Assembly (NCBI RefSeq): GCF_964355755.1
Contig: NC_092671.1
Location: forward strand, 39,883,304-39,947,303
Length of the DNA stretch: 64,000 bases
Reading direction: 5' to 3'
From: Antedon mediterranea
Taxonomy: Eukaryota > Echinodermata > Crinoidea > Comatulida > Antedonidae
Under the pieces are notes generated by a model. That model was not told the origin of the DNA. It saw only the letters and a program-made list of their open reading frames with translations, and did not search any database. Both the position numbers and the translations under genes were made by a program. Positions 1 through 64,000 of this stretch are shown piece after piece (the stretch's first letter is position 1; each line of letters opens with the position of its first letter).

Positions 1-3000
1 TAATATTTGTCTTTTATACAATTCACAGCGGGCTACTACTAGACAGACTGCACGGCTGTTGAGTTGAAAAGTCATTCTGCACACTCAGAAACATAAGAGC
101 ATGCAGAATAAGTGATAAACTCAAAAGCTGCATAGTTCAGAGTGATGTAGCATGAAAATCAAAACATTATTCATAATATCATTGACAAATTATTTTAGGA
201 TTTAAACATAAAAAAACTTGTACTCGTAAAATATCATGTGGATGGTTTTACGATTTGATAAAAATGATAGTAATTTTGTGACTGAGTCATAAGAGATGGG
301 ACCCAGGGGATTAGTACTACCAGCATGCCTTTATCATATTTGAATCATCATATCCATCACAGAATTTATCATGCTAAATTAGATGCATTAACCTCATTTT
401 GGGTTATAATTGCATAACACAATATTTTCGTTCTCTAATTCACATTTCCAGTGACATATAAAGTACAGCAGGCACTGTAATGATTTGCTTTTGCATTAAC
501 TCCAATGTTATTGTTAATAGTAATACCTACCCTATTTTATATAGTCTATTGTAGTTTTTGCATAATACAATATACCATGGACCTATACATTTTATAGGTC
601 CATGAATATACCATAGTATTTTATTTTTGCTTATTTCTTCCATTTGTAATATTAACAAATTAAGTTTCTGTAAATATTTATTTTGTCATTCACTGATTTC
701 AATATTTAGGTAGGACACTAAACCATTGAGTCAATTCTGTCATGGCCTACCAAGAGAAACATAACCTCTGCCTATGGAAATGAACAGTGTTAATCAAGTT
801 GAAAGTGTTTAGTATAGGAGTATTAGAGTACAGAAAATAATCACAACAAACTTCCCTAATTTATAATGGAATAATCCAAACTCTACCAGCATAGTGTCTA
901 AAGTGCTATCCCTGTAGATGACTCATACTTCTGTTGACAATATGCTAACCAATGACATTTAACGTGCATGAGTGCTTTTCAAAAGACCACCGCATTGAAC
1001 GGCTTCATGGGAAGAGCTCATGATGACGACAATTATACGTAAAAGAATTCTTTTATCAGTTGTTGTTAGTAGGGAGGGATCAGCTTGTCCATACTGCCCT
1101 AAAAGGTGTTGTGCAATTTTGGATTGAGGTCACACTAAATAAATCAAAATATGATGACATCAAGAGGTAAAAAGATGACATCATACATTAAATAAAATTG
1201 TCATCAACATCAAGAAGTAAATAAGTGACATCATACGTAAATAAAATTGTCATCAACATCATCATGAAAATGATCAAATAGATAATTCATCATTCTAAAA
1301 AAAGGTATTCAGGTTTATAATCAAGTAGATAATTCAAGTTTGTAGTTCCGTCTTGGAATTAAATATTATAATGCACACTACAGTACACACAGTAGTAACA
1401 CTTTCAATCAGATAGAACATCTCAGGTAAACTATACAATAAAATATTATAAATTTATATAATAAATAAATAAATTTAAATATTACAACATCTTAACAGAA
1501 TAATTGATTGCTAAATTAAAAGAGGAATATTTTCAACATACTGTACTGTCGAAAAAAAATCAAATGATTTACGTTTTTTATGGTTTATCAAAAGAGACAA
1601 AAATACAAGTTTACATCAAATTTTATAAAGCATTATAAAAATAATTTAAATCTATTAAAACGCTGCCATGACAAAAACGCATTATTTAAACTTATTTATG
1701 CACTTTATTTTGTAACTATGGACGTCCGTTTCCGAAATAAAAGTAAAATGAATGACCGATTGATAATCAGTTTAACAACAGCAATGTACACACTACCATA
1801 CTCTCTCATCCCAGCACTTATAAAATAGTGGGGTAGAAAGTCAATGACATGTACAGGATATGACCAGAAACTTGACTCTTTTGAGTAATGCATTTTCTAC
1901 TGTGTACAAAACCATTGCAGTATTGTAATATTATTCAGGTTTTCTTTGAAAGATTTAAACTAGAGAACAGGCAATTTCCAAGTAATTGGACACAAAAAAA
2001 CTAAAAAACTTGTGTCACAAAATGTGTCATTAACCTGCATCAAAACATTCCATCTTTTGACTCTTCTTATGATGATTAACATGATTATGACAATGATTAT
2101 GACAATGATTATGACAATGATTATGACAATGATTATGACAATGATTATGACTATAAAAAGCAATAAATACACGAAGGGTAATAAATATTAATCATAGATA
2201 ATAGATTTCTTAGCACAATTAAAAGTGGTCAAGCAATGTACAGAGTTGTATTGGTTAAAATAAATTAAAAATAAAATTATATCTTCTGTTTACCTATGCC
2301 TCAACTTAAGTATTTATGACCTGTAGTTGACCTTTTCAAGTTATTGAACTAAAATATATAATTCACTGACAAGCAAGACATCAAGCACACAGTACAATAA
2401 TGTATGCTTTCTACAGCTGATAGTCAATAATAAGATGCTTAGCTTTAAAATTGAACAAAATTAATTAAATGAGAAAAAGATAATTTATTGAAATGAGTGA
2501 GTCATGCAATATTGAATTGTGCAGTGCCTATACGGCGGAATGAATGATGATCACAATAATAGATGCAAAGATCATGATAATGTACTGTAGGCAATAATAA
2601 ACATTAATGTTTTTGTTTGAAGGTTTACATTATATATATATATTCTAAGTTTCCTGGACTTTCTGCATTCTTATGGAGTAGGACGATCAAAGCATATTGA
2701 TCGAAACATCAAGAAACTTAACAGTTCTTTTCAGAGCTAATTATACGTGGTGTACCGCAAACTTTATTGTTTACTTTACACTATATAAGTACATCCTATA
2801 AAATCTGTAGATTGTCATTCTGTTGCTCCACAACCAATTTAAAATTGGCAAATCGGCTAAAATTGTGCACTTTCTTAACAACTCCTCAGTATCCTGCAGA
2901 AAGCCAAGCCGGTATTGACGGTTAAATGACAGTTTGGTGGTACTGTACAGAGTACATATATGTATATTTTACACTAGCCTACATACAGAATATACAGTAG

Positions 3001-4060
3001 ACTAGTAGCAGCAGCAGCCTATTGTATATTGTGACTGATGGTGGACAATTATTTATGGTACAGCAGTACTCCTCTAAGTTGCAGTATAAGGTTTTAAACA
3101 TCACACTACTGGCTAGTAGGTAGAAGACGTTCATGTCACACCCTTAGCCAGCAAATCCATCCATGTCTTCTTTGAATTCAACAAATCATCAAAAATAATG
3201 TGCAGTAGTTTGATTGGTGTACATATTATGGAAGTTAAACATTTAGAGCTGACTTACTAGTATAATCGATACTAACTATATACAGTACTGTACTGTGTAA
3301 GTAAGAACATCTGTCAAATTGCTACAGTTAGTGTTTCACTCAATAATATTGTTGAAGTATTTGCTTTTATACAATGGTTACAGTAGCTAAAATAAAAACC
3401 TTTTTTGGGTAACATACAGTCTCTAAATGTCAATAAATGAGGCAATATACTGCAATAATTCAGTTTACAGAAATACTGTACATTATGACAAGAAATAATA
3501 ATTAATAGACAGAATATACATATCACATTTAATTATGTTGCCATCAAACTTTATTAGATTGAATAATGTAGGCTACATGGGTATTGCTAAACACCACAAA
3601 CCCCCGCAAACCTAAAAAAAAACATAGCAAACCCCATCGAACCAACATAAAAGTGATTGAATCATGTAGTGTACAACCCACTGGGTATATCCATGTAAAA
3701 AAAAAATTAAATTTCTACTTATTTTTGGGGTAAAACATCATTTTTTGGTCAAAAATTCTCATTGTTACAGTACAGTAGTTCTCATTTAAATGGCGGTTCC
3801 AAACTAAATGCCTACCCTACCAATTTTGGAGTATTGCCGAAACTTGCATCACAATCGCTAGCAAGTAGCATTGTCATAAGTTGCACGCAGGGGCTAGGGG
3901 ATTGTCAGAAAACTTGGTTAAATTTTGTGAATAAATATTGTTAATTGTTAATAATTCTGATGTGACAACTTTCAAACATGGAGGTATACTTTTAACTATA
4001 TCCCTTATTGTTTAAAGTAAAATCCTAAATTAATTTAATAGAAGAATAATTTGTACTTAC
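1..4060. other. Left flank, probably intron of the DUSP gene
   Basis: No convincing exon is visible here on either strand. I looked on the minus strand for the dual-specificity phosphatase signature loop (HCxAGxxR) that must follow the rhodanese exon at 4,061-4,361 and did not find it, so the downstream exons should lie left of the window. The stretch is AT-rich. It holds a 12-bp microsatellite (2,081-2,152), a TA run near 2,633-2,642 and a possible retroelement end near 2,640-2,760. The short open frames here have no recognisable domain. Confidence 0.5.
2081..2152. repeat. 12-bp tandem microsatellite (GATTATGACAAT)n
   Basis: About six near-perfect copies of the 12-mer gattatgacaat are visible. 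Read on the minus strand they give an artificial Ile/Val-only peptide, which explains the open frame there. Confidence 0.95.
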
Positions 4061-4361
4061 TTTATTTTGTTGCAGTCGCCGTCTAACTAATTTAGAGTTT
4101 GCGATGTTTACAGCATTTAGGATGTGTCCTGCGTTAAATTCCCAGAATGCCCTGCTATCGATAAGAACATATTTATCCAAATCTGTACTTAAGAAGTTTG
4201 CAAGCTTTTCGCACGATAACGATCTTGGAGGTATCGGTGGCGGACTTTGCATATTTAGAATCGAGCTTGACGTCGCTGCGGTCATAGTAGTAGCAAGTGA
4301 CTTTGTACTGCCAGATGCGTAGTCATCCATTATGGTTGCCCCTATTACCAACTGCATTTAG
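4061..4361 (-). CDS. Dual-specificity MAP-kinase phosphatase, first coding exon (partial)
   Basis: MAP-kinase phosphatases dephosphorylate Thr and Tyr in the activation loop of MAP kinases. This exon gives the N-terminal 99 residues. A flexible Ser/Thr/Pro-rich leader (about 1-45) is followed by the start of a rhodanese-like CH2 domain, with the conserved block LIDSRAFWEFNAGHIL at about 65-80. A basic docking cluster (LVRRRL, about 91-95) follows; in this family it is the kinase-interaction motif. The wording around it (SKLVRRRLQQNK) is closest to the vertebrate DUSP8/DUSP16 pair. The start is the ATG at 4,355-4,357, which has an in-frame TAA directly before it; a second in-frame ATG lies at 4,328-4,330. 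A splice acceptor (ATTACCAG) precedes 4,361, and a GTAAGT donor follows codon 99 in phase 0. The rest of the CH2 domain and the catalytic domain lie outside the window. The DUSP class is well supported; the exact paralogue is not. Confidence 0.85.
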
Positions 4362-4724
4362 CTGGTAATTGAAACCAATTTGTTTTAAATAAACAACACA
4401 CTGCTACAGTACTATTAAAACTTGTTAATCATAAAATCAAAGAGTACATTTTCATAGGTGTCTTCTGGTCATATAGAATGACTTGTAAAACTATATCTGA
4501 CTGATTGCAACACTAAAAATATGATAACATCTGATAGAAAGCAATTGTACAGTTGGTAATGATGAATTGTGTAAACAGATATGAATGGAAGTGAGGCTTC
4601 TCAACTTTGAGTCAAAACAAACAATAAATTATGATTAGCAGAATTGTAATTAAAGATGTGAGTCTGCTGCAACACAGGTGATGGTAAATATTTGGAATAT
4701 TAAACCAGGACAAAACGATGTCAA

Positions 4725-4907
4725 GAAACTTCTAAATTTAGCCAGGTACAAAATGGGTGACTCAAGTGCTATGAATGGAGAATGCCGTAGGCAAACCAAC
4801 TTGCGTCTTTAACTTTGATGGAAAGTCTTCAGCTACTCAGCAGAGAGTTCACGCACTACAACTTCCTGAAAATGCTAGATATGCGATAACCATCTTCTTA
4901 GAGCACC
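4725..4907 (-). other. Possible 5' untranslated exon of the DUSP gene
   Basis: On the minus strand a good pyrimidine tract and acceptor (TTTATTTCACTGTAG) end at 4,908, followed by a stretch of more balanced composition with stops in all frames. It lies upstream of the DUSP coding exon, whose own acceptor implies at least one 5' noncoding exon. The donor is weak and unclear, so this is only a candidate. Confidence 0.2.
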
Positions 4908-7900
4908 TACAGTGAAATAAAAATAAATATTACTGTTGTACATATTTCTAGAAATAGGTTGATTTACACAGTAATTAATACACTTTATATTTTATTTTAC
5001 AATGATTATAAATTAGACCTGTAGATATAGAGCATTGAATAAACGTGTTGTTATAATACAAGATTGTTACTTAAATTTATACTGCTTGAAACAACAAGTG
5101 TACAGTAGAAAATAATACATCATCAATTTTGAATTGATTACTTTATTTATTAAAGAATAAAATTGTATAAAACGTATTTCTAGGGTTCTTTACAGTAGAG
5201 CATTGTTTTAGCTGAGCATCATGGACGATAGACAACAATACAAGGCAATATAATATAATCATATATTACATCGTTGTAGCCAATGACTCATACTGTATAG
5301 CTATCATTGTAAATGTTAATTTCAACATACCGAAACATTTCCGTATTTCATTATGTTGATTTATTTTATAATTTAAATTACAATATTCCATCGTACTTTT
5401 AAAAATGTAGCAATAATATATTATTATTATAAATAAATGTATTTGTTGATTTGAATCTATGAAGAATTACTTATCATTAAATTTTTTCCCTGGTTAAAAT
5501 ATTTTAATTCACCTTCTTTACATTATACAGGTTATAAAAATAATTTTTTATTTATTTGAAATAATTTTTGGCCTAAACGTAATTACAAATTCAAATTTTG
5601 GAATGTACTGCAAATTCAATTTTTGATGGCCTCTAAGACCTAACTGTAGTTCGTATTTTTGTCATGTTAATTCATTGGCGCGTAGTCTGTTTCTGGACAC
5701 GAATTACCAGCGACAACAAATGATAAAATGCGCGTTAGTTTTAGATTGTCATAAAACAAAATACAAACTTTGGCTGGTTGTGAAGGGACTGATGTTGATG
5801 TTGCCCTACCTACTACCTAGTACTACTACTAGCCTAGAGCTAGGCTAGCTATAAACCTTTCCATTTAATAATATTATTTTTATTTACTTAATTATAGCTT
5901 AGCTCCTATAGCTAGGCCTACCTAGCTAATCTGGTCTTATCTAAAATGATATTGTAATACAGTATACTACTACCTGCTGTCACTAGCCTAGGCCTAGATA
6001 CATATCAATAGGCCTAGAAATTGTGAATTAATTATCTATCTTTTCAATGACAACATTTCTTGCCAAACCGCTGCTGATGTGCAGTCAGCTGTCAAACAGC
6101 CTGTCGTATGTTTTGTTGTAGAGATAGAGCGGCAACCTACCAAAAAAATTATTGTCAAAATTAATCAAACTAACCTTCTAATTCTTCTAAATTTCTACCA
6201 TGTCTCGACGTGACAATCTGCAGAAACCCTGCCAGTTACCTCCCGGTAGTGTCATTACCTTACCACATAAAATTCACAATTAAATTTGGTATATTCTCAC
6301 TAGAAACAGGGCAAAATCCATGACCGAATCTATCGTCAAACAGTTGCGGCCATGAAAAAAAGTGCATGCCTGGTGAAATCATAAGCTAAAAATAGATTGA
6401 TGGAGGTCGAGTGTTGGCCAATCAGTGTCTGACTTACAAGTTGGAGTAGCGTCATTACAAACCAATGAAATGCTTCCAACAATGATTGTGTTTCCCTGGC
6501 AATAGGTTTCCAGGAGAAATTGTACTTAAGTTCGTTAACTTCAAACTTGAAAGTTATTTAATTAATAATATATTGTACTATTATGATACAGTATTTGTAG
6601 AGTGTTTTACCTTTGAGTAAACATTAAATTAATTAAATGCAATACAACAACTGTAAATACAAATAATAGTAAATTTAAGCATTTTGTTATTCGCCACGTG
6701 CTTATTCGTATTGAATTGTTACGGTAATGTAAATGTGTACTTGTTTAAATTGAAGTAAAATTTGTTCTTTCTCCCTGGACGCGCGTTTCTACCACGCCGG
6801 CATACAACGATTTATTAATGGATCTTTAGTCCTTCTTCTCAAATTATACTGATGACTTATTCCAATTTTTTTTAATGCATATATACCTATATTTATTATT
6901 GCCTATCATTGTCTTTGTATCTGCTGTATGTGAGGTCTTACGTCTTATAGTGCCTGTGAAAGCCATTTACAGTATACATTCTGACGGTGGTATTCATCTT
7001 TATACATTCGTGGGATATTAAATCAACACCACAGATATGTAAAATTACCACAAAAGAAACACAAGTAAATGAACTGAAATGTTGTTACTCATCATAAGTA
7101 GCGCTAACCGTGCCTGGTGGTACAACCGGGCCACGCAGCCAGGCCTCCTATCTATCGTAGCATAAGATTCACCGCAGAATCACCTAAGCACAGATTCAGC
7201 GAAAGTTCTGTTAAAAACACCCGGATGACGGACTATGCGACTTCTTAAAGCCTCATGACAATGACACACTGACTCAAGTCACAATCAGGCCATTTCTTGA
7301 AAATGACACACGAATTTAACAGGCCAACTTCTTGTGACTCAGTCAGTAGAAATTCTTTGGCCCGACGTCGTGGCGTCAATATCACACAGGGGTTGAGGCA
7401 AAGTTTTGTTTGATTTTCTGAGTCAAACTAATAAATGCGGTCCAAGGTTTAAAAGTTTATGTACTGGAACAATTAATAATTGAATTCTAATCCAAAGTTA
7501 GAAATGTAATTAACAAACAATGGTTCTAAGTTTATTGTGTTGATTGGAAGAAAAGACGCACTTATGTTAAGTGAGTATTGTTCGAATTTGAACGCCTCCA
7601 AACATTCCAATGTATTCAACTCCAACCTGAGATTCATCAGAAAACAAAAATTGGTTTAGGTTATAATTAAGGTTGGAGAGAGAGGGAATGAAAAATGTAG
7701 CCATGAAAGAACTGATCAATAAAAAATTGAACCCTATAAAAATTTATAAAACCGCAAAATATGGATATCAAAAATGAAACGAATGGCTGCTCAATCTGTG
7801 TTACCGGCCTCATAGGAGGCTACGGCGATATAAACAAGACCTTTGGAGGAGATACGAAAGATCATAACCCGGATGTCAGTGAAAGTTCTCATAAATCAAC

Positions 7901-10433
7901 TATTTTCATCTTGGAAACTATCTGGCTATTTCCTCTTAAGACCTCCTCGGTGTGTTGTTTACTGTTTTTAGAAAAACGGGGAAAATATTCTACCGGTATC
8001 ATTCCAGCAGTTATTGAAACACAACTGTGAATAGAGTGAACCCTCTGTTTAATGGATCATGAAACAAAATAAGGGTTGAATTACGGAAAACATATTTAAT
8101 TCGAATGAATGAAACTGAATGATTTTTTTTACCAGGATGAAAAAAGAAATTAGAAGGGTTTTTTTTATCGAGAAAACTCAGATCTCAGATATCTGGTTAT
8201 ATTTTAATATAAATTGATTTATATATATATATTGTTCCTAAATAATTTTTATACTTTTAACCTAATGTTTTACATATTTTTATATTCTATGAAATACACT
8301 TATTAATATATTTTCCTTTTTGAGGTTGAAATAAAGTGATTTGAAGGCTATAAAATATAATTTGAATGAATGAAAATTGATGATTTTTTTACCAGGATGT
8401 ATGAAAGAATAATTGAATGACTTTGAGTGCAAGATGAGGCAGGCGATGTATCTTGATGTAAAGACATTTGATCATACAAAACTTAATAAATAAATAAACA
8501 TGAGTTTCGGGTCACACGATGCCTGTCACTGAATCAAACCAATAAATAGATATTTATTACGAAACAGATGAGGTTTATATAAGGAAGGAAAATATCCCGG
8601 ATCATCCGTCAATTAAGATGCCATGCTCTCTGTGAACTGAGAGAGTATTCGGAAAAAGGGAAATTCCCGATATATTTATCCAATAGTTTCTAATTCGTTT
8701 CCGCTTAAAAAATGTAAACAGTAAAATAGCCATACATGGTTAAAGAACAATTGTTTTCATGGTTTTATTCCGATATTCATAATAAAGTCTGGTCACTGTG
8801 AGCAAAGTTATGTTTCTAAATATACATTATGAATCCATTAAGCAAAACTGTTATAAAGTTGATAAAGTATATGAAACATTGAGCTGACGTCATAAACATT
8901 ATGTGTTATGCGATTCCTAAATTATTTACGTAAAGAGATGATGATACTAGCAGGCGAGTTATGTTCCATTTGTATGCATATACCATCTAAACTGACGTTG
9001 TTTTGCTAATGATTACCCAATATAAACCGAACGATATTGTGAACAACTATAATAATAGTCACGGTAATAAGCGTTTTCATAACGTTTAAAACGTTTTTGA
9101 AGAAGTAAAAATATCTGCAACATTTATATTTTAAAACATAACGAAGAGAGATGTACAATGTTTGTGTTCAAATGGAAATGGTATTTTGAACTATAATAAT
9201 AGTCACAGTATATTAATAGTAAAATTGGTTAATAAGATGTAAAAATATCTGCGACAGTCCTATTTTTATCGTGCACGTTAACGTTGTATTTCCTTTTTAT
9301 TTATTTAAATCGGATAAATTAATGTCTATGCATTTTGTCAATCTGAAGCGTATACCGTTATTTAGTCATACAGTATGTTATCGTGTGTGAACGCACATTT
9401 CAGCAGCATCCAGGGTATGTTCTGTAGTGCGCATCGAGGAGTGAACGACTTCGATTAGCGATTTTCCGATCGAAAAGGAACCGTACGATTATTGTGTAAG
9501 TGTGCAGTCAGTTTGATTAATATCTCCCCAGCACATATTGAATGCCATATGGAAATATGACATTGGCAATCATACCAACGCTAAACATATGATGACTCAT
9601 CGTTTGCTAATTGAATTCGCGACAAACGACTTAATCGTAAATTGTAGAAGATATTAAACTGACTTTCTTCGTTCTTTTCACTGCGTTTTATGGCTGTAAA
9701 CAAACGTAATAATGTGTTGAGGGTCGCTTTCTTTATGATGGGTCAGACATTTTTTACTACGCAGTGAGGAGGTTGAATTAATGGTTAATGCAAATGTGTT
9801 GATCATTTGATGTAACCTTTGTACGACGACGTTGATGATGATAACGAAATCGAATTTTGAATAAAAAAAAACGAAAAAAAAACAAATCCAACGCAACGAA
9901 ATAATTTCACCAGTGTGGATACTGTACCAAAAATCTAAATACAGAAACAACCTTTTTGCTACACATTTCTACAATTGTGCAGCAAAAAATACGATACAAA
10001 ACTATGTTTCTCGACTCAAAAATCTGTTTGATTAGCAATATTCTTAAACACAATTTTAAAATGACCTCTGATCTCTATTACCGATTTAAATAATATTTTT
10101 GATAAAATAATTTGCTCATCAACAAAAATATTATTTGATTTAATACTTGATATCATTCGATATAGGGCCAGATAAAACAAAGTCGAGAAAATAAAATTTA
10201 TAATTCCTGAAACTCCTTGTTTTCAGCTTTTTCATATCTATTTCACATTAAAAACCAGGAAGCTACATGAATGCACTGTTGTTTGATCATCCATTGTTAA
10301 TTGAAATTTATGACAAATGTAGAGTTTTAATTATTATTATTATTATTATAAATCTTAATGTTTAAGATAGTAAAATAATAACTATGTAAGAGTAATAATA
10401 CAAAACACATAAATAGGCCAAAACATTCGGAAT

Positions 10434-10537
10434 ACACGATGATTATTAAACTCAATGGTTAAACATCATCCACAGCATATTGCGTACACGATGATTATTA
10501 AACTCAATGGTTAAACATCATCCACAGCATATTGCGT
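10434..10537. repeat. 52-bp tandem duplication
   Basis: Two nearly identical copies of a 52-bp unit containing gatgattattaaactcaatg are adjacent (gattatta at 10,441 and 10,493). It is non-coding and recent in appearance. Confidence 0.9.
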
Positions 10538-10886
10538 ACATCAAAAGCATGACTATTTACACTCTAGATATTTTCTAATAATATACATATTAAGTTACTA
10601 TTTTAATTTGTTTTTGCAATGATGACGCTTATAATTTTCATAATTTCGTTAAGTGATATGGTCTATCTATTGTTTTCTTTAAATGTTCAAACAGTAAGCA
10701 GTACGCAGCTAACACGCGCACCTTTATGTTAAGATGATCTAGACTGAATTCACAACAAATTGAAATTGATTCCAATACAATTCTACTAATAATTAAATTA
10801 TAAATATATAAATTTAAATCATTATCTTCATCGAACGAGTCAAAATTGACAATAATGTTAATTGCATTATGCCGCCGGGTCTTATT

Positions 10887-11048
10887 CAGCTTGGTTCCCA
10901 CTCTAGCGACGCAACGCAAGGAGGTTACGCAAGGATGTAACGCAGCGTACGTGATTTGACCAATCACAAGCGATGGATTATTCACTCGCTTGCGTTACGC
11001 GTACGTCCTTGCATTGCGTCTCTCTAACTAAGTGTAAACTACGCTTTA
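10887..11048. mobile_element. MITE family B copy
   Basis: It carries the family-B left end (agcttggttcccact followed by acgcaacgcaagg) and the core gaccaatcacaagcgatgg. The right half has inverted-complement words (cgcttgcgttacg, cgtccttgc) and ends acgcttta. No coding capacity; a palindromic non-autonomous element by structure. Confidence 0.8.
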
Positions 11049-11432
11049 CCGACGGTTATAGCGATTTTTGCTAAAGCATCCACCATTCTTGTATCTTGTA
11101 TGCTTTAGGGCTATGACTCATTCTTCTACATGATAATATATTATTCAAATCGTTCATGTAAATAACGTATTACGTCACAACAAATAACCTGCATTTAACA
11201 CTGAATTTTATTGCGAATAACTTAAATGAGGGCGCACTAACCAAGAAAGCAGAGAAAGGAAACTTTCAAAGGTTTGTTTTGCCTTCTTCTAAGTTACTAA
11301 CAAACTCATCAAATTAATGATTTACTCAAAAATGTTGTAAAAACCAGGTTAACGGTTACTGTGTCAACAAAAACAATATTTACTTTAATTTATTAAATTA
11401 ATAATTAATTAATTATCTCCTTTATAACTTTA

Positions 11433-11745
11433 AAAATCCTGAAAATTGCGAAATATTCTTTCTTCTTCTTCAGCAGTAGGATACCGGGGGAAGGTAAGTG
11501 CTTATTATTTCATATCTAATTTCAACATGACTAGAGCCTTTTTTCTTTCATTTGGAGAGAGGTTATTTTAAATTGTTTTTTAGATCAACAACTTCAAAAA
11601 CTTCAATATTTATTATTTACTCTATATTAACTTTAAAAATCCTTGAAATTTCGAAATATTCGCTTTGCACAGGATACCGGAAGGATAAGTACTTTTTATT
11701 TCATATTTAATTCCAACATGACTAAATGCTTTTTTCTTCCAAAAC
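11433..11745. repeat. Diverged direct repeat, about 200-bp spacing
   Basis: Two blocks (about 11,433-11,560 and 11,631-11,745) share, in order, ctttaaaaatcc, gaaatattc, ggataccgg, aagta/agtgc, tttcatat, caacatgacta and cttttttctt. The second copy is shorter and diverged. Confidence 0.75.
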
Positions 11746-12659
11746 GTTAAGTCAATAAGCTTAACTTGATGATATCAGAGAAAGTCTTCCTTGTATCAGT
11801 TGGTCATCGTCGATGAGTTTAGGCAAGTGTTTATTGACAATAAATAACAATTGTTGAGAGAACAATTGAAGTTAACACAAAGTGGCCATGATAGAATTGA
11901 TGATGAGCAATGATGAAGCGACCGCAACATTACATGATGAATGCACGCAAACTGATGACGAATAAAAGATGCGTACACCGCAAAGCTGAATATGATTTAC
12001 AAGGTCAGCAGCAGGAATATGGTTATCACCATTCCCATCAAAATACAAAATGAACAAAATTAATATTTATTTACAAGTTATCTATTGTTTGTGTATTACG
12101 TCATCATGACTTGATTATTAATTACCTAAATATCAATAAATGCTGGCGTTCTGATTGTTTGTCGATGTATCATGATCATTTTTAAACAAAACAATTTATA
12201 AATAAATTAATGATAATATTGATAAACATTAATTTAAGCTATTTAGATGAAATTACTAAATAGAACAAGCCCATTACACATTACGTATTATTCGACAAAA
12301 ACAATTTATAAATAAGATAATAAATCCAAAGGCAAATTACTGAAAAATGGCAATGTTGTTGGTATTGGATGGATCTCAATGAAGATACAAAATAAAATAA
12401 ACAAAAAGCTACATAAAAATGATAAAAAGTCTAAAAAATGTACTATTTACATGGATCTTGGTTGGACCGACATTTTCTTTTTTCTCACAGATTTCCTTAT
12501 CTTTATGGTTTATGAATTAATCAGTTCATTTTCAGTATATATCGGGCGGTTTAATTTCTTATGTGCCTGTAAATATTTGTAAACATATTTCATTTCCACA
12601 AATTCCTGTGCTCAAGGAACACCAAAGTACAATATTTACAATACACTTAAAATTTCTAA

Positions 12660-12995
12660 AATAGAACATTGTACATTACGGAATAACCGATTATGTGGGG
12701 GCAATTATAATAAATATAGGACCTCCGGCAAATTATAATTTTATCCGGCATAACGAAAAATCAAAATGTATTCATACATTCAATCGTAAGGCATTTTTTA
12801 ATGACATTAATTATCGATACATAATAGTTAATAGGCTAATTAAACATTGGAATAACCGACTAATGATGTGAGGCCATTATATAGGACCTCCGACAAATTA
12901 TAATATTTTATCCGGCATAACCAAAAACAAAAAAATGTATTCATTTTTTAAATGACATTTTCAATACATAATAGTTAAACTAATTAATTATAATT
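12660..12995. repeat. Direct repeat of about 169 bp
   Basis: Two successive units share ggaataaccga, ataggacctccg, caaattataat, ttatccggcataac, atgtattcat, aatgacatt and atacataatagtta. The word ggaataaccga recurs 169 bp apart (12,680 and 12,849). Confidence 0.8.
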
Positions 12996-13610
12996 ATAGC
13001 CTAAGAATATTTAAACAGTAATTTACATTAAAAATACAAGTACTCGGATATGATAAAATTAATTTAGCTAGATGATCGATGACTATTAAAGTTTATACAT
13101 ATTTTATATTCCACAAACCAAGGCCAGATCTTACATGTCCGAATGGAATCTTAAGTTGGCTAATTTGCATATGTAGTAACGATGGTAAATAAATGAGTCA
13201 TTCGTTTTGACAAAGATAATTAGTAATATTGTAAATACTTAGTGTAGTAGATTGTGTGACGTCACACTGTATTATCAACATAATTTTCTTAATAATTTTT
13301 TACACGCGAAATTGCAAGTTATACGCCTAATTAAACGTTATGGATTAAGAAATTAAAAAATATTTATTTTCATATATTATTACGAAAATGTAGAACTACA
13401 ACCTGACCAGGTCTGGAAATTCATAGTTAACAAATACTTGATAGTAGATTAAATAAACAAAATTAATATACTCTATAGGACTATTTATTATATTATTTAT
13501 ACGTACTCAACGAAAATACGTTATTATACTATTCAACGAAATAATCAATAAAATAATACAAAAGCTATTTAAAAACAAATGAATCAGCTACTACAATATA
13601 ATTACATATT

Positions 13611-13723
13611 GATGAAGAAGAATTAGTAATAAATGTTTCATCCAAATAAATTTAAATCTACTTAAATTATTCACATTTTCGATGAAACATTGTTTCAATT
13701 ATTAAAATTATAAACTTCTTCAT
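13611..13723. repeat. Imperfect inverted repeat
   Basis: The outer arms gatgaagaag and cttcttcat and the inner arms aatgtttcatc and gatgaaacatt are inverted complements, so the segment could fold into an interrupted hairpin. It could be an old MITE; no second copy was seen. Confidence 0.55.
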
Positions 13724-15152
13724 AGTAGAGAGCTGTTGGAAATGGTCATTCAATTATACGATTTTCTTTGGGACAACATTCAAAAACTTATCATTGACAT
13801 GACCTTTGACATGACCTCGTCTGTAAGACAAGCCGATAACTCCTCAATATTCTTGTATTGGATTAGTTTTTAATTATCACACGATATGACAAGTGTTGTT
13901 TTTTTATTGGAGGCAATTTGCAAAATCAAACTCGACTCGTTGAGAATAGGACCCACGAGAGATGACTCATCCGCCGGAATCAGCCGATTGTCATGGTAAC
14001 TATGGTATTGATCATTAGAGACATCGCGCGTCCTGCGCGCATCAACGATCGATCAGCAATTATTGTTTTAATGTTATAAAAACATAATGTATATTTAAGG
14101 CGTATTTCTTTGACAATATGGCAGAATATATTTATCTTAATATAGATCACAATGAATAACATGGTTTTACTAGCAAACAGCAAATAAATATAGGCCTACC
14201 TCATTGTTGGGAATTGTTTTAATTGGCTTAAATATTATTATGGTATTTACTAATTTTTTTTATGTGTATTTTTATTGCAAATTGGTAGTATTTTTCTATC
14301 TTTATTATCTGGTTGTTTTGACACACCTCAACAGTGCCACGGATGTAAGTGAGTCAATAAATATCATTAATTATTCCTCATCCTGGAATTATTTCTCAAT
14401 ATTCATACGTTATAAGAAGACCCTTTCACCGATATGAAAGTCAAAGCAAAATAATTCACTTACATTTGGGACGACGAATAAGATAGACCTAGAGGGCGCT
14501 AGACTGATTTAAAAAATACAGTAACAAATCTGTAGGAAGAGTGCATACATAATTTCGACTTAAGAAAGACACAAGAATATCTATAAACCATTTTAATAAT
14601 AAATTATATAATTAGACTGTATTCATATAAAATATATTAAATACAGATAATAGGGTATAAACATAGTTTAGTACGATATTTTAATATTTGATTAAACAAT
14701 ATATAACATGGTTGGATTCTCAGGTCTTTATTACGCTTAAAAAATGCAAATAATATGTAAACCTTCCGAAATGGTTAATTTGAGGGTTGTAGCGCCTGTT
14801 TATATAAAACTATACTGTATCCATTAAATAAACAAAAGTTATGACGACAGCTCAAACAACTATTGGAGCACTCGTAACTTATATTCAATGTTATTCAATC
14901 CTATGACAAAACATAGTGTAATAAGAACTATGGTCATGCATGCGCAGGGCCCTTGCTATGGCTTTTTAATAATTGAGGGCAGTATTACCAATTACTACGA
15001 TATCACTACACCATGGCTGTCACAATGGCAGATAGGAAGTTATGGCGGAAAATAGTCATATAAGTTCCCGGACTAAGTAAGTAAGTACACCATTAAAAAC
15101 AACATCAAGAGCCTACTGTGTACTGCTCATTTGTGAAGGAAGAATATTATTG

Positions 15153-18100
15153 TTAGATATTGCCGCCATTGAAATCCCAAACTCGCAGCTTGTTGTCGTA
15201 GGATGCACTCACAATCTTTGTTTTATCACAAATTATACAATTCACCTGTGAATTGCTAGCCAGTGTTTGTGTACTCTTCTCTCTGTTAATAAAACATAGG
15301 TTTTAATTATTGAGTGTGTCTACACTATCAAACTAGTGTGATGTGCCCAAATATGGTAGTAATATGCTTAAATTGGTAGTGATATGACATCATCATGTCC
15401 ATATATGGGCACATCACAGGGCTTTAAAATAAGTTTCACATATGAAAATATGAAATGTTGGGTCAATGCTGGCTAGCACAATGTTAATGTTATTTTAACT
15501 ACTTTGTTGGGAAAGGAAAGTTCCCCAAACAAGAACAGGGAGAAAGTATTATGGCAGGGGTTTTCAAATAGTAAAAGATTGCAATAAAATAAAATCTCAC
15601 TTACTTTAAAATATCCCAATATTTGATCTGGCCATCTTGGCCAGCACTCACCAGCAACCCTAATGGGTTGTCTGGGTCCGAAGCATTATCAACTCGTATT
15701 TTTAAACTTTCAACTCTGAAATAAAGCATAATATTAATTAATAATACAAAAACACACAGGAAATTCATCTAAAAGAGTTTACCTTACATTATAAGCTATT
15801 GCATTTCTTTCAAGACCAGTTTATAAGATGAGATATTTACCGTTTTTCGTGTTCATCATAAGTCCTAATACAGCTACCAGTGTCTATTCTCCACAGTGAT
15901 ATGATCTCACTAACAGAACAGGCTATGTAACCATGGTGATAACTGATGGACATTATAGATGTAGATTGGCTTGCCCAAATGACCTTTGTCTGTTGACCTG
16001 ATTCTCTGCTCCAAATTCGAATGCTCTTGACAACAAAATACAGAAAATAAATAAGTGAATTTGTTGCCTTTATATTATTGAATTTAATGGACTACAGATG
16101 AAATGTTTAGGTTGAATTTAATAAACTAAAATACAACTGTGTTTGTCCAGATAATGTGTGTATAAATCTCTGTCTATACTATCAAACTAGTTCGACAAAA
16201 AAGTGTGATGTGCCCAAATATGGTAGTGATATGACATCATCATGTCCATATTTATTGTCACATAAAGTTTGATAGTGTAGACAGAGCTTTAAGATAAGCT
16301 TTATTATGAGATTTAAAAGGTAATCATGATTAATTTTGAGATAAATCCTTAATCATATTTTAAATTTTTGACATCCGATAAAACTTAAATTAAGAAAAAA
16401 ACGTTATATGTAGTAAAACCTTCTCAAGATTATAAAAAACTAAAGAAGTGCCTTACTCTGTCGGCTGATCCAGTTATGACAATAGAACATTCATCATCCA
16501 TGTCAACGCAGAAGACAGCTTGTGTGTGTCCTGTGAGGGTATGCTGTAACATACACCGCCCTATGTGCCATATCTTAGCCTATATTATAATACAAATGTA
16601 CAATATATATTTATTGTTTAATACCTTCATGGTTGAATAGTGAATTAACAACCAATTAAATGATTTAATAAAGAACTTTAATTAAAGGCAATTATTTTAA
16701 AGAAATTGTTATTACATGTTATCAAATATATAAAGTATTACAATATATAAATATAACAAATTTTACGTGTGTGGTAAATGATAAGCCTCCTGCCATACCA
16801 AACATTAAGCTCTGTCTACACTATCAAACTAATTTGACCAAAATTGTGATGTACCCAAATATGGTAGTGATATGCCTAAATATGGTAGTGATATGACATC
16901 ATGTCCATACAGTATATGGGCACATCACATTTTTTTGACACATAAAGTTTGACAGAGCTCTACAATAAATACAGTAGATTCCAGTATCAGTAGCTAATAC
17001 TGTAAATGCCTACATGGCTGGGAACATTCAAAACAGTTTTGGAGATGCAGCATTCATTTTTTATAGCATTCCATTAACTCTAGCATACCGTTTTATCCTG
17101 CGAAGTTGATACTAATATATTCTGCTTTCGGACCATTGCCCACACTGGTCCTTGATGCCCATACAATGTTCTGCTACATGATCCAGTACGGAGGTTCCAC
17201 ACTTTGATAGTACAATCGTAGGAACCACTAACAAGCAAATTAGCAGTGAAAAATTGTAAACACCAAACTCCTTTCTGTAAGAAAACAATTTTGCATGTGA
17301 TTATTAGTATATGATTGAAAATGATACTGAGAAAACAGCATATATAGAAGTACTGGAAATATAGGAAACTATTCCATTTCATTTATTTTGTCTAAATACA
17401 ATACAAAACGTAGACAAAGAAAAACAGACAAAAAACCATCACACATAACCAGGCAAAGACAGGATTCCTAAAAAGCAAACTTAATCACTATCTAGTAGGT
17501 CTCCTATTGCACTGATTGGATTAAAAACCTTTAGAATAAGTTGAAAAAGCTTTTGAAAAAATCCGTAAAAGCATCAGCAAACTACTTAAACAATTTAGAA
17601 TAACATTTGTATAAACATTAAAAAATGTATAAACATACTAAATTAGAACAAAATTAAAATAATAATAATAATATAACTACAATAATATAGGAAAGAAAGC
17701 CTAGATACCGCCAAGTATACAGTATTGCTTAATGCTACTAATGGATATTTAAAATCTATTTGCTTAGGTTAGTGAATAGTACACAAGTCCTTATTTGCAC
17801 TTGAAATGCTCTATTATCCTGCTTAATTAAATATTTCACATACAGTAGTAATTTGAGATAATATTTAACCAGTATATTGAATATTTTATCAAGGATTCAA
17901 TATCCTTACCATGTGTCCTTTTAAAGTCTGTAGAAGTTTGTCACTTTTTGCATCCCATATTTTGATTGTTGTATCTTTGCTGCCGCTAGCCAGTCTGTTT
18001 TTACCGTCATATGCTACTGTTAAAACTCTAAAAAAAAGAGGAGTTAAAAATTGTTGAATTTTGACCTGTTACGCTGTTCTGAAAGCACAACTTTCCAGAA

Positions 18101-21100
18101 ACCAGACATTTGAGCCAGTCGGACCAAGGGATTGTGGTTTTTAGTGGTGGCTAACTTTAAGCTAGCTAGCTAAGCAAGTGGTCTTACTTTGCCGTATGTC
18201 CCTTCAGGTCTTTCTCTCTGCACTGTCCACTATTCCAATTTTGTTTCAAATATTTGTTGTCTCGATAGACTTCTTTCCATTTTACTCCACTTTCTGGAAT
18301 TGGTACTTCTGTAGATTTGGAGGAAAACAGAAATTATATTATTATTTATCAAATATAACATAAATTTGAAATTTTTGTTGTTGTTGTAATAATAATAAGG
18401 TTTCACGTCTTACCGATACTTATCACATCACATTTGGCCTTCCATACTTCATTATGACTTGACAATGCATTCCACGTATGAGACACTTGAGCCGCAATTA
18501 ACAAAGACTTTGGTTCAAGATTCCGTAAAATTATAAATGCAATGTTCTTTGGAAGCAAACTTATAAAATCTTGGTACTTTTTCAACTAAAAAATACAAAA
18601 TATAGATTTATACACTGCAGTTTTCTACATAAATTAGATACAAATGAAATCTATTTTTGTTGGTATACCAGGTTTACATTTTCAAAGTCATTGAAGCCAG
18701 TACAGACATTGACTTGATGTTGTTACGGTATTGATTGATAGTGGGGCTACTATTTAGAAAAAGAAAATACCTACCGTTAAAATACTAGAAACAAAATAAA
18801 GCTGTCGTGCGTCCATTCGTTTCATTAGGATGTGCAGAAACTCATTACGTTGAACATCTAAATAATACAAAACATTCAATGTCAAAGGGTAATGATGTGT
18901 CTATGTATAAAATATCTTACTGATCCAGGATGTTTACTTCTACTCATGTTGATTATTTATTTATTTATTTTTATGGTTTTTTAAAGGGCAAATTAGACAG
19001 CTTTGTACAACGAAAATTAAACATGTTCTCGCGACGACCTAACAATTACGGCCAATGCTATCTCAAGACGAGATTCAACTCGGATAGCACCGATAAGTCA
19101 ATACGTTTCATCTTCGGCTGTCTGAGTTGGTCTTTAGTTATGTCACAATAAAAACAAATTTACCTGTCCAAAAGTTGGTATACCAATGAAATAACTGCCA
19201 AGCCTCATCAGGTTTGGGTACAACAGGCTCTAAGTGTCTGGGGTCTCTTCCGGACTGTTTAATATTAAACAAGTGCGTCATTATAAAACAATATTTTAGA
19301 AGGAACAGAATTTGATTTAAACTAATTGTTTATTTTTATTTCACGTTATTTATAGCAGGTGATCAGTGTATGCTGACAATAAGATAAGATAAGATAAGAT
19401 AAGATAACTTTTATTGATCCTCAAAAAGGAAATTCATTGCTCGTCATAATAACAAAGAAAACACTATAAAAACAAATATAGCATAAAACCATTCATATAA
19501 AAACATCAAAAAAATTACAATATAAAATTATCTTCTTGACTTCCTGTTGTACTGGATGATACCGGAGGGAATAAAGGATTTAGCAAATCGATTTGTTTTC
19601 ACACTGAGGAGCCTCAATCTACCACTTGGATTAAGTTGGTCTATGATCACTTTGTGGAGAGGATGAGAGGCATCCGACTCAATGCGTTCGAAATCTTTCT
19701 GGAGGTGTTCTAGGTGCACATCGGTAAAGGAAGGCAGTTCCAGACCAATCATTTTACCAGCCCGACGGATGAAAGTTTCAAGGCGTCCTTTATTCCCTCC
19801 GGTAACATTACCAGCCCAACAGGAGAGGCAATACGTCCAAACACTACATATAACAGATCTATAGAACGAAAGTAACATCAAATCACAGGAGTTAAATTTA
19901 TGAAGGGGCCCTCTTGATGAGTTATGATAAATGTCTGTGAGTGATAGTGGCTGTGTGTTATCAGGTTTAAATTAAATAATTTTTTTCTTTAAATCAGCAA
20001 TACATTAAATATAAAAAAATGTCACACTAATACATACCAACGATGATCGTGTTCTGTTAAGTTGAATTTCTGACAAAGATTTTAGCAAGCAATTACTTGA
20101 TCTATCCAGCACAGGTTCATAATGTACTTTTGTCAGGTTGAATTGATGGAGATCACCTGCCATCTGAGTGTCTTGTACGTGTCTTCGTAAAGAGGGAAGC
20201 ACATAATCTCTGCCATCACCTGCCATCCGAGTGTCTTGTACGTGTCTTCGTAAAGAGGGAAGCACATAATCTCTGTAATTATAAAGATTACAATAATATT
20301 AATACATACAGCAAAATTTAAAAATACAAACATGGAGTTAAAATTTGACTTTGAAAGAGTAATTTCAATAAAAGAAATAAGGAAATATTTCACTTGCACT
20401 GATGAAGGGCTAGTGATGACGGGCTAGTGTTGCCCGAAAGCTTTGCTAATTTTTCTGGCTGTTTTGATTTAGGGTATTGCTTATTTTATTTGTATCTCCA
20501 TTGAGATCCAGCCACTGATACCCACAGCATTGAAATTTTTTCAGTGCTTATTTTATTTTGTATCTCCATTGAGATCCAGCCACTGATACCCACAGCATTG
20601 TCATTTTTCATTCATTTGCCTTTGGATTAGTATAATAACCTATTAATATTTATAATAATATCTTTTAAATGACTTTAATATTTCCATCTTCATCCTAATT
20701 ACCATACATGTACCTTACCTTACACCCCCAGCAGGGGCTGACTTGCTTCCGGCATTCTGTGTTTTTCTAAAGTTCACCGGAAGCCCTCTGTGAATTGTGG
20801 GTAACTTAGAAGTACTTTTTGATAAACCTGGTAAATCCCATCTTGATTTGTAATTACTAAAATGAATAGCAATATAATTTTGGTTTATATTTATTTAATT
20901 TATTTATTCACCTTTTTTTACAAGGGTAGCGCTAACAGCTGCATTAACAAGGGTAGCGCTAACAGCTGCACTACAGGAGTACAGCTGACTTGAAGAGGCC
21001 CTCTTAAAAACAATGCAAAAATATACAGACAACATTCAAACATAAAGATACAAGAGGATTCATAAAAGTTAAAATTCTCAAACTGATTTAAAAAAGTTAA

Positions 21101-23095
21101 TTTTAAAATGTTTAAGATCTTAATTCTTTCAGAATACTGTACATACAAAGAAACCATTAGGACAACTGCATGTTAAGTAATGAAGCCTTTTTGTTAAGAT
21201 GTCCTTGTGCAAATTTAGCAATCTAAACGCAGCATTTGTCAATCAATTTCTCAGAATATTTTTAATTATTTTATTGAATATTTAAACAAATACTACCTAC
21301 TGGAAATCTTAAGCTCTGTCTACACTATCAAACTAGAAAAAAGTGTGTGCCCAAACATGGAAGTGATATACACAAATATGGTAGTGGTATGACACCATCA
21401 TGTCCATATTTGGGAACATCACATTTGTTTTTTGTCACATACAGTTTGATAGTTTAGACACTGGCTTATAAATTGTGTCTGACTTACTGCGTTTTCACTT
21501 TATTTGTTTCTTTATCTGATGTTGGAGATGGGATAATTTTAGAATTGCATTCTGTGATGTCACTACGGAACTGAAGATAAGCACTGAAATTAAATGCACA
21601 ACATCATAAACAATAATAGTAAAGTAATACGATTGTTAAGTTTGTACTTATTTTCAATATAGTAAGATGCCAGTTTAGACCAGAAAACCTAACCACATAA
21701 TTGTATAATGCTACAATAAGTATACAACTTATGTATTCACATATGTAATGTTGTATTTATTCAAAATGCAGTCACACAAGAATGAGTACAGCTCTGTCTA
21801 CACTATAAAACTTTATGTGACAACAAAATGTCACATTAAGTGTGATAGTGAAGACAGAGCTTAATGCTACGATAAGTATACAGTAACTATTTATTCACAT
21901 ATTTAATGTTATATTTATTTTAAAAAAACATTGCAGTCACACAACAGAATGAGTAAAATATGAATAAAATCATTAGAAGTATACAATAATGTTTATATAA
22001 ACACAAGAGGCAAAGAACATTAATTCTAAACCGCCGACCCGGTGATATACTGAAAGTTTATTAATTAATTTGAGATGACAAGATGAAGAAATCTATAAGA
22101 ATGAGAAAAAGTCGCCCCAACCTAGATTCAAACCAGGAACCTTCTGCTTGATATGCAGATGTCCTAACTATTAGACCACTAGGGCTTTCATGGTATTGTT
22201 TACACCTGATTGGATAGCAACTCTGTAACACTCTCTGCGTTTTATGGCATAAATATAAATATATAATAATTGCACTGTTTTGTGTACCTTTCTAAGCGAT
22301 GGTATTTCTTCAACCTACGTCTTGCCTTTGTGTTTCTTGTTACTTGTGTACTAAGAGGGATGAACTTATTCTGGGGAAAATCTTGTTTTGATGTGTACAT
22401 AAAATCACGATGAACAGTGGGCAAGAGGGCGGTAGACAAAAACGAAAATTGGTTCAAGTTGCTGCGTGATATCAAACCTTCCAGGATTATACATCGCTAC
22501 AAAAAATAAGAATTTAAATCACATTTGCTCTATAAAGCTATGTGTACACTTTCAAACTTTATGTGATATAATGCAATGCGCTCATCATTATCACTACCAT
22601 ATTTGGGCACAAACTAGTTTGAAAGTGTAAACTCAAAGGCTCAAGAATACTTATTAAATAATCAAATATGTATTTAGGATTACCATATGAAAATGCATAA
22701 AGATACAAAGTATATAAAAAATAAAATATGAATAAAAACTATTATTTCTAGATATTTATATTTCTCTATATTTCAGCTTGCAAACTGTAGGATTTCCCTT
22801 CTTACTAGTTTGCCTAACAAGAAATTTTAATTATTACTAATAAGAAATTGAAATATTATAATATTGAAACATCAAATGGTTTCCGAGTCAGGATTTAAGA
22901 GAATAAAAAAAATCACACCTGATCGTGAGACCAGCCATCTATCCACAGAAGTAGATGATCAAGCTGCCTTTCATACTCTAGCTTATCCGTTGTTAATCTT
23001 ATAACATCATCTTTACATTCATCGACATCACCATTCTTATATAGTTTTTGACCAGAAAATGATTTACACAAATTATGTATTGTCGGTTGTTCCAT
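15153..23095 (-). CDS. F-box/WD40-repeat protein (SCF substrate receptor), complete
   Basis: Such proteins recruit substrates to SCF ubiquitin ligases. Fifteen coding exons with GT-AG borders: 23095-22919, 22496-22288, 21583-21488, 20856-20719, 20272-20038, 19254-19164, 18857-18775, 18585-18414, 18308-18188, 18027-17910, 17274-17089, 16579-16457, 16025-15841, 15715-15605, 15282-15153. All phases close and give 724 residues. A helical region (about 35-85, WIDGWSHDQRCIILEGLI) resembles the N-terminus of FBXO16. A low-complexity linker follows. The F-box is at about 344-395; YQDFISLLPKNI and LEPKSLLIAAQV recall FBXW7/Cdc4. Residues 437-724 form seven WD repeats, each with an SGSxDxTIKIWD-like end, enough for a full propeller. 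Exon 5 carries an in-frame 21-residue duplication. Introns hold several MITE-A copies, a LINE end and a SINE. The vertebrate orthologue is unresolved (FBXW7-, FBXW2- and FBXW10-like features are mixed). The start is the first ATG of exon 1; an upstream exon is not excluded. Confidence 0.92.
15311..15427. mobile_element. MITE family A copy 1 (3'-truncated palindrome)
   Basis: Left end gtgtctacactatcaaacta, core gtgatgtgcccaaatatggt and gacatcatcatgtcc, ending at gggcacatcacagggctttaa; the outer right arm is missing. It lies in the last intron of the F-box/WD gene. Confidence 0.85.
16164..16290. mobile_element. MITE family A copy 2
   Basis: Terminal inverted repeats ctctgtctatactatcaaac and tttgatagtgtagacagagc; core with cccaaatatggtagtgatat and the central palindrome atgacatcatcatgtcc. 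Intronic in the F-box/WD gene. Confidence 0.95.
16807..16960. mobile_element. MITE family A copy 3
   Basis: Left arm aagctctgtctacactatca; right arm acataaagtttgacagagct, with an internal deletion of tagtgtagac. Two aaatatggtagtgatat units in the core. Intronic in the F-box/WD gene. Confidence 0.93.
19377..19900 (-). mobile_element. Non-LTR retrotransposon (LINE) 3' end
   Basis: The minus strand encodes about 117 residues matching the C-terminal part of LINE reverse-transcriptase proteins: LLSFYRSVICSVWTYC, a CxSCWAGN block, RRAGKMIGLELPS, ASHPLHKV and the terminal GRLRLLSVKTNRFAKSFIPS. This is the usual tail of L2/CR1/Jockey-like ORF2. It is followed by a short 3' UTR with a gatcaataaaag signal and a (cttat)n tail at 19,377-19,406. 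The 5' part is missing, so it is a truncated, dead copy. It lies between exons 5 and 6 of the F-box/WD gene, in the same orientation. Confidence 0.88.
20398..20450 (+). other. Hammerhead-ribozyme-like motif, probable retroelement remnant
   Basis: CTGATGA occurs at 20,399-20,405 and a variant GTGATGA at 20,413-20,419. After it come a short stem GGGC...GCCC (20,421-20,435), GAAA (20,436-20,439) and a mini-stem AGC-TTT-GCT ending in A. That order is the hammerhead core. No clear stem I is visible, and the partial repetition of the 5' box suggests decay. Activity is unproven. Confidence 0.35.
20477..20605. repeat. Tandem duplication, about 67 bp
   Basis: Two adjacent copies of a unit containing tgtatctccattgagatcca and gccactgatacccacagcat, in the intron between exons 4 and 5 of the F-box/WD gene, next to the hammerhead-like motif. 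Confidence 0.92.
21311..21466. mobile_element. MITE family A copy 4
   Basis: Left arm aagctctgtctacactatca; right arm cacatacagtttgatagttt ending in agacactggctta (decayed). Central caccatcatgtccatatttg. Intronic in the F-box/WD gene. Confidence 0.92.
21790..21862. mobile_element. MITE family A copy 5 (short, internally deleted)
   Basis: Only the two arms remain: agctctgtctacactataaa and gtgatagtgaagacagagct, joined through tttatgtgacaacaaaatgtcac. It would fold into a compact hairpin. Intronic in the F-box/WD gene. Confidence 0.9.
22020..22185 (-). mobile_element. tRNA-derived SINE (tRNA-Glu-like head), copy 1
   Basis: On the minus strand the head (22,185-22,114) resembles a tRNA: GCCCTAGTGGTCTAATAGTT (A box), a TCTGC/GCAGA anticodon stem, and B box GGTTTGAATCTAGG closing with GGTTGGGGC. 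The loop would read ATC and the acceptor has wobble pairs, so a working tRNA is unlikely. A body follows with TCTCAAATTAATTAAT and TTTCAGTATATCACCGGG. The same body follows a second head at 61,786-61,900, which proves a dispersed family. It lies between exons 2 and 3 of the F-box/WD gene. Confidence 0.85.
22534..22638. mobile_element. MITE family A copy 6 (diverged)
   Basis: Left arm aaagctatgtgtacactttc, right arm aaactagtttgaaagtgtaa, core tatcactaccatatttgggc. Both arms carry the same change (actatc to actttc), so the palindrome is preserved despite divergence. Confidence 0.85.
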
Positions 23096-23143
23096 TGAAT
23101 TATTCAGGTTTTCTAAAACATAATTGAAAATTGATTTATTTAT

Positions 23144-23402
23144 TTAAAGATGTATTGTCCCCAAAATAAATCACTTTTAATAGATTATTTTGTAGTTTTA
23201 ATTAAAACATAATAATAATGTTTTCACGTATAAAATGACAAAATAAAGGGTTAAATTCAACCAAAAACCCAAGTTTTTTCAGGTATATAAATTTGTTTTC
23301 GATCTAATTTTTTGTCAAAAAAAAACTATTAATTTATTATATGATATTAAAATGGCATATTCAACAAAAAAATATTTTTTCAGAGGGACAATACATCTTT
23401 AA
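23144..23402. mobile_element. MITE family C (single copy here)
   Basis: Perfect inverted ends: TTAAAGATGTATTGTCCC on the left (about 23,145) and GGGACAATACATCTTTAA on the right (ends 23,402), enclosing an AT-rich non-coding core. Terminal TTAA or TA is consistent with a piggyBac- or Tc1-type target site. It lies just upstream of the first coding exon of the F-box/WD gene. Confidence 0.9.
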
Positions 23403-24989
23403 GCTGAGCTACCTTTAGGTAATTGAGTACCCAATCCTCGGCAACGTACAAGGGCCCATCACACAGGTATTGGTTGGTGGTAAACCCGGCCTAGTTGTAA
23501 CGATATAATAATAGAGAGCAACCAAATCAGCCTAATTCTAAAAACGATTAACACTATAGTTTCTAATAAATAACTTTATCGATATTAAATAATGATTCAA
23601 ATACTGACAATATCACAGATTTCAGTACAAACAACAACACTTACTAACTTACTTTGTGGGTCGGCTTACTTACTCGTCTTGTCCCATACTGTACTCTGTT
23701 GTTCGTTCAACCGTAACAAATATTGTGGTACTATTTGGATTAGTTCATTATTCCAGGAGGTAGTCAACGCGGAGCAGCGTTAGTTTTATTTTGATATTCT
23801 AAAGTATTGGGGTTCTTTAAAGACATGATGTATTGATGATGGCATTTTATTTGTAATTATTCAGTTTTAATAAATATCAACTTGGTAAGTACAATAATTA
23901 AGCAATTACATGAACACAGATGGTTATTTAAAAATGGAATAGTCAAACTAATCAGCTATTGGTAGTTGTCACTAAGCAACCATACACAAGCGGCCGTGTG
24001 GTACGAAGTTGATAGTTAAGTTGATAGTCTGTTCAATGAGGGAAGAAGAATTTCACTCATCGTTCAATACAATTTAGTAAATCAAGTTCTTAAGATGATC
24101 TAACTTTTTATAGATTTGACTCAACTTGGTGTAGAGACTAGAAGTCTTTCAGTTATTGTCTCATATGCTATCCTATTTCTATATATTATGTCAAAAACTG
24201 AAATCATCATTTTTAAATATTCTTTCTTTCTTCCCTTTTGGAAAAATACTTTTTCTGCTTTCTCTTTTTCCTCAAACCTTTGAGATATAATAGCCTCTAA
24301 CTAAATATAATGTGTATCATATATTTAATGTATTCTGTTTGTAATTTTAAAAATCTGTCATTGTGTGTCTGTCATTTATGTATCGAGTCATGAAATGCCG
24401 TAAGTTTAGAAAAAAAAACACACCACAACAAATATGCAATAACAATTATTTAGTAGCGTGTCACACACAGATACAGATTAAAATATTTCCACATTACACT
24501 CTGTCCTATGCTAATTCTTTGTTTATGTAGAGCATCTTGTGTATATGTTTGTCTTGTGGAATTTTAAATAGTTTATCCATCCTGTAATTGGCGGGTTACT
24601 CGCTGTTGGATGAGTATGAAATAAAAAAAAAAAAAAAAAAAAAAGTAAGAAACACTACAACACATTGAACTTAAGTACACACACTACAATATTAGCACAT
24701 ACTTCATGATATCTAAACAAAAGGATTGATTGCAACAATCTTGGTTGAAGGGACACACTATAACACTTTTAAAACATTTAAATTGCTAGTATCTGTACAA
24801 TGCAACATTTATGAAAAGAAATCGCGTATCAACAACTGAATGAAAGAACAAAGTCAGGTGAGACCCAGGTCAGATGATTAACATAATACAGGTGGTCAAG
24901 ATGTTTTTCGTGCAATTTTAGAAACGTATTTTCTGATGACCATACTATCCAGATTAATGTTCTAAATGAGGCAACCTCAACTGATATTT

Positions 24990-25215
24990 TTAAAAAAAAG
25001 TCTTTTTCTTCTTATTTTGGATAGGGTAGACAGATGCCTTTTTCACTCAAGCTCCTGTGAATACTGTTTCGACGCGCTCTCTTATGGAAGTGCTGGAGAA
25101 CGGAGTGGATAGTTCTTTTGCTGTACTTCCTTTTTTGTTTATTTTAGGCTTGGATTACTTTTGTGTGTAAAGCACTTGGAAACATTGTATTAAGCGCTAT
25201 ATAAGTCTACCATTA
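24990..25215 (+). mobile_element. Possible LINE/SINE 3' tail
   Basis: The phrase tgtgtaaagcacttggaaac followed by attgtattaagcgctatata is typical of 3' ends of some animal non-LTR elements. No coding sequence is attached. Assignment rests only on this wording. Confidence 0.35.
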
Positions 25216-25249
25216 TTGCCACCATTAAAAATGTCAACTGAATAAGTTG

Positions 25250-28200
25250 TTATGATGCAGGTTCCACTGGTTTATCAGCAGGTGGTTTCCGCCCTGCAGG
25301 CCTTCTCTGTTTCTTCTTGGTTGATGTTAGCCTTTTCTCGTACGTTTGTCTAGGCCAGTGAACGTAGTATGAGAACACCCATGGACGAGTTGTCCCTTGA
25401 GTTCGACGGACGTTGTTCAAATGTGAAAAGTGCTCTCGGTTCGCCTCCCGTCTTCTCATGGCCCAGATTTTCTGGCCTTCTAATTTTTTCAGGACTCTAG
25501 CACGTGCTTCTTCTTCTGCTTTTTTAATCTGAGTTTTAAAAATGAGAAATAAAAGAATTAATTTAAATTATATAAAAAATAATTATGCCTACTTTTTCCA
25601 TAATTATACATTCAACATATAAAGCTCTGTCTACACTATCAAACTTGATATGCCATATTTGGGCATCACTACAGAGATATCTCCAGACAGAGATTTAGTG
25701 TTAGTAAAGAAAGGTTTGCGAAACACTTTGTGAATTGAGAACGTTAAAGCTTAGTTCCCACTAGAACGTAACGCAAGGACGTAAACGCAACGCAAGCATT
25801 TTAACCAATGACAAGCGAAGTAATAGACGGTTAGCAATCACAAGCGAATAAGCCATCGCTTGTGATTGGTCAATTCACTTGCGTTCCGTTACGTCCTTGC
25901 GTTGCCTCGCTAGTGGGAACCACGCTTTAGGTAGTTACACTACAATTTTCTTGTGGATATTCATTTAAGATATCACAAACTTTACTGTGAGTACAATACA
26001 CTACTAACAAATACAGTTCAACTAACATTGATAAATAAACTTTATAATATTAAATGAACACAGTACCTGTAGGAGCCGTTGCTTTTCAATTTCTCTTAGC
26101 CTTTCTTTTTCAAGTTCTTCTAATCGTCTTTCTTCTTCTTCTTTTGCTTTAATACGTTGCTGTTCTAACCTACATAACAAAATATAAATTATAGTAATAA
26201 CATAATTATTTGATACTATAATAATATAAGCTATTTTATCATAGTTTACAATACTGTATACAGTTTCATTATGGATACAAATACTGCATCTAGTATCTGC
26301 CTCAGACATATTGGCCCACGTCTTTCCTCTGATTAAGGTGGGCACTGGACGAGAGAAGCCCTTGATCAATGTTAGGACCAATCAAGGTGCTTTAAACAGT
26401 CCTGACTAAGTTTTATCCATCATTCAGATGAATGTTAAACTAATTGACATTGTCGGTTATGACAGACGTCGGCCATAAACAAACAAAAACGCTAACCTAA
26501 TCAGTTCTTCCTTTTCTTTTTGTTTTTCTGCTTCAATGGCAGCTATTTTCATTCTTTCTTCAGCTTCTCTGCGTTCCTTTACTAGACGACTAAGAGCTTC
26601 TTCCTCAGCCTTTAAACATAAACATTCAAGATATTTCAAGACATTCACTTATGTTGTCATCTGTATAATACTGATTTGTAAATTCACTCATTACATAATA
26701 TTTAAGAAATATGTGTATTTCAACAGTTGAAGTCTAAAAGTAGTAATAATTTTGATAATTGAATAAAATGAGCGGTATTCTTGCACCAAAGAGTAAAATC
26801 AAATAAAAATCAACTTTACCTCTTTTTCCAGTTCTCTTATTCGTTCTTCCTCTTCTTCCATTTTTTGTTTTTCTTCCTCTTCTTGTCGCTCCAACTCTTC
26901 CCTCTCTTCTCTCTCCCTTTCTTCTCTTTCCCATTCCATTTCTCTTTCAAGTTCTTTCTGTCTGATTATATCCTCCACTGAAGCTAATTTATCTTTCATT
27001 TCCTGTTCCCTTTTTCTAGCAGCTTCTTCCTATAAAAGAAATCAAGTGAAACATATTTTTACAATTTTTACTTCACAATTGAAATTAATCAATTTCTTTA
27101 AAACAGCTTTTATATACACACTACAGTAAACCTACCATTTTCTTTCTTTCTTCTCTCTGTTTATTTTTCTCTTCTTTCTTTCGTTCCATCTCTGCTTTCC
27201 TTTTAGCTTCTCTTTCTTCTCTTGCTACCTTCCTTGATTCTAGTAGCATTAATCTAGCCTGTTCCTCAGCTTCCTTTGCCGATTCTGCTTCCCTTAGTGC
27301 ATCCTGCATCTCTTCCTCCATTTCCTGGAAATCAAACACACTTGTCAAGAAAATGTTTACGACTTTCCATCTATACCTCAAATAAATTATTTTGATAAAA
27401 TGTAGAGGCCAACGCTGGGGGCCTAGTTCTTTTCGACATATTTTAATGCTTTTAATTCCTCTGGACACTGCTCAGGACCCCACAAGCTCTGGGGCCCCTG
27501 GGTTTATTCAGTGAGTGCTCATAGCTGTTACGCCACTGCATCTTACAGAACAAAGTAAATCATCAAAAAACACTACAAATAAAATATTGTTTAAAAATAT
27601 GGAAATTTGCAACATTGCTTACTATCTTATTCCTCTTTTCTTCTTCCTCTAATCTTCTTTTTTCTTCTTCTTCTGCCTTTTTCTTTGCCTTTAACGCTTT
27701 TGCTTCTTCCTCTTTCAACTAAAGAAAACAATAAGTCGATAAATATTATCTTCAAACAACATAAAAACTAAACTTGAATCACCCAATTAACTAGCTAACT
27801 ACCAGTCAGCTCCCCAGTTAGTAGAAATTCACTTACTTTCTTCTCTCTCCTTCGTAATTCTCTTAACTCTTCTCTTTCTTTCAGAATCTGTTTCTTGCTC
27901 TTTTTCTTGCCTTTATTGCTTTCTTTAACTACATTTTTAATCGTCTCATCGTCAGTATCAAAGTTTACAGTGGTTTCTGCAAAAAATAACAAAACAATTG
28001 AAAGTGCAACAGCTTAAACAGATTTCGGGTAGATTTTTAATTCAATTTTAAAGATGAAGTTGTTTCATTACAATGTAGAAAGGGTTACTACCTTCTTGTT
28101 GTAAATTTTCAGCTTGTTTCTGGTCATCTGATTCTGGCACCTCAATCAAACCCTGCTCTTTTAACTCTTTTTCCAACTAAAAAATAACATCCAGTAAAAT

Positions 28201-31200
28201 GACATTCTTGATTTTTAATACAGTACAGCGTTATTAGCAAACCAACAAACTATAGGTTGCATTGAGAAAATGTCCTATTACATAAAACATGACTAAAGCT
28301 CTGTCTACACTATCAAACTTTATGTGACAAAAAAATATATCACCACCATATTTGGGCCCATCAAACTTGTTTTGTCAAACTAGTTTCATAGTGTAGACAG
28401 AGCTACTCTGGGTAGGAGGGTGTACCCTGAGTAGTAGGGTGTCCCAAATGGCGGTTTCCATTAAATAAAGAGCATTGAGAAAAATGTCCTATGGAATAAA
28501 ATATGACTAATACTGGATTTGAACCCAGGCAGTTGTAAAACAGTTACCAACCTCCTCTTGAATCATCTTTTCAATTTCATCAGTACTAGGTTCTTCATAC
28601 GTTTCTGTCAACAAGCTGTCATTTAAGTCAGGCCCGCCAATCACTTTTGTTTTATTCACTTCAATATGTGGTTTCTTCCCTTCGATATTTGGTTTCTTCA
28701 AATATAATAAATATTTGTTACATTCATCATTTATTGTTTTTCGTTTTTAATACAGTTTAAGTGATAATTATGGCTATTATATTTGTAAATACAAGAGCAA
28801 AACCTTCAATAGAACTTTTAGCACAATTTAGCAACCAAAGAGTGTACTCATTATCGTACAAAGAGTGTACTCATTATTGTACAAAGAGTGTACTCATTAG
28901 CAACCAAAGAGTGTACTCATTATTGTAAACTTACTGATCTATTTGTGATTGACTTCAGTGAGAATAAATCCAAATCTTCCACTGGAGTACTCGTGCTACT
29001 TTCTGGTGGTTGTTTCTTAATTGTTGGGGTTCCAGCATGTACTGGCGTTGTAACTTTCTTCAATATAGAAGCTGTGTTTTTTGTGGCTGGGGGCTTTGGG
29101 GTTAATGAAGAAGACTGCTGTGTCTGAATAGTTGGTGGCGGCAATGATGGTATTCTTGGTAGTGACGGCTTTGCTGAAGGTATTCTTGGCGGCGGTGGCT
29201 TAGGTTCAGATATTTTGATAAACTGTTTGGATTTTTCTTCTCTTTTAAGAGATGTTTTTATCCGTGATTCAACATCATCTGATGGTGTTTCCTTTCTCTC
29301 GTAGACATTCTCAGGTGGATGTGGCATCAATGAGGATCTTTGCATTGCAGATTCAGAAGACTTACTAGATGCTGACATCAAAGATTGTCGATCTGATGTT
29401 TTTTTAGGAGAATCTTCTGAAAAATAAAACAAAATTCTGTTCAGTAAACAAAATGAAACAAATGAAACAAACTTTTTGCTTTATTTATTTATCTCAATAA
29501 ATTACACAACGCCATCACACTCGCACGCCCTCGTGTGTTGTTGTTGCAGTGCACCACCTTGCGCCCTATCGAGCGACATTGTTGTCGCCATGTGTTAGTT
29601 GGTTCTAGTAGGCCTAGTGTCGATTGATATTATTTTGGTTTGTTTATTAAAAGTGTTCATATCTCCGTGAAGTTGATTAGTCTTTATTGCTGCAAGCATA
29701 ACAAATAACAGATAAGGACATAAGACAGCTGGGAACCCCAAAATTAAACTACTACTAATGTAATACTTACTCTATATCTTAGAAGGAAAATATTTATGTT
29801 ACAGAAAGATAAAACTTTTCATTAATTCATACAAACATTATTCAAATTAGTTTAAATAATGAATTAAATACTGTAGGCAAATTAAAATTTCCTACCTGAT
29901 GTGATTTCTGGCTGATGCTCTGTGAGAGGTCCAGACGTTTGAGAAATTTCTGTACTGATTTGATCTTCTTTATGAAGTCCAGGCTTTTTATCAAGTTCTG
30001 TATTGATCTGATCGTCTGTTTCTATTTTTCTTGTATCACGATTTTCTTCACCTGCCTGTGGTAATGCTGATGCTTCATCATCTAAGTCATCTGAAATCAA
30101 AAATGAATCTTTTATCATTATTACTAATTACTTTATTAATGAGATCTATGATAGAATATCAAAGAAACCATACAGATGAAGCTGATTGAGTCTTAAATAA
30201 GCAATAGGAAATTACCCTATAATGAATATCAATATTTTATTATTTGCTTAGAATTAATGTCATAAAAAGGTTTTGAATTTATATTTAAAAAGAAATTGAC
30301 ATTTATTTACTTTCCTTCTTTGTTTGTTACATTATTAATTCTTTAAGCTGGAAAAAATACTACAAAATGTTGCTATAAAATGGTGAAAAAAAAGTTTGTA
30401 TTTCAATGTTTTTACATACATATGCTTTGTAACTGTTCCTCATTAAAATCAGATTCTAAAACAGAATTGGCGGCACTTGCTGGAAAGTTCACAGACCTAA
30501 CACTGTGCCGGGATGACCCAGAGGTCAGGGGTCTCTGAAAAATAAACAAAAAAAGAACAATTAGAACTAATTACTATGAATTGGAGCTAATTAGAACAAA
30601 GAAACCTGTGGAAAATACAGTGCTGCAGTTAATTAATAGCTTTGCTTATCATATAATTAAGTCTAAACTCTGTCCACACTATCAAACGTTATGCGACAAA
30701 AAAATGTGATGTGCCCATATATGGAAACAATGATGTCATATCACAACCATATTTAAGCATATCACTACCATATTTGGGCACATCACACTTTTTTGTCAAA
30801 CTAGTTTGATATTGTAGACAGAGTTTTAGTGTACTAGCTATGGTGCTATGAAGAATAAAAATTCAGTAACAATATTACATGTTTTTGTCATTATTTCTCT
30901 GAAAATAGCAAAAGAAAACTCTGACCAAACTTAAAGCCTTGGCTTAATGCGTCCTCACACAATTATATTATTAATTTATGTTCTGTATTATATTGTGTGA
31001 AACAATAAACTTAAACTTGACTTACTACTTTCTCCTTAGTTGGTGTTGAACTATTTATTGCTGGTTGACTCTTTGATGCTTCAGTAGCATTCAATGACAG
31101 TGCTCCATCTTCTGATATAGAGTCTGTCTCAATTTTGTCATTCAACTCTTTGCCATCACTTGAAAAATGGCTTAGTACTGCTTAAAAAAAAACAACCATA

Positions 31201-34200
31201 ATTATTTGAATTATCTAGGTAAATACAGTACATACCTAACAAACTATACTATAATTATTTGAATTATCTAGGTAAATACATACCTAACAAAAATAACTAT
31301 ACTTCATTTACTTATCGATTAACTAATTAATTCATTAATGATATTGACATATTCGATTGAATAAAATAAAATATTTTTTTAACACCAGTATTATTTTTAC
31401 CTGAATTCTGCTCATTCTCTGACATCAGTGCGAGATCCTCTTCATCATCATTGATCACACTTGTTGTTGTAGAACCTGGTGTCTTTGACCTCTGTGCAGA
31501 TGACCTCCTTGACCTTCGGGATAACCGACTACTGTGACCATCTGCAGTGTCTTCAACCTCATCAGTACCATGTTCTCCAACATGATAGGAATTTTTTCGA
31601 CTTCCTGTTAGACTGATCTCAACTGACATGATGTCATTGTAAATACTTTCTTCTAAATCATTTTGAGAATCCTTGATTGATTCATTGTCATTATCACCAT
31701 CATCTGTATGTCTACTACTACATCGCACATCTGCAATATCATCACCTCCTCCATCACCAAGTTCATCACTACATTGCATGTCACCTCTATCACCATCTGT
31801 AAGTCCATCACCACACTGCGTGTCAGCTTTATCACCACACTGCATGGCAGCTGTATCGCAACCAGCGATTCCAATACCACATTGCATGATTTCAGATCCA
31901 TGACTAGAATCTATAGACTTTTGTCTCATTACAAAATCTCTTCCTTCCACACCTGCCGTTTCATCAATTCCCTCTGCTACCTCATCCTCTTCCTGTGAGT
32001 ATGGCGCAATCAAAGTCCTGCCTAAATAGTTTGCAGATTTCAAAGATGCTGTAAGCTTTGCGCATGATAATGGTGTTGATGTTCTTGTTGAGGAAATTGA
32101 CCTAAAAACAAAACAATTTCAAACAATACAGAGGAAAAAGAACAAAATATTGACTGATAGGACACTAATAAAAGATAGAAAATAAATAATTTTATTTTAC
32201 CTTATTTATAGAGGGCGACCCTAAAATAAATAATGTAACTTACCGACCACTACCAAGCCTGATCATTTTATCTCCACGTGAGAATGTCCTTTCTGAATTC
32301 TGTGTTGATGGACGTGAATATGCTGCCTTAGACATGGACTCGGCTAGACGACTTGCATCAGCACTAATCAGGTCAGGCTGGCAGAAAAACGGTGAAAACA
32401 ATATTTTATATTTATATTTTTTATTTACTTCATTCAGAAGAGGTTTAATTATGACTAAGTACAGTTACTGACTGTATTATAGTATCATTGTTGTTTTTGT
32501 CAGGTTATAAGCATCTCTACTACATTTTTATTTTCTGATATGTGGCTTTACCTTGCCAATGACCTCATCCTGCTTGGTTTTAGTATCAACATTGTCAAAC
32601 GCCTCATTCAATTCCTCAGCAGCTTCTGTGGATGTCAGTGAATGGGCAGAATCCCATCTCATTAAATTTCGCACACTGTAAAGAAACAATATCCAGTATT
32701 ACTACAGTAACATGCTTTTCAACAAAACAAGCATAATGTGTGAATTGTAGTTACTTACACTGCTTGTTTCTGCATATCCCGCAGGTAGAACTTAAAATCT
32801 GAACCTGGTTGAACACGATAATCTAAACATTCTTGTCCTTCCTGATCACGAATAAAACGCATGCATGTCTTATGAAACTGCTGACTTGCTAAACTATCTA
32901 GTTCATCTGCTGTCCACTAAAAATAATACAATATTTATAGATATTTATATATATAACTGTAATCCATTTCAAAGAATAATTAAACAAAAGATTTCATTTG
33001 AAAACAAAAAATAGTGGTTACATAAGACAGCCGAACCGTAATTAAGTAGCCACAACATCGTCAAGGGTTCGAGGCTAACTCGCTCCATGGTTCTGGTGGT
33101 AGAACGTAGGTGCAATGTACACATCTAGCTCATGTGCACTTTAAAGAACCTAGTACATTTTTCGAGTTACCCCGGTGTACATCACAGCAACTGATCATAA
33201 CTGGGCCCTCTGGGAGACCAGTGTTTGACTGAAGAGGTCGTCCACTATAAATACATACTAACAATAACATAATGGAATATGTGACTTACTTCTACATCGC
33301 CGTATTCTAAAACAGACGTACACAGCTTCTTAAGCGTTCCTAGTGATAGCGATAAATTACTAATATCTTTTTTGGTTTTACGATGCGATGTACAACATCT
33401 GCCTTCTTTGGTAAATTTAATCTTTGAGGGCGCTGTAAATAGCACCATTGCACCTTTCCTTGTTATATAAGTCTTTGGTAATTGCATTTCTCCATTTGGT
33501 TTGATTGTAAATTTAGTTGATGCCGCGGGAGCACTCTTAGTTCGTATATGACTTTGAACACACTTATGATTTGTTCGACACTCTGGGCTTGACTTCACTC
33601 GTGGGGATGACGGTGACGATTGTTCTCTGGAAGGTTGTGTCATCCGAGCATTAGATTGTATCTCTTCTGCAACTGTTCTTGGATCGTCATGTTTACGGGA
33701 TTTAGATGACTTTATTCTCTCGGCTTCTGCAATTATTGTCTTGATAACCAAATGGTCCGATTTTGTTCTAATTGGAAACTTGACTGTTTTCTGTTTGTAG
33801 AAACTTTGTTCTTCACTGCCCAAGTACTGTGGTAAAATTGGTTTTGTAACACCCTTAACAAAATAATTTAAAAAAAGCTGACTTTAGTTTTAAATTGTTG
33901 TAATTTCAATTATATCTTTTAAGATTTTGTTTAACTTTCAAGAAGAAAAAATACAGGATTGAACTAATAAAGAAAAAAACAAATGTGAAAATTATAAAAA
34001 CCCCCATCCTTTATTTATTTTAAATCCTCCTTGGTATTCCAATACTTCATATAAAAATATTATTAACTACAGTCCTGATTACCTTTAACACTACCCCGTC
34101 TTCTCGTTGCAAACTGCCATCCCACGATCCATAACCCTTAGCCAATGTACTCAACCGAGGCATGTCAGCAGGTCTGTCACCAACCCTTATCAACAAACAC

Positions 34201-34238
34201 ACCTGTCCGTTTACATAGTCAGTGCATTGTCTGAGAAT
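25250..34238 (-). CDS. KIAA2012: KIAA2012 homologue, coiled-coil protein
   Basis: The molecular function is unknown to me. Nineteen exons: 34238-34083, 33853-33290, 32916-32759, 32675-32552, 32377-32244, 32101-31401, 31177-31026, 30534-30420, 30090-29896, 29416-28935, 28695-28552, 28176-28092, 27976-27837, 27718-27623, 27324-27136, 27029-26820, 26609-26497, 26169-26067, 25528-25250. All phases close. The likely start is the ATG at 34,163, matching where the human protein begins (MPRLSTLAKGYG here); this gives 1,354 residues, and exon 1 sequence upstream would be 5' UTR. Residues about 152-213 carry the best conserved block (LPKTYITRKGAMVLF, then LSLSLGTLKKL and YGD). The middle (about 290-950) is acidic, Ser/Thr-rich and low-complexity, with repeated MQCGD-type units in the 701-nt exon. 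Residues about 950-1,262 form a long Glu/Arg/Lys coiled coil. The C-terminus ends in a basic tail after YYVHWPRQTYEKR. One donor (after 28,552) is GTTGGT. Introns hold MITE A, MITE B and a SINE. Confidence 0.87.
25621..25696. mobile_element. MITE family A copy 7 (internally deleted)
   Basis: Left arm aaagctctgtctacactatc, short core atgccatatttgggcatcac, right end tccagacagagattta. In the last intron of the KIAA2012 homologue; a MITE-B copy begins 49 bp further on. Confidence 0.88.
25745..25929. mobile_element. MITE family B copy
   Basis: Near-perfect palindromic ends: taaagcttagttcccactag on the left and ctagtgggaaccacgcttta on the right, with acgtaacgcaaggacgtaaa against ttccgttacgtccttgcgtt inside. 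The core contains caatcacaagcgaataagcc and ccatcgcttgtgattggtca. Both ends abut TA, suggesting a TA target duplication. Confidence 0.95.
28259..28511. repeat. Direct repeat of about 38 bp flanking a MITE-A copy
   Basis: The segment gcattgagaaaatgtcctat followed by ataaaacatgacta (28,259-28,296) recurs at 28,473-28,511. MITE-A copy 8 and a short repeat (gggtaggagggtgtaccctg) lie between them. Intronic in the KIAA2012 homologue. Confidence 0.8.
28295..28404. mobile_element. MITE family A copy 8
   Basis: Left arm aagctctgtctacactatca, right arm tagtttcatagtgtagacag then agct; core atcaccaccatatttgggcc. It is flanked by TA on both sides. Confidence 0.93.
28835..28927. repeat. Tandem repeat, about 27-bp unit, intronic
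   Basis: Four copies of caaagagtgtactcattat(t/c)gta, one altered to attagcaac, end directly at the donor side of the KIAA2012-homologue exon 29416-28935. The array starts within about 10 bases of the splice site. Confidence 0.9.
30665..30827. mobile_element. MITE family A copy 9
   Basis: Left arm aactctgtccacactatcaa, right arm ctagtttgatattgtagaca then gagttt; the core has two facing catat/atttggg units. TA flanks both ends. Intronic in the KIAA2012 homologue. Confidence 0.94.
31188..31300. repeat. Direct duplication, about 65 bp
   Basis: Two copies of ataattatttgaattatcta followed by ggtaaatac and atacctaacaaa; the second lacks the agtac insertion. Intronic in the KIAA2012 homologue. Confidence 0.85.
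33025..33245 (+). mobile_element. tRNA-Leu/Ser-derived SINE, copy 1 (degenerate)
   Basis: It shares ordered blocks with the better copy at 60,300-60,640: acatcg.caagggttcgaggc (B-box part), ttctggtggtagaacgtagg, tgtacaca, tgtgcactttaaagaacc, attttcga and ttaccccggtgtac. The tRNA head is decayed and the A-rich tail is lost. It lies in the second intron of the KIAA2012 homologue. Confidence 0.75.
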
Positions 34239-35624
34239 CTATGGAAACAACAATAAATTTAGTGCAATTTACTTAGTAATGTAAAAGTAATTTAGACTAA
34301 GTTATAATATAATTTAAGTGCATAAAAGATATCGATTGTAAATAATGAATGTATGCAAATATTAAGAAATTGGAATTGGTAAAAAGTTCATTTAAACTTG
34401 TTGAACCATATCTACAGTAGGCTTGAGACTATACAGACTTATATTTAAATATCTAAAGAACCCCTGTTAATATAATCAATATAGTTTAGGTGTACAATAT
34501 AGGGAAAAGAAAATATTTAGCACTTGAGTAATTGAAGGTTAATAAGGTGTTTTGAAGCTTCATTGGCGGTGATCAATAAATTCATAGTATATTATTTATT
34601 ATCATCCGTATGCGCTGCCTTCTTTAGGGCCTAGATATATTGATTATTCCACATATTTTAGCAACCAAAATTCTTCTTTTCTCTATGGTACTTTTGTAAT
34701 CTGGCCTACCTAGGGCCTAGGCATAGGCTAGCCTACACTATAATATAATTAATACTGTACTTAGTAACTTAGCAAATCAATTTCCTTCATATTCATTAAT
34801 TAATTAAAGATAAACATGACAAATACAAAAATAGGAAGACTGTTTTCTATCAGAAAAATTATAATGTTAGGGCCAGGCTATTATATTAACTGTAGCCTCT
34901 AGCTTACCTCTCTGTCTACTATCTAATCACCGTTGTTTACAATATGCAGAGTAGCCAGGCTACTATAATGTGTATGCCCTCTACTAGTACTAGGCCTAGT
35001 AGGCCTCCTAGATAAAAAAAAAAAGAAAGCCAAAAAAAGCCTAGCCTAGGCTAGGCCCTATAGTAGGCCTAACTAGTCTAGTTAATAAGCCTATTACTAA
35101 GGTTAGTCTAGAGCCCATCCTCTAGCGGCCAACATTACAGATTAAAGTTAAACTTAAGATCCTTAAACTTACTTAGGCCTAGGCCTAGGCCTACTATTTA
35201 TTTACAAATAAAGAAGTATAATTTCGTCGGTGTGGTATACTTGATTGATTTCCTTTCCATTTTTTCCAAAACTAAACTTTGAAAGAGCGTGGCGGATATG
35301 CACAGTGCCCTAGTAACAAATTAGGATTACTACATTCTGTAGAGGGGCTTACAGTAAGTAAGCCTTGTGCTACATATAGGTATATGACTAATATATTTAC
35401 ATATCCTCGGAATTGTATAAAAATAATCATTTTATGAATTTTTATAGTTACAAAGTATTGATTAAATAAGTCTAATCTATTTTAATATTGAGAAAGATGT
35501 AATTAATACCTACACGACAGAATAGAATAGTCTACAAATCAATCATCCATGTCACGAAAATAACCTTCGACCTTTTCGGGACAGCTATTTTTTTTCTTTA
35601 GGAATAAAACATAATAAGCACAAA
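34239..35624. promoter_or_regulatory. Shared head-to-head promoter region of the KIAA2012 homologue and TMEM258
   Basis: The two genes diverge with under 1.5 kb between their start codons. On the minus strand there are candidate 5' noncoding exon donors: GAG|GTAAGC near 34,903-34,908 and CCTAA|GTAAGT near 35,172-35,178. The latter follows a run of aggcct units (35,174-35,191). Stop codons before both donors fit untranslated exons. No TATA box is evident. Exact start sites cannot be read from sequence. Confidence 0.45.
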
Positions 35625-36466
<842 letters not shown>

Positions 36467-36475
36467 CCTGTAATA

Positions 36476-36677
36476 ATGGCAACAAAGGTAGGTACAAATA
36501 AATAATGTTTGCCACCTTTACTGAACATTTTTACATAATAATAATTGTACATTGAATTTAGTGTGAACAAAACAAATTACATTTTTAAAAATATTTATCT
36601 TTCAGACATATTGGACAAGACCACTGAACTCTCCTGACAATGAAACACCATTTTACGGATGGAATTGGAACAAATAA
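36476..36677 (+). CDS. Candidate 27-codon second ORF on the TMEM258 transcript
   Basis: Ten bases after the TMEM258 stop codon, an ATG in good context (taataATGG) opens a frame: ATG GCA ACA AAG, then a strong donor GTAGGT (36,488). The acceptor ttcag at 36,601-36,605 continues it in phase 0 for 23 more codons to TAA at 36,675-36,677. The predicted peptide has 27 residues, begins MATKTYWTRPLNS and ends in an aromatic, hydrophilic YGWNWNK. It has no membrane helix or signal peptide, and I recognise no family. An intron splitting a frame cleanly in phase 0 is unexpected for a plain 3' UTR. The alternative is that the exon is simply 3' UTR and the frame is chance. An AATAAA overlaps the stop codon. 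Confidence 0.45.
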
Positions 36678-37691
36678 ATTTTACTGTTGTTACTTTAATA
36701 TACTGTTATTTCATTATTTTATTTAACATTTTTGGCTGTTTAGAATTTGTGATCATTTTCACAACATTGTAGTTTGGGCAATACAGAATCATGGTTAGAA
36801 TTTCTTAAATGTTGTGTATATGTATGAAAGTGAGGAAGAAAAATAAAAACAAATTTAAATTACATGCTATCATTTGATTGTTTATATTGAATACTTTTGA
36901 CAAATGAGTCACAAAGATACATGACATCAGTAATACTGTAAGATAATAATGATTACGCACATATCCACAAAAGTGCTCAAGGCGCTTGTGAAAAACTATG
37001 AAACAAATTAACCTTAAACCTAAATACAATTGATAAATTTGAAAAAAAACCAAAAAAAATAAACAAGACCAAGATAAATTCATCAATTTTTTATTTTAAT
37101 TCTGAGCACTATCAACATAATCTACAAATTGCTAACAGAAATCACATCAGTACAAAACAAGAGCTTGCCCATCTATAACATTCAAAGCCTCTAAAGCAGG
37201 CCACACTACAGCGTACAATAACATCAATTTTATCTGCTGTTGTAAATTAAAATTGATAAATTATTGGCTCACAAAATGTACATTTGGCACAAAAGTATAA
37301 AAATGCAAGAAATTAAATAAAATATTTCAGGTGTAGAATTAGGTGGCATGACGAAAAATAAACTGCCAATTGACTCCAGTTTGCCAAAGAATTGCCAGTA
37401 TTACAGTATAATTTTATATTTAGCATATTTATACCTGCCAGAATATCTGTGCGCAAGAAAATGTTTTAACCTGTATTTGATTGCAAGATTTTTATTATAT
37501 TTATCAAATGCATGCTTGCAATGAAGCACACAATATATCCAGTAGTTAAGGATGTTCACGAACTCTACAGTATGAGTAACATCTACTGTACCTGCATTAT
37601 GCAATAGATATTGTGCAAGTTGAGGAGTGTGAAATAGTAAAACATTTATACAATGTATAAGCAGCAAATGGCTCAGCTTGTAAGATACAGT
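36678..37691. other. Convergent 3' regions of TMEM258 and CCT2
   Basis: About 1 kb without coding sequence between two genes ending towards each other. On the minus strand an AATAAA-like signal near 37,087-37,095 could end the CCT2 transcript, giving a 3' UTR of about 600 bases. On the plus strand aataaatttt at 36,673 could serve TMEM258. No repeat family is recognised. Confidence 0.5.
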
Positions 37692-40600
37692 TCAATGACA
37701 TTGATCTGACCCTCTTTGTCTGAAATAAAAGAAACAAGTATGAGAAGAGCAAGTAATACACTGCAGCACTAGGCAGAGAACCATTACAAGTTCACAGGAA
37801 AAATAAAAAAAAATAGACATGGATCTTACAAAATAAAGATTTTCTGTGGTTGTAAGTCCCATTACAAAATAACAAAAAATGACAACGTAATAAAAACATA
37901 AGAGTGTATGACATTGACGCCTGGAGCTAGAATCCATTATTTCAACAAAATGTAAAACCAATTGTTATTCAATTACCAACAATGCTCTTACCTTGGCGCT
38001 GACTTTATGATGTCATCAACTCTAAGTATCATCTCAGCCGCTTCAGAAGCACTGATCAGAATTTGACGTTTCACAAGGAATGATTCTGTGATCCCTAACT
38101 CTATCATATCTCCAATTTCACCTTGCTTCATATCTGTAAAAATGAACATGATTTGCTATTATTAAAATTACTTTAATAGTTTGATAAACGTTCTTATTAG
38201 AAGACATTCCCTATAATTAATTTTCTTTCTACTAAAGTACTATTATTTACCTAAGCCAGTAGTGGACTTTCCTTGGTTATGTGCTGCCCTCAACTCAGCT
38301 ACTAACGCAGCACTGTCGTAACCAGCATTATCTGCAATAATTTTTGGAAGCTAAAAACAAAAATTTTAATATAAATTTTATAAAAAAAACATTTTAAAGT
38401 CACCTGGTTTTTATAATCATTTTTCACCAAGAGGATAATTAAGAACATTTATAACTCACTTGTTGAAGAGCTCGTGCAAAAGCTTCCATTGCGACAGATT
38501 CTTTGCCTGGTGTTTTAGCTGCCAGATTCGTCACAGCGTTTGCCATCAACATTTCAGAACAACCTGAACACAATCAAAGAATGTTTATTAACAAATTATG
38601 TATAAATCAAAAGAATCAGAGAAACTAACTAAACTTCTTTAGAATTTCTAAATATTCATTACTTTTTGTTGAAAAATCGCAATAAATGTGATTATTTGTT
38701 GACACTGCAAGCAGCAATACCAATAATGAAACTCACCTCCACCATACACTATCTTGGTCTCCTTCACAGTTTGTGAAAGTACACAGAGGGCATCATGTAA
38801 GGATCGATCTACTTCATCAAGAATCTGTTGTGTAGCTCCACGGATTACAATGGTACAGGCTTCACCTAGTTTCACACCAGAGAACTTGAGTAACTTGTCT
38901 TCACCTGTAAATAAAGTAGGGTTGCCCTTGCATTACAATCTTACTACACACTCAATGGTAAAGGTCCCATATTTAATTCTGAACATAGGGTAATGAGCTG
39001 CTAGGAGCTCATTTTACTAAGCTTCTGCATTATGTGTTAGGGTGGCCAGTTCCTTTCCATGCCGCCTTGTCCTCCCTAGTATTTTCAACCAGGTACAGCC
39101 GAGTAGACTGGGAGTTGTCGGAAACTGAACCCAGGTCTCTCTCTTTTATCTTGTATTTTTAATCTGTTGTAATACTGCACGTTTTTAAATTGTTGCAATA
39201 TTGTTGTTTTAATCTACCAAGCAAAGTGAATTTCCATTTTTATGGACAAATAAAATTTCTTGAATCTTGAATCTTGACTTCCTAACTCCCATACTCCATG
39301 ATTGATACAAAATAAAAAAAGATTACTCACCGATCATAATCTCTTCAATGAGGTCACACTGACCAATCCGAACCTTTTCTGGATGGTCAAAGGTTGAGAC
39401 GATCTCACCACCAAGTACTAAAGCAAGTCTTTCAACTCCTTCAAAGTCTGCATGCTCTATCGCCATGACACCAGCATCAGCAAATAGTTGCTCTGGATAG
39501 TTGTAAATCAATTGTCTGTAAAATACATTGACAGATTATAAAGTTATCGTTTCAATAATTTATATCTAATTATATTTAAAATATAGAATAAGAAAATCTA
39601 AAAAATAATAACCTATTAATAAAGCATGTGATGTCATGTTTAAGTATCTTGTTCACTTTTTCTTTCATCTTCTCTTTCTCAGCAAGCTCAATTTCAGCTA
39701 CTTTAGCAGTTGAGTCTACTCTCACACGAGAACCAAACACCTATAAACAATAGTATAATCAAAGTATTAAATAGTATCAATGTTAACCTCAGGTCATGCA
39801 TGTTGTTACAAAAAAAGTGCACTTGACGACATGGGAACCCCAAACTTTTCGAAATTTACAATGGAAAAGATATGATATTTGGTTCAATTTCATACTAATT
39901 AAGTCCACTCACTTTAATTTTATCAGCGTCCATTGATGTGTTAGCAATTAGGACTTTAGCATTCTCTATTCTCTTTGGTTGATTCACGCCAATCTTCTTG
40001 TCAAGAAGGAACCCCTCATCTAGGTAAGAATCAGTCATGTTACCCCCTAGCTTCTTGATTATTTGAATAGCTTGAAGATCAGTCTTTCCTTTAAGTCTAA
40101 GTACAGCATCAACCGCCAACTTGGAGAAAAAGTCACGATCTTGCCAAACTAGTTTAGAACTCAACGTTGTCTTTGCAATATTCATTAAATCTAATTTAAA
40201 TTTCTCTGGGTCATCACTGTAAATGTAAAACAAGTTAATTAATTTCATTCTGAAACTAAAACTCTGTCTACACTATCAAACTAGTTTTACAAAAAAAGTG
40301 TGATTTGCCCAAATATGGTAGTGATGTACCCAAATATGGTAGTGATATGACATCATGATGTCCATATATGGGCATATCACATTTAAAGTTTGATAGTGTA
40401 GACAAGGCTCAATACAGTTCAGACATCCAATTTCCGGAGTTTATATTGTTCAAAGTCAGTTCCTCCATTTTATTGAGTGACTTTCAAAATCAGGACAAAG
40501 AGAATAACAAAGAATGAAGAAGATGAAGACGACCAATGAATCATGTTGAAAACTTAAAATTACACAAACTTTACTACAAAATAACAGTGGATATATCTCA

Positions 40601-42804
40601 TTTAGTATACTGACCCGTGATCTTGTGTAGATTCTCTCAACACCCTTCTTGCTTCGTCTGCAGCTTTTCTCCAGCCTGCTATAATGGTCTGAGGGTGGAT
40701 ATTTTGGTCTACAAGTTGTTCAGCTTCCTGATAACGATAATAATAACTTGATTAATTACTATATTTAAATAGCTAAACTTAGTCATTTAATTGTTGACCT
40801 TAAGCAGAATGCAGTACACAATGTAAAGTAAAAAGGGTATTTAGTGAGACTCCTGATAGTTGGAATTGTTTGGAATAAACATATTGTAAACATAAATATC
40901 TAAACTTGGTCAATTGATTGAAAAGGTATTTGGTAAGATAGTTTGTTTTGGAATTGCTTGGATATAAGGATATTGTAAACATAAACTAATTTAAATGATG
41001 CTGACCCTTAGAAGTTCACAGGCAAGGACAGTGACTGAAGTGGTACCATCTCCTACCTCATCATCTTGTACTTTACTTATCTCTGTTTAAATAGAATAGA
41101 TCTTTAAAAATTTAACATACAAATATTATCATTAAAGTAAAATAAGATTCTGGTTTTTTTTTTAAAGAATAAATTCAATTCAATACTATTACACAAACAA
41201 AACATGTGTTTAATAAGAACAGACGTGTAAGCCTTGGTATAAAGTAATTTAATGATTTATTAAGAAAATATGTATCATTTGTGGAAAATCAATAAAAAAA
41301 AAAACAAGTACTGTATAGATTGGTTAATCTGTTGCCCTTCCACCAGATATTTAATGTGTTAAAACCACTTTTTTCAAAAACTTACCACACAAGATTTTAG
41401 CTGCTGGGTTATCAACCCCTATAGACCTCAAAATGGTTGCACCATCATTTGTCACCGTCATTGGACTATTTGGATCCATTGGTTGAAGAATTTTATCCTA
41501 AAAAGTAAAATAAATGTTTTTAAATCATTTTGTCTAATATTAATACAATTTTAAGCTGAATAATAATTACAGTTAAGCTCTGTCTACACTATCAAACTTG
41601 ATGTGACAATAAATGTGATGTGCCCATATATGGATATGATGATGTCATATCACTACCATATTTGGCCATATCACTACCATATTTGGGCATATCACTACAA
41701 TATTTGGGCATATTATTACCATATTTTCCTGTATAAATGTCTTACTTCTAAGTTTGATTGTAATCTTGTTTCGTTGTTTTATTTTAATGTTCCTGTTCGT
41801 AATCTTCATAGTAAACCCTTTCTTCATGTTAAATTTTCTCGTGTCAATGTTTGTAAAAATGGTATTTTCTGTAGACTCTCGTCTTCGTACAATTCATGTC
41901 TTTTAAAAAATAATTCTTTAGATATCTTTAACTGTAATTTCTCTCAATTTAAATGTATTATTAATGAAATTATTTAAATAATCTTATTTACATTTTTGTA
42001 TATATTTGCATTGGCTTATATTTATAGTTTAGTTATTTTATTTTCAACCTGTTATTGGTGTTTTACACTGTTGGCTTGAAATAAAGAATAAAGAATATTT
42101 GGGCACATCACACTTTTTTGTCAAACTAGTTTGATGTTGTAGATAGAGCTATACAGTAGAGAATGATGAATTATTTGTTACCATTCCTTTGGGACCTAGA
42201 GTACTCTTGATGAGGTCGCCAATTGCAATTGCACCTATAAAAGAGGACATACGAGCCGTCTCAGCCTTCTCCTCCTCGGCTCCATAATTCAAAATCTGAA
42301 CTGGTTGTAACGACACCTAAAAAAAATATATTTTATATTATTACCTTTCAAAAAAAGGAAATACATTAATCATTATTATTATTAATGTGAACGTTATTCA
42401 TAATATACTCGACATAGGCCTAGTAGGCTTTTAGGCCTAGGATTTTGATTTCTTTTTTTTTTTTTAACATTCCATTGGTGGCATTATGTAGGCCTATTAC
42501 AACAAGAATAATAATATTTCGAATTAATAAATATAGTACGTCCGCCTCACGCCCGGCCGCTTAATACACATAATAAGGGCGAAGCGACTTCGTCGGGTTC
42601 ATGACGGATCAACCAGGGTCTGACTGCACGGAACAGTCACAGACAGTACACACACACCCGCCCGGCTGCACCCACAACCACATCACGTTGTTGGTATGGT
42701 TCTGATATCTGTTTAGCTCACTTCTATATACAGCCTTTTTCTAGAAATAATACAGATTAAACATGCCTTAAATAATTTTAACAAAAATTCATTTAACATA
42801 CCAT
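37692..42804 (-). CDS. CCT2: T-complex protein 1 subunit beta (CCT2), complete
   Basis: CCT2 is one of eight subunits of the cytosolic TRiC/CCT chaperonin, which folds actin, tubulin and WD40 proteins using ATP. Thirteen coding exons: 42804-42802 (ATG only), 42316-42182, 41497-41386, 41082-41006, 40727-40615, 40216-39913, 39740-39613, 39515-39331, 38904-38737, 38563-38460, 38350-38251, 38133-37992, 37719-37692. The phases close to give 532 residues (human 535). Group II chaperonin landmarks are in place: KSTLGPKGM (38-46), TNDGAT (62-67), the catalytic GDGTT (94-98), KKLGG and [15 protein letters not shown] in the apical domain, [27 protein letters not shown], and DNAGYDS near the nucleotide site. 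The C-terminus ([11 protein letters not shown]) is divergent, as is usual for that tail. The donor of exon 39740-39613 is an atypical GTTATT. Introns carry two MITE-A copies, one with a nested LINE end, plus a retroelement-like tail near 39.1-39.3 kb. Confidence 0.98.
39010..39290 (+). mobile_element. Possible non-LTR element 3' end
   Basis: The end reads gtgaatttccatttttatgg, acaaataaaatttc and then a (ttgaatc)n tail. It resembles the 3' end of the LINE at 19.4 kb (gaatttcctttttgagg, aataaaag, simple-repeat tail). No coding sequence is visible. It lies between CCT2 exons 8 and 9, antisense to the gene. Confidence 0.5.
40258..40410. mobile_element. MITE family A copy 10
   Basis: Left arm aaactctgtctacactatca, right arm aaagtttgatagtgtagaca then aggctc; the core has two facing cccaaatatggtagtgat units and the centre gacatcatgatgtcc. 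Intronic in CCT2. Confidence 0.94.
41575..42150. mobile_element. MITE family A copy 11, expanded core, interrupted by a LINE end
   Basis: The outer arms are intact (taagctctgtctacactatc and actagtttgatgttgtagat, then agagct). The core has about four tandem copies of a 21-bp unit catatcactaccatatttgg. The element is split at 41,727-42,094 by another insertion; the flanking word atattt occurs on both sides (41,721-41,726 and 42,095-42,100). Intronic in CCT2. Confidence 0.92.
41727..42094 (+). mobile_element. LINE 3' end nested inside MITE-A copy 11
   Basis: The insert opens in frame and encodes about 75 residues ([14 protein letters not shown], then [14 protein letters not shown] and [11 protein letters not shown]) before a stop at about 41,977. 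This spacing of conserved Arg, Tyr-Asn and a final FK motif resembles the last part of LINE ORF2. It is followed by a 3' UTR and an (aataaag)n tail, and flanked by a 6-bp repeat atattt that could be the target-site duplication. The LINE family is not identified. Confidence 0.65.
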
Positions 42805-43519
42805 ATTTATATCGGAATATCTGAAACCTCGCCTTCTAAATTTCTAAATTTTGCAGTCGATCCAATGTTGCCCGGCCCATGCGACGAATTTATACATCTA
42901 CGCATGCGTATCAATTCTGCTTCGTATAAAACACGAATCTATTCAAAAAATAATCAGTAATTCTTCATATATTATGATAGAAGAACAAAGATTATTTAGT
43001 TTAATATCATCAAAATATTTTTTAAATTTAATCTATTTAGAATATTTCTAATTATTGCAGGTTTTTTAAGACATCAAACAGAAGTGTATAGTTCTCAGTT
43101 CGTGTTTTATAACCAAGAAAAGTTATTGTTAAAGTTGGTGACAGATGGCGCTACATCGAACGTTCTGGAAATAATGTTTTTTAGCAGCTGAGTAACAGAT
43201 TTTGTATGACAGCTTTGAAACGCAATTTAGCGTAAAAATAAGAACAAAACATAATTATGAAATATTATGAAATGATTGAAGTTATTAACAAAAAATGGGA
43301 ATATTAAGCAATCTCATGAGTTTTCCGTTTCTTCTCCAGAGTGAACTAGGTATTAGAATAGCATAAGTTCATTTATTAAATTTAGCCCTAATTATAATGT
43401 ATAGGTCCAGGCCGCTATTACAAATTGTTTGAAACACAATTTACCGTTCCAATTTCAATCTAAAATGAAAATGAACTTTCCACGCCAACCCAATAATGAG
43501 ATATAGCAATTTGCCTGAA

Positions 43520-44000
43520 AAAAACAGGTCAAAGGTCAAATATGGTATTTCTGGTCATTATTTTAGAAAAAACTTTATTATAGTAAATAGAAATGTTTAT
43601 GTTCTGAACATTTTGACACCAAAATTAACTCTCTATGACAAGTAGTTTTATGGATATCAAAATATATTAACCGTAACAAGGTTGGTAATTACACCGTAAC
43701 GGTCAAAGGCAAAACTGAGTACTTCCGGTCATTTTTGGATAAAATGTTTCATTAAATTAAATAGTAACATATATATTCTGAACAATTAAATAAACTGTCT
43801 GTGACAACTATTTACTGAGATATGGCAATGCCTTAAAATATGGGTCAAAGGTTAAAACTGGTACTTCCGGTCATTTTTTTCAAAAATACTTCATTAGAGT
43901 AAATAGGAATGTTCATGTTCTGAACATTTTGAGCTAAAAATCAACTCTCTATGACCAGTAGTTTCAGAGATATAGACTGTTTAAGCGAAAGTGTCCGCCA
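43520..44000. repeat. Three diverged tandem units of about 140-170 bp
   Basis: The units start at about 43,526, 43,698 and 43,841. Each has, in order, ggtcaaaggt/caaaact, tacttccggtcattttt (tatttctggtcatt in the first), a ttcatta..gtaaatag block, atgttctgaaca, a tctctatgac.agtagttt/ctgtgacaac block and gatat. The first begins with a perfect aggtcaaaggtca (43,526-43,538). The order and spacing are kept although the bases have drifted. Confidence 0.8.
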
Positions 44001-45601
44001 TTTAAAATTATGCAAATTAGGTGACCCAAGGGGTCATTTTGCTTGGCGCCCATCAAAAATTGAATTTGTATAGGGTGGGCAACCTGTATACCAAATTTGA
44101 TGCTTTTGGAAAAAAGTGAACCAAAATATCCCTAACAGACTCCAATATTAATATGTAGGGATTTATATTTATAATGATCTCATCGAAAAAAAGTATAATA
44201 AGGCCTAATAATAACCTCCCACGTTTAAAATGTATAACTTCTTTTGGTCATCCTTTCAATTTGAATCTTTTCTAAAAGATAGATGGAAAAATAAACTGAA
44301 AGTTAAAGAATTATTTTACTTCAATAGCATCTTCATTAAGAAGAAACTTTTCTAAGAATCTATTGTTTGTACTGTGAATATATATTTTTTATCTGTCAAC
44401 GATTTTAACTTCTATATGAATTTTATATCATCATTGTAAATTTATTGGCCTATATTATGTCAAATGAATATTTATTATTTTATGTGTTGTAGGCCTACTG
44501 TATGTATGTTTTATCGAGGGCCCTAAATGATCAGTTCTATTAGGAACTAGATAGGCTACCCTCAGTAAAGATGGTAATAAATAAATAAATAAGCGAATTT
44601 GTAAATATCGCCCTCTCTCATTCGTGCAGTCGATATAGAGATGAAGCCAAATCTGTTTGTTAATTAAATGACGTCTTTTACAAAATGCGATCATGTTTAC
44701 AGTTATTAATACACATTTATGTTCTCCATTAAAAACAGGCATTCCGTGCGTAGGCCTATTTGCATACTAGGTAGGCTTTATTGACATAGGTACGTGTTGT
44801 TCACTTCAGACTCGGACTAATTGACACTTGTAACTATTGCATAATACTGGCCCTGTGTCTATTAAATGGCAACACCCTATACGGCGACAACTCACCTGGA
44901 TAGAGCTTAAGATATCATCACGAATCCTAAACAAACATTTACCCAATGCGACCACCGCCCAAAATCGAGGGCTTAGTTGTCCCATCAACACCCACATAAC
45001 ATGTTTTTCTTCCGAGGGCCCCACATTCCAATATGCACCCTATATAGCAACGATTATGCAAACGTCAGTCAAGTAAATTAAAATTAAGCATTCTTTTTGA
45101 TGATGATTATATATTAGTGTTCGTATTTCATATTTTAATTCATTGTAAATGTCACTTTAGCCTTTTTATTTAGGCCTATTTCTTCAGCAGGCAGTCAACC
45201 CTGGTAATTCTGACAACAGTGTGACTCGTGCTCCATACAATAGAATGGCGTGGCTTATTGAATAATGGTATTGAAGTACTGTACTACAACACATTAAGGT
45301 CTACTTCAAATCGCGCACGTTTATTTCTCGTTTAAATGTATTTTAGTCTTTCTGCCTTAAATATGTCGTCCTTTTGTGATCGTTTAACTAGTGGGCGTAT
45401 TGTTATCACACAGTCCGTGTTTGAACGGGTCCTTTAAATATTCCTCTTCCTCACGCTAACAGAACTCTGGCGCTGTTTTTCAAAATAGAAATGGTTGAAA
45501 TAGTGTTGGCCTACTTATACAATCTGCATTTAAAAAAGATCAAAATCTTCTTTTAATAATTCCTGGTTATACATTTCGGTCATACGAACCGCCGCACGAC
45601 T

Positions 45602-45800
45602 ATTAAAGGTCAATTTACACACACACGAGCGGTAACGGTAATATAAATATAGAATCTATGTTATCCTTAGGACCATTTACACACAACGCGCGGAGCGGGC
45701 GGGCGGTTTCCGCTCTCAGGATAGATACAAATTCTCGTGGAACAAGCTTCTACGCGGTTTACCGCTTACCGTTACCGCTCGTCAGCGAACCGCGCCACTA
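45602..45800. mobile_element. Inverted-repeat element (possible MITE)
   Basis: Perfect 17-bp arms acgagcggtaacggtaa (45,625-45,641) and ttaccgttaccgctcgt (45,766-45,782) enclose a GC-richer core with gcgcggagcgggcgggcgg. The word tttacacaca occurs at the outer left and again near 45,670. No other copy was seen in the window. Confidence 0.6.
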
Positions 45801-47132
45801 CTGCGAAACAAATTGATGTAATTGAGTACATCGAAATAATGTTTAATTTCTTCCTTATCATTGATAACCTCGATAATTACATTTCTTCGATGATCCGCAT
45901 TTAAATTAAATTGTAAAACTTTATTATTCTTTTACGATAATAAAGTATATGGAATGAATATTGCTCGAATTGTATGTATTGGCAATAAACCTTGAAATGG
46001 ATACAGACCTACATTAGATGACAGCTCCTTTATATCAACATCTTTATATGTACATTTTATGCAATGTTATAATGCTGTAATTTGCTGTTATAGATGCACA
46101 CAAAAAATGGTTTTAAATGATGGTGAAACACAGCCAAGGCGAGACATTCTCATTTTAGCTGTCTCGTCTTTTCACACATCATCTCAGATACTGATGGTGT
46201 ATGAAAGATAAAATCAGACTGATGAGATTATTTCCATTAGGATTATTTTCATGCGATAAGGTGGTGAAAATGACAAGTATGAATTGATAAACGATAATTA
46301 TTAGGTGACATTATACATATTGAATAAGTTGTCGACATTGTGACTATCTGCGGCACTTCGACACCATTATTTATAATTGGCACACACAAACTGCACAAGA
46401 TCATTCACAAAAGGCAATATGTTGAGGGCCTATCAACCCATTTAATGATTGCAATAAACAATAAGGTATGATATCGTGTAAGGAAGATAAGCGTTCATAA
46501 ATTGTTGTTAAGATTTTAGATCGGTAAATAATTGAATATCAATACTCATTGTACGTCTCAATTGTACATAAAAACCTAATAGAATTAACACGATTAAACA
46601 GTCGTAATCAATGGTGTGACGTCAGATTGCCTAAAATATGAAGAAACTGTAACGAACAGTTGAAGTGTAACAAGTATAATATTGATAAGGTTGATATAAT
46701 GTATTGATAAAACTGTCACTTAATCAATTAGCTTTACAGATATAGTATCGATTTGAATCGATTGTATTGTTACACATTCGATCCGTTACACTTGAGTAGG
46801 TCTAATAATGGGTGTGGTCGTTTTGGTATCCGATTGTTATAGAAAAATTAACCAGTTGAAGGATCTGATATCGATGTTGTAATAAATACGTAAATCATAT
46901 TGATAAATGCAACTGAACATTAACTTAGTTGAGAACTTTAGCGACAAAATGTCGATTTTCGATTAAGATAATTTTAGTTATGCCAATCAAAAGAAATTTG
47001 TTAGTATTTCGTACAGAAACACCATGTAATTAAATTTTTTGCTTACATTACTTATTTTTAATTAGATGGAGCAGCCTGGTATTATTTTTATTGTAAGGTT
47101 TTACAGCTTCTTCTAATTGCTGTTCTTGATGT

Positions 47133-47334
47133 TTAAGCTTGGTTCCCACTAAGACGCAACGCAAGCCTCAACGCAATTGCGAATTGGCCAATCACAACCG
47201 AAATTTCGAATAATCTATCTCTTTTGATTGGTTAATTCGCTTGCGTTGCGGGTTACGTCTTTACGTGGCTACGTCCAACGTACTACACGCTATGTGAAGA
47301 ACGAAGTGTGTTTCACTAGTGTAAACGCACTTTA
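47133..47334. mobile_element. MITE family B copy
   Basis: Left end taagcttggttcccactaag and acgcaacgcaag, core ggccaatcacaaccg and ttttgattggttaattcgct, right part gcgttgcgggttacgtcttt, ending agtgtaaacgcacttta. The right end has diverged. Confidence 0.85.
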
Positions 47335-49254
47335 TATCGGATAAATAACAAACTACAACAAAAAGGTTATTTCAAAACGGTAGGTATTTAATGTTTTATT
47401 ATTTTTTTCAATGTTGGAATTCAGCATTATAAAACATTGCGACAATAGCAAGTATTACAAGAACGACAAATTTACTGTAAAATGTACTCATTTTAACATT
47501 TCGACCCTGTCTACAATTTTCGGGACCACAACATATACTGCTAAATATCAAAAATTCGTAAAAATGACGTCACACATTAAGTACAGGTAGTAGTATAGTG
47601 TTTACATTGGAATATAAAATACGAGGGTGACGTTGTATTTGCTATCACACTAATTACATCCATTTAACATGGAAAGTCAATTAATAATGAATAATATAGG
47701 AGGCATAAAACGTTTCTTTATATTGTTATACATGCGGTTGGATCCAGCTAATCGAGAGTGGTGGTTAATAAAGGGGGTATTTGGGAGAAGAGCCACTCTG
47801 ATGTACAACGTGCTGGGTGTGGTTGGGTGCATGGGGATGGATCCAGTGTAGGCCTAATACTACACTAAATAAGTCACATTGAACATTTATTTCATATGCA
47901 TTGTCATGGCAATTGTACGCACGCGCACGTATCATGCGTGACGACACAAGGATATAAGAGTGAAACACGATGGTGATAGGTCAGTGGTGGTACCTGAGTA
48001 CATGCTAAATCTATAAAGATACGTGAATACACAGCGCTCAAGACATTAGCAACGTTTACGCGTAAACTGTGGTTCTCACTAGATTATCAAAATAGGTAGG
48101 TGAAGCCTACAGCTGTTACGACATGATGATGTTGTGGAAACCACCATTTACCGATCAATAAGTTAGATAGATACTTAGTTTATACTTAATTTCTAAACAT
48201 ACCGAAGCGAGTCAGAGAGAATACTATTGAATACTGCAATAGGCAACATCACACAGGTCATTTAAAAAGCATTCGACACAGTTTTCTTCTAATTTGTCTC
48301 TAAAATCGCAAAACTTATTTTAGCCATATCAATAATTTATTAAAGATTTTGTACGTAATTTGTACGTGTGTACCTCAAACGTTTGCGTCAGGACTCGACT
48401 AAAATAGTGAAGTAAAAAGTTTAAGAAGAAATGTGTGAGAGTTTCTTCTTAATCTTAAGTATTAGCAATAAATAATGGCGTAGTAAGCGCTCTATCAGCC
48501 TCTCGTAAGTAAGTTTGATGAGTTTAAAATTAATTGTCTAGTGTTTTCAGTAATTCACTATAATTATACGCACAGTGCATTGATCAAATTTGAGTCCATT
48601 AATTTACCAACAACGTAGATACGTCACTATGTCATCTATTTGTTATTCCTCATTTCTAACTTCATTTACGTTTAGTAATACTGCTCACAAAATAAATAAT
48701 TATCTAACAAAACAATAAGTTTAGTAAACAACAAATACATGCTCTGTCTATAACAGTATCAAGATAAATTATAATAATATATCATTATATTCAAATAATT
48801 GTAATTATACCATGCGATATCAATATTTATAGAGTTGTTTTTATAGTCATATTCATGGTTTTCATCTTACAAATCAGTAATAAACTCGGCAGCCTAATGA
48901 CGTCATAAACGTCATAAATCATAATTTCAGACTAATTACAACAAATGTATTATTACGTTAAATAGAAAATAGTTCTTTTATACAAATCGAAAATTTAACC
49001 CGTCGATGTTTATAACATCGGCGGCTAATCATCCGGTTGTTTCTGTGTGCGTTGTGTTGCTAGGCAACATCATGCCTACGCGGTAGGGAATGTTTGATGA
49101 TTAGTTTGATATTCATCACGTGAAACATATTTAGTTTCAGTTGATGATGACGTGTACAGTCTACTGGCTATAGTACATAAGTTTCTTTTTTTTTTTCAAT
49201 TTCAGCCTCATTTAGAAATCAATTACAGCGAACGTTACCACAGAAAACCGATGA

Positions 49255-49330
49255 ATACCGAAATAAATCGATAATGCACGCGGTGACGTGTGATGCACGC
49301 GGTGACGAGTGATGCACGCGGCGCGCGACA
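49255..49330. repeat. CpG-rich 20-bp tandem near the neurotrophin 3' side
   Basis: Three copies of gatgcacgcggtgacg(t/a)gt, the last merging into cacgcggcgcgcgac. The composition is strikingly CpG-rich against the AT-rich surroundings. Confidence 0.85.
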
Positions 49331-49717
49331 ATCCTCTGGTGGTCAACTTCAAAGCAAGATGCGTGTCGTAAACAATTGATCATGTCCATAAATACAACAT
49401 ACATAATGAATACCGGTATCAAAACACTTTTATGTAATAATTTATTTTAATAATACTAATTAATTGTTTCACATTGGCGCCTGACGTCATGTATTAGACG
49501 CGTCACACTGGTATACACGTTGATTGCGTTTCGCGTCGTTCGTTCAGTATGCGACGCAAGTGAAACGGTGGATTGCGTCAGACAGCTTGCCTTTTTACCG
49601 GAATGCCTGCAACCAGGGCATCCAAAAGTTTTTTTTCAGACCAATTTCTTCGTCAAAGTGTTAATAGTTTATCTGACCAAATAATACACATGATTATTAT
49701 TATTTAACCGTGTGACG

Positions 49718-50446
49718 TCACGGGCGTTGTAACGGTCTTTTGCAGCGATTCCGATGATGTCGAACTCGGTGCGACTTGGCCATAAGTCGCAATGCGCAGT
49801 CGCACGAACTATTAATTGCAATCCAATTCCACCCTTCTTGTCCTTGTTTATTTCTAACAATGGCGTAAACAAACGATTCTTTAGTAATACACTCTGAACT
49901 GTAATACGTTGCATCGATCCCTCTACATCCGTTTTTATTTCCTTTCTTCGAACAAGAAGTCTCGTAGAAAAATTGCGACGTGTGGCCTTTCCCGCCAAAA
50001 GTTTTAATGTGTTCCACAACAGTAACATTTTCGCCATAATACGACATGGCCCATTTCTTACGCGTCCATGTTGTAGACTGATCACATACTGACAATAATT
50101 CAGCGCTGCTTCTTCGCTTTCGACTATGTACTGTTGAATTTAAATTGTTGTCCATTTCCGGTGTTAAATAAGCCCGTGGGGGCCTGTCCGGTATTGAATC
50201 TGAAAAGAACGTTCGTTCAGACATTCTGTTTATTTCATTCAAATCATATATTAAATTCGAAACGCTTCCCTTTAATTGATTGTCTGTATTTAGTCTTTGG
50301 TGATTTGTAAATTGCGAAATCGTGTTTTGTGAGCGGTCCATTACATCCAACTCCAATTTGCTTGGAAACGCCAGGCAATTTGATATCAACACAAACATAA
50401 GGTCAAAGGTTAGAAGTTCAAGGGTTAAAACCCCGGCCATTAATAT
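49718..50446 (-). CDS. Neurotrophin (NGF/BDNF-family ligand)
   Basis: Neurotrophins are secreted dimeric cystine-knot growth factors acting on Trk and p75-type receptors. The ATG at 50,438-50,440 opens 240 codons, ending at 49,718. A splice acceptor (TTTTCTTTTCAG) ends six bases before the ATG, so the whole protein is in one coding exon preceded by at least one 5' noncoding exon, as in vertebrate neurotrophin genes. Residues 1-24 form a signal peptide. A prodomain follows, with sites NST (101) and the furin site RKRR (107-110). The mature domain has the six knot cysteines at 119, 163, 172, 184, 213 and 215, in NGF-like contexts (SVCD, FFYETSC, GCRGID, SEC, SCDC), with NVT (138) as a possible glycosylation site. 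After the last pair comes an Arg/His-rich tail (221-240) with an extra Cys (233), which vertebrate members lack. The prodomain is shorter than in BDNF. The family is certain; one-to-one orthology to NGF, BDNF, NT3 or NT4 is not expected. Confidence 0.94.
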   Translation of the reverse strand: MLMAGVLTLELLTFDLMFVLISNCLAFPSKLELDVMDRSQNTISQFTNHQRLNTDNQLKGSVSNLIYDLNEINRMSERTFFSDSIPDRPPRAYLTPEMDNNLNSTVHSRKRRSSAELLSVCDQSTTWTRKKWAMSYYGENVTVVEHIKTFGGKGHTSQFFYETSCSKKGNKNGCRGIDATYYSSECITKESFVYAIVRNKQGQEGWNWIAINSSCDCALRLMAKSHRVRHHRNRCKRPLQRP

Positions 50447-50914
50447 CTGAAAAGAAAAAGAAAAACATTGTCAATTTATTTTCATAATTAATTATTAGTT
50501 ATTACGTAGGCACTTATTTTTAAATATTTCCACTGTTTTCGCAATGTTAAAAGTTGGACATGAAGAAAAAGCACAAATAGTATAAATTCTGGACCATTTT
50601 ATAGACGAACATTTAAAGGAAATTATTATGAATATGATAAAATAAAGTTTTAATGTTGTAATTATTCTATAGAAACATATTAGTTGTATATTGCACCTGT
50701 TTTGAAGTCTAGACAGAACGTCGCTTTACATTATTCCTATGGCTTATCTCACAAAGTAGCTACTCGCTATCTCTACACACACACTCACAATACTAACGAA
50801 AGCTAACGACTTTAGAGAATAGAAATAACACGCTAACAATTGTACATGATCGTCGCCACTCTGTGTTATTGTGGTTTGACTAACGGAATCTGATTGATAT
50901 CTAAATTGCCTCTA

Positions 50915-51075
50915 AAGCCCTGTCTACACTATCAAACTGTATGTGACAAAAAAATGTCATGTACCCCATATATGGACACGATGATGTCATATCACTACCA
51001 TATTTGGTAATATCAATACCATTGGGCACATCACACTTTTTTGTTAAACTAGTTTGATAGTGTAGACAGAGATTT
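50915..51075. mobile_element. MITE family A copy 12
   Basis: Left arm aagccctgtctacactatca, right arm tagtttgatagtgtagacag then agattta; core gatgatgtcatatcactacc. TA adjoins both ends. About 0.5 kb upstream of the neurotrophin coding exon, probably in its 5' intron. Confidence 0.95.
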
Positions 51076-53198
51076 ATAGCAATAATTGGTTTACTGTAAG
51101 TGTAGTTAGTTTTGTTAGTTAGCTTGTCCGTGATTTCATGAAATCGTCATCAAACTTTTTAAACCAACAACACACAGCATGTGTACCGCCCTCTATACAT
51201 GTAGGACACGACCGACAAAACCTAATGGTTTTAAATTAAAACAACATACATGTAATTTATCTTGTATCATAGAATTTTAACCAATATAGTGGTAATTATA
51301 CTTCTGTTTTCTTATCTAAATTCACTTTTTGATAATTATCGATTTAGTTTACATATGAATTAGTGTCTTGCACTTGAAGGCCCACGAGGGGAAAGTTTTA
51401 CGGACGCATACTGGGCAATTTAAAAGGGTGGGCAGCCTTATAAATAGATAAAACAAATACACGACAAAGGGGATGTCACTTGCTTGCTGATAATAGATCA
51501 GAGGACACACGTAGGGGACCGGTGTTACACTACCGGTGGTTTTAGGTTTATCCAGCCTACGTCTTCCTGTCAAAAGTGTAATGCACTCAAATTGTTGCTT
51601 AACTTAATTTAAAGTTTGGTGATGCGTTCATTGGTAGATCTATCTCATGCAGCAGCAGCTGGACTACACGACTCAAGAAATTACACAAGTTTTTTTTTTA
51701 GGGTTTATATAATATTAAAGGGCCCGAGCAATGGTTTATATAACCGTAAAGAGCCAAGGCAATGATTTATATAACATTAACAAATTTAAGCATATTAATG
51801 TCTATCTATAGCGTAGTCGCAATACACAGATGTTTGTGTCTTTGTATTATCTTTTTGCACGCAAGCAATATCGTATAATTTTTCCAAATTCATTTATAGT
51901 TTAGTTTAGGAATGCGCTGGTAAGGAATGGCTTTAAAACAGGTGTGAAAGAAAGTATTGTAGTGATAGTTACGAAATTTGAGCTTGAGAAATATGAGTTA
52001 GTGTTTTGGTAGGCCCCACGAGGGCTGCAATGAAACCGACGTTGTGAAATCGTAATGTCAGCTGAAACAATAGGAAGATGACAAACAAGCCTAAGAAAGA
52101 CAAGAGCCTAAGGATGATGATTACAAAACCATTTATGAGAGATGATGAAGAATACAGAATGATGATGTTTAATCTAGCTGGTTGCTATGATAGATGTCAC
52201 CATCTTTGTGAGGCATTATGGGATTCCATTCGCCTCTTTAAGTATTTTATAAGAAATTTAAGGTAAATTGTCCGAGAGTTTAACACATTGGGTATATAGC
52301 ATACGAAGTTTATTCTAGGTACGTTTAAAATGACAAAACTTTCTGTTCTGTTAACGAACGAACACATACGCTCTCCGCCATTCTTTAAAGCGCAAACGAA
52401 CAAATACCAAGACGAGCCTAATGCCAATGGTTTAAAAAGTCGGTTAAACCAAAGTATTCCAGTCTTTCATCGCCAATTAATACGAAAGGAATTCGCTGAC
52501 CGATGTTTACCTAAAACTTGAATAACATAGCGAATTGACTACTGTCACGTCTGCTAAAGAGACGGTGAAGAAGAGACACGCGTCATGTCACCAATACGGA
52601 ACACTTCAAACGACAATTTTAAGTGACGAAATCAGGAGAGGTTTGTCTAGGCCTCAATCGCCACTCATCATATTATGCCGGATTGGCTACCGAGCACATA
52701 TTTCACTGTCAACACACACGAAATGTTTCGTGCAGAAACCTAGACAAATAAACGAGTTATATTGCCGAAATTAAGTTTGTTTTCAAACTTGCTAACGAAT
52801 GAATTATCGAAGTTACAAGGGACGCTCTGTGTTTGTAGTTAGCTAATCTCAATAGTGAATTGTACAATAATGTCCACCGGTAATTGTAGAAAGAAAATGA
52901 TAATTATAATTAATGAACGTCACGAAGGTAACAACAAGGGCTGTTAAACGATAATGCTCATGTGTGTTTTACTTTGACAAAGTTTGTGTAAGCATTTGAT
53001 CATTTATTTGGTCAAATCATAGTCAACATACACAAGACAACAATGACTGGCATTTTGTCTATAGGCCTATATCGCAATAACAAATACAATTCAAATAACG
53101 ATGTGAATATTTGAATTAAACCCAAATTCGAAAGCGAACTATACTTTCTTTTCTTATGAGGCAGACCAACCATGTACATCAACACTAAACGTATAGTA

Positions 53199-53384
53199 TT
53201 AAAGCGTGGTTCCCACTGGCGACGCAACGCAAGGACGTAACGCAACGCAAGTGAATTTACCAATCACAAGCGATGGCTTATTCGGTTTTGATTGCCAACT
53301 GTCTATAACTTCGCTTGTCATTGGTTAAAACGCTTGCGTTGCGTTTACGTCCTTGCGTTACGTTCTAGTGGGAACCAAGCTTTA
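53199..53384. mobile_element. MITE family B copy
   Basis: Ends ttaaagcgtggttcccactg and tagtgggaaccaagctttag; inner words acgcaacgcaaggacgtaac against cgtttacgtccttgcgttac; core caatcacaagcgatggctta. The most complete copy together with 25,745-25,929. A MITE-A copy starts 31 bp later. Confidence 0.95.
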
Positions 53385-53414
53385 GGGAATATAACGAAGT
53401 CGTATACATTGAGA

Positions 53415-53579
53415 AATCTCTGTCTACACTATTAAACTAGTTTGACAAAAAAAAAGTGTGATGTGCCCAAATTTATGGCAGTGATATGCCCAAATATGGT
53501 ATGATATGACATCATCATGTCCATATATGGGCAAATCACATTTTTGTCACATAAAGTTTGATAGTTTAGACAGAGCTTT
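53415..53579. mobile_element. MITE family A copy 13
   Basis: Left arm aatctctgtctacactatta, right arm aaagtttgatagtttagaca then gagcttta; both inner facing units cccaaatttatggcagtgat and gcccaaatatggtatgatat are present. Confidence 0.95.
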
Positions 53580-54307
53580 AGTCGAAAACATTCCTGATCA
53601 AATGTTAAAATAAATTGTGTCAGCATAACTACCTTGCCTGCCTGTTACGCTTAACGTGTGCTATATACAGTAATCGGGTTAATATACCTATAACCACGTC
53701 ATACTTTAAGATATCAGCCAAATATTCCATGCATTTAATGTAGTATTTATAATGCAGTTTATAGCAGCATGCAAATAAACTTAACGATTATAAACACAAG
53801 CTTTTTATAACATTTTTTTAAAGTTTAAAGTATGCTGTAAATTTACCGGTGTTATTAGCCTATTTTATTAGCCCAATGATCATACACTCAAGACATAGGC
53901 CTACAAAGCAGTATTGTGTGGTATACATACACATGTGGAATTTTCTTGAAACGTTTTTGATGAGGATTAATTTAATTGGATGGACATATTGGTGTGAATC
54001 GATCCACGGTTATTTAAAGAACAACACCGGATGTACAATTTTACGATGCTTTTATTAACATTACAATGTTGTATCAAACACGTTCTGTTACGTATTGGCG
54101 CTGTGTGTGAACATTATAATTTACAATACATAACAGCTTGTGAGTGTGAATTCTAAACAAAATTATTATTATTCAAAATCAAAGTACCCTAAGTCAAATT
54201 CTGTAAGCTAGGATCTGAACTATTTTACTATCGGAAGTTTCGAATCAGTAGGCATCACGTTGTCATGGCAACACCCTTTACGAGATCGGGGTCATTTGTA
54301 CACAGAT

Positions 54308-54447
54308 CATTTAGTGACATTAACTGCAGCATTTTTACACAGATCAGCATAATGTTAATATAGCATTTAGTGACATTAACTGCAGCATTTTTACACAGAT
54401 CAGCATAATGTTAATATAGCATTTAGTGACATTAACTGCAGCATTTT
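54308..54447. repeat. 56-bp tandem repeat, 2.5 copies
   Basis: The unit contains catttagtgacattaactgc, agcatttttacacagatcag and cataatgttaatatag; catttag recurs at 54,308, 54,364 and 54,420. The copies are nearly identical. Confidence 0.95.
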
Positions 54448-57050
54448 CACCAGTTAGTATGTTTTTGAATGTCATAATACAATTTAAAAAACTGATATAA
54501 ATGCAGGACTTAATAGAACTACCGCACCTTACGACGGTGTAAATGTAGACATCGGCGGAGAATGATTACTACCAAACTCGACCAAGAGTACATGACAGCC
54601 ACCTGATCGAAATTTGATAGACATTACAACTTAACATTAGACACAAAACTCTTGTAATTCAATTGCTACTCATTTTAAATGTGTAATTAAGATAATTTAG
54701 GTACAAACAAGTGATGTATGTATGTATACATAATGTTATTTGCAAATAAATTAAAATATTAATATATTACTTTTTTGCGACACTTGTAAACTAATTCGAG
54801 TCACACGCCTACGCGTGTATGTATGTATTTGTAAATGATATAGACCATACAGTAAACGAACCGAATGGGGTAAAATAAAGAGTAGAACGATATCAGGTAC
54901 AGTGGAAATAACAATTATATTATGTTAGGCTTAGTATACTGTAATTATTATGATAACTGTGTCAATGTATTACAATCATTATTTCCGTTTCATTTCTACT
55001 TGTAACGCGTTTTGTATAATCACTGACGTTTTTTTAATTAATCAAGGATACAAATTTAATACAAATAATAATATATTACAAATTGATATATTAATAGCTT
55101 GAATGACTAGATTTATGAGATTCGTACACAAAGTGTATTACTAACCAAAAATAGAATTAAAAGTTGGATAAAATGTGTTGCTTTAACATTCACTAACCAG
55201 ACCGCTGACGTACACATCGGAATGTATTTGAACTCAAAGAGCAAATATTGTACGATGATCAGCAAACACACTTACGCTCCTCCTCACATTATTTTTAAAG
55301 CTTCCTTTAATTTTTTATCGTAATAAATTCTATTACTGATATTTATGATTACAGTATTTACACGAACATAATGGTAAAAATAGTAACGCGCATATAAAAC
55401 AAAAAACGGAAATGCGTACATTACGCGTTTCCGTATACAGCGCGTTAGCGTAAACCAATACGCATTTCCATACGCTCTCTGTACAATACATACGCACTTC
55501 CGAATGCGCTATTGCGTATTACAATACACGCGTTACCATAGGCTACCGCCGAAGAACAATATGAAATTAATGTGATATGTCGTTGTGTTTAGAAGGAAAA
55601 CCAATTATGGTTTGTCCTTCTAGGTTTCCTCAGATTGCTAAATAGACTCTTTGTCATAGAATAAGATGACAACGAGACGACGACAGCAAATTTAATTCTT
55701 AATCTTACTCAAATTTTGAAAATTAATGGTTTTACACAGCGCGCCAATCAACTATTTTACCTACTCTCGTCGATTAGCCAACATGCTAAAGATAATGGAT
55801 GGATACAAAGCTATTACATAATTGTATCACCACACCAGTTGTTACATGTATATCGACGTATACAGACATTTAAATAAAAATGATTTTAAATATCACATAA
55901 AATGTAAAAAATCGCGTACGTTCCCAAGGCAACCGCAAACAACAAACAAAAATGAGCAATAATTACAATTGCAAAAGAAAAGTAATAAAAAAGGATGTTT
56001 TACCATGCGAACCTCCATGTAGCTGACATTACGTAATCCCTACGTGTAGAAATCCTTATTTAACTGCATTTTCTTAAAATCCATAATAAGTCCAAGTGAT
56101 GTTAGTTTCCAAATGTAGATCTGTTTGTTTAAAAAAAGAACGAAACAACGATGATATAATAAAAATCCAATAGAGAAATACGAAAGCGTTACAGGCTCTG
56201 TCTGTAAAGTAACCAAGAAGGAACATATACTTGAACGATATATCTTGACTTGAGGAGTAAGTAAGGTAAGCTCACTGTGTGATGTTCATAGTACTAAATG
56301 AGGCTCACTTAGTAAGTTACACTGTTTGATAGATTCACCACTTACTAAATATATGGAGCAAAGTCTGCTGCCCTCACATGCTAAAATGTCACGCCTACTG
56401 CTGAGTGCTGTATCGATCTAAGCACCCTTACTACCTAAGAGGAGTATGACACGCGAAAGCACTACCACCAATCAAAACAGACATATCCATTACCCACTCT
56501 GTGTTAACAACACGCACGAGTCTTTAAATAGTATCGTAAGGGTTTAATACTTTAAATGGTCATGTTTGCTTTAATTGTCATTTTTGGCATGCAATTAAAA
56601 ACTTGTCAAGAAGATTACAGAATAAATTCGTCTTCTGAATAAACCAACAATATAACAAATAGGTACGGTAGTTATTGACTTCGATAATGCTTGTTTCCCG
56701 TCACTTTCACTAGATATCTACCATCACAACTAACCGTCAGAAACATGTTACTTTTTAAATACACCAGGTAATGAACAATTATAACTTGCTATAATAGATT
56801 TTATGATAAAAAGAGAAGTTTTTAAATGATAGCGAATGGTTGAATATTTTACAACAGTAGTCTTAAAGAAGATCCGATATATCATCTTAATAACAAATGT
56901 GAAAAGTAGGCATATTTATTTACTAATGTGTATCATCAAAGTAAAGAGTGATTGTGTAATGAATAGTGGCACCTTGAAAATTGATAAATTTGGACAAAAG
57001 TACACCTTTGTGAATGTTGTTGCACCTGTCCTGCTGGCGGTTTGAATTGA

Positions 57051-57112
57051 GACCATAGGCGCGCCTCCAGATGACCATAGGCCTCCAGATGACCATAGGC
57101 CTCAAGATGAAC
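57051..57112. repeat. Short tandem of about 18-22 bp
   Basis: gaccataggc followed by ctccagat is repeated at 57,051, 57,073 and 57,091, with a gcg insertion in the first unit. Confidence 0.85.
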
Positions 57113-58632
57113 ATGTCCAAAAAAAAGCCTCCTGGAGCTAGGATTAGCTGTAGGCCTGACTGGTCACACTGCGAGTACAAACTTTTCCACAAATTGAATA
57201 TTTCAAATTAAAATAAAAAATCTAAATTCTAAACCTCCAACAAATATGAAGATACAACTTGTGAACTGATGTAGCTACCATTCAAATGTTAAGTCCTAAT
57301 ATCTAGGCTACTGGATATCTGACGGCGGCCTACATTATATAACATTTCGAAAGAGAAGAAAAAATTAAATGCAAGATTTAACGATGTTAAATTAATTTTT
57401 GATAGCTTGGAAATACCACCAGAATGGACATTGTACCTCCCACATAGTTTTTAATTTTAAGAAAGTTTTACGACGATTGATTTTTTATGAATCTCCATAT
57501 AGGGTAACCAGGTCAATATGGAGCGCGTATGTGGACAAAATTTGATTCATTTTCTATAATTTAATATCATATTTAATATAGCTTGTTTAAACAATTGTTA
57601 CAATTCAACAAAGGCACCGCAGCTGCACAGCATTTCTGTGTAACTGTATATAGATTTCAGCGATAAAAATACGTATCACTATATCTAGAATTAAATTGCT
57701 TAAAATGAATTCTAAAACTGTGTTACGCACAATTCTAATTATTCTCCTATTCGTATGTATGTGAAAATAAAATTCTCAGGATATTGTTAAATGTCAGAAT
57801 AATCTTAGAAGGAGCCAACGGTCTTTTAACCCGAGGACATTCGGATAGCTTCTGCTATTGTTGCCCCAAACAGTAAGCCTACACTTAATCAGTGTAATAC
57901 ATTTGTAATATTTAGATGCAGATACTGATCGTCGGAATGCGTTGCATATATGCTACAGGTTGTTGCTTTTAGATTATATTTATCTTATCTATTCGTCGTT
58001 TAATTTTTGTGAACTTTTCTAGTCGAATTTGACCTGAGCGTGCCACTAATGAGAAGATGGTATGGTGTTGATATTGTTGCTAATATCCATGGGAACGTAT
58101 TTACAAATTAAAAATACTGCAGATACGTAATGTAATCTCAAGATGAAACGTATACAATACCGAAATGAATTGAATAATTACGTTCGTAAAATTTATTTTA
58201 TTCATTCATTCAATCTTTTATTTCGGAATCTCTAGTCCATAGAAAGTAAAATTACGCATAAATTAATTTAAAAACTACTAATTACTAACTACTCATCTCA
58301 GGATGGCATTCTACCTGGAATATATTTCCTAAACCAAATACATATATTATATTGTTTTGTTTGGGGACAAGCCGCTTTATAAAGTACAGTATTAACATTA
58401 CATGTTTAATATTTACGAATTTTTATATATAATTATGGTAGAATAATTATTACAAAACTTAATTATGTAGTTTATAACTTCTTAAAACTTCTACGTAAGT
58501 TCAATGAGGTACGACTACACATTAGAACAACAAGTGTAAGCATCTCTCAAAATGTACCGATACAAAAATAATATACCGGTGTCATCCACTTAAAGTGTGA
58601 ACATGACAACCAATGAACACGTATTTGACATA

Positions 58633-59199
58633 TATACATGATGAGCACTGTTCACACTCAGCTAGGTATACATGATGAGCACTGTTCACACTACTCAGCT
58701 AGGTATACATGATGAGCACTGTTCACACTACTCAGCTAGGTATACATGATGAGCACTATTCACACTCAGCTAGGTATACATGATGAGCACTGTTCACACT
58801 CAGCTAGGTATACATGATGAGCACTATTCACACTCAGCTAGGTATACATGATGAGCACTGTTCACACTCAGCTAGGTATACATGATGAGCACTGTTCACA
58901 CTCAGCTAGGTATACATGATGAGCACTGTTCACACTACTCAGCTAGGTATACATGATGAGCACTGTTCACACTACTCAGCTAGGTATACATGATGAGCAC
59001 TATTCACACTCAGCTAGGTATACATGATGAGCACTGTTCACACTCAGCTAGGTATACATGATGAGCACTATTCACACTCAGCTAGGTATACATGATGAGC
59101 ACTGTTCACACTACTCAGCTAGGTATACATGATGAGCACTGTTCACACTCAGCTAGGTATACATGATGAGCACTGTTCACACTCAGCTAGGTATACATT
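58633..59199. repeat. Minisatellite of 34/37-bp units, 16 copies
   Basis: Sixteen units of tatacatgatgagcactgtt + cacactcagctagg. Two kinds of variation are interspersed: an extra cta in the middle (37 bp instead of 34) and cactatt against cactgtt. The mixed order of variants suggests repeated unequal exchange. No coding frame runs through it. Confidence 0.97.
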
Positions 59200-59892
59200 C
59201 ATCCAAAAATGATGAAGTTTATTCTAATCTATTAATATCATTTTGCCTATAGCAGCAGCCTTCTTAAGATGAGTCAGTACTAAGTATGACAAACCATGAG
59301 TATAGGTATGTCGTCAAGCAATGATTCATGTCAATTAATTGATTAAGTACATTCTTGAATTAAACAGGCTTACTACCGATCACTCTTTTAAGAACACACT
59401 TACAGTATATGCTAATGTAAATACAAGATTAAAATGTATTATTGCACTAAGGAATCATTATTCGCTTGCTGGCATCTGTACAGGGACAGATTCTGATAAA
59501 GGTGAGGTAATGTCTTTATGTACAATTACACTTATTTGGGATTTAAACTTAATTTAGTATTGAATGAATATACCGATTGTACACTGTTTGAATCACATAA
59601 ATTTAAAAATACATATTTGAGAGTGAGAGAATTTTATGTATTGCAGGTGATTGTGAAACAGAGAGTGTAGCTATTGCAAAATGATGTCTTGGTATCAAAC
59701 TATGGATATTTCAAAATTGGTATAGGCCTACATGACTAATTTCGAGGCACGCGAAATACGTATAAAATTGACTCCCACACGAGACAGCAAAGGAAAGAAT
59801 CACAGTTGATCCGGCAATGACAAATCCACTTTCTCCACCATGGAATTGAAACGGCCGGTGATGTCACAATCTATGATGTAGGCCACCATTGG

Positions 59893-60017
59893 TTAAGCGT
59901 GGTTCCCACTAGGACGCAACGCAAGGACGAGCGCAGCACAAGTGTGTGACCAACCAAATGACAATCCATAGCGTTGCGCGTACTTTATTGCGTGCGTGCG
60001 TCCAAGTGTGAACCAAT
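59893..60017. mobile_element. MITE family B copy (right half diverged)
   Basis: Left end taagcgtggttcccactagg and acgcaacgcaaggacg; then caaatgacaatccatagcgt and gcgtgcgtgcgtccaagtgt at the right. Shorter than the other copies. Confidence 0.8.
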
Positions 60018-60299
60018 CGTTGAGTATTCTACTCTTGATAGTGTATCATCACGTATTAGTGTTAACATGTTCGGGTCAAAAGGTGACGTAGACAAGATCG
60101 AACTATTTTGCCTATCGGGAGAAGGAGGAGAAAGTTAAGCCCTGTTGCATCAGGGTCAATGGTAAGGTTTAATGAAGACCAGACATGACACACCCGTTGT
60201 CTCAGTCTTCAACTCAAACAATATTAACCTACTTGCTCCATAAGTGAAATTATCACATTGTACTAACATTCCAAGGAACTTCAAGAAATTAACGTTTAA

Positions 60300-60645
60300 G
60301 AGCGAGTCATATGGCCGAGCGGTTGAGGCAGGGGCGCCGTTTACCGTACCTAAAGAGCCAACAACAACATCGGCAAGGGTTCGAGGCCTAGTTCTGGTGG
60401 TGGAACAAGTCTTCTCGGATAAGGACTATAAACCGTAGGTCCAGTGTACACAGTTATAACCTGTGTGTACTATAAGAACCCAGTTCATTATTCGAAAAAG
60501 AGTAGGGGGTTACCCCGGTGAACTGGTTCACACAATAGCCCCTGTATCAGGGGGATTACCCCCTATCTGATAGGACAGTGATTAATTCACTATTGGTAAT
60601 CCTTGGCCACATTGCCTAAAGACATAAAATAAAATTAAAAAAAAT
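60300..60645 (+). mobile_element. tRNA-Leu/Ser-derived SINE, copy 2 (nearly complete)
   Basis: The head reads atatggccgagcggttgagg (class-II tRNA A box) and, about 50 bp later, caagggttcgaggcctag (B box). This internal promoter pair is spaced as in tRNA-Leu/Ser with a long variable arm. The body has gtaggtccagtgtacacag, tgtgtactataagaacccag, ttattcgaaaaagagtaggg and ttaccccggtgaactggttc, then gggggattaccccctatctg. It ends with an A-rich tail aaaataaaattaaaaaaaat. A degenerate relative is at 33,025-33,245. Confidence 0.88.
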
Positions 60646-61785
60646 AAAAAGAACATGAACAGAGAGGATTACAATAGATCTAACCACGAACTAAAATAGT
60701 GTAAAACATTTCACAATTTTCTTTGCTAAGCTCTAAACCTCAGAATTACGCCACAGGCAGATTGCTTCCTTACTCAAACCACAGCCATGACAGCAGGGCG
60801 CTACACCAACAGTAATGACAGATAAATAAATGTCAAAAGATTCTAGATTTATTTAAGTTACGATACACCCGGGCAAACTTTGAATTGATCCTTAGGCCTA
60901 AGGAGGACCTTTGGAAGTTAAATCGCCGGCCCATTTTTTAAGAGGGGTATATTATAGATAATTTCCTCCTCCATGGGTTGTACCAAATCAGCAGCTCATG
61001 TGTGATGTTGAATTTAATGATCCTTTTAGGCCACATCACACCAGGGAGATCTCCCTGATCAAACTTAATATTAATATTGAGGAGTGTCGGTACAATTGCC
61101 AATTCTTGCCGCCGCAGATGTTCGTCTTTCACACACATTCCATTTATTCACTACGTCACATTCTTTCTGAATTTCATCTTGACCTTGCAGGCCATAAATT
61201 CAGATATTTTTTTCAAAACTCTTTGCACGAATTTGGTTAGTGAAAGTTTATAATAATAATCTCGTCTAAATTGATCTTTGTGACACTTATAACAAGCATA
61301 CTTGATCAAATTACTACCGGTCACAAAGATCAAACTCATAGCAATATTTGAAATTGAAAAGTGTCGAAATTTTGACTCAACAATGACAATACATAAAAGT
61401 TAATTACACGAGATTATTATAAATTGGCTTGTTAATGTACTGCTGCGAAAAACAATCCGATACAATTCGTTCTGGCTATTACACGCTGACAAAGATATTC
61501 ACCCGTTACATACATACATACATATGATCCTAAGTTATGGTTCAGATTCATTTTACATTCTTACACTTCAATTCAATTTATTCAGGATTTTACAAAACAA
61601 ACAATAACACATACATCACATATGGTAGACCCGTTTTCGATGGGACGTCCCTGCTCTTACTCTTAAGTATAGCATGTGTACTCTTAGTACAAATGCTAAT
61701 TAATTATTATTTTATAATATCACGAACAATGTTCATTGAACGAGTTGTGCTGTATACACCAGTCTCGTAAATAAATAAAGTTTAT

Positions 61786-61900
61786 ATCAAGCAGAAAGTT
61801 CCGGGTTCGAATCTCGGTTGGGGGAGATTTCCTCATCTTTATCGTTTCAAATTAATTATTTAAATTTCAGTATATCACCGGGCAGTTTAGATTTCATGTT
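61786..61900 (+). mobile_element. tRNA-Glu-like SINE, copy 2 (5'-truncated)
   Basis: It begins inside the anticodon arm (tatcaagcagaaagttccgg), continues through B box ggttcgaatctcggttgggg, then tcaaattaatta and tttcagtatatcaccgggca. The body matches copy 1 at 22,020-22,185 on the minus strand. Confidence 0.85.
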
Positions 61901-62511
61901 CCGTACCTGATGTGTTTATATACTCATATCAGTGTATATGAATTTAATCCTGGTCGGAAGTGAAATAAATCCCGACTTTGAAAGCCCATCTCTCCTTCAA
62001 CCCTGAATGTGCTAATATATAAATGGGTGATTTCGAATCTTCTACGTGGCCTATGTTGAAGTACGTCACAGTAATGTTGTTGGATACAATATAATAATAA
62101 TAGTAAATACAATATATATAATAATAATAGTAAATACCAGAAGAGCAACGAGCCGGTTTTAATGGCGACACGGAGTCAGGAGGAGAAGTAATTAACGAAC
62201 ATCAATATCAACGGAATTCAATAATCACGTCACATTGAAGTGAAAAGCATCTTGGTCTATTCTATGAAATGTGTGAAAATATGGACGGTTGGTTGTCTAA
62301 GGCAATCTGTTGATATAGCATCTCACGCAGAAACAGACAATACACTGCAGTGTTTACAGTAATTATACAAATTATTATATTAAAAATAAAAAAACCTAAA
62401 TGAGTTTTTGTTTTATGTAATAAATAATTATTGTATTAAATATTATTGTATTCTATTCGCGGACATACGTGGGTCTATACCATTATTCACGAATACAAAA
62501 CTGTATTACCC

Positions 62512-62757
62512 AAAAGGTCTATGTTTAAAGCGTGGACGTAACGCAACGCAAGTGAATTGACCAATCACAAAAGGTCTATGTTTAAAGCGTGGACGTAACG
62601 CAACGCAAGTGAATTGACCAATCACAAAAGGTCTATGTTTAAAGCGTGGACGTAACGCAACGCAAGTGAATTGACCAATCACAGAAGGTCTATGTTTAAA
62701 GCGTGGACGTAACGCAACGCAAGTGAATTGACCAATCACAGAAGGTCTATGTTTAAG
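62512..62757. repeat. 57-bp tandem made from a MITE-B end
   Basis: Four full units and a partial fifth; ggtct recurs at 62,516, 62,573, 62,630, 62,687 and 62,744. Each unit holds tttaaagcgtggacgtaacg, caacgcaagtgaattgacca and atcac, which is the MITE-B left arm without ttcccactag. Because 57 is a multiple of 3, it produces a spurious repetitive open frame on the minus strand. Confidence 0.95.
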
Positions 62758-64000
62758 GTGATCAATTTCGGTTTGTATTATATCCATGCTTTCATTGATG
62801 GATATACTTTTTGGAGAATGTAATATTTTAAGCCAATGTGCACATTAGTGACGTCATAAATAAGAATAAGACAATAATAATAGTTCATTCTTATATAGCG
62901 CTCTACAAGCAAGCTTCTCTAAGCGTTGAACATTATTACCCCAGTCATTTTTTGGATCAAACACGTATGGAAACATACTCCCATAATTCAGCTAGTAACC
63001 AGCGCAAAGTTATGTCTTGATCTAACCGGGTACCCATTTATATACCTGGGTGGAGAGAGGCAAACGTGAGTAAAGTATGTATACCAGTGATGGTAGTGAA
63101 CTGTATCATAGAAATCTGGCACCACCTTACATTTTGTTATCTTCTAAACATAGCACACAACTAAGGAAATATATACAATTGTATACGGTACTTTATTTTG
63201 GTCGTATAGTTAAAATAGAATGATCAGGGAGTCTCTTACTTATGTTTAAAGTGTACTTACCAACTAACAGCAGCAGGCCTACAAACATTCCAATACAACT
63301 TTAACAACATTCCAAAATTATCACAAACAACATTAATGTTCTCTCCAGGTGGCCAACTAAATAACACTAAGGAAAGACAGCGACACGCAGCAGCAAAAAG
63401 TATCAATTCTTTTCATGGCTTTTGTTATAGAAACAATAAGTTATCTAATGAAGCAACTAATTATCTATACACTGTACTCCATCGTGTGGACTGACGAGTT
63501 TGGATGGTATCGACGTTTAGGAGCAAAACGATGCATTCAAAGTCTCAAACGGGATGAACTGATATATATATAATGTAAAACACACAGAGGAACTAAAGGA
63601 TAAGTTTACAAATAGATGACAGAAAATTCGGATACAAACCGTCAAACCGTGAACTTTTCTGAAATTCGGCAGATCGTAAGCGTGCATTAAGAGGACTTGG
63701 TAATCGTTTTAACACCATTGAACCAAGGTCTCGTTTACTATTTAACCTTATTGATTATTTCTTCTATAGACACGAGCAACCTGCATTTTAAACTTAATTT
63801 ATCACAAAATTATGTCAATTAGCGGCTCATATAAGACCTTAACCTTCTAGAATTAAAAAGGTTTACGACACAAATGGTACAAAATTCCACTGCCTTGCGA
63901 ATACCTAATAAGCACTTTTGGAACCGAAAATTACGAAAAGACGAAATATAAAATTAATTTTTTAAAATTCCAATTTAATTCATAGAATTGGAAGCAATAA

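Follow-up and report, generated by a model that had tools for sequence, protein, structure and literature searches.

Animal mRNAs that encode two proteins are known, for example PIGY/PYURF and SNURF/SNRPN. In vertebrates, translated frames downstream of the main stop codon (dORFs) are common, and recruitment of new ribosomes has been proposed for them; a conserved peptide is encoded by only 6 of 1,406 human dORFs (PMC7459409). The locus described here lies in a 64,000-nt stretch of the genome of the crinoid Antedon mediterranea (contig NC_092671.1), referred to below as the window, in which the stop codon of TMEM258 is closely followed by a second short frame (ORF2). ORF2 is an ATG-started 3′ UTR frame separate from the main ORF (36476–36677, spliced) and in this respect is a dORF.

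TMEM258 and the frame beyond its stop codon

Scripted splicing of the window sequence gave a TMEM258 ORF of 80 codons, the product of which scored 108.6 bits against the Pfam family PF05251 (Ost5; cut-off of 27.4) and so belongs to that family. Alignment with human TMEM258 covered 77 residues (E 2.4e-40), and the final residue coincides in the two proteins. TMEM258 (Ost5) is an oligosaccharyltransferase subunit, and its human gene was formerly named C11orf10. The U12-type signature of intron 2 (Table 1) fits the report of human C11orf10 as a minor-intron gene (PMC3728624). Given the Pfam assignment, the human match and the U12-type intron, the upstream gene model predicted from the window is secure.

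Table 1. Window coordinates of the features of TMEM258 and ORF2
Feature	Position	Strand	Details
TMEM258 start codon, end of exon 1	35625..35627	+	donor ATG/GTAAGT; spliced product matches human TMEM258
TMEM258 exon 2, coding	36010..36122	+	spliced protein matches Pfam Ost5 (PF05251), E 1.8e-31
TMEM258 intron 2, U12-type signature	36123..36339	+	donor GTATCCTT; branch-site-like TCCTTAAC close to the AG; sequence reading
TMEM258 exon 3, coding through TAA 36464–36466	36340..36466	+	protein end VGIYV identical to human TMEM258
Spacer CCTGTAATA, TMEM258 stop to ORF2 ATG	36467..36475	+	9 nt; holds ORF2 in the TMEM258 frame
ORF2 first part, ATG GCA ACA AAG (MATK)	36476..36487	+	sequence reading
Predicted U2-type intron	36488..36605	+	118 nt; phase 0 for ORF2; AAG/GTAGGT ... 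TATCTTTCAG/A; PWM scores
Predicted terminal exon with the remainder of ORF2 (TYWTRPLNSPDNETPFYGWNWNK) and its stop TAA 36675–36677	36606..36677	+	23 codons; GC 0.375
Poly(A) signal AATAAA, overlaps the stop of ORF2	36673..36678	+	second AATAAA at 36842

TMEM258 is convergent with a gene for a CCT chaperonin subunit (window ~37997–41089, minus strand; PF00118 exons), which is CCT2-like by reading. Elsewhere in the window are a nerve growth factor family ORF (49718–50470, minus strand; PF00243, E 2e-25), a single open frame of the invertebrate neurotrophin kind, and a tandem repeat in the form of an open frame (62506–62844, minus strand) of repeated units like HRPSVIGQFTCVALRPRFK.

The preliminary description of this DNA had reported an ATG in good context just past the TMEM258 stop, followed by four codons, a GTAGGT donor, an acceptor that keeps phase 0, 23 further codons and a stop. 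All of these elements were found in place, with 9 bases intervening between the TAA and the ATG at 36476, and the reported 21 nt from stop to intron were recovered on counting from the end of the TAA (36466) to the donor (36488). The start context of ORF2 is strong, with A at −3 and G at +4. The spliced product of ORF2 is MATKTYWTRPLNSPDNETPFYGWNWNK, of 27 codons (4 + 23) and ending at the TAA at 36675–36677; segments of this predicted peptide include TYWTR and PLNSPDNETPFYGWNWNK.

The predicted third intron

Splice sites were scored with a generic metazoan PWM, built from typical frequencies entered by hand and not trained on this species, in which the donor at 36488 reached 6.34 (top 0.17% of window GTs) and the acceptor ending at 36605 (TTTCAG) reached 2.48 (top 4.3% of window AGs). 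These were the highest PWM scores in the stretch around the 3′ end of TMEM258. Of 8,634 random noncoding starts, 0 combined an ATG with a donor, an acceptor and a frame when the splice scores were set to those observed (13 of 8,634 did so at looser thresholds), which indicates that the splice signals are non-random. Judged by these signals, the intron at 36488–36605 is very probably real.

Rfam revealed no RNA element in the intron, the sole match in the window being a tRNA elsewhere. This gene (22113–22185, minus strand; 52.7 bits in Rfam) was called by ARAGORN as tRNA-Asp with the anticodon ATC. Such an anticodon is not usual for Asp, and the gene may be a pseudogene or a SINE-like copy.

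The usual limit for nonsense-mediated decay (NMD) is a junction 50–55 nt past the stop codon. Since the predicted junction lies 21 nt after the TMEM258 stop, within this limit, NMD of the spliced mRNA would not be expected. The escape from NMD proposed in the preliminary description is thus soundly argued, but it bears on the stability of the mRNA alone.

Coding signal and possible translation of ORF2

If a real junction 21 nt past the stop is assumed, an ORF of at least 27 codons across it arose in ~3% of simulations (p about 0.03), and in 1.1% when the ORF was also in frame; the length of ORF2 alone is thus only weakly non-random. The GC content of the exon at 36606–36677 is coding-like (0.375 versus 0.22–0.23 in the AT-rich flanks, p about 0.04), and synonymous codon use in ORF2 resembles that of real exons (p about 0.07; 0.067). 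Against a null of noncoding open stretches picked by eye within the window, without annotation, the three TGG codons in 23 of ORF2 correspond to ~0.3% of stretches (p about 0.003), a feature picked after the peptide had been seen, and the total codon log-likelihood is equalled or exceeded by 54% of stretches (p 0.54). The latter score, for which CCT chaperonins served as the training set, carries little weight in this case, because TMEM258 itself also scores negative. Overall, the coding signals are modest and suggestive, are partly correlated through GC and cannot tell a microprotein and an incidental dORF apart.

A phmmer search of the ORF2 peptide against the PDB returned nothing better than E 1 (a single chance match), Pfam assigned the peptide to no family, and tblastn in its own genome recovered only the peptide itself, with no second copy. 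TMEM258 was also used to look for stray eukaryotic contigs among viral and prokaryote contigs, and none turned up; the ORF2 peptide is too short as a query for this purpose. In the literature, TMEM258 was not found paired with bicistronic or dicistronic, and strings from the ORF2 peptide were likewise absent.

The most likely reading of the locus, to which we give an even chance, is a TMEM258 mRNA with a terminal 3′ UTR intron and a dORF that is incidental and may be translated weakly. The mRNA would most likely have a fourth exon, spliced via a short U2-type intron 21 nt past the stop, and the 27-codon frame across the 36487/36606 junction would be a downstream ORF. A fraction of the ribosomes that terminate on TMEM258 may resume 9 nt on, or ribosomes may be newly recruited, to yield a little peptide that is itself probably not under selection. 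The sequence itself shows the frame, the splice signals, the strong start context and the frame shared with TMEM258. From these we infer splicing of the intron, escape of the mRNA from NMD (junction <50 nt from the stop), a low level of any translation and a peptide lacking conserved function. The values obtained for ORF length, GC, synonymous codon use and TGG (Trp) content are weak signals of coding and count against an incidental origin.

These same four observations speak for the main rival, an mRNA that is truly bicistronic in this lineage, in which a ribosome or 40S subunit would restart at the ATG at 36476 after the TAA at 36464 to produce a soluble, Trp/Tyr/Asn-rich microprotein of 27 residues under selection, with the intron placed to escape NMD. 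An essential oligosaccharyltransferase subunit would thereby be coupled to a peptide new to description. The strong start context 9 nt past the stop, the phase-0 predicted intron within the frame and the AATAAA right at the ORF2 stop are also in its favor. We nevertheless regard it as doubtful, and somewhat more so when stop-restart, selection and intron placement are taken jointly. No homologue was found in the PDB, Pfam or the crinoid's own genome. Leaky scanning is disfavored because the spliced mRNA has seven ATGs ahead of ORF2, the strong-context start of TMEM258 among them. The plausible routes to translation of ORF2 would be a restart by ribosomes that have terminated 9 nt upstream, or the recruitment of new ones. 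When the first ORF is 80 codons long and the spacer measures 9 nt, reinitiation is normally inefficient. Given the low base rate of conserved dORF peptides (PMC7459409), the incidental dORF is ranked first, above the selected microprotein and above the two improbable alternatives that follow.

Possible readthrough, a possible unspliced 3′ UTR and known systems

ORF2 lies in the same frame as TMEM258 (offset 252, frame 0), the spacer forming the three codons CCT GTA ATA; this identity of frame was overlooked in the preliminary description and is an addition to it. Because the frame is shared, stop readthrough is an alternative to bicistronic translation. The exon would then encode a C-terminal extension of TMEM258, or be the relic of a formerly longer C terminus, and readthrough of the TAA would yield ...VGIYV*PVIMATKTYWTRPLNSPDNETPFYGWNWNK (the extension beginning PVIMATKTYW). 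Consistent with this, no stop is present between the TAA at 36464 and the ORF2 stop after splicing, and the intron is in phase 0 in the TMEM258 frame. A shared frame is, however, a 1-in-3 chance event, and the stop is UAA followed by CCU, which, unlike UGA-CUA, is not known to be leaky. For these two reasons readthrough is considered a minor, improbable rival, against which it also counts that human TMEM258 ends at the same residue and that no competitive in-phase donor lies upstream of the stop. Splicing round the TMEM258 stop is itself unlikely for want of a strong in-phase donor in exon 3, where the best phase-0 candidate scores −0.58 versus 6.34 at 36488. Joining of exon 2 straight to exon 4 was rejected by reading, since the phases clash (exon 2 ends in phase 2 and exon 4 needs phase 0).

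A continuous 3′ UTR with chance matches to a donor and acceptor, from which only MATKVGTNK* could be read past the TMEM258 stop (as from a transcript retaining 36488–36605), is favored by the moderate acceptor with its A-rich upstream part, but is made unlikely by the rank of the donor, by the absence of the joint configuration from the random starts and by the GC contrast of the exon at 36606–36677.

If ORF2 proves to be conserved, an animal mRNA would offer a clean natural case of termination-reinitiation in which the two frames are short and an intron splits the second, and a glycosylation gene would have an unannotated peptide tied to it. If it does not, the incidental reading would make it another dORF, of interest mainly because its 3′ UTR intron lies within the NMD-safe distance.

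ORF2 resembles the translated 3′ UTR dORFs of Wu et al. (2020) (PMC7459409) in being a short ATG-started frame that shares an mRNA with the main frame and follows its stop, with a peptide without known relatives, and differs from them in spanning a predicted intron and starting 9 nt past the stop. With PIGY/PYURF and SNURF/SNRPN the locus shares the arrangement of two frames on one mRNA, predicted in the present case; those pairs have conserved peptides and protein evidence, whereas ORF2, here as in the comparison with dORFs, is a candidate predicted from sequence. As in functional stop-codon readthrough extensions, the downstream frame stays open in the phase of the main ORF, but ORF2 follows a tight UAA stop, has a well-placed ATG of its own and has no known extended homologue. 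With respect to TMEM258/Ost5 (PF05251), the orthology of the crinoid gene is clear; it has a U12-type intron, and a minor intron is also reported for the human gene. The predicted terminal intron and the downstream frame are additions to this coding part.
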